Of a stretch of 64,000 nt of DNA, positions 1 to 64,000 are shown piece after piece. The stretch lies in the NCBI RefSeq assembly GCF_030646925.1, contig NZ_JAUSKL010000051.1, forward strand, positions 23,379-87,378, in the 5' to 3' direction. Within the stretch, counting starts at the first letter, position 1; each line of letters starts with the position of its first letter. The notes beneath the pieces are model-generated. The model did no database searches, had not been told where the DNA came from, and worked only from the letters and a program-made list of their open reading frames with translations. Source of the DNA: Candidatus Binatus sp. (lineage in GTDB: Bacteria; Desulfobacterota; Binatia; Binatales; Binataceae). Made by a program: the position numbers and the translations under genes.

Positions 1-72
1 GAGCACCAAGGTCAGCGCCGCTTTTTTCGGCCCGTTGATCAGCAGCGATGGCGCGTCGTGCGATTCACTCAT
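1..72 (-). CDS. Start of a gene cut by the window edge (possible alpha/beta hydrolase)
   Basis: Only the first 24 codons are inside the window. The ATG is at 70-72 on the minus strand and translation reads MSESHDAPSLLINGPKKAAL followed by TLVL. It starts 33 bases downstream of the end of the Gfo/Idh/MocA gene, on the same strand, so it may be the last part of that transcript. The short 'L(V/I)NGP...LTLVL' opening resembles the N-terminus of Tex30/KANL3-type alpha/beta hydrolases, in which a His-Gly-Ala-Gly oxyanion motif follows directly. That motif would lie outside the window, so the family is a guess; only the reading frame and start are seen. Confidence 0.45.
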   Translation of the reverse strand, partial: MSESHDAPSLLINGPKKAALTLVL

Positions 73-105
73 TTTCGATTCCCGCCGATTTTTTTTGCGC
101 TCGGC

Positions 106-1188
106 CTACTTGACCGGCGGAATCGGCGTGCCGCCTTCCGCGCTCGATTCGTAACACGCCTCGACGATTGCCATCGTCTTGAGCGCATCATCGACGCCCG
201 AAATCAGCGTCGCATCTTCGCCCGCCGCGTAGCGCTGCAGATTCGACATCGGTCCTTCGAACGCCTCGAGAAACCACGAACCCCGCAGCGGAACCGCCGA
301 CCAATCTGAATCGGTTGCCGCGATCTCGAGCGTATCTGACTCGCCGGCCGGGTAATTGAGATTCACTCCCATCTGCGCGATCGCCGCCGCGCGCGTGCCT
401 TCGATCTTAAGCTGCGACATCGCGTATCGGCCGCCAAATCGATGCGCATGATTCATCGTGAGGCTGCATCGAATCGTGTCGCCATAATCAAGAATGATGC
501 TGGTGCGAGTGTCGGCGTATTCGCGCATCTCCGGATGCCGCACGCCGCGGCAATAAACGCCGCGCGGTTGACCGAGAATCGATCGAATCAGATCGATGTA
601 GTGAATCGAGTGCATCAGCACTTCGAGCCGCGGAACATTTTTTAGAAACGCCCAATAGTTCCACGGCGTGTGCAGATTGATGCGCACTTCGACGTCGAGA
701 ATATCGCCGAACAGTCCGCGCGCGAGCGCGTCCCTGATCGCGAGCATGTTCGGCGCGAAGCGCAACTGAAAATTGACCTTTGCAACCAGGCGGCGCTCGC
801 GGCAAATTTTCGCGATCCGCCGCGCATCGGCAAGGTCGCGGCCCATCGGCTTTTGAATCAGCACCGCCGCTCCGACCGGCAGATGTTCGAGCACGCCCGC
901 GACGTTTGCCGGCGGAATCGCGATGTCGAATACCGCTTCCGATACCGCAGCGGCCTCCGCGAGATTCGTGAATACGCGCGGCAGCGAAAATTCCTTGGCG
1001 CGTTCGCGCGCGATGTCCGCATTCAGATCGAAAATGCCGGCGACCGGAAATTCAAGGCGCCCATAGATCGGCAGGTGAGCGTCGCGCACGATACTGCCCG
1101 CGCCGATCACGACGATCGGTTTGGGCGCGGTCGGCCGCGGCCATGACTGCGTCAGCTTCGTGAATTGCTCTGCGATTTCAGTCGTCAT
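106..1188 (-). CDS. Gfo/Idh/MocA family NAD(P)-dependent oxidoreductase
   Basis: A 360-residue protein with an N-terminal Rossmann fold (residues about 23-145, glycine motif GAGSIVRDAHLP) and a C-terminal alpha/beta substrate domain, the usual length for this family. Members oxidise or reduce sugars, inositols or related polyols with NAD(P) in the cytosol; the substrate cannot be told from sequence. The family's conserved EKP motif, whose lysine contacts the cofactor, reads QKP here (VLIQKPMG), a change at the first position. The gene lies 24 bases downstream of pgi on the same strand, consistent with a link to sugar metabolism. It starts at the ATG at 1188. Confidence 0.85.
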   Translation of the reverse strand: MTTEIAEQFTKLTQSWPRPTAPKPIVVIGAGSIVRDAHLPIYGRLEFPVAGIFDLNADIARERAKEFSLPRVFTNLAEAAAVSEAVFDIAIPPANVAGVLEHLPVGAAVLIQKPMGRDLADARRIAKICRERRLVAKVNFQLRFAPNMLAIRDALARGLFGDILDVEVRINLHTPWNYWAFLKNVPRLEVLMHSIHYIDLIRSILGQPRGVYCRGVRHPEMREYADTRTSIILDYGDTIRCSLTMNHAHRFGGRYAMSQLKIEGTRAAAIAQMGVNLNYPAGESDTLEIAATDSDWSAVPLRGSWFLEAFEGPMSNLQRYAAGEDATLISGVDDALKTMAIVEACYESSAEGGTPIPPVK

Positions 1189-1212
1189 CGCGGCTCGCCT
1201 TCGGCGCAGTAA

Positions 1213-2847
<1,635 letters not shown>

Positions 2848-2869
2848 CTTGTTGCCTCCTGTTTGAAAA

Positions 2870-3757
2870 TCAGCCGGCGATCGAATTCGCCGCGGTCACG
2901 CCGTCTTTTGCGTTCCCGATGCGTGAACGCGCCATCGACATTCCTTGCGGCTGAAGTAGCTGGAGCAAAATTAGCGCCGCGGGTATCACAAAAAACATCG
3001 AGCCCGGCACCCACATGATCGCGCCCGCCACTACCTGGTCCTCGAGCGGAGAAATTCCGCCGACGCGGGGCGCGTTCGCATATAAAGGATAGAGCAGATG
3101 ATTCGAGAAGGTGAACAACGCCGCCAGCGCTGAGTTTTGCGCGTCGGCGAGCAGCAGGTACGGAATCATCGTCCAGCGCGGGCCTCGCCGCAGCGCTGGC
3201 CACGGTTGAACTACTGGCCACCAAAACATCAGCGCCGTCGCGAAAAAGCATCCGTGCTCGACCGCGTGCCACGCCTCCGATCTGAGCGCGAGTTGGAAAA
3301 AAACCGGCGCATGCCAAATCCACGTCGCGGCCGCGAATGCAATCCACGCGACCGGCGGCGACGTCAGCCAAATGAAAAGCGCGCGCACTCGGCGCGATCG
3401 AAGTATCGGGCCGAGCACCGCTTTGCCGAGCCTCGGCGGCAGTCCGCGCAGCATCGGAATCGCCGGCCAGCCAGCGAGAATCAGCACCGGCGCCGCCAGC
3501 ATCAGCATCAGATGCTGAATCATGTGAACCTGCAGCAACAAGTCGTCGAGCGCCGCCATCGGCGACGCGATCGCGATCAGCAGTATCGCGATACCGCCCA
3601 GGAACGCGGCCAGCCGCGCCAGCGTAAATCGCGTCGGCATCTGCGCATGCAACTTGCCGAAACCGCGCGCGTAAATCACGGCGATGATCAGCAGCGTCGC
3701 GACGGTGCCGCGCGGGATAGTCCATGAATCCAGCGCCGATTTCAGGATTGGGTTCAC
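2870..3757 (-). CDS. ctaG: CtaG/caa3-type cytochrome c oxidase assembly membrane protein
   Basis: A 295-residue polytopic membrane protein with about seven hydrophobic segments. It has the paired histidines typical of the caa3_CtaG family ([14 protein letters not shown] near residue 78 and [10 protein letters not shown] in the middle). In Bacillus the corresponding CtaG is needed for assembly of the CuB centre of caa3 oxidase; the same role is inferred here because the gene closes a cluster encoding a caa3-like oxidase. It ends in SIAG shortly before pgi. It starts 44 bases after the cytochrome b-c gene and is almost certainly cotranscribed with it. It is unrelated to the eukaryotic/proteobacterial Cox11-type protein that is also called CtaG. 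Confidence 0.85.
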
Positions 3758-3801
3758 GCGCTACTCATGACGATCGGTCACGATCGATCGACGGCAATCG
3801 A

Positions 3802-5274
3802 TTACCGCGACGATAAAGGCGCCGCGGGTTGCGCCGAATCGCGCGCCGGAATCTCATGCGCCGGATGCATCGTCGCGAGAAACGCCACGATCGCATTGAC
3901 TTCGGCCGGACTCAAATTTTTTCCATAAGCCGGCATGTTGCCGCCGCCCTGCACGATCTGCCGGATAATTTCGTCGCGCGTGAGCCGCGACGCGGTGTCG
4001 TCCAGCGCCGGTCCGCGCAGTCCGCCCTGGCCGCCGAGCGAATGACAGTTGCGGCACTGCTTGTATTGAATCAGCAGCGCACCCTGAAGTTCGAGTGGCG
4101 TGCGCCCTTTGACGTAGTCAGTTGGAACCGGCGCTTGCGTCCACGCTTCCATCAGCGGCGACCATGGCGAGTAAGTGCCGAGCCACGTCAGCGTGCCGAT
4201 CGCCAGGAAGATCAACGTTACGATGACGATCGCGAAGGGGCGGCGCCGCCAGCTTTTCTCTCCGGTGCCCGAAATGAAGGGAACGGCGAACAGCAAACCG
4301 ATCGCGATCGGCGGTCCCACCAGCATCAGGAAGGTTTCCGTCCATGGCGGCAACAGCGCGAAAACTGAGAATAGCCACAAGAAGAAAAAATCGGGGCGCG
4401 GCACAGTCTGGATTATAGTCGGATCGGGCTGGCCGTTTGGTCCAATCGGTCCCATCACCGCCGCCACCACCAATAAACTTAAAATAATCAGTCCCGCAAA
4501 AACCAAATCCTTTTGCGCGGCGAACGGAAAGAACGGTTCTCCATCCTTGTGTAATAACTCCGCATACTGCTCGCGATACTTGTCTCGAGTGACTATTCGA
4601 CCAGGCATCGGCCATTCGTTGATTCCGAGCCTCAGCACCAAAAACAGATGCAGTCCCACGAAGCCGAACAACAGCCCCGGAATCACGAATACGTGCAGTG
4701 CGAAAAATCGCGACAACGTCTCGCCCGCGATGATCGGGCCGCCGAGGATCAAATCGACGAGTTTAGGCCCAATTATCGGCGATCGGCCCGCGATCGATGC
4801 GCCGATTCCGAGTCCCCAGTATGCGTCCTGATCGAAGCGCAGCACCTGCCCGGTGAACGCCATGCCGAGCGTGCATAGCATCAGCACGATGCCGGCGATC
4901 CACGTCAGCTCGCGTGGATACTTGTGCGCGCCGAACAAAAATACCTGCACCATATGTATCAGCATCAGCGCGACCATGAAGTTCGAGCCCCAGCCGTGCA
5001 GCGCGCGAATATACCATCCGAGCGGTTGATGGTAGTTCAAATATATTAAACTTTCCCATGCACCGTTCGCCGCGGGTGTATACACAGTCGCTAAACATAT
5101 TCCCGTGACGATCTGCATAATGAGTACTACTAATGTCGCGCTGCCGAATATGTACCACCAGCTCGCGGAACTGCGCGGCACCGGATGCTCAGCGACTTCG
5201 GCAATAGTAGATCCGAGGCCGAGCCGCTCGTCGAGCCAGGCGCCGACTGACTTGATTCGATGCATCAGCGGCAT
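3802..5274 (-). CDS. Cytochrome b/b6 fused to a C-terminal c-type cytochrome domain
   Basis: A 490-residue quinol oxidising subunit of a bc/b6f-type complex. The N-terminal part is cytochrome b6-like with four haem-ligating histidines at about H93, H107, H194 and H209. It is followed by a PetD-like half (residues about 250-375). The C-terminal 90 residues form a cytochrome c domain with CRNCH at 407-411 and a candidate axial methionine at 447. The usual Qo-site PEWY motif appears as PDFFF at 294-298. The start at 5274 (MPLMHRIK) was chosen because the reading frame upstream runs into the Rieske gene and has no family resemblance. It lies 22 bases after the Rieske stop. Fusion of cytochrome b with a cytochrome c replaces a separate cytochrome c1. 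Confidence 0.92.
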   Translation of the reverse strand: MPLMHRIKSVGAWLDERLGLGSTIAEVAEHPVPRSSASWWYIFGSATLVVLIMQIVTGICLATVYTPAANGAWESLIYLNYHQPLGWYIRALHGWGSNFMVALMLIHMVQVFLFGAHKYPRELTWIAGIVLMLCTLGMAFTGQVLRFDQDAYWGLGIGASIAGRSPIIGPKLVDLILGGPIIAGETLSRFFALHVFVIPGLLFGFVGLHLFLVLRLGINEWPMPGRIVTRDKYREQYAELLHKDGEPFFPFAAQKDLVFAGLIILSLLVVAAVMGPIGPNGQPDPTIIQTVPRPDFFFLWLFSVFALLPPWTETFLMLVGPPIAIGLLFAVPFISGTGEKSWRRRPFAIVIVTLIFLAIGTLTWLGTYSPWSPLMEAWTQAPVPTDYVKGRTPLELQGALLIQYKQCRNCHSLGGQGGLRGPALDDTASRLTRDEIIRQIVQGGGNMPAYGKNLSPAEVNAIVAFLATMHPAHEIPARDSAQPAAPLSSR

Positions 5275-5296
5275 CTGAGGTTTCCCGCCCTGCAAT

Positions 5297-5830
5297 TCAT
5301 GCGGTGGGTTGGCCGAGCGTGGGCATCTCGCCCGCGCGCACCCATAACTGGCCGGCTTCGATTTTGTGCTGATACTGATAGAGCGGACGCGGCGGCGGCC
5401 CCGACGCGTGCCGGCCGTCGGAATAAAATGCGCCGCCGTGACATGGACACATGAACAGTTCCGATTCGGCGAACCATCGCACGGGGCATCCGAGATGCGT
5501 GCAGTTGATCGCAAACACCTGGAAATCGTCGCCGGAGGTGCGCCGCACCCAGCACGGGATGTTCGACGTTTCGCCGTCCCACGGCTTTCGAAACGGGTTC
5601 ACATATTCGGCGAGTCGCGTTTGATTCTCGGGAAAGTTCGTCAGCGGCCCCAGCGAGATCCATTTGAGCCAGATGAATTTGCGCGCCGGTGAAAGTACGT
5701 AGCCCAGAATCGGAATCGCGAACAGCGCCACTGCGATCGCGTTGATCGCGACTCCGAGCCGCAGTAGAAACGTCCGCCGCGAAGTCAGTTCGGTCGAATC
5801 CGCAGAATTCTTTTCGTCGTTTTCCGCCAT
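5297..5830 (-). CDS. Rieske iron-sulfur protein of the quinol:cytochrome c reductase
   Basis: A 177-residue membrane-anchored [2Fe-2S] protein. The N-terminus carries a twin-arginine (SRRTFLLRLG, residues 17-26) and one transmembrane helix (about 22-47), as in Tat-exported Rieske proteins. Both cluster-binding loops are intact: CTHLGC at 110-115 and CPCHGG at 128-133. It accepts electrons from quinol at the cytochrome b Qo site and passes them to the c-type haem. The start at 5830 (MAENDEK) is chosen because it gives a normal Rieske length and leaves a 20-base gap to the di-heme cytochrome gene; an AGAGGAA ribosome site lies upstream. The next gene encodes its cytochrome b partner. Confidence 0.95.
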   Translation of the reverse strand: MAENDEKNSADSTELTSRRTFLLRLGVAINAIAVALFAIPILGYVLSPARKFIWLKWISLGPLTNFPENQTRLAEYVNPFRKPWDGETSNIPCWVRRTSGDDFQVFAINCTHLGCPVRWFAESELFMCPCHGGAFYSDGRHASGPPPRPLYQYQHKIEAGQLWVRAGEMPTLGQPTA

Positions 5831-5850
5831 CTGATGCGATTCGTTCCTCT

Positions 5851-6576
5851 TTAATGGATTGCCGCGTTCGAGGCGCTGAGCTGCGACGCCGGCCGTTTCG
5901 ACGCCATCCACGCCACCACGTCCGACACCTGCTGCGAGTTGAGCGCTTGCCCCGCTGGATAGCCCTTCCAATCCGGATGCCCCAAGTCGGGCCTCCCCGC
6001 GATTATCGTTGCGCGCAAATTCTGATCGCTGACCAATGCGAGGAACGACGCATCGATAATCGATCCGGCCGCCGCGCCTTTGCCGTCGGGCCCGTGGCAC
6101 GATTGACAATTCGCCGCGTACACACGCGCTCCGCGATTTGGATCGCCGGCCGCATTGCTCGCGTAGGGCGGGGTGCCCGCTCCGGCATTGCTGTCGCCGC
6201 TCCATTTTTTGCGTATTCCCGCGACCAGCAAATCTATTTGCTGATCGGTGAGCGTACCGCCCTGCGCGCGCAGAAACGGCGGCATCGCAGTGCCCGCAGT
6301 TCCATTGGCGATCACACGACGCATCGACGCGTCATCCACGATCGCCAAATAAACAGGATTGTTGAGCGCGATCGCCGGCCCGAGTTTGCCGTCCGCGCCA
6401 TGACATCCCACGCAATTCTCGCCGTACAGTTGTCCGAAGTCGGTAATCGCTGACGGCCTGAGCGGCATCTCAGCCTCGGTCGGACGTCCCGGCATCCAAT
6501 CGCATCCCGCCAGCAACGCGATCGTCATCGACACGCACGCGATCGCGCCGCGACGAATGCGACCCCGCGCGATCAC
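5851..6576 (-). CDS. Di-heme c-type cytochrome lipoprotein
   Basis: A 241-residue secreted cytochrome with two CxxCH haem sites (CVGCH near residue 56 and CQSCH near 158), each in its own cytochrome c domain. A signal peptide ends in the lipobox LLAGC, so the mature protein is probably lipid-anchored on the periplasmic side. Position between the oxidase genes and the Rieske gene suggests that it carries electrons within or between the reductase and the oxidase. It overlaps the end of the upstream membrane-protein gene by 4 bases, indicating tight coupling. The internal duplication of the cytochrome domain is visible in the repeated spacing of CxxCH and the downstream hydrophobic segments. Confidence 0.93.
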   Translation of the reverse strand: MIARGRIRRGAIACVSMTIALLAGCDWMPGRPTEAEMPLRPSAITDFGQLYGENCVGCHGADGKLGPAIALNNPVYLAIVDDASMRRVIANGTAGTAMPPFLRAQGGTLTDQQIDLLVAGIRKKWSGDSNAGAGTPPYASNAAGDPNRGARVYAANCQSCHGPDGKGAAAGSIIDASFLALVSDQNLRATIIAGRPDLGHPDWKGYPAGQALNSQQVSDVVAWMASKRPASQLSASNAAIH

Positions 6577-7424
6577 TTCTCCGGCTCCCGCTCAATTCGC
6601 TCGCGCATGATTCCCGGCGATTCGATTCCGCTTCGCACCGCGAACGGCAGATGCTGCAGCGTGCGCACCTTCTCCGTTCGATCGACCACGTAGCCGGCGA
6701 CCGCGCCGAATGCGATCTGGCACAGGATAAACCAGCGCCATTCGATGCGCGCGTCGAGCACCGGATTGATCACCGAGAGCGACGCCCACAAAAGGCCGGT
6801 CCATAGCAGCGGCGCAACGATCGCGGCGAAGAATGCCGGATAGCGCGGCGCCATCGGCAGCAGCACGCCATACAGCAGTCCAATCAGGATGGACGCGACT
6901 CCATGAATCACCAGCGCGACGATGAAGGCCGATGGAATGAACGACGAAAGTGTCGCGGCGTTCGCGTTCGCGAGGTCCGCCATTCCCGTCGCGGCGAGAA
7001 TGTTAATCGTGTACCAGGGACTTCCGTGCAGAATCATTCCGTGCACGACGGCCAGCGCCGCCATCACGACTCCGCCCGCGATTCCGCCCTTGATTCCGGC
7101 GCGGTACGGATAGATCTCGAGCGGCAGAACCGCGCGATGGCCCATCTCGCCGACTTCGAGATACGCGACTGCGACTTTCGCGCGCGGGACCTCGAGCGCC
7201 GGCGTCACGGCGATCGATTCGGTATGCTCGACCGGCAGCACCTCGCCGAACCACCCGACGATTCCCACGATTGTGAACACGATTCCGACAATCGTGACCG
7301 CGACGCTGGTGACGAGTCCGGCGAAGCTCAGTGTCAGACCCACCGCCATGAGCATCGGCCACGCCGTCGGCGCCGGCATTTCGATTACAGTCTGCTCGTG
7401 CCCGCGATTTCTCTCGTCATCCAT
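6573..7424 (-). CDS. Polytopic membrane protein of the oxidase cluster, CoxIV-like N-terminus
   Basis: A 283-residue membrane protein. The first 60 residues (PAPTAWPMLMAVG followed by a long helical hairpin and WFGEVLPVEH) resemble the small cytochrome oxidase subunit IV/CoxF-like proteins found next to coxC in other phyla. After a hydrophilic linker there are about four more hydrophobic segments (residues 108-255) with no recognised enzyme motif. It lies between coxC and the di-heme cytochrome on the same strand, so a structural or assembly role in the oxidase/reductase supercomplex is the best inference. No metal-binding motif is evident. It could be two ancestral genes fused together. Confidence 0.6.
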   Translation of the reverse strand: MDDERNRGHEQTVIEMPAPTAWPMLMAVGLTLSFAGLVTSVAVTIVGIVFTIVGIVGWFGEVLPVEHTESIAVTPALEVPRAKVAVAYLEVGEMGHRAVLPLEIYPYRAGIKGGIAGGVVMAALAVVHGMILHGSPWYTINILAATGMADLANANAATLSSFIPSAFIVALVIHGVASILIGLLYGVLLPMAPRYPAFFAAIVAPLLWTGLLWASLSVINPVLDARIEWRWFILCQIAFGAVAGYVVDRTEKVRTLQHLPFAVRSGIESPGIMRERIEREPEK

Positions 7425-7464
7425 TTGTCTAATGCGACTGGCTATTCGATATAGCCACTTCTGC

Positions 7465-8079
7465 TCATCTTCCGACTACATACACAGTAATGAATACGAC
7501 TACCCACACCGCATCCACGAAATGCCAGTACCATGACAGGACGTCAGTTCGCTCGGCGTGCCGGCGATTCATATAGCCCATCATCGTGAAAATCATCACC
7601 AGCAGAATGAGTATCAGTCCAATAGTCACATGCAATGCATGTAAACCTACCAGTGTGTAGTAAGTCGTGCCGAACAGATTAGTTCGAATAGTCAGATGGT
7701 CAATATATATCAGCCGGCGCCACTCCATTGCCGTACCGATCATGAATTCGATACCCAAGGCGAGCGTCGCGAGCCACCAGATCCCGAACGCGCGAATCGA
7801 TCCTGCTTGCAGCGCCCGCATCGCGAGCACGATCGTGATGCTGCTCGAGAGCAGGCAGATCGTGTTCACGATCGGCGGCGCGAGCACGTCCTTCGGCAGC
7901 GGCCCACTCAGATTTTTACCGATGTAAAAGACGTAGGCGGCGACGAAAATCGAAAAGAACACCGACTCGGTCAGAATCAGCACCAGGATGCCGACGCGGC
8001 CGCGCGATGGCAGTGTCGTCGTCTCGACCGGGCCCGCGCTATACGCTGAGGCGCCGCTGATTGCTGCTCCTGCGCTCAT
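7465..8079 (-). CDS. ctaE: Cytochrome c oxidase subunit III
   Basis: A 204-residue subunit III of the five-helix type used by many caa3 and quinol oxidases. Family features include the GLHALHVTIGL segment (histidine/glutamate-rich helix), RTNLFGTTYYTL and the C-terminal SWYWHFVDAVWVVVF signature. It starts with an ATGA overlap on the coxA stop (8076-8079), so the two are translationally coupled. The 3' half uses many A/T-ending codons (ATA, GTA, TTA, ACT), in contrast to the strongly G/C-ending codons around it. Confidence 0.95.
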   Translation of the reverse strand: MSAGAAISGASAYSAGPVETTTLPSRGRVGILVLILTESVFFSIFVAAYVFYIGKNLSGPLPKDVLAPPIVNTICLLSSSITIVLAMRALQAGSIRAFGIWWLATLALGIEFMIGTAMEWRRLIYIDHLTIRTNLFGTTYYTLVGLHALHVTIGLILILLVMIFTMMGYMNRRHAERTDVLSWYWHFVDAVWVVVFITVYVVGR

Positions 8080-9761
8080 TCGTACTTCCAGTCCGGATCC
8101 TCAGGATGCTTCAAGTCCCACAGCGGCCGGCGGCTTCGCACCACCGGCAACTCAGCAAAGTTGTACTCGGGTGGCGGCGAACTGGTGGACCACTCGAGCG
8201 TCCACGCATCCCACGGGTCGTCGCCGGCCGGTTTTCCCGAGCGCAATGATCGAATCACATTGATCAGGAACATCAGGATGCCCGCCGCCTGGAAGATCAC
8301 TCCGATCGAGGCAATCAAATTGATCGTGTCGAGGCCGCGCCCCGGCTGGTACGTATAGATGCGCCGCGGCATCCCGCGCAGACCCGCGAAATGTAGCGTG
8401 TCGAAGGTCATGTGGAAGCCGATCAGGAATAGCCAGAAATGCCATTTGCCGAGCCGCTCGCCCAGCATCTTTCCGGTGGCCTTGGGAAACCAATAGTAAA
8501 TCGCCGCGAAGATCATGAATACTATCGCGCCGATCAATACATAGTGGAAATGTGCGACTACGAAGTAGGTATCGGTGAGTTGCCAATCGAAGGGCGCGAC
8601 CGCCAGCATGATGCCCGTCAATCCCGCGATCAGAAACTGCGCCAGGAAACCGACGCTGAACATCATCGGTATTCTGAAACGGATCTTGCCGCCCCACATC
8701 GTGCCGATCCAGTTGAAGATCTTGATTCCAGTAGGAATCGATACCAGCATCGTTGACGCCGCGAAAAACGCGTTGCCCGCCGGCGCCATCCCGACCGAGA
8801 ACATGTGATGAGCCCATACGCCGAGACTGATGAACGCGAGCGCGCACGACGCCGCGACCATCACCGAGTAGCCGAAAATAACCTTGCGCGAGAACACCGG
8901 GATGATCTCGTTGGCGAACGCGAAGGCCGGCAGCACCAGCACGTAAACCTCGGGATGCCCGAAGATCCAGAAGAAGTGCTGCCATAGAATCGCGGAACCG
9001 CCCGCCTGGGTATCGAAAAAATGAGCGCCGAGAAAGCGATCGAGCAACAGCATCGCTTGCGCGGCGGAGAGCGGCGGCAGCACGACGCACATCAGAAAAG
9101 ACACTACCGCGGCGAGCCACACCAGCACCGGCATCTTGCGCAGCGTCATCCCTTCGCATCGCATGCAGAATATCGAAGTTAGTAAATTGATCGCGGTCGC
9201 AGTCGAACCGACACTAGTCAGTAGAATACTCAGTATCCAATAGTCAGTACTGTTGCCGCGCGAGAACGCCCGCTCCGTCAAGGGCGCGTACGCGAACCAT
9301 CCGACGTCGGGCGCGCTGCCGGCGCCGTAGAGTCCATCGCCACCGATGTAGCTGAAGTAGAGCAGCAGGCTGCCGAATAGCCAGAGCCAGAAGCCGAATG
9401 CATTGAGGCGCGGAAACGCGAGGTCGCGCGCGCCGATCATCAACGGCACCAGGTAGTTCAGGAATCCCGTCAGGATCGGCATCCCGACCAGGAACACCAT
9501 CGCGGTGCCGTGAACCGTCAGCAGGCGATTGAATACCTGCGGCGCGATGATTCCCGCGTTGGGAATCGCAAGCTGCAAGCGCATCGTGGCGGCCTGCAAT
9601 CCCGCGATCAGAAAAAATACCAGTCCGCCTCCGATATACATCAGCCCGAGGCGTTTGTGATCGACCGTGACTACCCATTCATGCGCCCTGCCCAGGATCG
9701 GCAACGACGCGTGATCGGATTCCGCACTGAGCGCGATCCGATGTTCGATACTGCCTGCCAT
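8076..9761 (-). CDS. ctaD: Cytochrome c oxidase subunit I
   Basis: A 561-residue catalytic subunit holding haem a, haem a3 and CuB. Recognisable elements are the D-channel pattern NYLVPLMIGARDLAFPRLNAFGFW, the CuB/K-channel segment WIFGHPEVYVLVLP, the VWAHHMF histidine pair and AHFHYVLIG for the haem ligands. It reduces O2 to water and pumps protons. It lies 20 bases downstream of the subunit II gene and overlaps subunit III by 4 bases. A patch at about 9160-9250 is rich in rare A/T-ending codons. The haem-copper family is certain; assignment to the A family rests on the GHPEVY and D-channel residues. Confidence 0.97.
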   Translation of the reverse strand: MAGSIEHRIALSAESDHASLPILGRAHEWVVTVDHKRLGLMYIGGGLVFFLIAGLQAATMRLQLAIPNAGIIAPQVFNRLLTVHGTAMVFLVGMPILTGFLNYLVPLMIGARDLAFPRLNAFGFWLWLFGSLLLYFSYIGGDGLYGAGSAPDVGWFAYAPLTERAFSRGNSTDYWILSILLTSVGSTATAINLLTSIFCMRCEGMTLRKMPVLVWLAAVVSFLMCVVLPPLSAAQAMLLLDRFLGAHFFDTQAGGSAILWQHFFWIFGHPEVYVLVLPAFAFANEIIPVFSRKVIFGYSVMVAASCALAFISLGVWAHHMFSVGMAPAGNAFFAASTMLVSIPTGIKIFNWIGTMWGGKIRFRIPMMFSVGFLAQFLIAGLTGIMLAVAPFDWQLTDTYFVVAHFHYVLIGAIVFMIFAAIYYWFPKATGKMLGERLGKWHFWLFLIGFHMTFDTLHFAGLRGMPRRIYTYQPGRGLDTINLIASIGVIFQAAGILMFLINVIRSLRSGKPAGDDPWDAWTLEWSTSSPPPEYNFAELPVVRSRRPLWDLKHPEDPDWKYE

Positions 9762-9781
9762 GCCGTTTCAGCTCGCCTTGC

Positions 9782-10831
9782 TCATCGAAGCGTCGCCAGG
9801 TACGCCACCAGTCCGTCGAGATCCTTCGGTTCGAGATTCATCGCCGGCATCAGCGCGCCCGGCTTCATCTCCGCAGGATCGTGCACCCAGATTTTCAGAT
9901 GCTCCGGCGTATTGATCGCCACGCCCGCGCCGAGCGTCTCGCGGCTCATCAGATGCGTGAGATCGGGCCCGAATGTCCCGTTGGCCGCGGTGCCGCGAAT
10001 CGCGTGACAGTTCACGCACGCGGTCGATTCGAACACCGCGCGGCCGCGCGCCACCGACGCATCCTGCACCGGCGCCTGCTTCTCCGCCTCGGCCCAGCGC
10101 TGAAAATCGCCGCGCGGCTCGACGATCACTCTGAGCAGCATCATCGCGTGCTCGGTACCGCAGAATTCAGCGCATTGCCCGAGAAACGTCCCCACTTCAT
10201 GCGGATCGATCCACATCGTGTTGCGATGATTCGGGATCGCGTCGGTCTTGCCCGCCAGACGCGGCACCCAGAAGCTATGCGCGACGTCGGCCGACTCGAG
10301 CACGATGAAAGTCGGCGTCGGATTCGCCGGATCGCTCTGCGGCACGTGCAGTTCGTTGGCCGTCACGATTCCCAGATCCGGATACTGGAACTCCCACCAC
10401 CACTGATGCCCGATCACGCGCACGTTGATCGCACCCGGTGGCCGCGGCGCCGCCTGCACCGTATAGATCGTCCGCGCCGTGATCAGAATCAGCACGAACA
10501 CGATGATCGCGGGCACTGTCGTCCACGCGAACTCGATCGGATTGCTGCCGTAAACTTGCGGCGGCTCGCGGCCGTCATCGTCGCTGCGCGCGCGGAATCG
10601 GACCACACTGTAAACGATCAGGCTGCCGACGATCAGAAAGATCGTGCCGGTGATCGCAAGCGTGAAGAACGCCAGTGTGTTGATATCGCTAGCCGGCGTC
10701 GATACTGGACTGAAAATGCTGCTCGGCGGGATTTTGGAGTTCGCGTCCCCCATCCCCCAATCGTTCGCAAATGCCCGCGAGGCTGCGGCGAGCATCGCAG
10801 CAATCCCCAGCAACCAGCGCTTCATCATCAT
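9782..10831 (-). CDS. ctaC: Cytochrome c oxidase subunit II with fused cytochrome c (caa3 type)
   Basis: A 349-residue subunit II. After a signal peptide and two transmembrane helices comes the periplasmic cupredoxin domain with the binuclear CuA site QCAEFCGTEHAMM and the electron-entry segment IGHQWWWEFQYP. The C-terminal 100 residues are a cytochrome c domain with CVNCH and a candidate methionine ligand in LMPAMNL, so the oxidase is of the caa3 class and carries its own electron donor domain. The ATG at 10831 (MMMKRWLLG) is preferred because it starts directly at a normal signal peptide; an in-frame start at 10870 is possible. It is the first gene of the respiratory transcript. Confidence 0.94.
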   Translation of the reverse strand: MMMKRWLLGIAAMLAAASRAFANDWGMGDANSKIPPSSIFSPVSTPASDINTLAFFTLAITGTIFLIVGSLIVYSVVRFRARSDDDGREPPQVYGSNPIEFAWTTVPAIIVFVLILITARTIYTVQAAPRPPGAINVRVIGHQWWWEFQYPDLGIVTANELHVPQSDPANPTPTFIVLESADVAHSFWVPRLAGKTDAIPNHRNTMWIDPHEVGTFLGQCAEFCGTEHAMMLLRVIVEPRGDFQRWAEAEKQAPVQDASVARGRAVFESTACVNCHAIRGTAANGTFGPDLTHLMSRETLGAGVAINTPEHLKIWVHDPAEMKPGALMPAMNLEPKDLDGLVAYLATLR

Positions 10832-10975
10832 CGACGAGCTTCTTTTCAGGGCCGCACGACCTCGGGTCATTCAGCGGCATTCGAGCGCGCGACTCACGCT
10901 CGGCCCCGAGCATCACTATCACAAAAGAATTTTGATTCCTAAAGGAACCGTTGCGGGAAGGTTGCGGGATCGAAG

Positions 10976-11911
10976 CTAATTGGCGCTGCTGATCAGATTT
11001 TGCTGATCGCCGTGCGGCAGAATCATCACCTCGGACATTCGCGTCTCGGTGTCGAGCCGCACGATATAAGCCGGCAGGCCCGACTGCGTCACGCTGACGT
11101 CGGTATGCGCATCGCAGCCGCATCGCGCCGCAAACGCGTCGTTGATGATCGCGAGCTTGTCGAGATTGAGCGCCGCCAGCTTGAGGCCCGCGCTATCGAT
11201 CGATAATTTCAGCCGCGACTTCTTGAGCTCGAGATTCGACGCGAGCGGTGTCCCCGAACCCTTCGCCGTCCGCTCGATCCAATTGCGAAACTCCGCGTCG
11301 TTCATGTGCCGGACGTCGGGATAGGTCTTGCGAAGTTCCGAAATCGCCGCGTTGAGATTGCGCTTGCTCGGATGCGAATCGCTGAGCGTCTGCTCGTCCG
11401 CCAGATCCCAGATGTCCTTCGACCACTCCGCGAGCACCGCCGGATCGGCGCCGGGCACGCTGCGATAGTCCATCGCCGCGCGCTCCGCTCCGGCGAGATC
11501 GCGATCGGCCAGCGCCGCCTGCACCTGCTGCGTATCGATTTGCCTGCTCTGTTCATTCAACTGCGCCATGATCGCGCCGCTCTGACTCCCCGCCTCGCTC
11601 ATCGCGGCGGCGCACGTTCGTCGCTGCTCCGCCAGCGAGACCGTCGGACGGCCAACCATGAAATCCGCGAGACAGAGGTCGTCGTTGGTTTCGCGGCGCT
11701 CGCTGGGAGTGAGGTCCTTGCGCGAGGACAGCGCGATTAATTCCTGCCGCGCCGCCATAAAATTGCCAGCCGATATATGGCTTCGAGCCGAGCTTAGCAA
11801 CGACGGCGCGCACCCCGGCAACGCCGCGAGTACGGCCAGCAGGATCGGCAATGCGAGCGCAGTTCGGCGCCTCAGAACCCGGCTGCCGATTACGTCGCAC
11901 CTGCAGAACAT
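10976..11911 (-). CDS. Hypothetical lipoprotein next to the pilus cluster
   Basis: A 311-residue protein not recognised as a named family. It has a basic N-terminus, a hydrophobic stretch (residues 16-30) and a lipobox-like AALPGC near residue 33. The mature part starts with helical, repeat-like sequence (SSARSHISAGNFMAARQEL) that resembles a TPR hairpin and continues with charged helices. The C-terminus holds CGCD and a short beta-rich segment. It is divergent from the TadG-like gene, with 217 bases between them containing the sigma-54-type promoter on the other strand. Because TPR lipoproteins (TadD, RcpB) often accompany tad loci, a pilus-related role is possible but not shown. The start codon is uncertain: no clear ribosome site precedes it. 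Confidence 0.6.
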   Translation of the reverse strand: MFCRCDVIGSRVLRRRTALALPILLAVLAALPGCAPSLLSSARSHISAGNFMAARQELIALSSRKDLTPSERRETNDDLCLADFMVGRPTVSLAEQRRTCAAAMSEAGSQSGAIMAQLNEQSRQIDTQQVQAALADRDLAGAERAAMDYRSVPGADPAVLAEWSKDIWDLADEQTLSDSHPSKRNLNAAISELRKTYPDVRHMNDAEFRNWIERTAKGSGTPLASNLELKKSRLKLSIDSAGLKLAALNLDKLAIINDAFAARCGCDAHTDVSVTQSGLPAYIVRLDTETRMSEVMILPHGDQQNLISSAN

Positions 11912-11988
11912 AAGTCAATTATGCGACATCCAGATGCACTTTGAATAGGGTTGCGACGTATCTTTCGACGCCATCCTGGAGGCTCCCT

Positions 11989-12011
11989 GAACCGTCGCGC
12001 CGACGCGGTTC
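11989..12011. promoter_or_regulatory. Inverted repeat, possible activator-binding site
   Basis: GAACCG and CGGTTC form perfect 6-base arms around an 11-base spacer. The dyad lies about 90-112 bases upstream of the predicted transcription start of the sigma-54-type promoter at 12075-12090, the usual distance for an enhancer-binding protein site. No matching dyad was found before flp or the activator gene, so this is tentative. Confidence 0.3.
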
Positions 12012-12074
12012 GCGATTGTGTCGCAGCTTCTGACGGCGCCATCTTGCTAGCTGAGATACCCGCGGAACTGTCGA

Positions 12075-12090
12075 TGGCACGAGTGGTGCT
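12075..12090 (+). promoter_or_regulatory. Sigma-54 (-24/-12) promoter before the tad cluster
   Basis: The bases TGGCACG-AGTG-GTGCT match the RpoN consensus TGGCACG-N4-TTGC(A/T) at all seven positions of the first block and four of five in the second. The invariant GG (12076-12077) and GC (12088-12089) are separated by exactly 10 bases. The predicted start point is near 12101, giving a leader of about 28 bases before the GTG of the TadG-like gene. Confidence 0.75.
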
Positions 12091-12128
12091 TTTCAACGTC
12101 CGCGACTCCTCGGCTAACTCCGAGGCCA

Positions 12129-13097
12129 GTGCCAAACCACTCGAGGTTTACGCCCATTAACGCCCACCAATCGAAAAGACGGTCGCCGACGCCGCCGACC
12201 GCGAGCATCGCGGCGCGACGCGAACACGGCCAGACCATCCTGATGTTCGCCATATTGCTGCCGATCCTGCTCGGCGTGCTGGCCTTCGGCGTCGATCTCT
12301 CGGTGTTCTACTTCACCTGGTCAAGAATGCAGTCCGCCGCTGACGCCGCGGTGCTCGCCGCGGCCTCTGCGCTGCCGGCTGACGCCGCAAAGGCCAAAAC
12401 CGTCGCCACGAGTTACGCCGTCACCAACGGAGCGCTCGTGAGCGAAATCGCAACCCCGGTCGTCGCCGCCGACGGCCTCTGGGTATCGATCACTTTGACG
12501 CGGCAGGCGCCGTTATATCTGGCTCGGGTGCTCGGGCTGAATACCGCGCCGATTACCGTCAGCGCCAAGGCCGCGCTGCAGAATACCGGCTCGGCGACGG
12601 GTGCTTTGCCGCTCGGCTTATCCAGCCAGACCACCTACGCACTCGGACAAACCATCGCAATTCACAAGTCCAATGATGTCGGTCCCGGCAACTGGGATTC
12701 CTTGGCCCTCGGATGCACTGGCGCGTCGTGCCTCGCCAATAACCTGGCCAACGGATACTCGGGAACTCTCACCGTCGGACAAGTGGTGAGCAGCGAACCG
12801 GGCGGTGCCGTAGGGCCTTACAATTCGGCTATCAACGCGCGCATCGCAGCCGGCGCCAGCAGCGATCCCGGCGGCACCTGGAGCTCTCACACTCTCGACG
12901 ACCAACGCTTGGCGATCGTGCCCGTGATGGATTGGACCGGATGCGAAGGTCGATGTCCTCTTACCGTGCAAGGATTCGCCGCAGTCTGGCTGGTCAGCCC
13001 GACCAGCCTCATCTTCATCGGCTCGGTCGTCCCTGGCTCGACTCCCAGCACCACCGCTGCCGCTTATGGATCCTATCGAGCGGTGCTCGTCCAGTAA
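12129..13097 (+). CDS. tadG: TadG-like pilus-associated protein
   Basis: A 322-residue protein with a basic N-terminal tail, then the TadE/TadG-type signature EHGQTILMFAILLPILLGVL (residues 32-51) that anchors it in the inner membrane. This is followed by DLSVFYFTWSRMQSAADAAVLAAASAL, characteristic of the putative Flp pilus-assembly TadG N-terminal family. The remainder is a Ser/Thr/Gly/Ala-rich periplasmic domain with four cysteines. TadG-type proteins are minor pilins or assembly factors of Flp pili. The glutamate at position 5 after the glycine that true prepilins need is replaced by methionine. The start is GTG at 12129 with GAGG just upstream. It is the first gene of the tad cluster, behind a sigma-54-type promoter. 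Confidence 0.82.
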   Translation: MPNHSRFTPINAHQSKRRSPTPPTASIAARREHGQTILMFAILLPILLGVLAFGVDLSVFYFTWSRMQSAADAAVLAAASALPADAAKAKTVATSYAVTNGALVSEIATPVVAADGLWVSITLTRQAPLYLARVLGLNTAPITVSAKAALQNTGSATGALPLGLSSQTTYALGQTIAIHKSNDVGPGNWDSLALGCTGASCLANNLANGYSGTLTVGQVVSSEPGGAVGPYNSAINARIAAGASSDPGGTWSSHTLDDQRLAIVPVMDWTGCEGRCPLTVQGFAAVWLVSPTSLIFIGSVVPGSTPSTTAAAYGSYRAVLVQ

Positions 13098-13257
13098 CTG
13101 TTGAACAACCACACGATACACAACGCTCGGTCTCAATCGATCTGGTGACCATTAGTGAACCACGCGATGTCCCGCGGAGATACGGCGATTGATGCAATTT
13201 GGGTCACTGCGCCGAATCGTCTTCACGTATTCACGGCCGTTCCAGTCCGTCCGCGTC

Positions 13258-13273
13258 TGGTACGGCAGGTGCA
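13258..13273 (+). promoter_or_regulatory. Sigma-54 (-24/-12) promoter before the major pilin gene
   Basis: TGGTACG-GCAG-GTGCA matches the RpoN consensus with two substitutions and keeps GG (13259-13260) and GC (13271-13272) with 10 bases between them. The predicted start is near 13284, about 50 bases before the flp ATG. The 236-base gap between the TadG-like gene and flp is the largest inside the pilus cluster, consistent with a separate, strong pilin promoter. Confidence 0.65.
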
Positions 13274-13333
13274 CGAATGGTCCTCAGGAACGAGCCACGC
13301 AAAACGCTCGAAAGAGCCAGAGGGAACGAAAGA

Positions 13334-13504
13334 ATGAACTACCTGACCAAACTGTTTGTCGCTGTCCGCGCGCAGCGAAACGGCCAGACGATGACCGAGT
13401 ATGTGCTCATCCTCGCCGCCGTCGCCGTCGCCGGAATGACCGCTTACACGCTGCTCGGCGGCAAGATCACCAGCGAGATCGCGACCGTAACCGCAGCATT
13501 CTAG
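13334..13504 (+). CDS. flp: Flp-type major prepilin
   Basis: A 56-residue prepilin. After a short positively charged leader comes the type IVb cleavage motif G17/QTMTEY, with glutamate at mature position 5 and tyrosine at 6. The hydrophobic helix VLILAAVAVAGMTAYTLLGG and a short tail follow. These are the defining features of Flp pilins, which polymerise into the Flp/Tad pilus used in adherence. The ATG at 13334 is chosen over upstream in-frame starts because it gives the standard length and has AGGGA 9-13 bases before it. A dedicated prepilin peptidase (TadV/CpaA) gene is not found in the window. A sigma-54-type promoter lies 61 bases upstream. Confidence 0.93.
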   Translation: MNYLTKLFVAVRAQRNGQTMTEYVLILAAVAVAGMTAYTLLGGKITSEIATVTAAF

Positions 13505-13580
13505 CCAACCGCGCAGTGCGGCGGGGATTCGACGACCCCCGTCGTCACTTGCGCCTGCGGCGCGCGCACAAGGTCATCCG

Positions 13581-14057
13581 ATGCTCACGCGATCGAAAGA
13601 CAGGAGCCCCGCACCGCGGCCGACTCGAGCGGCGAGCCGGCCCGCGCGCGGCGAACGCGGCCAGGCGATGGCCGAGTTTGCACTGATGGCGCCGCTGTTT
13701 CTTTTCATCGTTTTCCTCGGGATCACCTTCGCCGTGATCGGCCAGTCGGCGCTCGCGGTCAGCCAGCTCGCTTTCAACGGCGCACGTTATGCCGCGGTCA
13801 ATCCCAATCTCACGTCGGCGGAAGTCCAGACTTACATCACGTCGGGCGCGATCGGCTCGCCTTCGATCACCAGCGGCGGCCATCTTACGGTCACGGTCGT
13901 GCAGGCGACTTTTGGCAACCCGGTGACGGTCACCGTCAGCTACGACATCTCGAGCAACCCGCTGGTTTCGTCGATGGCAACTTTGTTCAGCGGCCTGGGC
14001 TTTGGCCAAACCTTACCGACGACCCTTAGCGCCACGGAAGTCGTGATGAGTGAATGA
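13581..14057 (+). CDS. tadE: TadE-like minor pseudopilin
   Basis: A 158-residue protein with an Arg-rich leader, the prepilin-like motif G/QAMAEF (glycine near residue 27, glutamate at mature +5) and a single transmembrane helix (ALMAPLFLFIVFLGITFAVI). The following NGARYAAV box and a beta-rich periplasmic part are typical of TadE family members. In Tad systems TadE is processed by the same peptidase as Flp and is needed for pilus biogenesis. It lies 76 bases after flp and 68 before cpaB. The conserved cleavage motif supports the assignment. Confidence 0.9.
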   Translation: MLTRSKDRSPAPRPTRAASRPARGERGQAMAEFALMAPLFLFIVFLGITFAVIGQSALAVSQLAFNGARYAAVNPNLTSAEVQTYITSGAIGSPSITSGGHLTVTVVQATFGNPVTVTVSYDISSNPLVSSMATLFSGLGFGQTLPTTLSATEVVMSE

Positions 14058-14125
14058 CGCCGCCGGCGAGTTGACTGTCCTGAATCGATCGGCAAGCGGC
14101 GAGGCGTGGAAACAGGGGAATCCGA

Positions 14126-15250
14126 ATGCGACGAACTATGGCATTCATGTCGCTGGCCGCATTGGGCGCATTGCTGGCGGCCGCGGTGGTCTTCTCCGCG
14201 CTCAAGAAGCGCGAAGCCGAGGTCCAGCGGGCGCTGGCGCATACCGCGCAAGTAGTCGTCGCCGCCCATTCGATTCCGCTTGGCGCCAAGCTTCATCCCG
14301 CCGATCTCAAGCTCGCGCGATGGGCCCGCGACAGCCTGCCCGAGGGCTACTTCACCGACCCGCAGGCCGCGGTCGGCGCGTTTGCCCGCAGCCAGTTCTC
14401 CGCCAATGAACCGATCGTGAACGCGCGGCTGCTGATCGGCGACAAGGTCGGCGGCGTGATGCCGTTTCTGATCCCGCCCGGGATGCGCGCGATCTCCGTC
14501 GCCGTGGACGAAGTCGCCGATATCTCCGGCTTCGTGCAACCGCACACCCGGGTGGACGTCCTGCTCGCGGTCTCCGGCAACGGCCCGGGCGAATCGTCCT
14601 TCGCCCGCGTGATCGCGCAGAACATCGAGGTCCTCGCCGTCGCGCAGGAGATCGAGCGGGTCAAGGACGAACCCGAGGTCGTCAAGGAGGTCACCCTCCT
14701 CGTAACGCCCGTCGAAGCCGAAAAACTTACGCTCGCCACCCGCGAAGGAACCATCCGGCTCGCGATGCGCAGTTACGCCGACAACAAGATCGTCGCGACC
14801 AGCGGAATCGCGATCGACGATCTGATGCGTCACGCGCGCACCGACGTTCCCCTGATGGAAAAACAGCCCGTCGCACCGCCCGGACCGCGACCCGTCGCGC
14901 GGCGAGCTCACGGCCCGGCGCCGCTCCATATCGAAATCCTGCGCGACGGCAAATCTTCCGAAGCATTTTCCTTTATCAATTCAGCCGTGGTCGGACATTC
15001 GGGCGGCGCCGATCGCGATTCGCCGCCGGCTTATGCGCCGCCTCCGCCAGCCCTCTCGCCCGACGACGCGCCATCCGCCGCGCCCGCCGCAATGCGCTCC
15101 GCGACGTTTACCGGCGCGCCGAATCCGGCGCTCGCCGCGATGCTCGATCCCGCTCGCGCGGACTCGCCGCCGAAGCCCGCGCCCGCGCTCCGTCCCGGCG
15201 ACACCGGCTACGTCCCGGCGCCCAAAACTCTCGCCATCGGTGCCGAATGA
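14126..15250 (+). CDS. cpaB: Flp pilus assembly protein CpaB/RcpC
   Basis: A 374-residue periplasmic protein anchored by an N-terminal helix (residues 1-28). It has a SAF/beta-clip domain starting at VVVAAHSIPLGAKLHPADLKLARW and the RcpC/CpaB core that follows (IPPGMRAISVAVDEVADISGFVQPHTRVDVLL). The last 100 residues are Pro/Ala-rich and of low complexity. CpaB family members interact with the outer-membrane secretin and are required for Flp pilus assembly. It overlaps the secretin gene by the 4-base ATGA at 15247-15250. Confidence 0.92.
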   Translation: MRRTMAFMSLAALGALLAAAVVFSALKKREAEVQRALAHTAQVVVAAHSIPLGAKLHPADLKLARWARDSLPEGYFTDPQAAVGAFARSQFSANEPIVNARLLIGDKVGGVMPFLIPPGMRAISVAVDEVADISGFVQPHTRVDVLLAVSGNGPGESSFARVIAQNIEVLAVAQEIERVKDEPEVVKEVTLLVTPVEAEKLTLATREGTIRLAMRSYADNKIVATSGIAIDDLMRHARTDVPLMEKQPVAPPGPRPVARRAHGPAPLHIEILRDGKSSEAFSFINSAVVGHSGGADRDSPPAYAPPPPALSPDDAPSAAPAAMRSATFTGAPNPALAAMLDPARADSPPKPAPALRPGDTGYVPAPKTLAIGAE

Positions 15251-17115
15251 GAATCATGAAATTTCACCAAATCGCACGGCTCGCTCTCGCGAATCGCCTT
15301 CCACTGCTCATCTGCGGAGTGCTCATTGCCATTGCACCCGCTCCAGCGCTCGGACAACCCGCGCCGATCGCCGTCTCGATCAACGCCGGCGAATCTTTCT
15401 CGATCGATCACATCAAGGCGGGCGCCACTCCTGCCATCAGGGTTCTGCAGAATCCCTATGCCCTGGTCGTCAACGCCGTCAGCCCGCACAAGCTGGTTCT
15501 GATCGGCGCCGAAGCGGGCCGATGGGCGATCGACGTCACTGAAGATTCGGGCCGCGTCGCCACCTACGATGTTCGGGTCGCCGCCATCGCGAAGCCGGGA
15601 GCGCCGCTGTCGCCGGGGTACGCGCCGCCCGCGAGTACCGACGCGAACCTGGCCCCCCGTCCCGGCGCCGGACTTGCCTCCTCGGGCGGTGACGCAGCGC
15701 CGCCCGCCAGCACCGACATGAACCTCACGCCGCGCGCCGGCGCCGGCTTGATCGCTCCGGGAACCGAGACCGCGCCGCCAGAGGTGGTCACAATTCCCGG
15801 CGCCGGGTCATCTGCGCGCCCCGACGATCGAGCGCCGACCCAGGACGCCTCGTGGAGTTTGCCGGCGCTGCCGTCGCGCTCGACGATCCCCGCGGTCGGC
15901 AATCAGTCCATCGGCAAGCTCGAAACGCGCGAAGGACAGTATCGCACCGATCCGTCGATCCTCGGCCCCGACTCCGGCTACACCACGGTTTCTGTCTCCG
16001 GCGGCAAGCATTACCTGCCCGACGACGCGGTCTCGGTGGTCGCTGGCAGTTCCGAGATTATCGACTTCAAGCGCCGCCTCACCCGGATTTCGATCGCAGA
16101 TTCCAAAATCGCCGACGTCCAGGTGATCAATCCCTACCAGATCAACCTGATCGGCCATGCCCCCGGCTTCACCACCATCGCGCTGTGGGACGCCGACGGC
16201 AGTTACAACGAGCGCCAGGTGCGCGTCGATCCCAACGGCAGCCAGCAGGTCCTGCTCAACACCATCGTCGCCGAACTCGACCGCACCGGTATCGAGAATC
16301 AGGGCGTCAACGTATCGGTCGCCTTCCTGAATTCCGGCATCTCGTTCGTCAGCCTGCCCGGTAACGTCGGCACGCCGTACAGCGGTACGTCTTCGTCCCC
16401 CGGCTCGATCACCACGCTTCCGCCGGCCGGCAGGATCATCCCCATGCTGCTATCGCAGAACCTGACCTATGGCCTCGCGACGCAAGGCTCGGGCGTGGCG
16501 ACGCAGAGCTTTTTCCAGTTCCTCGAGCAGCACGATCTCGCCCGCATCCTGGCCGAGCCGCATCTGCTGGCCAATTCGGGCGAGAAAGCAAAATTTCTCT
16601 CCGGCGGCGAAATTCCGATCGTGATCGCGCAGGCGCTCAACTCGACGATCGTCTTCAAGCAGTTCGGCACTTCGGTCGAGTTCATCCCGACCGTCGTCGG
16701 CCGCAACGATATCGAGTTGCTCGTCAAGCCCGAAGTATCGCAGCCCGATTACGCCCACGGCGTACAGTTGTTCGGCTTCACCGTGCCCGCCTTCGTGACC
16801 CGCCGGGCCGAAACGCTGGTGCGCCTCAAGGATCGGCAGACGCTGATCATTGCCGGCCTCATTCTCCACGAAAAACTATCGACCGTGCAGAAGGTGCCCT
16901 ACCTCGGCGATATCCCCTATCTGGGCGCGGCCTTCCGCAGCACCTACTGGGAGAGCAAGGAAACCGACCTCGTGATGAGCGTGACGCCGGAAATCGTGCG
17001 GCCCTTGCCCGCCGCCGCGGAAGTCTTTTTGCCCGGCGCGCGCGGCCCGATGACCGAAGGCGAAGTCAAGACCAGGCAAATCAACCCGCCGGATCCGTCC
17101 CGGCCGCGCTTTTGA
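15247..17115 (+). CDS. cpaC: Outer-membrane secretin of the Flp pilus (CpaC/RcpA)
   Basis: A 622-residue secretin with a signal peptide ending near ALGQPA. An N-terminal pilus-secretin domain begins at INAGESFSIDHIKAG; a Pro/Ala/Thr-rich spacer with a repeated motif (PPASTD.NL.PR.GAGL, two copies at residues about 122-175) follows. A second N-domain (SSEIIDFKRRLTRISIADSKIADVQVINPYQINLIG) precedes the secretin core. The core shows ILAEPHLLANSGEKAKFLSGGEIPIV, VSQPDYA and LIIAGLIL, ending in the conserved VPYLGDIPYLGAAF segment. It forms the multimeric outer-membrane channel for the pilus. The duplicated spacer motif is unusual but typical of flexible linkers. Confidence 0.95.
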   Translation: MRIMKFHQIARLALANRLPLLICGVLIAIAPAPALGQPAPIAVSINAGESFSIDHIKAGATPAIRVLQNPYALVVNAVSPHKLVLIGAEAGRWAIDVTEDSGRVATYDVRVAAIAKPGAPLSPGYAPPASTDANLAPRPGAGLASSGGDAAPPASTDMNLTPRAGAGLIAPGTETAPPEVVTIPGAGSSARPDDRAPTQDASWSLPALPSRSTIPAVGNQSIGKLETREGQYRTDPSILGPDSGYTTVSVSGGKHYLPDDAVSVVAGSSEIIDFKRRLTRISIADSKIADVQVINPYQINLIGHAPGFTTIALWDADGSYNERQVRVDPNGSQQVLLNTIVAELDRTGIENQGVNVSVAFLNSGISFVSLPGNVGTPYSGTSSSPGSITTLPPAGRIIPMLLSQNLTYGLATQGSGVATQSFFQFLEQHDLARILAEPHLLANSGEKAKFLSGGEIPIVIAQALNSTIVFKQFGTSVEFIPTVVGRNDIELLVKPEVSQPDYAHGVQLFGFTVPAFVTRRAETLVRLKDRQTLIIAGLILHEKLSTVQKVPYLGDIPYLGAAFRSTYWESKETDLVMSVTPEIVRPLPAAAEVFLPGARGPMTEGEVKTRQINPPDPSRPRF

Positions 17116-17145
17116 CCCAAGCGGACGAAGGAAGCATCGGGCCCT

Positions 17146-18375
17146 ATGGCAGGATTTGAAAGAAAAGATGAGCTGCGCCGCGTCATGAAGATCGTCCTGG
17201 TGGGCGACCCCGGCGAGCAGCGATCCAAATTGAAAGCCGTGCTCGGCACGATCGTCGATCCTCCTCTCCAGATTGTTGAAGGCGACCCTGCCGCCGCGCA
17301 GGAACTTATCCACAAGGGCGCGCCGCCGCCCGATGTCGTCGTGGTTGTTATCGACGGCAACGAAGATTCGTCGCTCAAATTTATCCAGGCGCAAGCGGCC
17401 ATCTCGCCGCATCCGATGCTCTTCGCCGCGCTTTCCGCGCACTCGGCCGGCGTGATGAAGCGCGCGCTCCGCTCCGGCGCCGACGAAATCCTCCTCCTGC
17501 CCCTCGATCCCGGCGAGGCGACCCGCACCCTGCTCAAGATTACCGAGGCTCGATGGCGCAAGGAGCGCCGCGAAGGCGCCGTCGTCTGTTCCCTCGTCAG
17601 CCTGATCGGCGGCGTCGGCGTCACCTCTCTTGCCGCCAATCTGGCGCTGGCGCTGCAAGCGATGCATCAGCGGGCGGCGCTGGTCGATCTCGATCTGCAG
17701 TCCGGCGGCCTGGCCGTGTTCCTCAATCTGGATCCCGAGTTGACTATCATCCCGCTCGCGCGGCTCGACCGTAAGCTCGATTCGATTCAGCTCGAGTCGG
17801 CGCTGACCAAGCATTCGTCGGGATGCCACCTGCTGGCCGCGCCGAAACGGATCGAGGAAGGCGAGCTGGTGTCGGATATCACCGTCAACACCGTGCTCGA
17901 CCTGATGCGCGAGCTGTTTGATTACGTCATCGTCGATTGCGGCGACCACGTGGACGAAAACTCGGTCTCCGCCTGGGAACATTCCGATCATCTGTTTTAC
18001 GTGCTCAACCAGTCGATCGCGGCTACGCGATGCGCCTGGCGATTCATGGACTTATTCGAGCGCCTGCGGCTCACTTCGCTCGAGCCGCGCTTCGTCATCA
18101 ATCGGTACAAGCAGGCGCATCCGCTCGGCCAGAAGGAAATCGAAACCGCGCTCACCAAATCGATCTACGCCACAATTCCAAGCGACGATCAGACCTTCGG
18201 ACGAATCGAGATGACTGCGCGCGATCTGTTCCAGGTCGCCCCCGGCTCTCCCGTCGCGAAAGCCACGATGGCGCTCGCGAGCCGACTGATACCGCATGCC
18301 GAAGCGGCGGAAGCCGTGGCCGGCGGATTCGTCGCGCGCCTCGTCACCGCGCTTACGCCTTCGTTCGCTCGCTAG
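17146..18375 (+). CDS. tadZ: TadZ/CpaE-like pilus localisation ATPase homologue
   Basis: A 409-residue protein. Residues about 14-135 form a receiver-like domain (MKIVLVGDPGEQRSKL, then VVVVVIDGNE in place of the phospho-aspartate strand). From 145 onward there is a MinD/ParA-type fold, with an altered P-loop reading GGVGVTSLAANLALAL at 155-170. The signature lysine of GKT/S is a valine, and the DLDLQSGGLAVFL and DYVIVDCGDHVDENS strands are recognisable. TadZ/CpaE proteins position the Tad machine at the pole and are known to carry deviant Walker motifs. An internal ATG at codon 14 (17185) is an alternative start that begins exactly at the receiver fold. It is followed 63 bases later by the TadA ATPase. 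Confidence 0.88.
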   Translation: MAGFERKDELRRVMKIVLVGDPGEQRSKLKAVLGTIVDPPLQIVEGDPAAAQELIHKGAPPPDVVVVVIDGNEDSSLKFIQAQAAISPHPMLFAALSAHSAGVMKRALRSGADEILLLPLDPGEATRTLLKITEARWRKERREGAVVCSLVSLIGGVGVTSLAANLALALQAMHQRAALVDLDLQSGGLAVFLNLDPELTIIPLARLDRKLDSIQLESALTKHSSGCHLLAAPKRIEEGELVSDITVNTVLDLMRELFDYVIVDCGDHVDENSVSAWEHSDHLFYVLNQSIAATRCAWRFMDLFERLRLTSLEPRFVINRYKQAHPLGQKEIETALTKSIYATIPSDDQTFGRIEMTARDLFQVAPGSPVAKATMALASRLIPHAEAAEAVAGGFVARLVTALTPSFAR

Positions 18376-18438
18376 CAGGAAAAAGGCCGCATCACGAACG
18401 TGGAACGCACTCGCAACTCCGCACGCAGGTAACCGCAA

Positions 18439-19851
18439 ATGGGACTCTCCGATCGATTGAACATCTCGAAAACCGGCGTCGCTCCCGATACAGGCTCCGC
18501 CTCCGGCTCGCTTATCGGCGTGACCGTACGGCGCCGCAAGGATGCCCTCGCGGACAGCTCGCGCCGCCTCAAAGTCAAAATCCACAACAAGCTCTTCGAA
18601 ACTATTGACGTCTCCAAGCTCGAAGCACTCGAGCCCGCGATGGTCTCCGCCAAAGTCTCTGCCGCCATCAATGACATCCTGACCGAAAACGGCACTCTGC
18701 TGACCGACGCCGACCGCGGCCGCCTGGTCGAGGAACTCAAAAACGAGCTGCTCGGCCTCGGACCGCTCGAGCCCCTGCTGCAGGACGACGACATCACCGA
18801 CATCCTGATCAATGGCCACAATCAGGTGTACGTCGAAAAACGCGGCAAGCTCTCCCGCAGCGACATCTCGTTCCAGGACGATCAGCACCTGATGCTCATT
18901 ATCGATCGAATCGTCTCGCGCGTCGGCCGCCGCGTCGATGAATCATCGCCGATGGTCGATGCGCGCCTGCCCGACGGCTCGCGTATCAACGCGATCATCC
19001 CGCCGCTTGCGATCGACGGCCCCGCGCTTTCCATCCGGCGCTTCGGCAAGCATCGCTACGATATCGAATCGCTGGTCGAGAAGGGCGCGCTGACTCGCGA
19101 CCTGGTCGATTTTCTGCAGGCGGTCGTCCGCGCACGCCTCAACGTGATCGTCTGCGGCGGCACCGGCTCCGGCAAAACCACGATGCTCAATTGTCTGTCC
19201 GCCTTTGTCCCCGAGAACGAACGAATCATCACCATCGAGGATTCCGCCGAACTATCGTTGCAACAACCGCACGTGGTCCGGCTCGAGACCCGCCCGCCCA
19301 ATCTCGAAGGCCGCGGCGAGGTCACGCAGCGCGACCTGGTCAAGAACTGCCTGCGGATGCGCCCTGATCGAATCGTCCTCGGCGAGGTCCGCGGCGCCGA
19401 GGTCTTCGACATGCTGCAAGCCATGTCCACCGGCCACGACGGCTCCATCGCCACCATCCACGCCAACAGCCCGCGCGAATGCCTCGGCCGCCTCGAGATG
19501 ATGATGCTCCTCTCCGGCTTCCTGATTCCGCAGCGCGCGATGCGCCAGCAGATCGCCTCGGCGCTGAACATAGTCGTTCACGTCAGCCGCCTGTCCGACG
19601 GCTCGCGCAAAATCCTCAAGATCTCCGAAATCAGTGGCATGGAAGGCGAAATGATCATGATGCAGGACCTGTTCGAGTTCGTCCGTACCGACACCAGCCC
19701 GGCGGGCGCGATCATGGGAAACTTCCAGCCCACCGGCATCCGCTCGACCTACACTCAGCGCCTCGACATCGCCGGTTACCACACCGGTCCAAAAGTGCTC
19801 TCTGACTTTGCACCCGGTGCGGGCCCCGCTCAGAGCGCGAGAATCCGATGA
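18439..19851 (+). CDS. tadA: Flp pilus secretion ATPase TadA/CpaF
   Basis: A 470-residue traffic ATPase of the GspE/VirB11-like CpaF family. After an N-terminal helical domain it shows the [20 protein letters not shown] box and the [19 protein letters not shown] segment. The Walker A is GGTGSGKT (240-247), followed by the Asp box TIEDSAEL, Walker [18 protein letters not shown], and the His box ATIHANSP. It powers pilin assembly at the inner membrane together with TadB and TadC. It overlaps tadB by 4 bases at 19848-19851. Confidence 0.96.
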
Positions 19852-20810
19852 CCACGCATGACCTGCTGATCGTCGGCGGCGCATTCGGCCTTACCCTGGT
19901 GGTCATGGCTTTTGTCTGGCTGCGCCGCACCGGCCCCGGCTCGGTCTCGACCGCCGTCATCGCGCGGATGTCACGGCCTGGCGGAGCCGTCGCCGGCGAT
20001 ATCAGACGCACCGATCGCCTGCGCAGCACCGGCAAGGAATTTCTGGCGAAGCTGTATCAACTCAACATGCTCCGGACGCTCGAGGAAAATATGTGGCAGG
20101 CCGGCATCTACATCCGCGTCGCCGATATCCTGCTGATAATCCTCCTGCTGTTCGGCGCGGGACTCTTCGCCGGCCGCCTGCTGCTCGACGACGCCTGGTT
20201 GTCGCTCGCTACCGCCTGCGGCGCTGGATTCCTGCCCCTGCTCTACATCCGCGTCCGCAAGAAACGGCGCCTCAAGGCGTTCGTTCAGCAACTCCCCTAC
20301 GCGCTCGACATGATCAAGTCATCGCTCGAAGCCGGCCATACTCTGCTCCGCGCGCTCCAGGTGATCGTCACCGAATTTCCCGATCCTCTCGGCAGCGAAT
20401 TTCGCTCCGCGATCGAGCAGAGCCGCCTCGGATTGCCGATGCCGCGCGCGATCGAGGAGATGCTCAAGCGCGTGCCCGAGGACGACCTCCGGCTGTTCGT
20501 CGTCGCCGTCCGGGTCCAGGCCGATGTCGGCAGTTCGCTCGCGGTGATCGTCGGACGGCTCTCCGAGATCGTCCGCACCCGCCAACGCCTCCAACAGCAA
20601 ATCAAGGCGCTGACCGCGCAATCCCGCATGAGCGGCCTGGTCGTCGGGCTGCTCCCAATCCTGATGCTCGCTGCGTTCAGCGTGATCCAGCCGAGCTACA
20701 CGCACACCCTTTTCTCCGATCCCAACGGAATCAGGATTATCAAGATCGCCGCGGTGCTCGATGTCCTCGGGTTCCTCTCGATCCGCCGGATGCTGCAGGT
20801 GAAGTACTGA
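19848..20810 (+). CDS. tadB: Inner-membrane pilus platform protein TadB
   Basis: A 320-residue type II secretion F-domain membrane protein. It has an N-terminal helix, a pair of helices around residues 85-130 and a T2SSF domain beginning at [27 protein letters not shown]. It contains the conserved [21 protein letters not shown] and [18 protein letters not shown] stretches, and two C-terminal helices. TadB with TadC forms the inner-membrane platform for Flp pilus assembly. Its stop codon overlaps the tadC start by one base (TGATG at 20808-20812). Confidence 0.94.
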
Positions 20811-21745
20811 TGACAGCGATCTACGCGAGTCTCACCATCTTCTTTCTGGTCGGGGCGATCTCGCTCGCGCTCTACAACGCCCTCTACGGCAGCCATCGCG
20901 GACTCGAAGATCGCATCACCGAGATGGCGGTTACGATGCGCGTCTCCTACGGCAACGCCAGCGCCATTGATATTGAATCTCCCGGCTTTGCCCGCTCGCT
21001 CTTTTTGTGGGTGACCCGCAAAATTCCCGAACCCGCTTACAACACCCCCGAAGACCTGAAGCTCACGCAGACCCTCGTGCAGGCGGGCTTCGCCAGTCCC
21101 GAAGCGCTGCGCACCTTCCACTTCGTGCGAATCTCCGCGATCGTGCTGCTCGCCTTGGCAGCTCTGCTCTTATCCCGCTTACTCGGCCTCGACGGCGTCA
21201 GGAGTTTCATGCTGATGTTCGTCGGCGCCGGCGCCGGCGTCGCCATCCCCAACTACTACCTGAGCCACCGGGTAAAAAAGCGACGCCAGAGAATTGCCGC
21301 GCAACTCTCCGACGTGCTCGACCTGCTCGTCGTATGCGTCGAGGCCGGACTCGGCGTCGGCGAAGCGATCAAAATCGTCGGCGCCGAGACCCAGCGCCAG
21401 GGCCAGGAGATCGGCGTCGAACTATCCACCGTATCCGCCGAACTCGGCGCCGGCAGCACCCTTGCCGAGGCGATGAAGGGTTTCGCCGCGCGCACCGGCG
21501 TCGACGATATCAAGCCGCTCGCTTCCACCCTGGTCCAAAGCGAAAAACTCGGCGCGCAGATCGGTCCCGCGCTCCACTCCCTGTCCGACTCGATACGCAA
21601 TACGCGGCGCACGCGCGCCGAAGAAGCCGCGGCGAAAACTACCGTCAAGATGCTCTTTCCGCTGGTTTTCTTCATTCTCCCCGCCATGATGGCCGTCATC
21701 CTCGGGCCCGCCATGATTCAAATCATGCACACCTTCTCCCATTAG
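20810..21745 (+). CDS. tadC: Inner-membrane pilus platform protein TadC
   Basis: A 311-residue second T2SSF-domain protein. The start at 20810 ([12 protein letters not shown]) is chosen because it overlaps the tadB stop and begins at a membrane helix; the open frame upstream of it is out-of-frame overlap with tadB. The cytoplasmic domain contains IAAQLSDVLDLLVVCVEAGLGVGEAI and LGAGSTLAEAMKGFAARTGVDDIKPLASTLVQSEKLG, the standard TadC segments. It ends in a helix pair (MLFPLVFFILPAMMAVILG). It works with TadB as the membrane platform for the TadA ATPase. Confidence 0.95.
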   Translation: MTAIYASLTIFFLVGAISLALYNALYGSHRGLEDRITEMAVTMRVSYGNASAIDIESPGFARSLFLWVTRKIPEPAYNTPEDLKLTQTLVQAGFASPEALRTFHFVRISAIVLLALAALLLSRLLGLDGVRSFMLMFVGAGAGVAIPNYYLSHRVKKRRQRIAAQLSDVLDLLVVCVEAGLGVGEAIKIVGAETQRQGQEIGVELSTVSAELGAGSTLAEAMKGFAARTGVDDIKPLASTLVQSEKLGAQIGPALHSLSDSIRNTRRTRAEEAAAKTTVKMLFPLVFFILPAMMAVILGPAMIQIMHTFSH

Positions 21746-21796
21746 CTTTTCACCGTGCTCTTGACGCGCGCCGTCCGGCTCAATATCGGTTCGATC

Positions 21797-22282
21797 ATGG
21801 ATGATCCCGCTCCGAAAAAGCGCGCGCTCGATCTCTGGAACGAAGCCACCCGATTCCATCTCAACAACGAACTTCAGCGCGCTATCGAGCTCTACACCAA
21901 ATCGATCGAGATCTATCCCACCGCCGAGGCCTACACGTTTCGCGGATGGGCTTACGAACGGATGGGCCGCCTCGATGAAGCTATCGCCGAATGCCGCATC
22001 GCAATCGAAATCGACCCCGGCTTCGGCAATCCCTACAACGACATCGGCGCTTATCTGATCGCCAAGGGCAATTTAGACGACGCTATCCCGTGGCTCGAAA
22101 AAGCCAAGCTCGCGCCGCGCTACGAGCCGCGTCATTTTCCCTTCATGAATCTCGGCCGCCTCTATGCCGCAAAAGGGATGGTCATGCGCGCGATCGAGGA
22201 ATTTGAAGGCGCGCTCGCCCGCGCGCCCGGCGAACCGTTTTGCGAAGCGGCTCTCGCGCAGTTGCGCGCGATGCTCAATTGA
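21797..22282 (+). CDS. TPR-repeat protein at the end of the tad cluster
   Basis: A 161-residue soluble protein made of about four tetratricopeptide repeats. Recognisable units include YTFRGWAYERMGRLDEAIAE, YNDIGAYLIAKGNLDDAIPW and FMNLGRLYAAKGMVMRAIEE. Tad loci commonly end with a TPR protein (TadD), but TadD is usually a lipoprotein and no signal peptide is seen here. The assignment as a TadD counterpart is therefore positional. The ATG at 21797 is preferred; an in-frame GTG at 21755 would add 14 residues (LLTRAVRLNIGSI) that do not belong to a TPR. It follows tadC by 51 bases. Confidence 0.75.
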   Translation: MDDPAPKKRALDLWNEATRFHLNNELQRAIELYTKSIEIYPTAEAYTFRGWAYERMGRLDEAIAECRIAIEIDPGFGNPYNDIGAYLIAKGNLDDAIPWLEKAKLAPRYEPRHFPFMNLGRLYAAKGMVMRAIEEFEGALARAPGEPFCEAALAQLRAMLN

Positions 22283-22320
22283 ATGGAGCAACCGTCCGAA
22301 ATCGTCGGCACGCCAGCCCC

Positions 22321-22480
22321 TCCGTCATCCCGAGCGGAGTCTGCCCTTCTTTCCCTCGCCCGCTTGGTTGCGGGAGAGGTCGCCGACACCGAGCGAAGTG
22401 AGGCGTCGGCGGGTGAGGGTGCAGTCGGCGCGAAGAAAGGACCCGAGATCCTTCGACTCCGGCAACCTTCGGATGACGGA
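22321..22480. repeat. 160-base element with perfect 10-base inverted ends, carrying a nested repeat
   Basis: TCCGTCATCC at 22321-22330 and GGATGACGGA at 22471-22480 are exact inverted repeats. The outer part (CATCCCGAGCGGAG... GAGATCCTTCGACTC...) is interrupted by the 74-base structured repeat at 22354-22427. This looks like one dispersed non-coding element inserted in another. Together with the tandem start-codon repeat it fills the 333-base space between the TPR and peroxiredoxin genes; no gene is seen there. Confidence 0.6.
22354..22427 (+). repeat. Dispersed 74-base structured repeat, copy 1
   Basis: This copy begins CCTCGCCCGCTTGGTTGCGG and ends in GGGTGAGGGTGCAGTCG. A second copy lies at 25533-25606 with about nine differences. 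The ends pair (CCTCGCCCGC with GCGGGTGAGG, one G-U) and an inner stem pairs CGCCGAC with GTCGGCG. It is probably a REP-like intergenic element. Confidence 0.75.
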
Positions 22481-22545
22481 AGGGGCACAATGAGGATGAT
22501 GAAATGAAAAATCCCGGCTCCGGAATTCTTAAAACGGTGGCTGCG

Positions 22546-22630
22546 CCTTGATTAAAGCCGGCCAATGATCAAAGCAGGGCAATGATCAAAGCCGACCAAT
22601 GATCAAAGTAGGCCAATGATCAAAGTAGGA
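22546..22630 (+). repeat. Five tandem 17-base repeats duplicating the peroxiredoxin start region
   Basis: Units start at 22546, 22563, 22580, 22597 and 22614. The last four read CAATGATCAAAG followed by a variable 5-base tail; the first is degenerate and has TTG in place of ATG. Each unit contains a start codon, an AGG-like ribosome site for the next unit and the beginning of the peroxiredoxin coding sequence. Because 17 is not a multiple of three, each upstream start opens a six-codon mini-frame (M-I-K-A/V-G/D-Q) whose TGA stop overlaps the next ATG as ATGA. Only the last start (22616) leads into the gene. Confidence 0.9.
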
Positions 22631-23062
22631 CAGCCAGCTCCCGATTTCGTCCTGCCCACTCAAGACGGCGCCGACCTTTCGCTTGGCGGTCTCCGCGGCC
22701 ACAAAGTCCTGCTCTGGTTCTATCCCGATGCCGGCTCTCCCGGATGCACCCTCGAGGGCCGCGGCTTTCGCGATCATCAATCGTACTTCGACGAGAACAA
22801 CATCCGCGTCGTCGGAATCAGCTTTAATACGCCCGACGAAAATGCCGCGTTCGCACAGCAGCACAACTTCGCCTTCCCGCTGCTGAGCGATGCGAATCGA
22901 ACCTGTGGCCTCGCCTACGGCGCGTGCGCCAGCCTCAATGCAACTCAGCCCGACCGCGTGAGTTTCCTGATCGATGAGCACGGCCTTATCGAGCGCGTCT
23001 ATGATCAGGTCGATCCGCGCGATCATCCCGCCCGCGTCCTCGCCGACATCCTCGGCGTCTAG
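22616..23062 (+). CDS. Peroxiredoxin (AhpC/TSA, BCP-type)
   Basis: A 148-residue thiol peroxidase that reduces hydrogen peroxide and organic peroxides. The peroxidatic cysteine is C44 in SPGCTLEGRGFRD; the usual TPGCT threonine is serine here, which occurs in the family. The thioredoxin-like core begins GQPAPDFVLPTQDG. Additional cysteines at about 95 and 102 (TCGLAYGAC) could resolve the sulfenic acid. The product is cytosolic, with no signal peptide. The start at 22616 is the last of five tandemly duplicated start regions, and the protein begins MIKVGQPAP, whose first codons match the mini-frames upstream. No operon partner lies downstream on the same strand. Confidence 0.93.
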   Translation: MIKVGQPAPDFVLPTQDGADLSLGGLRGHKVLLWFYPDAGSPGCTLEGRGFRDHQSYFDENNIRVVGISFNTPDENAAFAQQHNFAFPLLSDANRTCGLAYGACASLNATQPDRVSFLIDEHGLIERVYDQVDPRDHPARVLADILGV

Positions 23063-23188
23063 GCGTACCTAGGCCAAGAGCGCCAATAAGCTCCGTGTTT
23101 ACGCGGCTAGTATGGGGCACAGAGGCTGTCGAATCCTTGTGCCTCGGCTTTGGTCAGATTGTGCGAGGTGACTATTCAGCCGTTGCGT

Positions 23189-24085
23189 TCAAGGCGAGGG
23201 CGAAGGGCCTGGCTTTCCTTTCTTGCGAAGTCCCAATGCGACCATTAGTCCTTGATAGAGCGCGTCGGACTCTTGCTTGAGATCAATGCAGGATGGAAAT
23301 TCTATCGACACGATTTTGAACAGCGTAGCAATGGAAGCATTCAAACAGAACAGAAGGCCCTCCAGTGAAGAAGACCAATGATCTTCACGCATTCTATTGA
23401 CATCTGGTTCCGAAATTGAACGGGGCCTACTGCTCGTCACGCCGACAGACCACATGACGCCGAAAAGCGTGCCATGTGCGATCTCGGACGCATGGCGATA
23501 CAGCATCATCATCGACAGTCCCAGAGTCGCAGCAACGTTCTCTCCATACTTCGATCCAATTGTTTCAAGTTGCTGAACTGGTGACTCGGGGGTCCACTGC
23601 GTAATTTCGCGACCCTTTGGCCAAGTGAACTCGTCAATTGCAGCTTTCAGGCGCGGGTCGGAATCGGCTTTCGGCTTAGAGCTAGCTCGAATCACAATTT
23701 TCTGATCATTCAACTTTAACTCTCGGTCTAGGTCGCGATAAGCCTTCTGACTCGCATGGCGCAGCGCTCGCTCGGCGGACTTGGGTCCCAGCGCGCAAAT
23801 GAAGCAGGCATTGAGGATCGTCAGGTAAACGGTCCTGCCAGTAACGAATGCATCTCGGAATCGGTTAGGAACAAGAAACGATAAAGAACCGCAAGAATCC
23901 GCAATTGCGGGCATCAGGAATCCAAGCACAGCACGTGTTACAGGAGCGTCTTTATCAACAAGCTCATTTCCGAGCCGGACTAAAAGATGCCCCTGTTTTT
24001 GCAAGTACGACAGAGCGACGCTAACCGACTCAGCGGGCGTCAATTTTTTCTCTTCAGTATTCAATCCACGGTCACCCAGATTCAC
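23189..24085 (-). CDS. Hypothetical protein of a low-GC insert (DUF5677-like?)
   Basis: About 298 residues if started at the GTG at 24085; an ATG at 24175 would overlap the upstream gene by 76 bases. Not recognised with certainty. It is mainly helical and soluble, with VRLGNELVDKDAP near the N-terminus, LNACFICALGPKSAERALRHASQKAYRDL in the middle and a YRHASEIAHGTLFG motif reminiscent of DUF5677-type proteins (Arg-x-x-Ser-Glu...His). The C-terminus is basic (RKKGKPGPSPSP). Base composition and codon use (many A/T-ending codons) differ clearly from the flanking genes, indicating recent acquisition. It lies downstream of the small membrane protein gene on the same strand, possibly as a two-gene module. 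Confidence 0.55.
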   Translation of the reverse strand: MNLGDRGLNTEEKKLTPAESVSVALSYLQKQGHLLVRLGNELVDKDAPVTRAVLGFLMPAIADSCGSLSFLVPNRFRDAFVTGRTVYLTILNACFICALGPKSAERALRHASQKAYRDLDRELKLNDQKIVIRASSKPKADSDPRLKAAIDEFTWPKGREITQWTPESPVQQLETIGSKYGENVAATLGLSMMMLYRHASEIAHGTLFGVMWSVGVTSSRPRSISEPDVNRMREDHWSSSLEGLLFCLNASIATLFKIVSIEFPSCIDLKQESDALYQGLMVALGLRKKGKPGPSPSP

Positions 24086-24099
24086 ACTCTTGGCGTCTG

Positions 24100-24483
24100 C
24101 TATCGCTGCATCATGACTCCCAGAACCGTCGCGAACAACGTCACGAGAGCGACGGCAAACGTCGAAACGATCCAAGAGTGAGTGTTATGAATCGCGTTCC
24201 AGCCTGAGTCAGTAAGGCGATAGACTGGGTTGATCGATATAGGGTTGGTCGGTAGATCACCTTCGTCCGAAACTTCCATGTTCGGAATCGCACGATGGTC
24301 TATCGGCTCCGCCCATCCGCGCAGATGGCATGTGCGCAAGGCGGTCTGTGCGCTCTCATCGCTCATTACGGCGCGCTCTACAAACCAAGCGTTGCCGGGT
24401 TGAAGAATCATTCTGACGCGCTGTCGGGACAGCCGCCGCAACACTTTCTTGATCTCTCGCTCGTCTCGCCAATAGGTCATCAT
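24100..24483 (-). CDS. Small protein with winged-helix-like part and C-terminal membrane anchor
   Basis: A 127-residue protein of the same low-GC insert. Residues about 40-95 (SAQTALRTCHLRGWAEPI ... NPVYRLTDSGWNAIH) resemble a winged-helix fold in which the last strand reads 'YRLTxxGW'. The C-terminal 25 residues are one transmembrane helix (WIVSTFAVALVTLFATVLGV) with few residues after it, so it is a tail-anchored protein. The ATG at 24483 follows a GAAGGGGGA ribosome site; a second ATG directly after it (24480) and one upstream (24504) are alternatives. Function unknown; position before the DUF5677-like gene suggests a pair. Confidence 0.55.
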   Translation of the reverse strand: MMTYWRDEREIKKVLRRLSRQRVRMILQPGNAWFVERAVMSDESAQTALRTCHLRGWAEPIDHRAIPNMEVSDEGDLPTNPISINPVYRLTDSGWNAIHNTHSWIVSTFAVALVTLFATVLGVMMQR

Positions 24484-24642
24484 GCGTGATCCCCCTTCCC
24501 GCATATCAGATCATGGCTGTGGAAATGAGTCGAATCGGTCCGGCCGGGTCGTGATCCCAATTTGATCCCAAGTGGGGTGGAAGCGACCGTGCCCCAGCTT
24601 ACAGCTTGCAAATAGTCGCGTAAACGTGCGGAGAATATCGGA

Positions 24643-24710
24643 AGCCCCCTTAGTCTCAGATGGATAGAGCACAGGGTTCCAAATCCTTGGGCCGTGCGTT
24701 CGACGCAAGC
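24643..24710 (+). pseudogene. Degenerate tRNA-like remnant
   Basis: The stretch starts GCCCCCT-TA and continues with a D-arm-like segment (AGTCTCAGATGGATAGAGCA, one base longer than a normal AGCTCAGATGGATAGAGCA). An anticodon-arm-like hairpin follows (CAGGG around TTCCAAA, pairing with CCTTG) and then GTGCGTTCGACGCA in place of a T-arm. No AGGGGGC follows to pair with the 5' acceptor strand, and the T-arm is not canonical, so this is not a functional tRNA. It probably marks an old integration point beside the low-GC insert. Confidence 0.45.
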
Positions 24711-24741
24711 CCATTCGCAGCGCCGCTGATATCAACCAACA

Positions 24742-25530
24742 ATGAAAATTCGCGGCGTCCTGTTCGACCTCGACGAAACCTTGATCGAAGAGCAGGCCTC
24801 CAACGACGCCGCCGCGATGATCGCATGTGCCATCGCCGCCGAGCGCGTGGGCATCGATCGCGACGCCTTGCTTCGCGCGATGCGCGAGCGATCGCTCGAG
24901 CTATGGCTCGGCGGCCCGATGATCGACTACTGCCGCAACATCGGAATCAGTCCGGGCGAGGGACTTTGGGGCTCGTTCTCGAGCGCTGATCCGGGCGCGG
25001 CGCGGCTGGGCCAATGGATCCCGGAATATCGGATGCTCACGTGGCTCGGCGCGTTGCAGCGCGTTGGAATCGACGATCGATCGCTGGCGGCGGAATTGGC
25101 CGCGACCTTCATCACCGAACGGCGCGCGCGCCACCTCGTCTTTCCCGAAATCCTTCCGATGCTGCTCGACCTTCGCCGCAACTATCGCCTCGCGCTCATC
25201 ACCAACGGCGCCACCGACCTCCAGCGCGAAAAAATCGACGGCGCCGGCCTCGGCGCATTCTTCCCGGCGACACTGATCTCCGGCACGCTAGGGATCGGCA
25301 AGCCGCGCCCGGAAATCTTTCTAGCCGCGCTTTCGCAACTCGGCCTCGCCGCCGCCGAAGCGGTGATGATCGGTGACAGCCTGAGCCGTGATATCGGCGG
25401 CGCCGGCGCGCTCGGAATCAGAACGATCTGGATTAATCGGCTCCGCAGGCCCCGTGACCAGCGTTATCGCTCGCCGGATTTCGAGCTAACCGACCTGCGC
25501 GGATTGCCGGCTATCATCCCGCCCTCTTAA
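24742..25530 (+). CDS. HAD-superfamily hydrolase (subfamily IA)
   Basis: A 262-residue phosphatase-like protein with all four HAD motifs: motif I FDLDETLIEE (nucleophile Asp near residue 9, acid/base Asp two residues later), motif II LALITNGA, motif III lysine in GIGKPRPEIF, and motif IV IGDSLSRDIGGAGALG. A helical cap of about 100 residues lies between motifs I and II, as in YjjG-type nucleotide or phosphoglycolate phosphatases. The substrate is not predictable. It starts at ATG 24742, just after the tRNA remnant, and is followed directly by the second copy of the 74-base repeat. Confidence 0.88.
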   Translation: MKIRGVLFDLDETLIEEQASNDAAAMIACAIAAERVGIDRDALLRAMRERSLELWLGGPMIDYCRNIGISPGEGLWGSFSSADPGAARLGQWIPEYRMLTWLGALQRVGIDDRSLAAELAATFITERRARHLVFPEILPMLLDLRRNYRLALITNGATDLQREKIDGAGLGAFFPATLISGTLGIGKPRPEIFLAALSQLGLAAAEAVMIGDSLSRDIGGAGALGIRTIWINRLRRPRDQRYRSPDFELTDLRGLPAIIPPS

Positions 25531-25532
25531 TA

Positions 25533-25606
25533 CCTCGCCCGCTTCGTTGCGGGAGAGGTCGCTGAAACCGAACGAAGTGAGGGATCAGCGGGTGAGGGTG
25601 CAGTCG
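25533..25606 (+). repeat. Dispersed 74-base structured repeat, copy 2
   Basis: This copy shares the ends CCTCGCCCGCTT and GGGTGAGGGTGCAGTCG with copy 1 at 22354. The inner stem is CGCTGA pairing with TCAGCG, where copy 1 has CGCCGAC with GTCGGCG, so paired bases changed together. It starts three bases after the HAD stop codon. The rest of the 291-base gap up to the activator gene holds only the sigma-54-type promoter. Confidence 0.75.
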
Positions 25607-25766
25607 CGTCCTCTCGACGCCCGCCACTTCCGCAGCGCGCCAATATCTTGCCGCTCTACCTGCGGATGCCATCGATCTGCCATTCCTCGACCTATGCGCC
25701 TCGCCGGATGCCTATCTGTGGACACTTAAGATCATTGTAGTGCCGATGGTCTCCGGCGACTTAGCG

Positions 25767-25782
25767 TGGCTCATCCCTTGCT
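25767..25782 (+). promoter_or_regulatory. Sigma-54 (-24/-12) promoter before the activator gene
   Basis: TGGCTCA-TCCC-TTGCT matches the RpoN consensus with a perfect -12 block and two changes in the -24 block. GG (25768-25769) and GC (25780-25781) are separated by 10 bases. The predicted start near 25793 leaves a leader of about 29 bases before the ATG at 25822. A sigma-54 promoter in front of an activator gene suggests positive autoregulation. Confidence 0.65.
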
Positions 25783-25821
25783 CCAGCTTGGGACAGTACA
25801 ACCAGGGGACTTCGCGGAAGA

Positions 25822-26955
25822 ATGGAAACTGTTGCTATCGCAGAGAGTCAAATTGGCGAGTGGCCCGCGCGCATGGAATACAAGGAACGGGATTTGATTA
25901 AGCTCGATCAGCTGGCCGAAGGCTCGGAGCGGGTGCAGGGGATGGTCGTGCGCTCGGTGCAATTGCGCAATGTGCTCAAGACCGTCGCGAGGTTGAGTCC
26001 TTACAAATCGACAGTGCTTATCTCCGGGGAATCCGGCACCGGCAAGGAACATATCGCCCGCGCTCTGCATTCGTTAAGCGGGATTTCAACTCCGTTCGTC
26101 ATCTTCAATTGCTCCAACCTGCTCGAATCGCTCGCCGAGTCGCAACTGTTCGGACACGTGAAGGGCGCCTTCACCGACGCGCGCGAGGATTCGCAGGGCT
26201 TCTTCCGCGCCGCCCACGGCGGCACGCTCTTTCTCGACGAAATCGGAGACCTGCCGCTGAAGCTGCAACCCAAGTTGCTGCGCGCGGTCGAAATGCACGA
26301 AGTGCAGCCGGTCGGCTCGTCGCACTCCTACCACGTCGATATCCGGCTGGTTGCGGCGACCAATCGCGATCTGCGCTCGATGGTCAAGGCGGGCCAGTTC
26401 CGCGATGACCTCTTCTATCGCCTCAACAACGCCACCATCTTCATCCCGCCGTTGCGCCGGCGCCGCGAGGCGATTCCAGCCTTCGTCGGGTATTTCATCC
26501 AGCATTTCAACAAGATCTTCGGCACCAACGTCGAGGAAATCTCCCGCGGCGCGCTCGAACTGCTGTGCAACTATCAGTGGCCCGGCAATGTCCGCGAGCT
26601 TGCGCACGCGGTCGAAAGCGCAGTCCTCCTGAGCGACTCCAACGGTATCGGAGTCGCCGACCTGCCGCCGGAAATCGTCAATGGCTCCGGGGCCGAAATG
26701 CTCGAAGCGAAAAATGCCGAAGCGCTCGATAGCCCGGACTCCGAAGGCGTCGTGCGCCGCCTCACGCCGATGAACTTTGCGCCCGAAACACCCGCGCTGC
26801 TGCTTGACGAAGTCATCCGGCAAACTCTGGTCCGTTCGCTCGAAGAAACAGAGGGCAATCGCCGCCGCGCCGCTGCGATGCTTGGTGTTTCCCGCTCGAC
26901 CTTATACCGGATGCTCACGCGCTACGGCCTCGAAGATCCGCGCCGCTCGCCCTGA
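25822..26955 (+). CDS. Sigma-54-dependent transcriptional activator (AAA+ and Fis domains)
   Basis: A 377-residue enhancer-binding protein. The N-terminus (residues 1-40) is too short for a receiver or GAF domain. The AAA+ domain has Walker A GESGTGKE (69-76), the sigma-54 contact loop GAFTDA (115-120; the consensus is GAFTGA), Walker B GGTLFLDEIGD (133-143) and FRDDLFYRLN. A C-terminal Fis-type helix-turn-helix (NRRRAAAMLGVSRSTLYRMLTRYGL) follows a linker of about 70 residues. It opens sigma-54 polymerase complexes after binding upstream DNA. It lies 3.5 kb after the last tad gene; sigma-54-type promoters precede it and two pilus genes, so the pilus is its most likely target. With no sensory domain, control is probably by expression level or a partner. 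Confidence 0.93.
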   Translation: METVAIAESQIGEWPARMEYKERDLIKLDQLAEGSERVQGMVVRSVQLRNVLKTVARLSPYKSTVLISGESGTGKEHIARALHSLSGISTPFVIFNCSNLLESLAESQLFGHVKGAFTDAREDSQGFFRAAHGGTLFLDEIGDLPLKLQPKLLRAVEMHEVQPVGSSHSYHVDIRLVAATNRDLRSMVKAGQFRDDLFYRLNNATIFIPPLRRRREAIPAFVGYFIQHFNKIFGTNVEEISRGALELLCNYQWPGNVRELAHAVESAVLLSDSNGIGVADLPPEIVNGSGAEMLEAKNAEALDSPDSEGVVRRLTPMNFAPETPALLLDEVIRQTLVRSLEETEGNRRRAAAMLGVSRSTLYRMLTRYGLEDPRRSP

Positions 26956-27076
26956 TAGCGCGCCGCAAGTTTCTTGGGGTGGGTCGCGCCGCGCAAGGGG
27001 GGACGCGGCCCGCCCACTTCCGAGGCCGCAATCCAGACCAAATCCGCCTTCGCTTCCTGTTCTCCTGAACTGCCAA

Positions 27077-27092
27077 CGTTTCACGTGAAACA
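27077..27092. promoter_or_regulatory. parS-like centromere site
   Basis: The bases CGTTTCACGTGAAACA match the universal chromosomal parS consensus TGTTTCACGTGAAACA at 15 of 16 positions and contain the complete 14-base palindrome GTTTCACGTGAAAC. ParB binds such sites to load the chromosome segregation complex, usually in the origin-proximal part of the chromosome. It lies in a non-coding gap between two convergent genes, where no promoter function is needed. No parA or parB gene is in the window. Confidence 0.8.
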
Positions 27093-27111
27093 TCGCCAGC
27101 GAATCAAGCGC

Positions 27112-28212
27112 TCAGTTCGAGGCCGGCGACGCGGCCGCCGCGGATGCGCGAGTCGCCTCCCAGATCGCGTACAGCGGATCCTCAGGATGCGCCTTGGCCA
27201 ACGCGATGATCTGCTCGATCGTCGCGCGCAGGTCGCCATGATTGATTCGCTGCAGCGCCGCGAAATTGTCCAGGTCGCGAAAATAAATCAGGTAGTTCAC
27301 CAGCACCGCGTTGTTGAGCGGCTGCTTGTCGAGGTCGTAGTGCTCGAGGCCCGAGAGTGTCGGCTCGAGCGCCGCGTAATCGGCTTTGATCGCCCCAAAC
27401 GCGACCTCGCGCTGCTTCAGAATTTCGTGTTCGGGAAGATCGCTCGTGTAGATTTTCAGCAGCCGCGCTTGCTCCTGCAGCAAGAACCGCGAGAAGCGAA
27501 GTTCGCTGTCCAGAATCGCGCGCGCCGCGATCGTGTCCGCCGCCGACTCGCCTTCGGTCGCCGCGAAGAACGCGATCGCGCCGGCGCTGCCGACGTAGGT
27601 CGCCGCCGATTCGTCGAACATCGCGTCGCTTGGCAGGTAATAGGTGCGATGAAACAGTTCGTGGATCAGCACGCCCGCCAATTCCACCCGATCTAGTTTG
27701 AGCAGATTCGATAAAACCGGATCGTCGAAAAAGCCGAGGCTCGAAAATGCCACCGCCGGCCGCACCATCGTGTCGAGGCCCTCGCTCTCGAGCGAGGCCG
27801 CCATCGCGTTGGCGTCTGCCGGGTCGAAATAGCCGCGATACGGCACGCTGCCCACGATCGGGAACCACCATGTATAGGGCCTCAGCGAATCGCGCGGAGC
27901 CGCCATCACGACGTGCACGACCGCGCCGTTATCGACCGGCGCGATGGTTTGATAAGCGCCGCCGACTTCCAGTCCGAGGTTTTCTTCGGCGAATTTCCGC
28001 ACGGCGAGAACGGTTTCGAGCTTCTCGCGAATTTCCGGCGAGAGGTCCCGCTGCGCGAGCTCGACGGAAATCGGTTTTCGGTTCCACAGGATGCGCCCGC
28101 CTTCATAGGCCGCGCGCGCGAGATAACCGGCGTAGCATCCGGCGAGCAGCGCCGACGCCGTGATCAACGCCGCGGCGCGAACGACTGCGCTCCGCCTGAC
28201 GAATCCACGCAC
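27112..28212 (-). CDS. Putative aminopeptidase lipoprotein (COG4324-like)
   Basis: A 366-residue zinc-peptidase-like protein. The signal peptide ends in the lipobox ALLAGC. The metal site HELFHRTYY (HExxH-type: H-E-L-F-H) is followed by FDESAATYVG with the likely third ligand Glu, a pattern of the predicted aminopeptidase family PF10023. It is probably on the periplasmic side, anchored by lipid. The GTG at 28212 is preferred as start because it lies just after the stop of the ABC gene and directly precedes a basic signal peptide; the open frame continues upstream inside the ABC gene. It is the last gene of the mrp-GT-ABC-ABC unit. Confidence 0.82.
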   Translation of the reverse strand: MRGFVRRSAVVRAAALITASALLAGCYAGYLARAAYEGGRILWNRKPISVELAQRDLSPEIREKLETVLAVRKFAEENLGLEVGGAYQTIAPVDNGAVVHVVMAAPRDSLRPYTWWFPIVGSVPYRGYFDPADANAMAASLESEGLDTMVRPAVAFSSLGFFDDPVLSNLLKLDRVELAGVLIHELFHRTYYLPSDAMFDESAATYVGSAGAIAFFAATEGESAADTIAARAILDSELRFSRFLLQEQARLLKIYTSDLPEHEILKQREVAFGAIKADYAALEPTLSGLEHYDLDKQPLNNAVLVNYLIYFRDLDNFAALQRINHGDLRATIEQIIALAKAHPEDPLYAIWEATRASAAAASPASN

Positions 28213-28222
28213 GGCGCGAAGG

Positions 28223-30061
28223 TCAGCCCGCGACCAGGCGATCGTTGTTCGCCATCGCGGCGTATTGCAGTTCGAACAGCCGAAAATATAGGCCGCGCTG
28301 CGCGAGCAATTCCGCGTGCGTGCCGCTCTCACGCAGCACGCCGCCGCCCAGCACCATGATTCGATCAGCGCGCTCGATGGTGGAAAGCCGATGCGCGATC
28401 ACGACCGCAGTGCGATCGGCGAGCAACTCGTCGAGCGCGAGCTGAATCAGGCGCTCGGTCTCGCTGTCCACGCTCGAGGTCGCCTCATCCATCACCAGGA
28501 TGCGCGGGTTGTAGGCGAGTGCGCGCGCGAAAGAGAGCAGTTGGCGCTGGCCCGCCGAAAGATTTGCGCCGCGCTCGCGGATTTCCTCGGCCAGTCCGCG
28601 CGGCAGGCGTTCGACGAAGCGCAATGCCTGCGCTCGCTTCAGCGCGATGCTGACTTCGCGTTCGCTGAGTTCCGTGCGCGAGAGCCGGATATTTTCCATC
28701 ACGTCGCCGGCGAACAAAAACACGTCCTGCTGCACGTATCCGATTTCGCGCCGCAGCGCCGGCAGGTCCCACTCGCGCACGTCGATTCCATCGACCAGGA
28801 TGCGCCCGCCAGTCACGTCATACGCGCGATTGAGCAGTTTGATGATCGTCGTTTTGCCCGAACCGGTCGGGCCGACGATTGCAATCTTCTGACCCGGCTC
28901 GACGCTGAAGCTTAGGTCGCGCAGCACCGGTTCGCCGCGCCGGTACTCGAACGTCACGTGATCGAAAACGATCGCGCCGCGCGACGATGCCGGGATTTTC
29001 GGTCGCGCGGGCATCGGCAGCGTCTGCTCGGTCTGCATCAAGTGGAAAATCTTTTCGACTGACGCGAGCGCGGATTGCAGCGCGCTGTACTTGGTCGAGA
29101 TGTCGCGCAGCGGCATGAAGAATTGCTGCGCATACTGGATGAAGGCGATCAGCGTGCCGAGCGTCACCAGATGCCGAATCACGCTGCCGCCGCCAATCCA
29201 CAAAATCACCGCGACGGTAATCGTGCTGATCGTCTCGACCGCGGAGAACTGGCCGGCCTCGTACACGTTGGCCATCATCTGGACTTCGCGCGAGCGGACA
29301 TTCAACGCGTCGAACTCACGGCGGCTCTCGCGCTCGCGGGTGAAAAGTTGCACGACGGTCATGCCGGCCAGCGACTCGGAGAGGTAGGCGTTCAGCGCGG
29401 CGAGGCGATCGCGAATCTGGCCGTACACGATGCGCGAGCGCGAGCTCAAGAAGTAAATGATGATGGTGAGCGGCGGAATCGAGCACAGCGACCACAGCGC
29501 GAGCCGCGGATGCAAGCTGAACATGATCGTCACGATGCCGCCGAGGGTGAGTGCGTCGATAAACAGCGTGAGCGAGCCCGCGCCAAACATGTCGTTGATC
29601 GCATCGACGTCGGTGGTCATGCGGCTGACGAGGCGGCCGACCGGGGTGCGATCGAAGAACGACATCGGCAATCGCTCGATTCGGCGGAACAGCGCGAGGC
29701 GCAAATCGGAAAGGCTGTATTGCGCGACCATCATCATCAAGTAGAACTGGCCGTAGAAGGCTGCGAACTCGAGGATCACCAGCAGCAGATAGAGCATGCC
29801 CATCACGAACAGGCCGTGGCCGCCGGAAATGCGGAACAGCACGGCGAGCCATGCGGGCGGCGTCGCGCCGTGATGGCCGGAGAGAAATTCATCGACGGTG
29901 AGCTTGATGATGTAGGGCTGCGCGAGCAGGAACGCGGAATCGAGCGGCATCAGCGCGGTCGCGGCCCAGAAGAGTCGCTGGTACGGACGGATGAATCCCC
30001 ACACCCATCGCAGCAGCGCGAGGTCGTAAACGCGGACCGGAGATTCTTCAGCAACCTGCAT
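28223..30061 (-). CDS. ABC exporter half-transporter, consensus-site subunit
   Basis: A 612-residue protein with a six-helix membrane domain (residues 1-330) and a nucleotide-binding domain. Walker A is GPTGSGKTT and Walker B is RILVMDEATSSVD with the catalytic glutamate present. The signature is LSAGQRQLL instead of LSGGQ, and the H-loop histidine (VVIAHRLST) is present. It overlaps the partner subunit by one base at 30061. In heterodimeric exporters of the MdlAB or TM287/288 kind, one composite site keeps the catalytic Glu and pairs with the LSGGQ of the partner, which fits here. Substrate unknown; neighbouring glycosyltransferase suggests lipid or envelope export. Confidence 0.92.
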   Translation of the reverse strand: MQVAEESPVRVYDLALLRWVWGFIRPYQRLFWAATALMPLDSAFLLAQPYIIKLTVDEFLSGHHGATPPAWLAVLFRISGGHGLFVMGMLYLLLVILEFAAFYGQFYLMMMVAQYSLSDLRLALFRRIERLPMSFFDRTPVGRLVSRMTTDVDAINDMFGAGSLTLFIDALTLGGIVTIMFSLHPRLALWSLCSIPPLTIIIYFLSSRSRIVYGQIRDRLAALNAYLSESLAGMTVVQLFTRERESRREFDALNVRSREVQMMANVYEAGQFSAVETISTITVAVILWIGGGSVIRHLVTLGTLIAFIQYAQQFFMPLRDISTKYSALQSALASVEKIFHLMQTEQTLPMPARPKIPASSRGAIVFDHVTFEYRRGEPVLRDLSFSVEPGQKIAIVGPTGSGKTTIIKLLNRAYDVTGGRILVDGIDVREWDLPALRREIGYVQQDVFLFAGDVMENIRLSRTELSEREVSIALKRAQALRFVERLPRGLAEEIRERGANLSAGQRQLLSFARALAYNPRILVMDEATSSVDSETERLIQLALDELLADRTAVVIAHRLSTIERADRIMVLGGGVLRESGTHAELLAQRGLYFRLFELQYAAMANNDRLVAG

Positions 30062-31821
30062 CAGTAGCGGCTCAATTCTTCCTCGAGCAACTGGCGGCGG
30101 AACAACTCGGCGTAGATTCCGCGCCGTCCCATCAATTCTTCGTGCGTGCCGCGCTCGGCGATCTCGCCGTCGTCGAGCACGATGATCTGATCGGAGTCGC
30201 GGACGGTCGAGGCGCGATGCGCGACGACGATCGTGGTGCGGCCGGCGACGCTTTGCTCGAGACTATCGAGCACCGCCTTTTCGGTTTCGGTATCGACGCT
30301 CGAAAGCGCGTCGTCGAGCACCACGACGTTGGGATTGTAGGTCAGCAGGCGCGCGATCGTGACGCGCTGCTTCTGGCCGCCCGAGAGCGCCATGCCGCGC
30401 TCGCCGACGATCGTGTCGAAGCCGTGGCCGAGCGTCGCGATATCCGGTTCGAGGCCGGCGATTTGCGCCGCACGCTCAATCTCATTTTGAGATGCATCCT
30501 TGTTGCCGAAGGCGATGTTGCGCGCGAGCGTGTCCGTGAACAGCACCGGTTCCTGCGGCACCATCCCGATTGTGCGGCGGAGCGCGCCGAGCGGAAGTTC
30601 GTGCACGTCGCGGCCATCGAGCATCACGCGTCCTTCGGTGGGTTGCAGCATCCGCACCAGCAGCTTGACCATCGTCGATTTGCCGGCGCCGGTGCGGCCG
30701 ACGATCGCGAGCTTTTCGCCCGCCGCGACTTTCACATTGATGTCTTTCAGCGCGTAAGTGATTTTGCCGCCGGCGCCGTTGGCGCGATTGCTGTCGTTCG
30801 CGAAATAGCTGAACCACACGTGGTTCCATTCGATAGCGCCGTTGATCTCCAGTTTGAGATCGCTCCCCTCGACCGTGTCGGCGCCTCGCGCATTGAAAAT
30901 CTCATCGAGGCGCTTCATCGAAGCTTTGCCGCGCTGATAGATCGATAGCATCCAACCGAGCGAAATCGTTGGCCACGCGAGTTGGCCCAGGTAGCTCAGA
31001 AACGCGACCAGCGAGCCCAGCGACATCTGGCCCGCGATCACAAGCGAGCCGCCGTAAATCAGCACGATCATCGTGGAGGTGGCGGCGGCGCCGCGAATCA
31101 TCGGCATCATCGCGCCGCGGGTGCGCGCGAGCGCGAGTCCCTGCTCGTTGTAGGAAGCGTTGATTTTGCGGAACAGGCCGGCCTCGTGATCCTCGAGCGT
31201 GTAAGCCTTCACGACGTGGATGCCGGCGAGGCTCTCCTGGACCTTGGAGCCGATCGACGCGAGGCCCTCCTGCACCCTGAGGCTGCGCATCATCATCGCG
31301 CGCATCAGCCATCGGATCGCAACGAACAGAATGAAGTATGGCACGATCGCGACGAAGGTCAGGCGCGCGTTCAGCGAACTCATGAAGACCAGCGCGAGGC
31401 CGTAAATCAGCGGCGTGTTCGCGATCGTCAAAACGAACATCCCAACCATCATGCGGACCGCGGTCAGGTCGTTGATCATGCGCGACATCAGGTCGCCGGT
31501 TTTGTAGGTCTGGTAGAAGTCGGTGCTGAGCGTGGTCAAATGCGCGAAGAGATCGTTGCGCAGGTCGTATTCGATATCGCGGCCGACGTTGAAGATGACG
31601 AAGCGCGAGAACCAGCGCACGACGCCGAGCACGATCGCAAATGCGATCATCAGTTCGGCGTACCACGCGATCTGCTCGAAGCTATGCGCCTTGGTGGCGT
31701 CGATCGCGTCGCGCATGAAGAGCGGGATCATCATCGCGAGGGTGGCGGTCGCAAAAGTGCAGACGATGCCGAACAGGTAGCGCCGCCAGTAACGGCGCAT
31801 ATAAAGGAGCAAGCGTTTCAT
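30061..31821 (-). CDS. ABC exporter half-transporter, degenerate-site subunit
   Basis: A 586-residue protein with an N-terminal six-helix membrane domain and a nucleotide-binding domain. Walker A is GRTGAGKST and the signature LSGGQKQRV is intact, but Walker B reads VVVLDDALSSVD with Asp in place of the catalytic Glu. Together with the LSAGQ signature of the partner this makes one ATP site degenerate, a hallmark of heterodimeric type IV exporters. An extra 25-residue insert rich in Asn/Gly (FANDSNRANGAGGKI) precedes the NBD core. Upstream, 80 bases separate it from the glycosyltransferase gene. Confidence 0.92.
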   Translation of the reverse strand: MKRLLLYMRRYWRRYLFGIVCTFATATLAMMIPLFMRDAIDATKAHSFEQIAWYAELMIAFAIVLGVVRWFSRFVIFNVGRDIEYDLRNDLFAHLTTLSTDFYQTYKTGDLMSRMINDLTAVRMMVGMFVLTIANTPLIYGLALVFMSSLNARLTFVAIVPYFILFVAIRWLMRAMMMRSLRVQEGLASIGSKVQESLAGIHVVKAYTLEDHEAGLFRKINASYNEQGLALARTRGAMMPMIRGAAATSTMIVLIYGGSLVIAGQMSLGSLVAFLSYLGQLAWPTISLGWMLSIYQRGKASMKRLDEIFNARGADTVEGSDLKLEINGAIEWNHVWFSYFANDSNRANGAGGKITYALKDINVKVAAGEKLAIVGRTGAGKSTMVKLLVRMLQPTEGRVMLDGRDVHELPLGALRRTIGMVPQEPVLFTDTLARNIAFGNKDASQNEIERAAQIAGLEPDIATLGHGFDTIVGERGMALSGGQKQRVTIARLLTYNPNVVVLDDALSSVDTETEKAVLDSLEQSVAGRTTIVVAHRASTVRDSDQIIVLDDGEIAERGTHEELMGRRGIYAELFRRQLLEEELSRY

Positions 31822-31901
31822 GAGCGATGCTTAAATTATCAGGTCTCAGACGCGATAGAAGTGGCGGGCGCGGGAAGTTCCGGCGGTCGCGGCGATAGGA
31901 A

Positions 31902-32663
31902 TCAAAGCGAGGTGCGGGATTTGATGCGGCGCTCGTATAATTTCGCGTACTTCAGAAATACGTAAAAGGCCGCCGTCATCGCAGCGTAGAGGCCGCGGCC
32001 GCCGTCACGGAAGCCGCCTCGGATCACGTAGAAATTGAAAAACCGCCACGCCGGATTCGCGATCATCCTGAATGGCGTGAACGCGTTCGGCTCCTGCTCC
32101 AGCGCGGCGCGCGAACTGAAGCGATTGATCGTGGCGACATGATCGGCGATATCGCGATAGCTGAAATGCAGAATCGGATTCTGGAGGCGCTCGACGCGGC
32201 CCTCGACGATCACCTTGTCGTGCGGATCGCGGCCGCCGATATGACCGCGATCGCGCCTGAAGAGGCGCACCGGCGTGTCGGGATAAATCGCATGCGAATA
32301 ATAATGACTGAGGTGATAGAGAATCCGCCGGATGCGATAGCCGTCGGCAGCGCCAGGCGAAGCGACGGTGCGCAAAATCTCTTCGCCGAGATCGTGCGTC
32401 GCCTGCTCGTCGGCGTCCATCAGCAGCACCCAATCGCCGGTCGCGCGATCGAGCGCCATCTGCTTCTGCATCACGTAGTTGGTGAACTCATGCTGCACGA
32501 CATTGGCGCCGGCATCGCGCGCGATCGCGACCGTGTTGTCGGTCGAGCAGGAATCGATGACGATTTTTTCGTCGCAGAACCACGCGCTCCGCAGACATTG
32601 CGCGATCAGCGCCTCTTCGTCGCGCGTGATCGTGATCAGCGAGATGCGTGGACGTTCGGCCAT
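31902..32663 (-). CDS. Family 2 glycosyltransferase (WaaE/KdtX-like)
   Basis: A 253-residue GT-A enzyme. The N-terminal strand PRISLITITRDEE, the nucleotide-sugar segment IVIDSCSTDNTVAIA and the DXD-type metal site LLMDADEQ are present. The later RRILYHLSHYYSHAIYPDTPVRLFRR matches the WaaE/lgtF-like group that glucosylates the lipopolysaccharide core. The C-terminal amphipathic helices suggest loose membrane association. Downstream are the two ABC exporter genes and upstream is mrp, with only 7 bases between. Target sugar and acceptor are unknown. Confidence 0.87.
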   Translation of the reverse strand: MAERPRISLITITRDEEALIAQCLRSAWFCDEKIVIDSCSTDNTVAIARDAGANVVQHEFTNYVMQKQMALDRATGDWVLLMDADEQATHDLGEEILRTVASPGAADGYRIRRILYHLSHYYSHAIYPDTPVRLFRRDRGHIGGRDPHDKVIVEGRVERLQNPILHFSYRDIADHVATINRFSSRAALEQEPNAFTPFRMIANPAWRFFNFYVIRGGFRDGGRGLYAAMTAAFYVFLKYAKLYERRIKSRTSL

Positions 32664-32670
32664 GCGGCGT

Positions 32671-33726
32671 TCAGTGCTTTGGATGATCGAGTTCGTCGAT
32701 CACTTTGGTTGCGATCGATTTGAAAGCCGCGCTCACGGGATGCGACGGATTGGCGGCCACGATCGGCTGAGCGCGATCGCCGCCTTCGCGCAGTTCGCGC
32801 ACCAGCGGAATCTCGCCGAGGAACGGCACGCCCAGTGACTCGGCGAGCCGGCTGCCGCCACCATGCGAAAAAATATCGTGGCGATGATTGCACTTGCGGC
32901 ACAGGTAATAGCTCATGTTCTCGACCACGCCGAGCACGGGCACGTGCACCTCGTCGAACATCGCGACGCCGCGCTTGACGTCGAGCAGTGCGATCTCCTG
33001 CGGCGTCGTCACGATCACGCCGCCTGCGAGTTCAACGCGCTGCGTAATCGTCAGTTGCGCATCGCCGGTGCCGGGCGGCAAATCGAGCACCAGGCAATCG
33101 AGTTCGCCCCATTCGACGTTGAACAGAAATTCCGTCTCGAGCTTGGTGACCATCGGACCGCGCCAGATGACGGCGGTTTCATCATTGATGAAGAGCGCCA
33201 TCGAAATGTAGCGGATGCCGAAGCGCTCGAGCGGAATCATGCGGCGCTCGGGCGTGAGCGCGACTGCTTTCTCGACGCCGACCATCATAGCGATGCTGGG
33301 ACCGTAAACGTCGGCGTCCATCAGGCCGACGCGCCAGCCGAGCGCGCGCATCGCGAGTGCGAGATTCACGGCGACCGTCGATTTGCCGACGCCGCCTTTG
33401 CCGCTCGCGACGGCGACGATGTGCCTGACGCCGGGAATCGCGCGGCGCTGCGCGGTGGGCGAGGGCGCGCGCGGTGCGGATTGCGGCGGAGCTTCGACGC
33501 TGACGTTCACCGCAGGCACGCCAGGCATCGCGGCAACCGTCGCTTTCACGTCGGCGACGATCTTGTCGATGACTTCAGGCTTGGCGGAAATCGCGGTGAG
33601 CGAAACGGTCACGCCAAGAGACGCGACTTCGATATCCTTGATGACGCCGAACGAGACGATGTCGCGGGTGAAGCCGGGATATTTTACTTTCTTGAGTTCG
33701 GCGAGAATTTCGTTGGGACTGGGCAT
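32671..33726 (-). CDS. mrp: Mrp/ApbC iron-sulfur cluster carrier P-loop ATPase
   Basis: A 351-residue protein. Residues 1-80 form the FSCA/DUF59 domain, residues 80-100 a Pro/Ala linker and the rest a MinD-like ATPase with Walker A SGKGGVGKST (108-117) and LVLDLPPGTGDAQLT. The CxxC motif LCRKCNHRHD, which bridges an Fe-S cluster in dimers of this family, is present. It delivers 4Fe-4S clusters to apo-enzymes in the cytosol. It is the first gene of the minus-strand unit and is divergent from the DUF4838 gene with 115 bases between; no clear promoter elements were found there. Confidence 0.95.
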   Translation of the reverse strand: MPSPNEILAELKKVKYPGFTRDIVSFGVIKDIEVASLGVTVSLTAISAKPEVIDKIVADVKATVAAMPGVPAVNVSVEAPPQSAPRAPSPTAQRRAIPGVRHIVAVASGKGGVGKSTVAVNLALAMRALGWRVGLMDADVYGPSIAMMVGVEKAVALTPERRMIPLERFGIRYISMALFINDETAVIWRGPMVTKLETEFLFNVEWGELDCLVLDLPPGTGDAQLTITQRVELAGGVIVTTPQEIALLDVKRGVAMFDEVHVPVLGVVENMSYYLCRKCNHRHDIFSHGGGSRLAESLGVPFLGEIPLVRELREGGDRAQPIVAANPSHPVSAAFKSIATKVIDELDHPKH

Positions 33727-33841
33727 GTGCGGGCGGAACCTGGGCGATGCTCTGGTTGCGAAGTCGTTATTAAGGTCTGCGCGTCATGTTATCATTCCGC
33801 GACCGCAGGAAAAACGACGGGCATCGGAGATTAAATCCCAA

Positions 33842-35716
33842 GTGAGCAAAGTTGGCGGCGACGGCGCGCGCGATTATCCGCGGATTCGATTCGGCGCCGG
33901 CGATACGGCGGCGCTTGCGGCACGAGAACTTGCCGATGGGCTCGCTGCGATGCTCGGCGAGACTATCGACGCATCTGGTGACGCATCGACGGCGGGATCG
34001 GAGTTGCGGGTCGAGCTTGGCGATACGGACAAATCGAGCGCGAAGGCGGTACAACTCGACGGCGACAATATCGAAGTATCGCGCGAGGGCGGCGCTGTGG
34101 TGATGCGCGCAGGCAGCGATCGCGCACTGATTCACGCAGCGGCGGACCTGCTCGAGAAGCTCGGCGCGCGATTCCCGGTCGGCGCTGCGCCGTCGTATCC
34201 GCGAATCGAAGCGGTGCAAATCGGCGCGATCGAGCCGTATCGCGTCACGCCTGCGTTCACGCGGCGCGCCTTCGTGTCGGACATCATGACGTGGAACTAC
34301 AATTTCGCGGATCGGCTTGAATTGCATCTGCGGCACGATCGCGAATCTATTCCGTGGATGGCGCGGCGCGGCATCAATGCGTTTTCGTACATCAGGCATG
34401 CGCACGACACGCGGCTTCGGATCGATGAGATCGCGCCGATGCTCAGCGAGTATGGAATCGACGCCGAATATGGCGGTCACGTTTTGCAGCTCCTGTTGCC
34501 GCGCGATCGCTTCGAGAAAAATCCCGAGCTGTTCCCCGCCGATGATGACGGCGCGCGGATGGCCCGCGGCAACCTTTGCGTTTCGAATCGCGACGCGGTG
34601 AAGCTTGTGCGCGAGGGCGCGCTGAGTTACGTGCAAGCGCATCGCGAGAATCGGCTGTTGCACATCTGGGGTGCGGACGTGTGGCGCGGTGCGTGGTGCC
34701 GATGCGGGGAATGCCGCGAGCTGGCGCCGCAGCTTCAGTACATGGAAGTCGTGAACGAGATCGCGAATGCGCTGGCTGGCGATGCGAGCGCGCCGCCGGT
34801 CGCGTATCTCGCGTATCACGACACGATCGAGCCGCACGCCGGATTGAAGCCACTTAAGAATGTCTGGTTCGAGTGGGCGCCGCGCGAGCGATGCTACAGC
34901 CACGCGATCGACGACGACGCTTGCGAAATCAATCCGCGGTATTTGGAATCGCTGAAACGTTACATCGAAATTTTCGACGGGCGCGGGCACGTGTTCGAAT
35001 ATTATGCGGACGCGATCCTGTTCGGCGGGCTGGGGTTCGCGACGCCGCACGTGATTGCGCGCGACCTGCGCGCGTATCGAGCGCTCGGAATCACCAGCGT
35101 TTCGAACCTGACCTTCGGCGCGTACAGCGCGATGGCGTATCCGGTGAACCTCGAAGCGTTCGTGCGCGGATCGATCGATCCGGATTTCGAGCCGGCGCAT
35201 ACGATTGCCGATGTCGCCGCGGGAAGACATCCGGGGTGCGCGAGCGAGATGGCGACAGCGTATCGCGCGATCGAGCGCGCATCGAAGCTGGTGCTCGATT
35301 ATGGCGACGTGATGCGGCCGGTGATGCCGGCGGGCAAGGCGGCGCGCAAGCGCGTCGAACTGAAAACAGCGGCGCTGGCATTCGATGAAGCGCTCGCGTC
35401 GGCAGACCGCATCGCGAGGGCAATCGAGCATCCACGCGCCGATGCGGAGCGCGATCTGTGGCGCTACAGTGCCGACGTGCTGAACGCGTTGGCGGAGTAT
35501 CTCGGCGCGAAGCTCGAAACGGGCGCGGAGCGGCAGCGCCGCGGCGAAATTGCGATCGAAAAGATCGCGAGCGCGGTCGAACGCATCCGTGGAATCGATC
35601 TCGAAATAAAAGGAACGTGGGGCGCGCACGATCTCGAATGGATTCGCGAAATCTGGCTGAACGCGCTGCGGCGCGGACTCGAGGAGAATCCGCCGGCGGC
35701 CGAGGAGATTTTCTGA
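33842..35716 (+). CDS. DUF4838 / alpha-glucuronidase-like protein
   Basis: A 624-residue protein, started at GTG 33842 after GGAG (start tentative). The N-terminal 110 residues resemble the alpha-glucuronidase N-domain (beta-alpha units, ALIHAAADLLEKLGARFPVG). The core matches DUF4838 proteins: IPWMARRGINAFSY, GHVLQLLLPRDRF, NLCVSNRDAVKLVREGALSYV, ADVWRGAWCRCGECREL and VFEYYADAILFGG. The family has a TIM-barrel related to glycoside hydrolases; enzymatic activity has not been assigned to the family, to my knowledge. No signal peptide is seen, so it is probably cytosolic. Its stop codon overlaps the start of the acyl-CoA dehydrogenase gene, which suggests a common transcript. Confidence 0.75.
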   Translation: MSKVGGDGARDYPRIRFGAGDTAALAARELADGLAAMLGETIDASGDASTAGSELRVELGDTDKSSAKAVQLDGDNIEVSREGGAVVMRAGSDRALIHAAADLLEKLGARFPVGAAPSYPRIEAVQIGAIEPYRVTPAFTRRAFVSDIMTWNYNFADRLELHLRHDRESIPWMARRGINAFSYIRHAHDTRLRIDEIAPMLSEYGIDAEYGGHVLQLLLPRDRFEKNPELFPADDDGARMARGNLCVSNRDAVKLVREGALSYVQAHRENRLLHIWGADVWRGAWCRCGECRELAPQLQYMEVVNEIANALAGDASAPPVAYLAYHDTIEPHAGLKPLKNVWFEWAPRERCYSHAIDDDACEINPRYLESLKRYIEIFDGRGHVFEYYADAILFGGLGFATPHVIARDLRAYRALGITSVSNLTFGAYSAMAYPVNLEAFVRGSIDPDFEPAHTIADVAAGRHPGCASEMATAYRAIERASKLVLDYGDVMRPVMPAGKAARKRVELKTAALAFDEALASADRIARAIEHPRADAERDLWRYSADVLNALAEYLGAKLETGAERQRRGEIAIEKIASAVERIRGIDLEIKGTWGAHDLEWIREIWLNALRRGLEENPPAAEEIF

Positions 35717-36879
35717 TGGACAGCGAAAACGGATTCGCACTATCGCCTGAACTGCAATCGCTGCGCGACCAGGTCCGGAAGATAATCCGCGACGAGATAA
35801 TTCCAATCGAGGCGAAATGCGATCCCGACGCGGCCGAAATTCCCGAAGAAGACTACTGGCGCCTCGCGAAGAAAGCGCAGGCCGCGGGAATGTGGTGCAT
35901 GGGGTCGCCGATCGAGTATGGCGGCGGCGGCCTCGGCACTTTCGATATGTGCGTGCTGATGGAGGAAATGGCGCAGCATCGAATGGGCCTCTACAATCCG
36001 GGATGCGGCGTCTTCGGGCGCACGCCGCCGCCGGTGATTTACTCCGGCACCGAGGAGCAGAAGCGGACGTACGCTGGCGGCACCATCAAAAACGCGTGGT
36101 ACACATTCTTCGCCGTCACGGAGCCGAGCGGCGGATCCGATCCGGCGGGCGCGATTCAATGCCGCGCGGTGCGCCAGGGCGATACGTACGTCCTGAACGG
36201 GACCAAGATTTTCATCTCGCATGCGCATGAAGCGGAGTGGGGCGTGGTCTTTGCGCGCACCGATGCGAAAGCGGGGCGCAAAGGGATCACCTGCTTCATC
36301 ATCAAGAAGGGCGCGCCGGGATTTACCGCGCGGCCATTCAAGACGCTGCGCACTTCGGCGCTGCCCAACGAAGTTCATTTCGAGGATTGCATCGTGCCGA
36401 TCGAGCAACGCGTTGGGCCCGAAGGCGAGGGATTGAACCTTGCGCTCGATTTGTTGTCGCGGCTCAGATTCCCATATTCGGCGTGCAACGTCGGCGTCGG
36501 AGTCGCGGCGCTGAAGATGTCGATCAATCATGCGAAGCAGCGCAGCACGTTCGGCGAGTTGCTGTCGAAGCGCCAGGCAATCCAGTGGATGCTCGCGGAT
36601 TCGGAAGTGGAACTGCGCGCCGCGCGATGGCTCACGTGGGAGGGCGCCTGGAAGGCCGATCGGGGCGAGGACTTTCGCACCGAGGCGTCGATCGCCAAGC
36701 TGTATTCGAGCGAAGTGCTGGGCCGCGTGGTCGATCGCGCGGTGCAGATTCACGGCGGCTACGGCGTCAGCAAGGAGTTCCCGATCGAGCGATGGTACCG
36801 CGAGGCGCGCATCCGGCGCATCGGCGAAGGGCCGTCGGAAGTGCATCGGATGGTGATCGCGCGCTCGCTACTAAGATGA
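35716..36879 (+). CDS. Acyl-CoA dehydrogenase family flavoprotein
   Basis: A 387-residue FAD enzyme of the acyl-CoA dehydrogenase superfamily. The N-terminal helical part contains IEYGGGGLGTFDMCVLMEEMAQ. The beta domain shows FFAVTEPSGGSDPAG and TKIFISHAHEAEWGVVFART, and the C-terminal domain has VQIHGGYGVSKEFPIERWYREARIRRIGEGPSEVHRMVIAR. It introduces a double bond in an acyl-CoA and passes electrons to ETF; the chain specificity is not evident. The ATG at 35716 is chosen because it overlaps the DUF4838 stop by one base (TGATG) and gives the typical length. The next gene is a CoA-transferase 22 bases away, supporting a role in catabolism of a CoA-activated acid. Confidence 0.95.
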   Translation: MDSENGFALSPELQSLRDQVRKIIRDEIIPIEAKCDPDAAEIPEEDYWRLAKKAQAAGMWCMGSPIEYGGGGLGTFDMCVLMEEMAQHRMGLYNPGCGVFGRTPPPVIYSGTEEQKRTYAGGTIKNAWYTFFAVTEPSGGSDPAGAIQCRAVRQGDTYVLNGTKIFISHAHEAEWGVVFARTDAKAGRKGITCFIIKKGAPGFTARPFKTLRTSALPNEVHFEDCIVPIEQRVGPEGEGLNLALDLLSRLRFPYSACNVGVGVAALKMSINHAKQRSTFGELLSKRQAIQWMLADSEVELRAARWLTWEGAWKADRGEDFRTEASIAKLYSSEVLGRVVDRAVQIHGGYGVSKEFPIERWYREARIRRIGEGPSEVHRMVIARSLLR

Positions 36880-36901
36880 TGGTCGAAGCAGGAGAGAATC
36901 G

Positions 36902-38083
36902 ATGACGCTGCCGCTCGATGGAATCCGCGTGATTGACCTGGGCCAGGTGTACGCGGCGCCGTATTGCACCTTGCAACTCGCCGCGATGGGCGCGGACGTG
37001 ATTAAAATCGAGCCGCCGAAAATCGGCGAGGTACTGCGGCGGCCGGATCTCTCGCCGGGCGGTGTGAATTATTCGTTCCTGATGCTGAACGCGAACAAGC
37101 GCTCGGTGACGATCAATCTGAAGGATCGCCGCGGCCCGGAAATCGTGCTCAGACTGCTCGAACATGCCGATGTGCTGGTCGAGAACTATCTCGACGGCGT
37201 GATGGAATCGTTCGGACTCGGTTACGATCAGATCGCGGCGAAATTTCCGCGGCTGATTTACGCGTCGGGCAAGGGTTACGGCGCCGACAGCCGCTGGGCC
37301 AAGCTCGGCTCGATGGACAACACGATCCAGGCGTCGTCGGGCTTCATCAGTATCACCGGCTTTCCCGATCAACCGGTAAAGACCTCGGCGACCTTTATCG
37401 ACATGGGCACCGGCAGCCATCTGGTGAGCGGGATTCTCGCGGCGTTGATCCAGCGCGGCAAAACCGGGCGCGGACAGCACGTCGAAGTCGCGATGCTCGA
37501 CGTCGCGATTCCGGCGCTGACGAGCGCGGTCGCGCCGGTGTTGCAGGGCGCTCGCTTCAAGCGGCTCGGCAATCGCCATTGGGGCGCGTGCCCGACCAAC
37601 ATTTATCCTGCTCGCGACGGCGAGATTCTGATCTTCTGCCTGACCGAGGCGCACTGGCGGACGCTCGCGAAGCTGATGGCGCGCGAGGATCTCATCAACG
37701 ATCCGCGCTGCGCGAATCACGGCACGCGCCTCAAGATTGTCGACGAACTCGACGGCGTAGTCGGCGATTGGACGCGCGGGCAGGCGCGCGACGATATCGT
37801 CAGGCTGCTGATCGCGGCGGGCATCCCGTGCGCGCCGGTGCGAGGGCTCGAGGAAGTGCTCGCGGATCCCGAGGTCGCGCAGCGCGGCACGCTGATCGAG
37901 AGCGAGTATCCGACGCGCGGCGCAATTCGCGTGGTCGGCACGCCGATCAAACTCTCCGACGCACCCGCGAGCGTGCTGGCGCGGCGTCCGCCCCAACTCG
38001 GCGAGCACAATGCGGAAGTGCTCGCGACAATCGGGATCGGCGCGGACGAACTCGAACGGCTGGCGCGCGACGGAGTCGTCTGA
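36902..38083 (+). CDS. Class III CoA-transferase (CaiB/BaiF family)
   Basis: A 393-residue CoA-transferase. Family segments are VIDLGQVYAAPYCTLQLAAMGADVIKIEPP, the NANKRSVTINLKDRRG stretch, DVLVENY and RQAIQASSG-like MDNTIQASSGFISITG. An Asp in the FIDMGTGSH segment is the candidate catalytic residue. It moves CoA between acids, typically activating a carboxylate with another acyl-CoA. Paired with the acyl-CoA dehydrogenase it suggests a short CoA-dependent oxidation route. It is followed five bases later by a lipoprotein gene. Confidence 0.94.
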   Translation: MTLPLDGIRVIDLGQVYAAPYCTLQLAAMGADVIKIEPPKIGEVLRRPDLSPGGVNYSFLMLNANKRSVTINLKDRRGPEIVLRLLEHADVLVENYLDGVMESFGLGYDQIAAKFPRLIYASGKGYGADSRWAKLGSMDNTIQASSGFISITGFPDQPVKTSATFIDMGTGSHLVSGILAALIQRGKTGRGQHVEVAMLDVAIPALTSAVAPVLQGARFKRLGNRHWGACPTNIYPARDGEILIFCLTEAHWRTLAKLMAREDLINDPRCANHGTRLKIVDELDGVVGDWTRGQARDDIVRLLIAAGIPCAPVRGLEEVLADPEVAQRGTLIESEYPTRGAIRVVGTPIKLSDAPASVLARRPPQLGEHNAEVLATIGIGADELERLARDGVV

Positions 38084-38087
38084 ACGG

Positions 38088-38795
38088 ATGCGCGGGATTC
38101 GGCTCGATCACGCGATGCGGAATTTTTTCTGCCGGGGCCCGTTGCGTTTCGCGCGATTGCCGATCGCCGCGCTGATCGCTTCGATGCTCCACGCTTGTGC
38201 GCCGGGTTACGATCAGCAATCGGCGGAACCTTCGGCGGCATACGAGCCGGCGGAGTCGCCTTCGGTCTATCTTTCACCGGCGGGATTCAAGGCGGATCTG
38301 ATCACGCCCGCCGGCATCCACGTGAAGACCAACGGGCAATACAAAACCGATGCGCAGAAAGAGTCCGCGGCCAACGCGATCGACAGGTACTGGAATGAAG
38401 TCCGGAAATGCGCGCTGACGGTGGTGCCTCCCGGCGACACGATTTTCTCGAAGCAGATCATACCGCAATTCCCAAAGCATCTGTCGATCGAAATCGCGGA
38501 CAACTGGCAGGTGGTCGAGGGTCCGAAAACGCATCGCAAGATGCAGGCGTTCCCGTCGCTGGCGCATCCGGGTTCGTGGTCAACGGCGCGGCGCGAGGAA
38601 GAGGCGCTGTTCGTGACGGTGGTGCCGGAGCTGGTCGGACTGGGGCCGCAGATGGCGGGCGAGCTGAACGTGTGGCTGTCGGGCAGTACCAGCAACGCGC
38701 CGCTGGACCTGTCGAATACCTGCTCGACGGTCGCGTGCGTCAAATTCGACTATCCGAATGCGCCGTCGCAAGCGTGGTCGGACTGCGAGGATTAG
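38088..38795 (+). CDS. Hypothetical lipoprotein
   Basis: A 235-residue secreted protein. The first 40 residues contain a basic segment and a hydrophobic stretch (LPIAALIASMLHAC), ending in a lipobox-like LHAC, so it is likely lipid-anchored. The mature domain (about 190 residues) contains KTNGQYKTDAQKESAANAIDRYWNEVRKC and is followed by beta-rich sequence with three more cysteines. No known family was recognised. It starts 5 bases after the CoA-transferase stop and might be translationally coupled. A later in-frame ATG (38115) also fits the signal peptide. Confidence 0.65.
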   Translation: MRGIRLDHAMRNFFCRGPLRFARLPIAALIASMLHACAPGYDQQSAEPSAAYEPAESPSVYLSPAGFKADLITPAGIHVKTNGQYKTDAQKESAANAIDRYWNEVRKCALTVVPPGDTIFSKQIIPQFPKHLSIEIADNWQVVEGPKTHRKMQAFPSLAHPGSWSTARREEEALFVTVVPELVGLGPQMAGELNVWLSGSTSNAPLDLSNTCSTVACVKFDYPNAPSQAWSDCED

Positions 38796-38885
38796 ATTTT
38801 CTGTTGTTCTCGCAGGAACCAACTCTTGATTTCCGCGTTCACAGAATGACTTCATATAGATGACTTTTTGATAGCTTGCGTTGTC

Positions 38886-41309
38886 ATGGCGCAATCAAGG
38901 GTGACCGGGGCCACGGACGCACTTCGTTTGTTTGAACTCGAATCCGTTCCTCCCGAACGCCTCGAGTTGCAGCTCTCGCCGGTGGCCGGGACGGTTGCGA
39001 GCTACGTTCTTACCGGGGCCGCCGAACGCTCGTGGCAAATCCTCAATCAGCATCTCGCGCGGCCAAAGGGCGCGGTGTTCTGGGTTGGCGGACCGCCGGG
39101 ATGCGGCAAGACACACTTCCTCAACTATGCGATCGCGCTCGAGAGCCGCGCCGGGACGCTGGAGGCGGGGAATGCGCGGCGGCTGATCTGCGGCTTCGAA
39201 GCGTCAGGCCCGGTAAACGTGTCGGAACTCGAATTCTACCTGTTGAGTGCGATCGCGGAACCGATCGGCGCCGAGCAAAGGACCATTGATTTATGGCGCG
39301 AGATGCGCGGGGTGGGCGCCTTGCTGGTTGCGCTCGAAAACGTTCGCCGTATCGGAGTCCGCGCGCTCACGGTCGCGATCGATTTTGGATTGTCGTCGTG
39401 CCCGACGCTCGCCGAGTTTATCGAGACGCTGGCGCAGGCCGCCCAAAGATCGACCCAGGTCAAATTCACCGTTATCGCCGCGGGCCGCGAGTCGATCGGC
39501 GAGCCGGCCAAGGTGCTGGAAGTAGCGGCTGCTGCGCCGCACGAAAGAGTCAGCGTCGCGCTGCGGCGGGTCCGCAAGCTCAACGCGGCGCCGTCGCAGA
39601 TCGAGCAGGCCTACGGCGGTATCGAATGCGGCGGCTACGATCCGCAATCGATATTCCCATTTCACCCCTCCTCGCTCGACGCAATCGGGGCGATTGCGGG
39701 CGCCGATCCGACCATCACGGAATTGTCGCGGGTCGCGCGCGCGGCGCTTGAGGCGGCGAAGGAAGACGTCGAGCGGCTCGCGCGCCTGATCTATCCCGCC
39801 GATCTCACGCAGATTCCGTCGATTGAAAAGTTGGTCGAGCGGAGATTGACGCCGAGCGCCGCCACTGCGCTGAAGATCGCGCGCAACTCGATCGAACGAT
39901 TCGATCGCGGCGACAGAGAACTTGCGCGGGAAATTGTCGATGCGCTGATGCTTGACAACCTGCGCGGCGAACCTCGGCCAGCCATCACGCTGCGTGACCT
40001 GGCCTCGCGAGTCTCGATGCTTGCGCAGGCGCCCGCGGATGAATCGTGGCCGATGCCTCGCCTTCGCGAATTAATCCGCCAATTGGGCTTCTACACCGGC
40101 GGCATCATCAGCCTCGCGGCGGACTCGGTGCGATTCGATCCCACCGCGGCCGGCTCTCCGGAGGTCGCCGCCTTCAACGCGGCGCTCGAACTGATGCGCC
40201 GGTTCGATTCGTCGCTAATCGAGGCGCGCGACAGTGCGGAACTGCAGGCGCGCTATCGCCAACTGGACGCGGCGCTCGGCGCCGCGATCGAGCGAGCCAA
40301 TCGCACCGTCGCCGCGCTGTCTGGCGCGCTCGCCGAGTTTCATCTGGATTTGCCGCCAGCGCATCAGCATGCGATTGCGAGCTTCGTCGCGGTGGCGGAA
40401 TCGGGCGCCGCAGGATTGGCTGCGATGAGCAAAGATCCCGCGCAGCGTGAATCGGCGCAGAAGGTTTGTGAAGCCTACGAGGCGCTGGCGGACGCGGCCG
40501 AGGCGGTGCCGCGAATCCGCTCGATGCGCACGTTCCTCGCCGATACTGGATTGCGCGCGGATTCGCCGGACATCACCTGGCAGGATGGCTCGACCGCTGC
40601 GCTGGAAACGGAATGCGAGCTTCTGATCGCGGAGCTCGGGCCGCGGCTGATCACCGGCGCAATCCGGAACTTGAGCTCCGTCGAAGCACGTTTTCATAAA
40701 TTCAAATGGACTTATGTGCAGCGATACCAGGCCGAGCACGAGAAATGGCGGATCGAGATGGACCGCCTGACGCCGATTGCGGAAGACGCGCGCCGCTACT
40801 CCAAGGCGCTAAGGCTCCTCGACGCGATTGCGGCCCTGGGTCCCGCTGAGGGCGCGCAGTTCGAGGAGCGCACCGCGGAGATCGCAGCCCGGGTCGTGCC
40901 GTGCGATCCGCGTCACAAGCCTGCTCCGGAAGCGAGTCCCCTCTGTGTGAGTTGCGGCTTTCGGCTGGGCGCGCATTCGCCGCGCGAGGAACTCGCCGAC
41001 GCGACGGACCGGCTCCGGCGGGCGCTCGGGCTCAAACTCGACGCGCTGTCGCAAAAGGTGATCGCCCGGCTGATTCGCCAGTACGACAAGCAGCATCGGC
41101 TCGACGGATTTCTGAAAATAATCCAGGCTTCGCAAACCGACGCGCTGGTGCGATTGCTCGACGAAAATCTCGCGAGCTATCTAGCCGGGATCCTCGACGA
41201 AAAAACGCCCCACGCGGCGTCCGACGTCCAGGACGGCACAACGCAGCCGAGGAACGCGGGCCGTGGAAAAATCAATCGGGTGGGCGTGAACCGGCAAAGC
41301 GATCGCTGA
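38886..41309 (+). CDS. Large P-loop ATPase with C-terminal Cys motif (BREX PglY/DUF6079-like architecture?)
   Basis: An 807-residue protein. Walker A GGPPGCGKTH is at 68-77 and a candidate Walker B strand (ALTVAIDFG) lies near residue 160, without the usual second acidic residue. The rest is largely alpha-helical, including a coiled-coil-rich region (residues about 430-640). Near the C-terminus a C-x17-C-x2-C arrangement (VPCDP...SPLCVSCGFRLG) could bind zinc, followed by a helical tail. Position of the P-loop near the N-terminus and a CxxC near the C-terminus recall DUF6079/PglY-type ATPases of defence loci, but the protein is shorter and no methyltransferase, PglX or PglZ gene is nearby. 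The start at ATG 38886 is chosen over 38868 as it directly begins the conserved part. Function unknown. Confidence 0.6.
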   Translation: MAQSRVTGATDALRLFELESVPPERLELQLSPVAGTVASYVLTGAAERSWQILNQHLARPKGAVFWVGGPPGCGKTHFLNYAIALESRAGTLEAGNARRLICGFEASGPVNVSELEFYLLSAIAEPIGAEQRTIDLWREMRGVGALLVALENVRRIGVRALTVAIDFGLSSCPTLAEFIETLAQAAQRSTQVKFTVIAAGRESIGEPAKVLEVAAAAPHERVSVALRRVRKLNAAPSQIEQAYGGIECGGYDPQSIFPFHPSSLDAIGAIAGADPTITELSRVARAALEAAKEDVERLARLIYPADLTQIPSIEKLVERRLTPSAATALKIARNSIERFDRGDRELAREIVDALMLDNLRGEPRPAITLRDLASRVSMLAQAPADESWPMPRLRELIRQLGFYTGGIISLAADSVRFDPTAAGSPEVAAFNAALELMRRFDSSLIEARDSAELQARYRQLDAALGAAIERANRTVAALSGALAEFHLDLPPAHQHAIASFVAVAESGAAGLAAMSKDPAQRESAQKVCEAYEALADAAEAVPRIRSMRTFLADTGLRADSPDITWQDGSTAALETECELLIAELGPRLITGAIRNLSSVEARFHKFKWTYVQRYQAEHEKWRIEMDRLTPIAEDARRYSKALRLLDAIAALGPAEGAQFEERTAEIAARVVPCDPRHKPAPEASPLCVSCGFRLGAHSPREELADATDRLRRALGLKLDALSQKVIARLIRQYDKQHRLDGFLKIIQASQTDALVRLLDENLASYLAGILDEKTPHAASDVQDGTTQPRNAGRGKINRVGVNRQSDR

Positions 41310-41391
41310 TCGCGCAGAACTGGCGGCGCGGCTGAGTTCGGTAATCGAAACTGAATCGTGGCGACCAGGCAGCGCAGATCGGCGCGGCAAT

Positions 41392-41631
41392 CTAGGCGGA
41401 TTGGCGCTTGCGCGGCTGGCCCGGCGGAAAAGCGCTCGCGCGCTTGCGGCGCGCCGGCACGTTGAATCGATCCAGCATGCGGAAGCACGCGTTGCGAATG
41501 ATTTCGAGACCCCATAGCAGCGCCATCCCGGCCGATACGCCGATTCCGCGCGCGACTTCCTTGGCGAAATCCACTCCGGTGAGCGGCGTGATTCTAACCC
41601 GCGGCGTAGGCTGTTCCTGGCTGGTTTCCAT
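41392..41631 (-). CDS. Small putative membrane-associated protein
   Basis: About 79 residues (METSQEQPTP...), ending in a strongly basic tail (ARRKRASAF ... RKRQSA). A central hydrophobic segment (EVARGIGVSAGMALLWGLEII) could span or lie on the membrane. No family was recognised. The ATG at 41631 or the one two codons earlier (41637) are both possible. The gene is convergent with the large ATPase gene and lies 83 bases downstream of the secreted protein gene on the same strand. The codon use is similar to that of flanking genes, which argues for a real gene, but no strong ribosome site is present. Confidence 0.5.
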   Translation of the reverse strand: METSQEQPTPRVRITPLTGVDFAKEVARGIGVSAGMALLWGLEIIRNACFRMLDRFNVPARRKRASAFPPGQPRKRQSA

Positions 41632-41714
41632 CTGCATGAAGAGTAAGGGGCGAAGCGCCCGCACGCAACGCCTCGCCCCTGATATGTTCAGGCGATTGTT
41701 CCGACGCGCGCCGC

Positions 41715-42521
41715 TCAGTGCGGCAGCGAGGGCAATCCTCCCCCAGTTGGACTTGCTTCGGGCTCCGCCGCCACCGCCGATAGCTTGGTGATCGTCACGT
41801 CGTCGAAGCGCGCCTGCGAATCGTCGCGAGACCACAGCCCGATTCGCCCCTTCGCGATTTTGCTGTCGTCGATATCGAACACCATCTTGTTGTCGTCGTA
41901 GGTGATGAAGTGTCCGCCCTGCGCCACCACCTTGAGCTTGTACCAATTGTCCTTGTCAGTCGGAACGACGCTCTGCTTCAGCAGTTCGACCTTCCCGTTA
42001 TACATTCGCGACAGCGAGAAATAGTCACTTGGGCATCCCGCGGACAGCAGATAAAAATTCTTGTCATTGACGTAGCGGAACAGGATGCCGCCCGAGCAAT
42101 CGAAACGGCCACCGGTTGATTTGAATGCCGTCTCGATCGAAAAGTTCGAATACTCAGTCGGATCGGTGACGATCGTCATCGGAAAATAGTCGAGCGCGTG
42201 CGTCAGCGAGGCGAGCAATCGTCCCGCTGGCAGGCCGTAGGTATTCGGTTTGCTGGGCGCAGTCGGATCGGGGATGACCTGCCAGTCCGCCTCGAGCAAT
42301 TTCCATCCGGTAGCCACGCTGCCGGCTTTGTCCGAGTCGAAATTCCAAACCTTGACTTCCGGCGTCGGAGTTGGAGTTGCGGTCAAGGTTGGTGTGGGTT
42401 CCGGCGTTCCTGCTTTCTTTTTCTGCTTCGGATATGCCGCCGGACCAGTAATGAGAATCGTCATCACGATTCCCGCTGCAACGACCGCGGCGCTCCGCAG
42501 CCACGAATTTTCCGTCATCAT
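41715..42521 (-). CDS. Secreted protein with concanavalin/LamG-like domain
   Basis: A 268-residue exported protein. A hydrophobic signal segment (residues 10-30) is followed by a Thr/Pro-rich stretch with TPTP repeats (PTPTLTATPTPTPE, residues 42-55). A beta-sandwich-like domain comes next (WNFDSDKAGSVATGWKLLEADWQV ... IGLWSRDDSQARFDDVTI) that resembles the 3-keto-disaccharide hydrolase/DUF1080 or LamG folds. The final IGLWSRDDSQARFDDV segment is characteristic of such carbohydrate-binding-like domains. No catalytic residues can be assigned. It is the only gene between the small protein and mraZ and is transcribed away from the dcw cluster. Confidence 0.7.
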   Translation of the reverse strand: MMTENSWLRSAAVVAAGIVMTILITGPAAYPKQKKKAGTPEPTPTLTATPTPTPEVKVWNFDSDKAGSVATGWKLLEADWQVIPDPTAPSKPNTYGLPAGRLLASLTHALDYFPMTIVTDPTEYSNFSIETAFKSTGGRFDCSGGILFRYVNDKNFYLLSAGCPSDYFSLSRMYNGKVELLKQSVVPTDKDNWYKLKVVAQGGHFITYDDNKMVFDIDDSKIAKGRIGLWSRDDSQARFDDVTITKLSAVAAEPEASPTGGGLPSLPH

Positions 42522-42871
42522 CTATCCTCTCTCCGCCCGTCCTTGCTGAGGCGTTTGTAGTGCCGGTTTTCGAAACCCGAGAATTGCGCGAGTTTCGCGA
42601 ATCAATGCGCCCCCTGTCAAGCTGGCTCATCATTGGGACCGGGCTGAATACTCACTTGGGTCCGTTCGACGGCAATCGTCATTAGCGATTCCGCAAATGC
42701 GCGGCGACAACTCGACTGTATGCAGTTCTGATCTGGCTATTCTGCTTTCGCCTTTTCTTCGTATGTGAGTATCGGCGACTGGATACTCAATTTTTTTCCG
42801 CGTGCATACCCAATTTACTTGACTGTGGTGGGATAGAGTGGGACATTGTGGAACGCTGCGGAGGGAAAACG
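42522..42871. other. Intergenic region before the dcw cluster
   Basis: This 350-base stretch separates the secreted protein gene (minus) from mraZ (plus). It has an AT-rich part (42770-42825, including a run of seven T) and contains the MraZ repeats. A possible -35 TTGACT at 42819 with a weak -10 near 42842 overlaps the MraZ repeats, which would allow autorepression. No coding sequence was seen. Confidence 0.5.
42829..42853 (+). promoter_or_regulatory. MraZ operator: three direct repeats with 10-base period
   Basis: TGGGA, TGGGA and TGGAA start at 42829, 42839 and 42849, each separated by five bases. This is the arrangement known for the MraZ box upstream of mraZ in other bacteria, where MraZ binds and represses the dcw promoter. 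The third repeat lies 19 bases before the mraZ GTG. Confidence 0.75.
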
Positions 42872-43321
42872 GTGTTCAGCGGTCGGTTTGACCATTCGAT
42901 CGACGACAAGGGACGGGTAAGCATACCCGTCCGCTTTCGCGAAGTGCTGCAGCGCGACGGCCACGATCGGATGTTCATCACCAATTTCCCGTTCAACGGC
43001 AATCGATGCCTCGCGCTGTATCCTCCGAGCCAATGGGACATCCTGAATGCTTCGCTGAAGAGTAAACCGAGATTCGATCCGCGGGTGCAATTGTTCGAGA
43101 CGCTGATAATTGGCGGTGCGCATGAAGTGCCGGTCGATCGGCAGGGCCGGATTCTGATTCCGCCGAAGCTGCGCGAGTACGCCTCACTCGATCGCGAAGT
43201 GACATTTTCCGCGCGCCAGGATCATTTTCAACTGTGGGACAAGCCGACGCTCGAGAAGGTTTTGAAGGCGACCGAGGAACAAATCAACGATCCTGAATTT
43301 TTCGCGAAACTGGGTCTCTGA
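42872..43321 (+). CDS. mraZ: Transcriptional regulator MraZ
   Basis: A 149-residue DNA-binding protein formed by two SpoVT/AbrB-like domains, with the repeated motif DDKGRVSIPVRFR (about 10-22) and DRQGRILIPPKLREYA (about 90-105). MraZ binds repeats upstream of its own gene and controls the division/cell-wall cluster. The start is GTG 42872, giving MFSGRFDHSIDDKGR, the usual N-terminus. It is preceded by a strong GGAGGG ribosome site (42860-42865). A GTG at 42848 would add eight residues not seen in the family. It opens the dcw cluster, six bases before rsmH. Confidence 0.95.
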   Translation: MFSGRFDHSIDDKGRVSIPVRFREVLQRDGHDRMFITNFPFNGNRCLALYPPSQWDILNASLKSKPRFDPRVQLFETLIIGGAHEVPVDRQGRILIPPKLREYASLDREVTFSARQDHFQLWDKPTLEKVLKATEEQINDPEFFAKLGL

Positions 43322-43327
43322 CGGACA

Positions 43328-44248
43328 ATGAGTCTGGCGGCGATATACGAAGACGGCGCGACGGACCGGATGCATGTGCCGGTGATGGTGGAGGAGGTGT
43401 GCGGGCTTGCGTCCGCACACGGTCCGCTCGCGTTCGTCGACGTGACGGTGGGCGCGGGTGGTCACGCCGCCGCGATCATGCGCGCGACGGGAGCGCGGAT
43501 GCTCGGGCTCGATCGCGACGACAATGCTTTGGCAATCGCGCGCGAGCATCTCGCCGAGTTCGGCGATCGCGTGACGCTCGTTCGCGCTGACTTCGGTGAA
43601 ATCAAATCCGCGATGCTGGAATGCGGCTTCGATCGCGCCGACGTGATTCTCGCCGACCTCGGCATGAGCAGCCTCGCGCTCGACGATCCCGCGCGCGGCT
43701 TCAGCTTCAAGGCCGACGGTCCGCTCGACATGCGGATGGATCGGCGCCAGCAACTTCGCGCCCGCGACCTTGTCAATGAAGAAAGCGAAACGGAACTCGC
43801 GCGCATCATCTATACGTATGGCGAAGAGCGCGCGTCGCGGCGAATCGCGCGGCTGATCGTCGAAGCGCGCCGGCGCGGGCCGATCGAGACGACGGGCGAG
43901 CTCCGCGCGATCGTCGAGCGCGCACTCGGCGCACATCGCCGGACGGGAGCGCATCCCGCGACGCGAACCTTTCAGGCGCTCAGAATCGCGGTGAATCGCG
44001 AGATGGAGAGCCTCGCCGCACTTCTGCGCGACGGTCCTGCGATGCTGAATCCCCGCGGGCGGATGATCGTTATCGCATATCATTCGCTCGAAGATCGTCC
44101 GGTGAAGGAGCGCTTTCGCGAATTGGCGCATAGCGACGAGTATCTCGCGATCACGCGGAAAGTGATCAAGCCGTCGGGCGCGGAGACTTCCACAAATCCG
44201 CGCGCGCGCAGCGCTCGCCTGCGATGCATCGAACGGAGCGCATCATGA
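43328..44248 (+). CDS. rsmH: 16S rRNA (cytosine-1402-N4)-methyltransferase RsmH/MraW
   Basis: A 306-residue SAM-dependent methyltransferase that modifies C1402 of 16S rRNA. The N-terminal HVPVMVEEV signature, SAM motif FVDVTVGAGGHAAAI, MLGLDRDDNALAIA, ILADLGMSSLALDDPARGFSF and the C-terminal MIVIAYHSLEDRPVKERF are all present. Its stop overlaps the ftsL start (ATGA at 44245-44248). This position and order are standard for dcw clusters. Confidence 0.96.
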   Translation: MSLAAIYEDGATDRMHVPVMVEEVCGLASAHGPLAFVDVTVGAGGHAAAIMRATGARMLGLDRDDNALAIAREHLAEFGDRVTLVRADFGEIKSAMLECGFDRADVILADLGMSSLALDDPARGFSFKADGPLDMRMDRRQQLRARDLVNEESETELARIIYTYGEERASRRIARLIVEARRRGPIETTGELRAIVERALGAHRRTGAHPATRTFQALRIAVNREMESLAALLRDGPAMLNPRGRMIVIAYHSLEDRPVKERFRELAHSDEYLAITRKVIKPSGAETSTNPRARSARLRCIERSAS

Positions 44249-44532
44249 GCCGCCGCGCGAAACCCAGCAAGACGCCGTCGAAGGTGATCCCGGCGATACT
44301 CGCGGTGCTGATCGCGGCGGTCGGGTTTGCGACGTTGATGGTGCGGCTCGAAGTCACGCGCGAAGGTTACCGGCTCTCGGCGCTCAGAAACGATATCGCA
44401 AAATTGCAGGATGAAAACCGGCGGCTCCGCCTGGCCTCGGCGGAACTTTCGTCGCATGAACGATTGCGCGCGCTCGCGGCGCAGTACCATCTGGGGCCTC
44501 CCGCGCGCGGGCAGGTGGTGATGCTGCCATGA
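44245..44532 (+). CDS. ftsL: Cell division protein FtsL
   Basis: A 95-residue bitopic membrane protein. A basic cytosolic N-terminus (MSRRAKPSKTPSK) precedes one transmembrane helix (VIPAILAVLIAAVGFATLMV). A leucine-zipper-like coiled coil follows (YRLSALRNDIAKLQDENRRLRLASAEL). FtsL forms the FtsQLB complex that activates septal peptidoglycan synthesis. The ATG at 44245 is chosen for its overlap with the rsmH stop and the standard length. It overlaps the following PBP gene by 4 bases. Sequence conservation is low in this family, so the call rests on architecture and position. Confidence 0.88.
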   Translation: MSRRAKPSKTPSKVIPAILAVLIAAVGFATLMVRLEVTREGYRLSALRNDIAKLQDENRRLRLASAELSSHERLRALAAQYHLGPPARGQVVMLP

Positions 44533-46589
44533 ATACGTCGTTCAAGCAGCGCCGCGCACGGATCGGTGCGCTCACGATGGTGCTCGCCACGCTCTTCGCG
44601 TTCACGGTGCTGCGACTGATAATCCTGGTGGCATTCGATGGTGCGCGACTGAACTCGCTCGCGAAGAACGAGCATACCGGCGAGACGCAACGCGCGGCAG
44701 TGCGCGGACCGATCGTCGATCGCAACGGCGAGCCGCTCGCGCTCTCCGCGGAAACCCGCTCAGTTTACGCGCGGCCGAAGCGCGTGCTCGAATCGAGCAC
44801 GCTCGCGGAGCGGCAGAAACTCGCGGCGATTCTCGGTATCGCGCCGCAGCACCTCGAAGCGAAACTGCACAAGCCGGCGCCGTTTGTCTGGGTGGCGCGG
44901 CGAATCCAGTCTGACAAGGCGCAAGCCGCCGAGGCGCTCGGCATCGACGGCGTCGGCGCGCTCAGCGAGTACAAGCGTTTTTACCCGGAGAGCAACCTGG
45001 CCGCGTCGGTGGTGGGGTTGGCTGGGATGGATGGCCAGGGGCTCTCCGGGTTGGAGTTGGGGTACGACAAAATCGTGCGCGGCGAGCAGGTTGAATTGAG
45101 TTTCAATCACGACGCGCTGGGGCATCCGATTCTCGACAGCCCGCTTGCACTGAAGGCGGCGGCGCCGGGGGCCAAGCTCGAACTCACGATCGATGCGTCG
45201 ATTCAGTCGCTCGCCGAAAACGAGTTGGTGGCCGAGGTGGCGCAAAGCGGCGCTCAGCGCGGCAGCGCGATCGTGCTCGATCCGTTTAGCGGCGAAGTGA
45301 TCGCGATGGCGAACGTGAAAACCGACGCCGCCGACATCCACGATCGATTGCACAATCCCGCGGTGCAGGACGCGTTCGAGCCCGGCTCGACGATGAAAGG
45401 AATTCTCGGCTCGATTGCGCTGGCCGACAACGCAATCACGCCGCAGCAAAAGTTTTTCTGCGAGAACGGACGCTTCTATCTCGACCGTCACACGATTCAC
45501 GATCACAGCCGCCATGGACTCCTCGACCTCGGCGGAATCATCCAGGTGTCGTCGAATATCGGCGCCGCGAAGGTCGCGCTAACCCTTGGCTCGCAGCGAT
45601 TTTACGACGGGTTGAAAGCGTTCGGAATCGGAGTCAAGACTGGAATCGATCTGCCGGGTGAAGCCGGCGGTCTGCTAAGCAAGCCGAAAGGCTGGCGTCA
45701 AATCGATCTCGCCAATCACGGGTTCGGGCAGGGCGTGGCGGTAACGCCGATTCAACTTGCAGTCGGATACGCGGCGATCGCGAATGGCGGCAATATCGTG
45801 CGTCCGTACCTGGTCAAGGCGGCCTACGACGCCGACGGCCGTCCGCTGGTGACGCACACGCCGCAGGTTTTGCGCCGCGCGATCGCCCCCGAAGTCGCGC
45901 ATCAGATGAACCTGATGCTGCGCAACGTCGTGATGTCGGATGGAGGCACCGGCGCCAGGGCGCGCGTCGATGGCTTCCTCGTCGCGGGCAAGACCGGCAC
46001 GGCGCAGATGGTGAATCCGGAAAACGGCACCTACTACCAGAATCGTCACGTATCGTCGTTCGTCGGATTTTTGCCGGCGGACGATCCGCGCCTGCTGATC
46101 CTCGTCGTGCTGTACGACGTCGGCCACGAGCATTTCGGCGGATTGATCGCGGCGCCGGTGTTCAGCGAAATCGCGTCGGGCGCGATCCGCGATTTGAATA
46201 TCACGGCGCCAAATCACGCCTACGATGCGGCGAGCATGATGCCGTTTCCGCATCTCGATGTGAATGCCGCCGAACGGCGCGTCGCCGCGGCGTCGATGGG
46301 AGTCGATGATTATCTGCCGGTGCTGACCGGATCGAAGCTCGCGCGGCAGACGCCGAATTTCTCCGGCTTGAGTCTTCGCCGGGCGCTCGAACTTGCAAGG
46401 CGCAGCCGCGTCAATATCGACGTTCATGGCGGTGGCTACGTGATCGAGCAGGAGCCGCGGGCTGGCACGCCGCTCGATCATTCGACGGTCGTGAAGCTGA
46501 CACTCGCCGCGATGGTCGCCAACTCAGATGTATCGGGCGTGATGCCGGCCTCGTTTCTTGCGGGCGGCAAACCGCCGAAGCGGAAGTGA
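44529..46589 (+). CDS. ftsI: Septal transpeptidase FtsI/PBP with C-terminal PASTA domain
   Basis: A 686-residue class B penicillin-binding protein, longer than FtsI of enterobacteria. It has one N-terminal membrane helix (15-36), a dimerisation domain, and a transpeptidase domain with SxxK at S287-TMK290, SSN at 341-343 and KTGT at 488-491. The C-terminal 70 residues form a PASTA domain (TPNFSGLSLRRALELARRSRVNIDVHGGGYVIEQEPRAGTPL). PASTA-bearing FtsI/SpoVD types occur in Gram-positives and several deltaproteobacterial groups. It crosslinks septal peptidoglycan and partners with FtsW further down the cluster. It overlaps murE by 4 bases. Confidence 0.94.
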   Translation: MNTSFKQRRARIGALTMVLATLFAFTVLRLIILVAFDGARLNSLAKNEHTGETQRAAVRGPIVDRNGEPLALSAETRSVYARPKRVLESSTLAERQKLAAILGIAPQHLEAKLHKPAPFVWVARRIQSDKAQAAEALGIDGVGALSEYKRFYPESNLAASVVGLAGMDGQGLSGLELGYDKIVRGEQVELSFNHDALGHPILDSPLALKAAAPGAKLELTIDASIQSLAENELVAEVAQSGAQRGSAIVLDPFSGEVIAMANVKTDAADIHDRLHNPAVQDAFEPGSTMKGILGSIALADNAITPQQKFFCENGRFYLDRHTIHDHSRHGLLDLGGIIQVSSNIGAAKVALTLGSQRFYDGLKAFGIGVKTGIDLPGEAGGLLSKPKGWRQIDLANHGFGQGVAVTPIQLAVGYAAIANGGNIVRPYLVKAAYDADGRPLVTHTPQVLRRAIAPEVAHQMNLMLRNVVMSDGGTGARARVDGFLVAGKTGTAQMVNPENGTYYQNRHVSSFVGFLPADDPRLLILVVLYDVGHEHFGGLIAAPVFSEIASGAIRDLNITAPNHAYDAASMMPFPHLDVNAAERRVAAASMGVDDYLPVLTGSKLARQTPNFSGLSLRRALELARRSRVNIDVHGGGYVIEQEPRAGTPLDHSTVVKLTLAAMVANSDVSGVMPASFLAGGKPPKRK

Positions 46590-48118
46590 AGCTCGAGGCG
46601 TTAATTGGCGGACTCGATGTGGCGCGAATCGACGGAGACGCGAAAGTGGAAATCACCGGCATCAGCTATGACTCGCGTCAGACGATGCCGGGGCATTTGT
46701 TTTTTTCGATGGCCCGCGACGCGCAGCGGAATCGGGCCAACATAAATGATGCATTGAGCCGTGGGGCGCGCGCGTTGGTGGTGCGGGGATGGGATGGTGA
46801 AATGGCGCGCCCCGCGGTGACTATCGTGGAGAGCGAGCGGCCGCGGCTGCTGATGGGCGGCGCGGCGGCTCGCTTCTTCAACGCGCCGAGCGAGCGCGTC
46901 GATCTGATCGGCATCACCGGCACCAGCGGCAAAACCACGACGTCGTATCTATTGGGCGCGATTTTCGAAGCGGCGGGAATTCCGGCCGGAATAATCGGCA
47001 CGATCGGAATTTTCGTCGCGGGCAAAAAAATCTACAGCGGTTTGACGACGCCGGAGTCGCTCGACTTCGAATCGGCGCTCGCGCGCATGGAACGCGAAGG
47101 CGTGACGCATGCGGCGGCGGAAATCTCGTCGATCGGAATCGAGGAAGGGCGCGTCGACGCGCTCAACTTCCGCGCCTGCATGTTCACCAACCTCGGCCGC
47201 GATCACCTCGACTATCACGGCACGATCGAGAATTACTTCGCCGCCAAGCTGCGGCTGTTCACCGAGATACTACCGCGCAGCCGGCGCGCCGAGCCGGTCG
47301 CGATTGTGCGCGGCGACGATCCGTTTGGCCGGCGCGTGCTCGATTCGATCGCGACGCGCAAAGTCAGTTTCGGGTTCGATCGAACGCTCGACGTGTTTCC
47401 GGAAAACTTCAGCGCCGATCTGAGCGGCATCCGCGCGACGCTCTCGGTGCTCGGAAAAAAGATCGAAATTGAATCGCCGCTGGTCGGCGAAATCAACCTC
47501 TTGAACATTCTTGGCGCCTCGGCTCTGTCGGTGGCCTTGGGCATTGAAACTGCGGCGGTGGCGGACGGTGTGCGGCGATGCCCAGGGGCCCCCGGCAGAC
47601 TCGAGTCGGTTGCGGTGAAACCCGGCGTGACGGTGCTGGTGGACTACGCGCATAAGCCCGACGCGCTCGAAGCGGTGCTGAATGCGATTCGGCGCTTGTG
47701 CACTGGCAGAATTATCTGCGTGTTCGGCTGCGGCGGCGATCGCGATCGCGGCAAGCGGCCGATCATGGGCGAGATTGCCGGGCGTATCGCGGACTTGCCG
47801 GTGCTCACCTCGGACAATCCACGCAGTGAGGATCCGCTCGCGATAATTGCCGAAGTCGAAGCAGGACTGATCGCTGCGGGACTTTCCCGAATCGACGATC
47901 GCGCCGCCGCGGATGCTTCTTCGCGCGGATACATCGTCGAGCCCGATCGACGCCGCGCGATCGCGGCTGCGCTCCGCATTGCGGCGCCTGGCGACGCGGT
48001 GATCGTCGCGGGCAAAGGCCACGAGGACTATCAGCTCGTGGGCGGGCGCGTGCTCCCGTTCGACGATCGCGCCGTGGTGCGCGAGATTGCAGCAGAACTC
48101 GACCGCGGGCAAAGTTGA
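46586..48118 (+). CDS. murE: UDP-MurNAc-tripeptide synthetase MurE (meso-DAP adding)
   Basis: A 510-residue Mur ligase. It has the N-terminal UDP-binding domain (ITGISYDSRQTMPGHLFF), the ATP loop GITGTSGKTTTSYLLG (109-124) and TTPESLDF. The DNPRSEDP motif (410-417) is the signature of meso-diaminopimelate specificity. The motif normally reading EVSSHAL is EISSIGI (179-185), so the usually invariant His is Ile. It adds the third amino acid of the stem peptide. The normal neighbour murF, which would add D-Ala-D-Ala, is missing: mraY starts 18 bases after the stop. Confidence 0.95.
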   Translation: MKLEALIGGLDVARIDGDAKVEITGISYDSRQTMPGHLFFSMARDAQRNRANINDALSRGARALVVRGWDGEMARPAVTIVESERPRLLMGGAAARFFNAPSERVDLIGITGTSGKTTTSYLLGAIFEAAGIPAGIIGTIGIFVAGKKIYSGLTTPESLDFESALARMEREGVTHAAAEISSIGIEEGRVDALNFRACMFTNLGRDHLDYHGTIENYFAAKLRLFTEILPRSRRAEPVAIVRGDDPFGRRVLDSIATRKVSFGFDRTLDVFPENFSADLSGIRATLSVLGKKIEIESPLVGEINLLNILGASALSVALGIETAAVADGVRRCPGAPGRLESVAVKPGVTVLVDYAHKPDALEAVLNAIRRLCTGRIICVFGCGGDRDRGKRPIMGEIAGRIADLPVLTSDNPRSEDPLAIIAEVEAGLIAAGLSRIDDRAAADASSRGYIVEPDRRRAIAAALRIAAPGDAVIVAGKGHEDYQLVGGRVLPFDDRAVVREIAAELDRGQS

Positions 48119-48136
48119 AAGACGCTGGCGGTCGCG

Positions 48137-49219
48137 ATGCTCTACCTGCTGCTCTATCCGCTTCACAAATATTATTCCGCGTTCAACGCGCTGCGTTACG
48201 AGACGTTGCGTTCGGTGCTCGCGGGACTCGCCGCGTTTGCGCTTTCGCTCGCGCTGGGACCGGTTTTGATCGAGCGCTTTCGCGCGATGCATATCGGCCA
48301 GACGATTCGGGAAGTAGTGCCGCAGGGGCATCAGAAGAAGGCCGGCACGCCGACGATGGGCGGATTGTTGATCCTCGCCTCGATGCTCTCCGCGACGCTG
48401 CTGCTCGCGAACATTCTGAATCCTTACATCTGGATCGCGATTTTCGTCACGGTCACGTTCGGCGCGATCGGTTTCAGTGACGATTACTTCAAGCTCGCGC
48501 GCGGCAAGGGCCTCGGGCTGAGCGGACCCACCAAACTGATACTGTCGTTTTCGTGCGCGTTCATCGCGTCGGCGTTTCTGTTTCTGTATCTCGGCTTCGA
48601 CACGCATCTGACCGTGCCCTTTCTAAAAAATATCAATCCCGATCTTCATTGGTGGTTTTACATTCCGTTCGCGATGGTCGTGATCGTCGGATGCTCGCAC
48701 GCGGTGAACCTGACTGACGGCCTCGACGGCCTTGCGATCGGCCCCGTGATGACGGTGGCATTCTGCTATTGGACTTTCAGCTACGTCGCGGGCAACACGA
48801 AATTTTCGACGTACCTGCAAATCACGCACGTGCCCAACGTCGGTGAGGTCGCGATCTTCTGCGCGTCGCTGATCGCCGCGTCGCTCGGATTTCTCTGGTA
48901 CAACGCGTACCCGGCCTCGATGATGATGGGCGACGTCGGCGCGCTCGCGCTCGGCGGCGCGCTCGGCACCGTCGCGGTGCTCGCGAAGCAGGAATTGGTG
49001 CTGGTGATCGCGGGCGGCGTGTTTGTCGTCGAGGCCAGCTCGACGATCATCCAGCGCTACTATTTCAAATGGACCGGCGGCAAACGTTTTTTTCGGATGG
49101 CGCCGCTGCATCATCATTTTGAACTCGAAGGCGTGCCCGAAACCGTGGTGGTAATCAGGTTCTGGATCGCGTCGATCGTGTGCGCGCTGGTCGCGCTCAG
49201 CACCTTGAAGTTGCGCTGA
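48137..49219 (+). CDS. mraY: Phospho-MurNAc-pentapeptide translocase MraY
   Basis: A 360-residue polytopic membrane enzyme that transfers phospho-MurNAc-pentapeptide to undecaprenyl phosphate, making lipid I. Present are KKAGTPTMGG, the DDYFKLARGKGLGLSGPTK segment with the catalytic Asp pair, NLTDGLDGLAIGP and the C-terminal PLHHHFELEG. Ten membrane helices are expected. The stop overlaps the murD start by one base (TGATG at 49217-49221). Confidence 0.97.
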   Translation: MLYLLLYPLHKYYSAFNALRYETLRSVLAGLAAFALSLALGPVLIERFRAMHIGQTIREVVPQGHQKKAGTPTMGGLLILASMLSATLLLANILNPYIWIAIFVTVTFGAIGFSDDYFKLARGKGLGLSGPTKLILSFSCAFIASAFLFLYLGFDTHLTVPFLKNINPDLHWWFYIPFAMVVIVGCSHAVNLTDGLDGLAIGPVMTVAFCYWTFSYVAGNTKFSTYLQITHVPNVGEVAIFCASLIAASLGFLWYNAYPASMMMGDVGALALGGALGTVAVLAKQELVLVIAGGVFVVEASSTIIQRYYFKWTGGKRFFRMAPLHHHFELEGVPETVVVIRFWIASIVCALVALSTLKLR

Positions 49220-50541
49220 TGGAGTTGCGGGGAAAACGCGTGATGGTGGTCGGCCTCGGGGTCAGCGGACTCGCGGCGGCGCGCTTTCTCGCATCGCGCG
49301 GCGCGCATCTCACGATGACCGACAGGCGCGTCGATCTGGACCGCAGCAAACTTCCCGCCGGCGATGTGAAGCTCGGCGCGGAAGACGCGGCGTGGATGAA
49401 AAACACCGAGCTCGTCGTCACCAGTCCGGGCGTTCCGCGCGATTCCAAATTGCTGCGCGCTGCGGTCGAGCAAGGCATTCCAGTAATAGGAGAGCTCGAA
49501 CTGGCCAGCCGCTACGTCGAGGCGCCGATCGCCGCGGTGACAGGCACCAACGGCAAGAGCACAGTCGTGGTGCTGCTCGGCGAGATCTTCAAGGCGGCCG
49601 GACTCAGCACCTTCGTCGGCGGCAACCTGGGTACGCCGCTGATCGACGCGGTCGGCGCGCGTTACGACGTCGTGGTGGCCGAGGTCTCGAGCTTTCAGCT
49701 CGAATGGATCGAGCAGTTCAGCCCGAAGATCGCGGTGCATCTGAATCTCACTGACGATCATTTCGATCGCTACCGCGACCTCGACGACTACGGCGCCGCG
49801 AAGGCGCGCATCTTCGAAAATCAAAACGCCGACGCTTGGGCGATCCTGAATCGCGACGATCCAAATGTGTGGAAGCTCGCGAGCAAAATCCGCTCGCGCG
49901 TGATCGGATTCGGATACGCGCCGCAAAACACCGCGCCGTCATTGTGGATTGAAGGCGATGAGATTTGTTTTGACCTCGGTGACCGGCGCGGACGGATCAG
50001 CGTCGAGAAGTTTCATCTGCGCGGAAGGCACAACCTGTCCAATGCGATGGCGGCATCCGCCGCGGCGCTCGCGATGGGCATCGACGCATCGACGATCGAA
50101 CGCGCGCTCGAAGAGTTTGCCGGATTGCCGCATCGAATCGAGTTCGTGCGCGAAACTGGCGGCGTAAAATATATCGACGATTCCAAGGGCACCAACGTCG
50201 GCGCGGCCGTGGAAGCAATCGACGCGATTCCAGCGCCGATAATTTTGATCGCTGGCGGACTCGACAAAGGCGGCGACTACGCGCCACTCCGAAAACCACT
50301 CAAAGAAAAAGTGCGGCTCGCGATTCTGAACGGCGCCGCGCGCGACACGATGCGCGATGCGCTCGACGGCGCGACCACGATTGCGGTCGTCGCTACTTTG
50401 CGCGACGCGGTCGAACACGCTGCGCGCGAAGCAAAACCCGGCGATACGGTGCTGATGTCGCCAGCGTGCTCGAGTTTCGATCAGTTCAAGGACTATGCGG
50501 AACGCGGCAACATATTTAAAGAGCTGGTTCGGGCGCTTTGA
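49219..50541 (+). CDS. murD: UDP-MurNAc-L-alanine:D-glutamate ligase MurD
   Basis: A 440-residue Mur ligase that adds D-glutamate. A Rossmann-like N-domain (VMVVGLGVSGLAAARFL) precedes the ATP loop VTGTNGKSTVVVLLG. EVSSFQLEWIEQFSPKIAVHLNLTDDHFDRY, the HNLSNAMAA loop and DDSKGTNVGAAVEAI follow; the later GGLDKGGDY is typical. Start ATG 49219 is selected for its overlap with the mraY stop and its short leader MELRGKRV. The ftsW frame opens 47 bases before its end. Confidence 0.96.
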   Translation: MELRGKRVMVVGLGVSGLAAARFLASRGAHLTMTDRRVDLDRSKLPAGDVKLGAEDAAWMKNTELVVTSPGVPRDSKLLRAAVEQGIPVIGELELASRYVEAPIAAVTGTNGKSTVVVLLGEIFKAAGLSTFVGGNLGTPLIDAVGARYDVVVAEVSSFQLEWIEQFSPKIAVHLNLTDDHFDRYRDLDDYGAAKARIFENQNADAWAILNRDDPNVWKLASKIRSRVIGFGYAPQNTAPSLWIEGDEICFDLGDRRGRISVEKFHLRGRHNLSNAMAASAAALAMGIDASTIERALEEFAGLPHRIEFVRETGGVKYIDDSKGTNVGAAVEAIDAIPAPIILIAGGLDKGGDYAPLRKPLKEKVRLAILNGAARDTMRDALDGATTIAVVATLRDAVEHAAREAKPGDTVLMSPACSSFDQFKDYAERGNIFKELVRAL

Positions 50542-51643
50542 GAGCGTAAATTACCGGCGTCCCGACCCGTGGCTGTGGCTGCCGGCGGCGGTGCTGCTGT
50601 TGCTCGGCCTGCTGATGGTGCTGAACACGACGTATTTTCTCGGGATCGAACGAAAAGGCGACGCGTTCCATTTTTTCAAACTGCATCTCGCGCATATCGC
50701 GCTCGGCCTGATCGTGCTCGCGGTGCTGTCGCAATTTTCGCTGGCCGGATTGAAGCGCATCGCGATGCCGCTGTTCATCGCTTCGGCTGTGCTGCTGCTG
50801 CTGCTCTACGTGCCGGGTCTTGGCCTGATGAAAGGCGGTGCGCGGCGATGGCTCCGGCTTGGTCCCGCCGTCGTCGAACCGTCTGAGCTGGTGAAATTTG
50901 CACTGGTATTTTTTCTCGCGAAGTTTCTGAGCAAACGACAGGAGCATTTGCGTTCGCTCCTCAACGGACTGGTGCCGGTTTTCGTAGTCGTCGGGCCGAT
51001 CGCGCTGATTATCCTGAAGCAGCCTGACTTCGGCAGCACCGTCATGATCGCGCTGATTCTATTCGCGATGCTGTACGCGGCGGGCGCGCGCGCATCTCAC
51101 CTCGCGATCGCTGGCAGCGGCGCGCTGGCCGTTTTGATTTTCCAGGCCGCCGCGAAATCATATCGCATGAAGCGCCTGACGACGTTTCTCGATCCATGGT
51201 CGGTCGCGCGCGGCGCCGGTTTTCAACTGGTGCAATCGTTCATCGCACTCGGCGAGGGCGGCAAGTGGGGCGTTGGGCTCGGCGCGGGCCGCCAGAAGAT
51301 GTTTTACCTGCCCGAGGCCCACACCGATTTCGTGTTCGCAGTGGTGGGCGAGGAGTTTGGAATTCTCGGCGCGTGCATCGTGATCGGACTTTTTCTGTTG
51401 ATCCTGTTTCGCGGCATGAGGATCGCGCACGACGAACCCGATCCATTCGCGAGTCTGCTCGCGGTCGGACTGACGTCGCTGATTTCGATCCAGGCGTTGA
51501 TCAACATGGCCGTCGTGATCGGAATGATCCCGACCAAAGGATTGCCACTGCCGTTTCTCAGCTACGGCGGTACGTCGATCATAATTGCGATGGCGGCGTT
51601 GGGTGCGTTGCTGGCGCTCGGTCGCCGGCCAGCAGTCAGATGA
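50495..51643 (+). CDS. ftsW: Septal peptidoglycan glycosyltransferase FtsW
   Basis: A 382-residue SEDS-family membrane protein with about ten helices. Signature segments are KGGARRWLRLGPAVVEPSELVKFALVFFLA, ILKQPDFGSTVMIAL, AHTDFVFAVVGEEFGILG and GLPLPFLSYGGTSII. It polymerises lipid II at the septum together with the PBP encoded earlier in the cluster. The ATG at 50495 overlaps murD by 47 bases; no later ATG or GTG gives a complete N-terminus, so either the long overlap is real or a non-standard start is used. It overlaps murG by ATGA (51640-51643). Confidence 0.95.
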   Translation: MRNAATYLKSWFGRFESVNYRRPDPWLWLPAAVLLLLGLLMVLNTTYFLGIERKGDAFHFFKLHLAHIALGLIVLAVLSQFSLAGLKRIAMPLFIASAVLLLLLYVPGLGLMKGGARRWLRLGPAVVEPSELVKFALVFFLAKFLSKRQEHLRSLLNGLVPVFVVVGPIALIILKQPDFGSTVMIALILFAMLYAAGARASHLAIAGSGALAVLIFQAAAKSYRMKRLTTFLDPWSVARGAGFQLVQSFIALGEGGKWGVGLGAGRQKMFYLPEAHTDFVFAVVGEEFGILGACIVIGLFLLILFRGMRIAHDEPDPFASLLAVGLTSLISIQALINMAVVIGMIPTKGLPLPFLSYGGTSIIIAMAALGALLALGRRPAVR

Positions 51644-52731
51644 AAGTGATCATCGCGGGCGGCGGCACCGGTGGTCATCTGTTCCCGGCCGTCGCGCTCG
51701 GTGAAGAGTTGAAGCGAACGCGCAAGGGAATCGACGTGTTGTTTGTCGGAACCAGCGCGGGCCTCGAGGCGAAGTGGTTGCCAAAGAGCGGACATGACTA
51801 CGAGTTGTTCGAGATGCACGGCATCCGCGGTCACAGCATGATCGAGCGTGCGCGCGCGTCGATCGAATTTGTGCGCGCGATCGCGATGGCGATTTCGCTG
51901 ACGCGGCGGTTTCGTCCCGACCTGATCGTCAGCGCGGGCGGATACGCGTCGGCGTCGATGGGCGTTGCGGCGATTCTTACTCGCACGCCGCTGGTGCTGA
52001 TGGAGCAGAACACGCGTCCGGGGTTGGTCAATCGGATGCTGTCGCGGTTCGCGAAGAAGATTTGCGTCGGCTTCGGTGACAGCGCCAGTCACTTCGGGAA
52101 CAGCGCCAAAGTCGAGGTGACGGGTAATCCGGTGCGCTTCGAGTATCGGCCTGACCGATCGCGGAACGAGGGCGTGCCGTTGCAAATCCTTGTTTTAGGC
52201 GGGTCATCGGGGGCCCATCGTTTGAATATTGGTGTCCTAGATGCTTTCAGTATCTGGGGAAAAAGTGTTATAAAGCTGAACGTCATTCATCAGACTGGGG
52301 AGGCGGATGAGGGGCTGGTGAGGGAGGCTTATCGTGCAATGCCGTTCGAGTCGGAGGTCGTCGCCTTTATCGACGATATCCCGGCGGCGTTGCATCGCGC
52401 GGACTTGGTGATCGCGCGGGCCGGCGCCATGACCGTGACCGACATCATGCTCGCTGCGCGCGCCGCGATTTTCGTCCCCTATCCGTTTCACAAGGACGAG
52501 CAGCAGGTGCATAACGCACGCGTGCTTGAAAGCATCGGCGGAGCGATAATTGTTCGTGATGACGAAAACCTCGCGACGAACCTTGCGCGCGAGCTCGGCG
52601 TGTTCGCGAGCGATCCCGCGCGACTTGCCGAGATGGGCGACCGGGCGCATCGATTGGCGCATCCCGATGCGGCGCGTCGCGTCGCGCAAATTTGTTTCGA
52701 AGTCGCAGGTTCGATGAGTGACGCCGCGTGA
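51640..52731 (+). CDS. murG: UDP-GlcNAc:undecaprenyl-PP-MurNAc-pentapeptide transferase MurG
   Basis: A 363-residue GT-B glycosyltransferase that converts lipid I to lipid II at the inner face of the membrane. It begins MKVIIAGGGTGGHLFPAVALGEEL; MGVAAILTRTPLVLMEQNTRPGLVNRML is the N-domain signature and ADLVIARAGAMTVTDI the C-domain UDP-GlcNAc site. The start at 51640 is chosen for the ATGA overlap with ftsW. A stretch at about 52190-52300 has markedly more A/T-ending codons than the rest of the gene. It overlaps murC by GTGA (52728-52731). Confidence 0.97.
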   Translation: MKVIIAGGGTGGHLFPAVALGEELKRTRKGIDVLFVGTSAGLEAKWLPKSGHDYELFEMHGIRGHSMIERARASIEFVRAIAMAISLTRRFRPDLIVSAGGYASASMGVAAILTRTPLVLMEQNTRPGLVNRMLSRFAKKICVGFGDSASHFGNSAKVEVTGNPVRFEYRPDRSRNEGVPLQILVLGGSSGAHRLNIGVLDAFSIWGKSVIKLNVIHQTGEADEGLVREAYRAMPFESEVVAFIDDIPAALHRADLVIARAGAMTVTDIMLAARAAIFVPYPFHKDEQQVHNARVLESIGGAIIVRDDENLATNLARELGVFASDPARLAEMGDRAHRLAHPDAARRVAQICFEVAGSMSDAA

Positions 52732-54152
52732 ATAGACTGCTTGCAAATGGCCTGCTGACGCGCGAACGGCGAATTCATTTCATCGGAATTGGCGGCGCCG
52801 GCATGAGCGGGATCGCCGAGTTATGCCAACGCCTCGGGATGCGCGTCAGCGGATGCGACATGAAATCGTCGGCTACCACCGAGCGGCTCGCGTCGGTCGG
52901 CGTCGAGATCGAGACCGGGCATCATCCTGCTCATCTCAAACGCGGAATAGACGCGGTGGTCATTTCGTCAGCGGTCAAATTTTCGAATCCCGAAGTTGCG
53001 CGCGCCCGCGAAATGAAAATCCCGGTGATCGCGCGCGCTGAGATGCTCGGCGAGTTGCTGCGAATGGCGAAGGTCGGAGTGGCGGTCGCCGGCACGCACG
53101 GCAAGACCACGACCACCGCGTTGATCGCGCTGATACTGGAGGAGGCGGGACTCGATCCGACCGTCGCAGTCGGCGGAAATCTTCGCAACACCGGCACCAA
53201 CGTGCGATTGGGCCACGGCGATTTCATGGTTGCCGAGGCCGACGAGAGCGACGCGTCGTTTCTGTTGCTGCTGCCGACGATCGCGGTCGTGACGAATATC
53301 GACGCCGAGCACATGGATCACTACGGCACGATGGGTCGATTGCTCGAGGCGTTCGAAAACTTCGTCAATCGAATTCCATTTTATGGCGTCGCGGTTCTCG
53401 GCATCGACAGTTTGAATGTCCGCGCGATTGCGGCGTCGGCAAAAAAACCGGCGATCACTTACGGCGTTGCCGCCGATGCGGACCTTCGCGCCGATCATAT
53501 CGTGATTGATGGCCTTTCGACGCGCTTCGACGTCATTCGCAAAGGCGAGCGCCTCGGCACCGTCGCGATTCCGACGCCGGGCGTTCACGTTGCGATGAAT
53601 TCGCTGGCGGCGATCGCCGTCAGTATGGAGATTGGAGTCAGCTTCGAGACCGCAGCGGCCGCGCTCGCGCGATTTGGCGGAATCAGCCGGCGTTTCGAGA
53701 TTAAGGGCGAAGCTGCGGGACGAATCGTGCTGGACGACTATGCGCATCATCCAGCCGAGGTGCGCGCGACGCTGGCCGCGGTGCGTGGAGCGTTCAAGCG
53801 GCGCGTCGTGACGGTTTTCCAGCCGCATCGATACACGCGGCTGCGCGATTTGTTCGACGAATTCCTCACGGCGTTTGACGATACCGACGTGCTTTATCTG
53901 TACGAAGTTTATCCCGCGGGCGAGGAGCCGATCGCGGAGGTATCGTCGCGGCGGCTCTACGAGGCGTTGTGCGCGCGCGGCCATCTCGAAGTGCATTACG
54001 TCGGCGCGGAGGAAAATCCGGCGGCGCGAATCGCGCTCGGCTCGCGCGATGGCGACGTAATCGCGACGCTGGGCGCGGGTGACATCTACAAGTTGGGCGG
54101 CGAAATTCTGAGTGCGCTCGAGTCCGAGGTGAAGATCGATGAACGCGCTTGA
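52728..54152 (+). CDS. murC: UDP-N-acetylmuramate:L-alanine ligase MurC
   Basis: A 474-residue Mur ligase that adds L-alanine to UDP-MurNAc. The N-terminal FIGIGGAGMSGIAELC, the ATP loop VAGTHGKTTTTALIA and DESDASFLLLLP are followed by NIDAEHMDHYGTMGRL and DDYAHHPAEVRATL, and by QPHRYTRLRDL. The start is GTG 52728 with a 4-base overlap on murG, and it overlaps murB by 14 bases. Confidence 0.97.
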   Translation: MNRLLANGLLTRERRIHFIGIGGAGMSGIAELCQRLGMRVSGCDMKSSATTERLASVGVEIETGHHPAHLKRGIDAVVISSAVKFSNPEVARAREMKIPVIARAEMLGELLRMAKVGVAVAGTHGKTTTTALIALILEEAGLDPTVAVGGNLRNTGTNVRLGHGDFMVAEADESDASFLLLLPTIAVVTNIDAEHMDHYGTMGRLLEAFENFVNRIPFYGVAVLGIDSLNVRAIAASAKKPAITYGVAADADLRADHIVIDGLSTRFDVIRKGERLGTVAIPTPGVHVAMNSLAAIAVSMEIGVSFETAAAALARFGGISRRFEIKGEAAGRIVLDDYAHHPAEVRATLAAVRGAFKRRVVTVFQPHRYTRLRDLFDEFLTAFDDTDVLYLYEVYPAGEEPIAEVSSRRLYEALCARGHLEVHYVGAEENPAARIALGSRDGDVIATLGAGDIYKLGGEILSALESEVKIDERA

Positions 54153-55041
54153 GAATCAACTGCGAGCGCGATTCGGTACGCGGCTTCGCTCCGCCATGCC
54201 GCTTTCGGAACTTACCTCGTTTCAAATCGGCGGCCCGGCCGACTTGTACGTCACGGTCGAAGACGAGCGCGAGTTGATGCACGCGAAGGCCGCATCGTAC
54301 AGCGCCGGCGTTCCCTGCTTCTGCCTGGGCGCGGGCACGAATCTGCTGGTTAGCGATCGCGGGATGCGCGGGCTCGTAGTTCGACTCGGCGATGGCTTCA
54401 AGAAAATCAAAATCGACGCGCTCGCAGTCGAAGCGGGCGCGGGGGCCGAGTTCGGCACGCTGGTCGAAACCGTGATCGCGCAGGGACTCGCGGGCCTCGA
54501 ATTCGGCGAAGGAATTCCCGGCACGGTCGGCGGCGGATTGGTGATGAACGCCGGCGCGTTCGGCGGCGAGATCGCAAAAGTCGTCACGCTGGTGCATGGA
54601 GTCACCGAAACCGGCGATGCGCTCGCGCTCTCGAACGACGAAGTGAAATTTGCGTATCGGCGAACCGATCTGCCGCCGAACTTCATCATCACGCGCGTGG
54701 ATTTCGAACTGGCGCATGGCGATCGCGAAAAACTTAAAGCTCGAGTGGCGGACCTCCGGGCGAAGCGCGCGGCGCGGCAGCCGCGCGGAATCCCGAATGC
54801 GGGTTCGATCTTCAAAAATCCGCCGAACAATTTTGCTGGCAAGTTGCTCGAAGGCGCCGGACTCAAAGGGACGCGGATGGGTGGCGCCGCATTCTCCGAA
54901 CAGCACGCGAATTTTATCGTGAACCTGGGCGGCGCGCGCGCCGCGGAAGTGCGCGCGCTGATCGAAATGGCGCGCAACAAGGTCAAGGAACAAAGCGGCG
55001 TCTGGCTTGAACCGGAGGTTAAGCTGGTCGGCGATTGGTGA
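54139..55041 (+). CDS. murB: UDP-N-acetylenolpyruvoylglucosamine reductase MurB
   Basis: A 300-residue FAD enzyme of the short (type II, Bacillus-like) class. Features are the flavin loop FCLGAGTNLLVSDRGMRGLVV, GIPGTVGGGLVMNAGAFGGEI, FAYRRTDL and NAGSIFKNPP with the catalytic serine. A C-terminal EVRALIEMARNKVKEQSGVWLEPEVKLVG follows. It completes UDP-MurNAc synthesis. It overlaps murC by 14 bases and stops 7 bases before the chosen ftsQ-like start. A ddl gene, which often follows murB, is absent. Confidence 0.97.
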   Translation: MNALENQLRARFGTRLRSAMPLSELTSFQIGGPADLYVTVEDERELMHAKAASYSAGVPCFCLGAGTNLLVSDRGMRGLVVRLGDGFKKIKIDALAVEAGAGAEFGTLVETVIAQGLAGLEFGEGIPGTVGGGLVMNAGAFGGEIAKVVTLVHGVTETGDALALSNDEVKFAYRRTDLPPNFIITRVDFELAHGDREKLKARVADLRAKRAARQPRGIPNAGSIFKNPPNNFAGKLLEGAGLKGTRMGGAAFSEQHANFIVNLGGARAAEVRALIEMARNKVKEQSGVWLEPEVKLVGDW

Positions 55042-55048
55042 GGCGGAA

Positions 55049-55861
55049 GTGGCGGTGAGGCGGGGCGGCGACAAGGCGGGCACGGGTTGGCAGCCGAGGA
55101 TGGCGGGGCTGGTGGTGTGCGCTTTTTTTGTGATGGGCGTGATAACGGGATTTAGCGCGACCGGGCGCGCCGTCACGCTCCGAACCGCGAACACTCTCAA
55201 AACGTACCGCGACCGAGTGCTCGATTCGGTCGGTCCGATCCGCGACGGCGCCCAATGGTGCTACCGCGAATTGCAGGACTTCGCCGAGCGGCTCCGCGGC
55301 GAGCATCGCGCGCCCGAGAAGGATTCGAGCATCGCCGCGTCACATCGCATCGGCGCCGATGACAGTTCGCGCGCGATCGCGCTCGTCTCGCGGCACGACG
55401 GCTTCTATGCGCTGTTCGACGGCGGCGAACTGCGCGGACCGGTCTCGCCGGCGCATCAGAGCGATCTGCCGATCTTAAGTGGGGCCGCAATCGAAAATGC
55501 GCGCGGCGCTCAGATGATCGATTACGCGACGACGCTGGTGCGGGCGGAGACGCAGCTTTCCGAACTGATCTCCGAGATGAGAATCGCCGACGACGGCACG
55601 GCATCGCTGTTCCTCGAGCACGCGCGCACCGAACTGGTGATCGATCTGGATCGTGCGCCGATCGAAATTCAGCGCGCAGTCGAAGTCCGCCGCAAATGGC
55701 AGCATCGCGAGAGCCTGATCGCGGGCCTCGACATGACGACGCCCGATCAGGCCGTCGTGAGATTGCACGCGCCGGATGCGCCCCAGCCGAAACGCGCGCC
55801 GCGAAAAATAATCGCTCGTTCATCGAAGTCCAACCCGGTTCAGGAGTCTGTGGTGCGATGA
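55049..55861 (+). CDS. ftsQ: FtsQ/DivIB-like division protein without a recognisable POTRA domain
   Basis: A 270-residue bitopic membrane protein in the ftsQ position. A basic N-terminus is followed by one membrane helix (AGLVVCAFFVMGVITGFSA, residues about 18-36). The next 70 residues are helical and charged (LKTYRDRVLDSVGPIRDGAQWCYRELQDFAERLRG) and do not show the POTRA beta-alpha-beta pattern. The FtsQ-type beta domain is recognisable from LPILSGAAIENAR through TELVIDLDRAPIEIQRAVEV to GLDMTTPDQAVVRL. A Lys/Arg/Ser-rich tail ends the protein. The start at GTG 55049 follows GAGG at 55040-55043; GTG 55055 and TTG 55007 are alternatives. It overlaps ftsA by ATGA (55858-55861). Confidence 0.75.
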   Translation: MAVRRGGDKAGTGWQPRMAGLVVCAFFVMGVITGFSATGRAVTLRTANTLKTYRDRVLDSVGPIRDGAQWCYRELQDFAERLRGEHRAPEKDSSIAASHRIGADDSSRAIALVSRHDGFYALFDGGELRGPVSPAHQSDLPILSGAAIENARGAQMIDYATTLVRAETQLSELISEMRIADDGTASLFLEHARTELVIDLDRAPIEIQRAVEVRRKWQHRESLIAGLDMTTPDQAVVRLHAPDAPQPKRAPRKIIARSSKSNPVQESVVR

Positions 55862-57075
55862 GAAACCTGATCACCGGATTGGATGTCGGCACCAGCAAAG
55901 TTTGCGCGCTGGTCGGCGAGGCGACGGCCGACGGCGAACTCGCGGTGCTCGGCTACGGCGTCGCGCCATGCACGGGCCTGCGCAAGGGCGTGGTCGTCAA
56001 TATCGAGGCGACGGTCGAGGCGATTCGAGCCGCGATCGATGCGGCGGAAAAAAGTTCTGGCGCGCGAATCGGCACCGTCGTCGCCGGCGTGGCCGGTCCG
56101 CACATTCGCGGCCTCAACAGCCACGGTATCGTCGCGGTGCGCGGCGGTGAAGTCGGTCCGCGCGATGTCGATCGAGTGATCGACGCGGCGCGCGCGGTCG
56201 CGATCCCGCCGGATCGGCAGGTGCTGCACATCCTGCCGCAGCAGTTCGCCGTCGATGATCAGGAGGGCGTGCGCGAACCGATCGGGATGGCTGGGGTGCG
56301 GCTCGAAGCGCGCATCCATATCGTCACCGCGGCGCAGAGCTACGGCCAGAATCTAACGAAGTGCTGCGAGCGCGCGGGCGTGACGCCATCGGAGATGGTT
56401 TTTCAGCCGCTCGCGTCGGCCGACGCTGCGCTATTTCCCGAAGAGCGCGAGCTTGGCGTCGCGCTGGTCGATATTGGCGGCGGCACCACCGGCATCATCG
56501 TATTTCACGGCGGCGCGGTGATGCATACCGCGGTGTTGCCGATCGGCGGGAATCATCTGACGAGCGACGTCGCCGCGGGACTTCGCACGCCGATCGCCGA
56601 CGCGGAGCGGCTGAAGGTCGAGTTTGGCGTGGCGACGACGCAAATCGTGCGGCGCGATGAAACCGTGCAAGTGCCCGGAGTCGGCGGCCGCGAGCCGCGC
56701 GTAATCGCGCGTCGATTGCTCGCAGAAATAATCGAGCCGCGGATGGAAGAGATCTTCGCGATGGTGCAGCGCGAACTTGCGCGCTCGGGCGTCGCCGACA
56801 ATCTCGCGTCGGGCATCGTGCTGGTCGGCGGAACTCCGCTGCTCGAAGGCACGCAGGAGCTTGCCGATCGGATGTTTGGTTTGCCGGTGCGCAGAGGATT
56901 GCCGATCAATTTAAAAGGGATGCCCGAAGAGTTGATGAAGCCGATGTACACCAACGCCGCGGGCTTGCTGATGTACCAGAGCGATGCGCGCGGCAGTGGC
57001 AACGGGATGGGGCATTCGGGCCGCTGGGGCCGGCTGCGCAGCCGCGTCAGCGAGTGGGTGAGGGACTTCTTTTGA
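55858..57075 (+). CDS. ftsA: Cell division protein FtsA
   Basis: A 405-residue actin-like ATPase that tethers FtsZ to the membrane. The phosphate-1 segment [18 protein letters not shown], the SHS2/1C domain ([35 protein letters not shown]), [17 protein letters not shown] and [29 protein letters not shown] are all present. The C-terminus ([14 protein letters not shown]) is an amphipathic membrane-targeting helix. It starts at ATG 55858 overlapping the ftsQ stop. The ftsZ start follows 69 bases after its stop. Confidence 0.96.
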
Positions 57076-57143
57076 AACATCCACGCAATAGCAATTCAAA
57101 CGAGCAACAAAATTTGCCGGTAGGTGGTGCAGGAGGTTCTGTG

Positions 57144-58442
57144 ATGATTGAGTTGGTGAGTAATCCCGACCCGGGCGCGAGAATCAAGGTTATCGGCGCA
57201 GGTGGATGCGGCGGCAATGCGGTCAACCACATGATTTCGGTGGGCCTGCGCAACGTCGATTTCATCGCCGTCAACACGGACATCCAGGCGCTGCAAAACA
57301 ATCATGCGCCGATGCGCATCCAGATCGGCGATGCCATTACGCGCGGCCGCGGCACCGGCGGCAATCCCGAAGTTGGACGCAAGGCAGCGCTCGAAGACGA
57401 AGACCGAATCCGCGAACTGCTGCTGGAAGCCGAGATGGTGTTCGTCACCGCCGGACTGGGCGGCGGCACCGGCACCGGATCAGCGCCGGTGATCGCGCGA
57501 ATCGCGCGCGAGCTTGGCGCGCTGACCGTGGGCGTCGTCACCAAGCCGTTCCAATTCGAAGGCCGGCGGCGGATGGCGCAAGCTGACGAAGGCCTCCGTG
57601 AGCTTAAAAATGCGGTCGATACGCTGATCACGATTCCGAATCAGCGCCTGCTTTCAGTGGCGAGCCGCAACACGTCGTTGCGCGAATCGTTTCAGAAGGC
57701 CGATGACGTGCTGCTGCAAGCGGTGCGCGGAATTTCGGAACTGGTGACGGTTCACGGACTCATCAATCTCGATTTCGCCGACGTTCGATCGATCATGGCC
57801 GAGATGGGCATGGCGATGATGGGTGCGGCGACGGCGTCGGGCGAGAACCGCGCAGTCGAAGCGGCGCAGCGCGCGATTTCGAGTCCGCTGCTGGAAGACG
57901 TTTCGATCAAGGGCGCGCGCGGATTGCTGATCAACGTGACCGGCGGCAGCGACATGGCGCTGTACGAAGTCAACGAAGCGGCCAGCCTGATCCAGGAAGA
58001 AGCGCACGAGGACGCCAACATCATTTTCGGCGCCGTGATCGATGAGAAGATCAGCGACGAGATTCGCGTCACCGTGATCGCGACTGGATTCGGCGAACTC
58101 GACAAGCATCCATCGACGCGCTACTCGCCGTCGGGCGCGCCGATCACCACGCCGATCGCGGCGGCCTCGACGCGCGCCGTCGATCCGATGGAAGTGCGGC
58201 CGGCAATTGTCGCGTCATCGCAATCGACGCCGGCAGCGCAGCCCGGACAGGTGCGGATGTTCCCGTCGAACAAACCGGTGCGCCGGATGGGATTGATCGT
58301 CGATGACAGCAGTCTCGATATTCCGGCGTTCAGGCGTCGCGGCGAGGCCGGGGTGGACGGCGAGAAGCTCGAGCCGAATTCGCTGCTCGATGGCGACGAC
58401 AAGCTGGATATCCCGACGTTCCTGCGCAAGCACCTGGATTGA
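57144..58442 (+). CDS. ftsZ: Cell division GTPase FtsZ
   Basis: A 432-residue tubulin-like GTPase that forms the division ring. The N-terminal [13 protein letters not shown] and the signature [12 protein letters not shown] (around residues 104-115) are intact. ATG 57144 is preceded by AGGAGG (57131-57136) at ideal spacing; an in-frame ATG at 57054 lies inside ftsA and is rejected. The C-terminal linker is followed by the conserved peptide [12 protein letters not shown] that binds FtsA and other partners. A second, similar motif LDIPAFRRR lies at about 391-399, some 30 residues earlier, separated by an acidic stretch. An inverted repeat after the stop probably terminates the cluster. Confidence 0.97.
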
Positions 58443-58483
58443 TCGAGCGTCGCTCGGGAGCGATCAAAGTTGCTGAAAAAGCT

Positions 58484-58517
58484 GCGGCGCCGCGAGTCGA
58501 TCGACTCGCCGCGCCGC
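58484..58517. terminator. Inverted repeat between ftsZ and pckG (bidirectional terminator)
   Basis: Two 17-base arms (GCGGCGCCGCGAGTCGA and TCGACTCGCCGCGCCGC) pair with a single mismatch and no spacer. It lies between the convergent ftsZ (ending 58442) and pckG (ending 58542). A short A-tract (AAAAAG) precedes it on the plus strand, which would be a U-tract for the minus-strand transcript. Confidence 0.6.
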
Positions 58518-58541
58518 ACGCATCAGAGCTGAAATCAGTTT

Positions 58542-60356
58542 CTAGCGCCCGGCCGCGATTTTCCGCTCGGACGGCGCGCCGTTCAGTTCCGCGAGGATCG
58601 CCTCGCGGCGCTCTTCGAGTTCCTTCGGCATCGTGCGTCCGATCCGTTTGAAAAATTCGCCCGCCGATTCGAGTTCCGCCTTCCACTCTTGGGGATTGAT
58701 CGCCAGCGCCGCGCGCGCCGCATCTTTGCTGATATCCAGTCCCTTGAGATCGAGCTCATCTTCGTTGGGAACTATACCGACCGGAGTTTCGCGGCCTTCG
58801 ACGCGATCGTGGATTCGATCGAGCATCCACTTCAGCACGCGCATGTTTTCGCCGTAGCCGGGCCACAGAAATTTTCCGTCGCTATCTTTGCGGAACCAGT
58901 TGACCATGAAGATGCGCGGCGGATTCCTGATCGCCGAGCGCATCTTGAGCCAGTGCGCGAAATAATCGCCCATGTTGTAGCCGCAGAACGGCAGCATCGC
59001 CATCGGATCGCGCCGCAGCACGCCGACGGCGCCCGCCGCTGCGGCGGTGGTTTCCGAGCCCATCGTCGCGCCCATCAGGACGCCGTGGGTCCAGTCGGTC
59101 GATTCGAGCACCAGCGGCACCGTCGAAGCGCGGCGCCCGCCGAAGATGATCGCCGAGATCGGCACGCCCTTCGGCTCGTCAGCTTGCGGCGACCACGCCG
59201 GATTGTTGCGCATCGGCGTCGTGAAGCGGCTGTTCGGATGCGCCGCCTTGTCGGTGGAATCCTTGTTCCGGGGCCGCCCCTGCCAATCGAGCAGGCCGTC
59301 GGGTGGCGGCACGTCCATCCCTTCCCACCAGACGTCGCCGTCGGGCGTCATCGCGACGTTGGTGAAAATCGAGTCGTGCTCGACCATCTTCATCGCGTTG
59401 AAATTCGATTTTGCGCTGGTGCCGGGCGCGACGCCGAAGTAGCCGTTCTCGGGATTGACCGCCCACAGTCCGCCGTCCTCGCCGACCCGCATCCACGCGA
59501 TATCGTCGCCGATCGTCGAGACCTTCCAGCCCTTGAATTCGTCGGGCGGCGTGAGCATCGCGAGATTGGTCTTTCCGCACGCGCTGGGGAACGCGGCGGC
59601 GATATAGGTGGTCTCGCCGTCGGGACTCTCGAGCCCGAGAATCAGCATGTGCTCTGCGAACCAGCCTTCATCGCGGCCGAGCGGGCCGGCGATTCGGAGC
59701 GCGAAGCATTTCTTCGAGAGCAGGGCGTTGCCGCCGTAGCCGCTGCCGACCGAGATGATCGTGTTGTCGTGCGGGAAGTGACAAATCAGCCGCCGCTCGG
59801 GACTAAGATCGAGCGTGCAATGCACGCCACGATTGAAGTGATCGGAATCGCCGAGCTGCTTCAGCGCCGCCGCGCCCATGCGCGTCATGATCCGCATGTT
59901 CAGCACCACGTAGATGCTGTCGGTGAGCTCGACGCCGACCTTCGAGAGCGGCGATCCGAGCGGACCCATCACGTACGGCACGACGTACAGCGTGCGCCCG
60001 CGCATCGAGCCCTTGAGCCATCCGTTGAGCCTGGCGTAAGTCTCGGCCGGGTCGCTCCAGTTGTTAGTCGGGCCGGCTTCCTCTTTGGTCGGCGTGCAGA
60101 CGAAAGTCAGTTGCTCGGTGCGTGCGACGTCGTTGGGATTCGATCGATGCAGATAGCAGCCCGGTTTTTTTTCGGGATTGAGCGGAATCAGGATTCCCGC
60201 CGTGACCGCATCCGCCGTGAGGCGATCTCGCTCGGCCTCCGAACCGTCGCACCATACGATCCGGTCGGGCGTGGTCAGGTTCGCGACCTCCGCGACGAAC
60301 TGGCTGAGTGCGGCGCTGGTAGTCGGTGATTTATCTGCCTCGGGATTCGGCGTCAC
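58542..60356 (-). CDS. pckG: Phosphoenolpyruvate carboxykinase (GTP)
   Basis: A 604-residue enzyme converting oxaloacetate and GTP to phosphoenolpyruvate, the entry step of gluconeogenesis. Family segments include VPYVMGPLGSPLSKVGVELTDSIYVVLNMRIMTRMG, HFPHDNTIISVGSGYGGNALLSKKCFALRI, the P-loop FPSACGKTNLAML with the active-site cysteine, STIGDDIAWM and NPENGYFGVAPGT. The closing lid and nucleotide-binding region (FGGRRASTVPLV, GATMGSETTAAAAG) are also present. The start is GTG 60356 preceded by GGAG. It is a single-gene unit; a TATAAT box lies about 123 bases upstream. Confidence 0.97.
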   Translation of the reverse strand: MTPNPEADKSPTTSAALSQFVAEVANLTTPDRIVWCDGSEAERDRLTADAVTAGILIPLNPEKKPGCYLHRSNPNDVARTEQLTFVCTPTKEEAGPTNNWSDPAETYARLNGWLKGSMRGRTLYVVPYVMGPLGSPLSKVGVELTDSIYVVLNMRIMTRMGAAALKQLGDSDHFNRGVHCTLDLSPERRLICHFPHDNTIISVGSGYGGNALLSKKCFALRIAGPLGRDEGWFAEHMLILGLESPDGETTYIAAAFPSACGKTNLAMLTPPDEFKGWKVSTIGDDIAWMRVGEDGGLWAVNPENGYFGVAPGTSAKSNFNAMKMVEHDSIFTNVAMTPDGDVWWEGMDVPPPDGLLDWQGRPRNKDSTDKAAHPNSRFTTPMRNNPAWSPQADEPKGVPISAIIFGGRRASTVPLVLESTDWTHGVLMGATMGSETTAAAAGAVGVLRRDPMAMLPFCGYNMGDYFAHWLKMRSAIRNPPRIFMVNWFRKDSDGKFLWPGYGENMRVLKWMLDRIHDRVEGRETPVGIVPNEDELDLKGLDISKDAARAALAINPQEWKAELESAGEFFKRIGRTMPKELEERREAILAELNGAPSERKIAAGR

Positions 60357-60478
60357 TTGATGCGCTCCATTCGAGAAATGAATCTGGCGGAACCGTCCTG
60401 CCCTTCATCGCAAATCGCAAGGTTATCAACAAGTGGTGGTAAGGAGTAGATTAGCAGACCGCAAAAATCAAGGACAGT

Positions 60479-60484
60479 ATTATA
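60479..60484 (-). promoter_or_regulatory. Possible -10 box of pckG
   Basis: A perfect TATAAT on the minus strand, with a poor -35 match about 17 bases upstream. The leader would be about 115 bases. It lies downstream of the ferritin-operon terminator, so it would give pckG its own promoter. Support is limited to the -10. Confidence 0.35.
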
Positions 60485-60524
60485 AGCGTCGCTCATCGCG
60501 TTGCGGTTCGCGCGAGAAATGAAA

Positions 60525-60546
60525 GGCGCCCGCCTGCGCGGACGCC
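60525..60546 (-). terminator. Rho-independent terminator of the ferritin-like operon
   Basis: Arms of nine bases (GGCGCCCGC and GCGGACGCC, one G-U type mismatch) enclose the loop CTGC. On the minus strand the hairpin is followed by TTTCATTTCT. It lies 29 bases after the stop codon of the last ferritin-like gene (60576). Confidence 0.7.
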
Positions 60547-60575
60547 TCCTGGAACATCGTAGATTCCGATCGCGG

Positions 60576-61346
60576 TCAGTACGCCGCGCTCTTGCGTGCC
60601 GAATCGATCAACCGCTGTATTTCTTCCTCGGTGAAGCCGGCCAGCATCCGCGCTTCTTTCGCGATCGTCAGCAGCATCCCGTCGTCGTTCTCGATATCTT
60701 CCTGCGCGCGGCGTCCACCGCGGAAATTGAACACCTGATCGACCATGTCCTGGAACGCCTGCGCGCGGGCAAGGCGTTCGGGGTCGCCCTCGGTCAGCTT
60801 GCGCATCCACTTCGAACCCATCCTCACGTGCGTGATTTCATCGGCCAGCACATAATCGACGGCGCGCTCGATCACTTCGTCGCCGTTGCGCTGCGCGATT
60901 CGAATCAACTGATCGAAGACGTCGCACGCGAGGCCCTCAAGCCCGCGATTGATTCCCGCGACGCGCGCGGCGGGATCCTCGGCCTGCGTGCATCGCCACA
61001 GAATTTCCGTCTCGACGTAGTCGCCCGGATGCGCGCCCATGTACTCGACCAGCCGCTGGAAAATTTCGGCGTGCCGCGCTTCGTCCCAGACCTGGCGCGC
61101 CATGTCGAGCTGGAATTCCCACGGCGCGTCGGGAAAATCGAACAGCGTGCGGCCCGCCGCTTCCATCGCCTGCAACTCGCCGGTGTAAATTCCGTGCAGG
61201 CGCGAGCGCAAAGTCTCCTCGTCGAACGGCGCCGGACGCCCGCCCTCCAGGCCCTGCTCCTCGCGAATCTCGCGCACTTGCCGGCTCCGCATCACGACCC
61301 AATTTTCGGGACGCGCGAGCCGATCGACCGGGATAAATTTTTCCAT
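60576..61346 (-). CDS. Ferritin-like diiron protein, last gene of the operon
   Basis: A 256-residue four-helix protein with a complete diiron ligand set in order E57 (GELQAME), E89xxH92 (DEARH), E137 (RGLEGLA) and E170xxH173 (DEITH). This E...ExxH...E...ExxH pattern is that of ferritin-like oxidases and oxygenases. The C-terminus contains EEEIQRLIDSARKSAAY. It is about 65% identical by eye with the neighbouring 266-residue protein, so the two arose by tandem duplication. No signal peptide. The specific reaction is unknown; candidates are oxidation of a lipid or aromatic, or iron/oxidative-stress handling. Confidence 0.82.
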   Translation of the reverse strand: MEKFIPVDRLARPENWVVMRSRQVREIREEQGLEGGRPAPFDEETLRSRLHGIYTGELQAMEAAGRTLFDFPDAPWEFQLDMARQVWDEARHAEIFQRLVEYMGAHPGDYVETEILWRCTQAEDPAARVAGINRGLEGLACDVFDQLIRIAQRNGDEVIERAVDYVLADEITHVRMGSKWMRKLTEGDPERLARAQAFQDMVDQVFNFRGGRRAQEDIENDDGMLLTIAKEARMLAGFTEEEIQRLIDSARKSAAY

Positions 61347-61370
61347 GATTCGATTTCCTTTGCGCCGCGC

Positions 61371-62171
61371 TCAGTAGGCCGTGCTTTTGCCGAAGCCGTG
61401 CACCAGCCGATCGATTTCTTCTTCCGTGAAGCCCGCGAGCAGCCGCGCCTCGCGCGCGATCGTGATCCCGCCGTCAATTTCGATTTCCCTGCCATCGACC
61501 ATCTGCTTGATATGCGGCGCATCCTCGACGGTCGTGCGTCCACCGTTGAAATTGAACAGCGCATCGATATTGTCCTGGAAGGCCTGTGCCCGCGCGAGCC
61601 GCTCGGGATCGCCCTCGGTCAGCTTGCGCATCCACTTCGAACCCATCCGCACGTGCGTGATTTCGTCAGCGAGCACGTAATCGACCGCTCGTTCGATAAC
61701 TTCGTCGCCTATGTTCTGCGCGAGCCTGATAAGCTGTTCGAACACGTCGCACGCGAGCCCCTCGAGGCCGCGATTTATTCCCGCAATCCGCGCCGCCGGA
61801 TCCTCGGCCTGCGTGCACGACCACAGCACCTCGCCCTCGGGAAATTCGCCGTAGTAGGAGCCGACGTACTCGAGCAACTTCAGGTAGATCTCGGCGTGGC
61901 GCGATTCGTCCCACACCTGGCGCGCCATGTCGAGCTGGAACTCCCACGGCGCGTCGGGAAAGTCGTAGAGCGTGCGGCCGGCCGCTTCCATCGCCTGGAA
62001 CTCACCGGCGCAGATTCCGTGTAGCCGCGCTTTCAGAAAATCTTCTTCGTATGGCATCGAGCTGTTGGGCGAAAGCCCCTGCTCGACGCGCGCATTACGC
62101 AAGCGCTCCGCCGGCAGCAGGATATGATCCGCAGGGCGGGCGAGCTTATCGACGGGAATCATTCGCTGCAT
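61371..62171 (-). CDS. Ferritin-like diiron protein, tandem paralogue
   Basis: A 266-residue paralogue of the downstream gene with all six candidate ligands at the same positions (E57, E89, H92, E137, E170, H173). The segments RGLEGLACDVF and YVLADEITHVRMGSKWMRKLTEGDPERLARAQAF are almost unchanged. The C-terminal third differs (VDGREIEIDGGITIAREARLLAGFTEEEIDRLVHGFGKSTAY) and has a 10-residue insertion. It lies 24 bases upstream of its copy and 18 bases downstream of the second NTF2-like gene. Both start with the same pattern (M-x-x-x-IPVD-x-LARP), which may be a shared docking tail. Confidence 0.82.
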   Translation of the reverse strand: MQRMIPVDKLARPADHILLPAERLRNARVEQGLSPNSSMPYEEDFLKARLHGICAGEFQAMEAAGRTLYDFPDAPWEFQLDMARQVWDESRHAEIYLKLLEYVGSYYGEFPEGEVLWSCTQAEDPAARIAGINRGLEGLACDVFEQLIRLAQNIGDEVIERAVDYVLADEITHVRMGSKWMRKLTEGDPERLARAQAFQDNIDALFNFNGGRTTVEDAPHIKQMVDGREIEIDGGITIAREARLLAGFTEEEIDRLVHGFGKSTAY

Positions 62172-62189
62172 GATGTGCTCCTCTGCGCT

Positions 62190-62576
62190 CTACCTGGTCC
62201 ATCCGGAACGGCGGCCGGTCAGGTTTGCGATTTCACGCACAGTCCAGTGTCCGTTCTCTTCGCCGAGCCGAAACTGAATCGTCGATGGCGCGCTAGCGCC
62301 GCCGCTCAATTGCACCTTGAAATAGTGATGCTTCGCGACGCGGGCCCGCGCAATCACTTCGAACTTATCATAGGCGCATGACCCGGTCGCGTCGAAGATT
62401 CGTGCGACGTCCGCGACTGCCTCGCGCGAGGTCATCGTTTCAGCCGCGGCGCGATCATGGTTCATGATCGCGCGGATCAGATTCTCCGCCGCGGCGAGCA
62501 TCGCAGGCGGCGGCTCGGCCACCCTGCCGATCGGCTGCGGACCCATCACGTTGCCGCGCTCGCCGAGATCAGGCAT
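62190..62576 (-). CDS. NTF2-like protein (second of two)
   Basis: A 128-residue soluble protein. The opening helix (AAENLIRAIMNHDRAAAETMTSREAVADVARIF) is followed by beta strands that end ENGHWTVREIANLTGRRSGW, consistent with a cystatin-like NTF2 cone. The ATG at 62576 (MPDLGERGN) is chosen as it overlaps the end of the upstream gene by 8 bases; the longer open frame has no family support. The last strand and its R-x-S-x-W ending recur in the neighbouring protein (RWLIVAVEDISNKRSSW), so the two are paralogous or form a heterodimer. Function unknown; such domains often act as small-ligand pockets. Confidence 0.6.
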   Translation of the reverse strand: MPDLGERGNVMGPQPIGRVAEPPPAMLAAAENLIRAIMNHDRAAAETMTSREAVADVARIFDATGSCAYDKFEVIARARVAKHHYFKVQLSGGASAPSTIQFRLGEENGHWTVREIANLTGRRSGWTR

Positions 62577-62967
62577 TGCCGTTCTCCGCCCGTACTTGCG
62601 CGGCCGCGGTCTTGAGATCGGGCACATCGCTCCACGACGAGCGCTTGTTCGAGATATCCTCGACCGCGACGATCAGCCATCTGCCATCGGGCTCGCGCCG
62701 CCATCGATACAAGAACTTGAGCGTGCGCGCGCCGGATTCAATTTTCAGCTTCGAGATGAAATGACCGCCGATCCGCGCGAGGCCGAGTGCTTCGACCGCG
62801 ATCGGATCTGGTAGTTTCGCGATCTCAGCCGCCGCCTGCCTGTATGCCTCAAGCGTGGACGCCGCGGCCGCCACGAATTTTTCGGCTACAGAAGTGTCGC
62901 GCCGTGCGATTGCCTCGCGAAACGCCGCTATCGCGCCGTGCAATTCCGGAAATCTTTCCTGCTCCAT
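62569..62967 (-). CDS. NTF2-like protein (first of two)
   Basis: A 132-residue protein with an N-terminal helical pair (HGAIAAFREAIARRDTSVAEKFVAAAASTLEAYRQAAAEIA) followed by a beta-sheet portion (LKFLYRWRREPDGRWLIVAVEDIS). It is similar in layout to the overlapping downstream gene. Membership of the NTF2/SnoaL-like fold is inferred from the length, the helical start and the final strand pair, not from a specific motif. Placed between a ferritin-like gene and its paralogue, it probably belongs to the same function. It starts at ATG 62967, 22 bases after the stop of the upstream ferritin-like gene. Confidence 0.6.
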   Translation of the reverse strand: MEQERFPELHGAIAAFREAIARRDTSVAEKFVAAAASTLEAYRQAAAEIAKLPDPIAVEALGLARIGGHFISKLKIESGARTLKFLYRWRREPDGRWLIVAVEDISNKRSSWSDVPDLKTAAAQVRAENGNA

Positions 62968-62989
62968 AATCTTGGCTCAACTGTCCCGA

Positions 62990-63610
62990 TTAACTGCGCC
63001 CCAGTTTTTTGCGCGGCTGTTCCGCCTCCGACTCGAAGCCGGTGACGCCGCCCGACGCGCCGAGCAGTTCCTCCAGATGCGCCTGCCACTTGGACGCGCG
63101 CGCATGCTTTTCCTTCGCGTCGAGCAAATCATCAAGCAGCACCAGTCCGCGCTCGACGTGGGCCTTTTCCTCATCGACCAGGCGCTCGAGGATTCTGAGC
63201 GTTGGCGGCTCGTACACCGGATTCATCGCGGACACATGCGAGCTGTAATGCGAAATCAGATGCGGCTTCAGGACGCGATAAATCCCGACCATGCGCTCGA
63301 TCGTGTCCTCCCATTCCTCCTTGTCCTCGATCGCGTTCATGAACGCGACGAACGCGTCGTTCGGCGGCTTCGATACCTGCGGCTGCGCGCGAAGTTCCGG
63401 CAGGCGCTTGCCCAGCGCGTCGGTATGGAGCGCGTCCTCGTACACCTGCTTCGCCATCTCGAGCTTGACCGCGAGTTCCGGCGTGAGCGCAATCCAGCCC
63501 GCCATCATGCGCATCATGCGTTCCTCGGCGTAGCGATAATTCTGAATATAGATGACGCTCTGGCGCACGCTGTAAACGCCGTCGAGAGTTCGTCTGTCGT
63601 ACAGTGCCAT
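62990..63610 (-). CDS. Third ferritin-like diiron protein
   Basis: A 206-residue four-helix protein, more distant from the two downstream. Helix 1 carries YAEERMMRMMAGW (E29/E30), helix 2 VYEDALHTDALGKRLPELR (DxxH or ExxxH around residues 58-62), and helix 4 VDEEKAHVERG (E148xxH151). The second glutamate helix is around EDKEEWEDTIERMVGIY. The layout resembles PaaA/PaaC-type or miaE-type ferritin-like oxygenase subunits. The C-terminus is basic (EQPRKKLGRS). It starts 3 bases after the TetR gene stop, so both are in one transcript. Confidence 0.72.
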   Translation of the reverse strand: MALYDRRTLDGVYSVRQSVIYIQNYRYAEERMMRMMAGWIALTPELAVKLEMAKQVYEDALHTDALGKRLPELRAQPQVSKPPNDAFVAFMNAIEDKEEWEDTIERMVGIYRVLKPHLISHYSSHVSAMNPVYEPPTLRILERLVDEEKAHVERGLVLLDDLLDAKEKHARASKWQAHLEELLGASGGVTGFESEAEQPRKKLGRS

Positions 63611-63613
63611 CGA

Positions 63614-64000
63614 CTAACTCCTTCCGTGAGGCCCGTTCGCGTTCGACGATCGAGTCAGCGCCGCGGCTTCGGAGAAGAATCTACCTTCGACGATCGCCGC
63701 GATTTCGCGCCAGTAGGTTTCCTTGTCAGTATGCTTCAGATTGTTCGCGCCCATCGCCCAGCCCGCGCACAGCATGTGAATCGCATGCACGGCGCTCCGC
63801 GTATCGTCGAACTGGATGACATGCATCGATTTTCCGCGCTCGATTATTTCAGCCACGACGCCAAGATAGTCGCTCGCAATCTTTTTCAGCGCATTACGAA
63901 ATTCGGGCCGGCGTTCGAGATAGCGCGCCTCGTGATGCAACACGTTGAAGGCCTCGCGATAGCGATCGATCACGTCGAGGATCGCGCGCATCACGTCGAT
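63614..64000 (-). CDS. TetR-family regulator, C-terminal part (cut by the window edge)
   Basis: The gene continues beyond the window; 128 codons plus the stop are present (the frame enters with I-D-V-M-R). The visible sequence (YREAFNVLHHEARYLERRPEFRNALKKIASDYLGVVAEIIERG ... DDTRSAVHAIHMLCAGWAMGANNL) is typical of the ligand-binding domain of TetR regulators that follow fatty-acid or xenobiotic CoA genes. The DNA-binding domain is outside. As the first gene of the ferritin-like operon it probably controls that operon. Confidence 0.78.
   Translation of the reverse strand: MDVMRAILDVIDRYREAFNVLHHEARYLERRPEFRNALKKIASDYLGVVAEIIERGKSMHVIQFDDTRSAVHAIHMLCAGWAMGANNLKHTDKETYWREIAAIVEGRFFSEAAALTRSSNANGPHGRS

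Follow-up and report, generated by a model that had tools for sequence, protein, structure and literature searches.

A six-gene operon at the end of the analysed window, a 64,000-nucleotide stretch of the genome of Candidatus Binatus sp., encodes two probable diiron enzymes of the DUF455 family, a degenerate ferritin-like homologue of both, two NTF2-like proteins and a TetR-family regulator. The reading we prefer, a tentative one that falls somewhat short of being probable, is that the operon is accessory, regulates itself and encodes a diiron oxygenase, probably heteromeric, that acts on an acyl or lipid-like compound. In the proposed mechanism the TetR protein would occupy a single palindrome immediately 5' of the TetR gene and hold down expression of all six genes until it is released by a ligand, for which an acyl-CoA or a related acyl or lipid compound is the likeliest candidate. 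Each DUF455 protein would bind a pair of irons and, with O2, hydroxylate, desaturate or cleave the compound; the degenerate homologue P0005 would be a partner in a structural or substrate-gating capacity, like PaaC towards PaaA, and the NTF2-like proteins may bind or rearrange the product. That the encoded proteins form a diiron oxygenase of a new multi-subunit class, with two catalytic DUF455 proteins, a degenerate partner and NTF2-like accessories under an acyl-CoA-sensing TetR with one dedicated operator, is possible though doubtful.

The layout of the operon was analysed from the open reading frame coordinates of the window. The six genes lie on the minus strand in the order TetR (63614-64000, the C-terminal 128 residues, truncated by the contig end), P0005 (62990-63610), P0004 (62569-62967), P0003 (62190-62576), P0002 (61371-62171) and P0001 (60576-61346). 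The spacing is 3, 22, 18 and 24 bases and P0004 and P0003 overlap by 8 bases; the operon is real, and the six-gene set with gaps of at most 24 bases was confirmed in coordinates, strand and spacing. At the operon end, where a single terminator had been noted, a 12-pair hairpin is present 3' of the last gene on the minus strand (60522-60549), but its T tract is poor, its folding z is -1.81 with 10 of 200 shuffles folding equally well, and the terminator scan made no call there, leaving it a weak candidate. No electron donor gene is encoded in the Binataceae operon. A role in anti-phage defence found no support, PADLOC giving no match. The original prediction knew of no described pathway of such composition, and none was found in the parts of the literature covered by our search.

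The occurrence of the genes in relatives was counted by tblastn, because open reading frame calling had put some short genes in the wrong place, or overlooked them, where GC is high. Of the 58 relatives searched, the window's genome included, 16 gave a strong P0002 match (E no higher than 2.2e-134); all 16 belong to the same family and each carries a tandem P0001 copy. P0005 is present in 15 of these, the exception being a cut contig of the GC-rich genome G025, where the last operon genes lie at the contig start and P0005 and the palindrome were not assembled; this genome was counted as one of the 24 that lack P0005. The full set of six genes was found in 13 of 18 Binataceae loci (window included), four others being cut by contig ends and one (L041) having P0004 below threshold. 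The neighbourhood survey therefore revealed conserved content and order and not scattered homologues, and this conservation excludes a chance assembly of the operon. P0005 occurs in 17 of 41 family genomes and 7 of 17 genera, which marks the operon as accessory.

P0001 and P0002 scored 96.3 and 109.9 bits against DUF455 (PF04305, Pfam gathering cut-off 34.3), placing both in the family, and they share about 70% identity. The predicted diiron ligands of P0002 are E57, E89, H92, E137, E170 and H173, and P0001 has the same ligands. The ligand set E, ExxH, E, ExxH is present in both proteins in alignment A4, whose 36 rows were picked, like the 34 rows of alignment A5, from the fetched loci; the L142 DUF455 protein (split across two frames), L050 and other partial copies were left out of A4. 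All six ligand positions are kept in 36/36 rows, covering both paralogues and Acidimicrobiia, with P0001 and P0002 themselves included. The expected pair of tandem-duplicate diiron proteins with full ligand sets is thus borne out, and P0001 and P0002 are probable diiron enzymes. P0002-type sequences form one clade of the tree (support 97/100); judged by sequence, the two are old paralogues, both retained. Compared with the DUF455 family at large, the genes are here duplicated, stand beside a degenerate homologue and lie downstream of their own TetR gene. The DUF455 profile gave short matches only against solved structures, and a plasmid search returned two weak DUF455 hits. No functional study of DUF455 was evident from the titles and abstract openings of the 15 papers that name it; if the oxygenase reading is true, the family would gain its first function, and its proteins could be tested as oxygenases whose partner, regulator and operator are named.

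The structure of P0002 was modelled as a helical bundle (pLDDT 81.7). No Foldseek match reached E 0.001, the best being 2.4e-3. For residues 39-260 the top structural row was ADO (6jzu_B; Z 15.8, rmsd 3.2, 189 aligned), tied within 1 Z with others; the identity is 16%, and the sequence match of P0001 to ADO is marginal (E 0.65-0.82). DPS-like (Z 15.6) and bacterioferritin (Z 15.4) chains score like the oxygenases, R2lox also reaching about 15, so the fold of P0002 cannot decide its function. This level scoring suits the view that the ferritin-like proteins serve in iron storage, as ferroxidase or in peroxide defence, and in Sphingomonas a DUF455-like gene adjoins a peroxiredoxin gene, which favours a redox role and is a point against the oxygenase reading. 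A TetR with a private candidate operator, the combination of two enzymes with a degenerate homologue and NTF2-like proteins, and three catabolic loci in Acidimicrobiia all speak against such a stress function, which we consider quite unlikely.

The structural neighbours of P0002 include the oxygenases ADO, R2lox, VlmB and MiaE, with PaaA/PaaC among the matches too, and these count in favour of the oxygenase reading. VlmB and ADO are biosynthetic enzymes, and their presence here, together with the patchy distribution over the family genomes, would agree with biosynthetic tailoring, for example of a lipid or small natural product, instead of catabolism. However, in the loci examined the operon has no recognisable scaffold-building gene next to it, and tailoring appears decidedly improbable. 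The PaaA/PaaC matches bear on the oxidation of aromatic or xenobiotic compounds, in which the TetR would sense an aromatic compound and the DUF455 enzymes would hydroxylate it. G034 and G025 have a third copy of DUF455 adjoining genes for an HpaB hydroxylase and a BphC-like extradiol dioxygenase, which also favours this function and counts for the oxygenase reading as well. These third copies nevertheless form a separate branch among the P0001-type rows (support 94/90) and lie away from the operon, in which the Pfam scan recognised no ring-processing gene; a function on aromatics is regarded as unlikely.

The third ferritin-like protein, P0005, is homologous to P0001 and P0002 (hhalign against the DUF455 set, probability 86.7, E 4.4e-6), with a PF04305 score of 16.2 bits that stays under the cut-off. 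At the position aligned to E89 it carries D in 5/8 and C in 3/8 Binataceae rows and H in 20/20 close Acidimicrobiia rows; the position aligned to E137 is K115 (K in Binataceae), and H151, aligned to H173, is found in 8/8 Binataceae rows and 0/20 close Acidimicrobiia rows. P0005 thus lacks the ligand set E, ExxH, E, ExxH and was rejected as a diiron enzyme, the ligands not being retained. Of the three diiron proteins originally proposed, two remain as probable diiron enzymes and the third is a degenerate homologue; its description as a distant relative was right, but its altered ligands are not limited to the second helix and occur elsewhere too. A role as EncB-type encapsulin cargo was rejected (NF058679, 21.1 bits against a cut-off of 90), and the P0005 profile found no convincing relative among solved structures. 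P0005 is more likely a partner than an enzyme. PaaABCE, in which a catalytic ferritin-like subunit (PaaA, ligands E42, E72, H75, D126, E155 and H158) and a homologous structural subunit act on a CoA ester (PMC4498308), provides a precedent for such a pair. Membership of PaaABCE itself was rejected for P0001 and P0002, with PaaA_PaaC (PF05138) at 15.4 bits against a cut-off of 28.5, and unlike PaaABCE the operon has no bridging or reductase subunit among its six genes.

The two overlapping genes between the ferritin-like genes had been labelled NTF2-like. They overlap by 8 bases; the predicted fold of P0003 and the homology of P0004 agree with the label, whereas Pfam lends it no support: neither protein had a significant match (27 members scanned). 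The P0003 model (pLDDT 82.4) supports an NTF2 fold, its PDB matches being mostly NTF2-like (best Foldseek E 1.5e-4; best VIA Z 10.9, rmsd 3.2, 103 aligned), and its start MPDLG...VMGPQP is conserved in the alignment. P0004 is homologous to P0003 (tblastn E about 4e-5 in the window, plus alignment), and it is through this homology only that P0004 is taken as NTF2-like.

The window terminates exactly at the end of contig C51, inside the TetR gene. Contig C87 of the same genome overlaps this end in the right orientation over 283 bases, 270 of them identical (95%), and carries the TetR start (locus L175, ATG at 10840). The 5% mismatch suggests strain variants; we infer that the two contigs adjoin, supported by the same order in G003. 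Between TetR and a reductase gene C87 holds two genes, one of them DUF4145, that are missing in G003. The L175 copy scored 40.5 bits for TetR_N (cut-off 24), substantiating the predicted TetR regulator, and 24.0 for TetR_C_24, below the cut-off of 26.4.

The region upstream of TetR revealed a perfect palindrome, AATGAACGTTCATT, in 14 of the 16 loci examined. Of the 41 Binataceae genomes, 14 have exactly one copy, all of them among the 17 P0005 carriers, and 0 of the 24 genomes without P0005 have any; its reversed control is absent from all 41 genomes, and the chance expectation is about 0.004 per genome at 60% GC. In sequence, then, the palindrome is exclusive to operon carriers, and the TetR protein presumably binds it. 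Three P0005 carriers lack it (G012, G026 and G035), the contig of G026 ending inside TetR. A wider regulon was rejected, since the window's genome has one site within 3 mismatches of the 18-mer. TTGACA precedes the palindrome in 11 of the 14, followed by poor -10 hexamers (2-4 of 6 positions match), and the promoter scan gave no sigma-70-type promoter at the TetR palindrome. A perfectly conserved, operon-private candidate operator means that the inducer, and then the substrate class, could be found by a DNA-binding screen without culturing.

Against solved structures, the operon's TetR matched FadR_Bh and FadR_Bs first (5gp9 and 3whb; E 2.6e-9 and 2.9e-9) and YvdT next (3e-8), so that FadR leads the other TetR relatives by only about tenfold in E-value. 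The palindrome AATGAACGTTCATT resembles the B. subtilis FadR consensus, TGAATGANTANTCATTCA; the literature text search found neither the FadR operator string nor FadR together with TGAATGA. 3WHB and 5GP9 are the FadR proteins of B. subtilis and B. halodurans, and regulation by B. subtilis FadR is called acyl-CoA dependent (PMC6449355). Unlike the Bacillus FadR regulon, the operon's TetR has a single site in the genome.

Homologues in Acidimicrobiia gave further evidence on the substrate. The P0005 homologue of locus L051 matched 85 of 296 Acidimicrobiia genomes, with 46 places at an identity of at least 46%; in a phylum-wide sample the P0005 profile matched 10 of 296, eight of which the class sample had covered too. 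The flanks of 22 of the 46 close and 19 of the 42 distant places were fetched, and a DUF455 neighbour was found in 20 of these 41 loci (19/22 close, 1/19 distant). In 17 of the 20 a gene of about 190 residues (c9) is present; a sigma-factor gene is close by in 15 of these 17, and an NadE, GlnE or EamA-type transporter gene in several (names assigned by eye). The three loci without c9 (L051, L122 and L142) each have, within 4 kb, a thiolase that contains a PF22691 domain. L122 also has two acyl-CoA dehydrogenases, a MaoC/MFE-2 hydratase and an AMP-binding ligase, L142 a ChsH2-type protein and an aldehyde dehydrogenase, and L051 a luciferase-like gene and a ferredoxin-like gene, the latter directly upstream. 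A setting of acyl-CoA or side-chain degradation is thus seen in 3 of the 20 fetched DUF455 loci, a count made without a background rate.

Regulated diiron oxidation is the best supported of the originally listed ideas, and the FadR-like regulator together with these three loci, taken without a background control, favours its acyl or lipid version. BioE, a ferritin-like diiron oxygenase on long-chain acyl-ACP or acyl-CoA (ligands E41, E68, H71, E140, E170 and H173; PMC12915131), is a precedent for a single enzyme of this type on acyl chains; the likeness is one of description, and BioE is regulated by BioL, a MocR-family protein, as against TetR here (PMC12915131). Alkane and fatty-acid degradation has been ascribed to the Binatota (PMC8262859), and the accessible text of that paper does not mention the operon or contain the terms ferritin and diiron. 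If the acyl or lipid reading is true, uncultured Binataceae and Acidimicrobiia would possess a so far unrecorded way of oxidising a substrate of acyl or side-chain type.

The genes flanking the operon were also analysed. A divergent F420H2-dependent quinone-reductase gene stands beside TetR in 8 carriers, with an MFS gene in 4 of those 8. Of 14 genomes lacking P0005 that were searched for PEPCK, 12 gave a match, and 11 stretches were fetched, seven of which show no reductase gene near PEPCK. In the other four, from operon-free genomes of the same genus (G001, G004, G005 and G006), PEPCK still lies next to the reductase and MFS genes, separated from them by a 2-kb slot in which no operon remnant was seen. 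Because this synteny persists in operon-free genomes, the reductase and MFS genes were rejected as parts of the system; they are chromosomal synteny outside it. The slot of G001 holds a malic enzyme gene by Pfam, and those of G004, G005 and G006 match the G001 slot at 91-94% identity over 1.6 kb or more.

Next to PEPCK (window 58542-60356 and L199:9341-10990) there is a slot that, within one genus, is occupied by the diiron operon in some members and by a malic enzyme gene in others. On contig C87 of the same genome as the window, two inserted genes, one with DUF4145, were found at L175:9636-10658, flanked by TetR on one side and the F420H2-dependent quinone-reductase gene on the other. This insertion was missing from the closest relative, G003.

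The DUF455 gene is followed by the c9 gene (L139:10544-11155 and homologues) in 17 of 20 Acidimicrobiia loci, and the c9 protein of about 190 residues had no Pfam match. Close to the DUF455 pair of one Acidimicrobiia genome, two proteins of about 375 residues are encoded in tandem (L051:13683-16140); neither was matched by Pfam, and the ADExPH motif was read by eye in both.

A third DUF455 copy, without the operon, is present in L068 and L069 (G034:C90 and G025:C211), where its neighbours are two permease genes of the MacB/FtsX type together with genes for an HpaB-type hydroxylase and a BphC-like extradiol dioxygenase.
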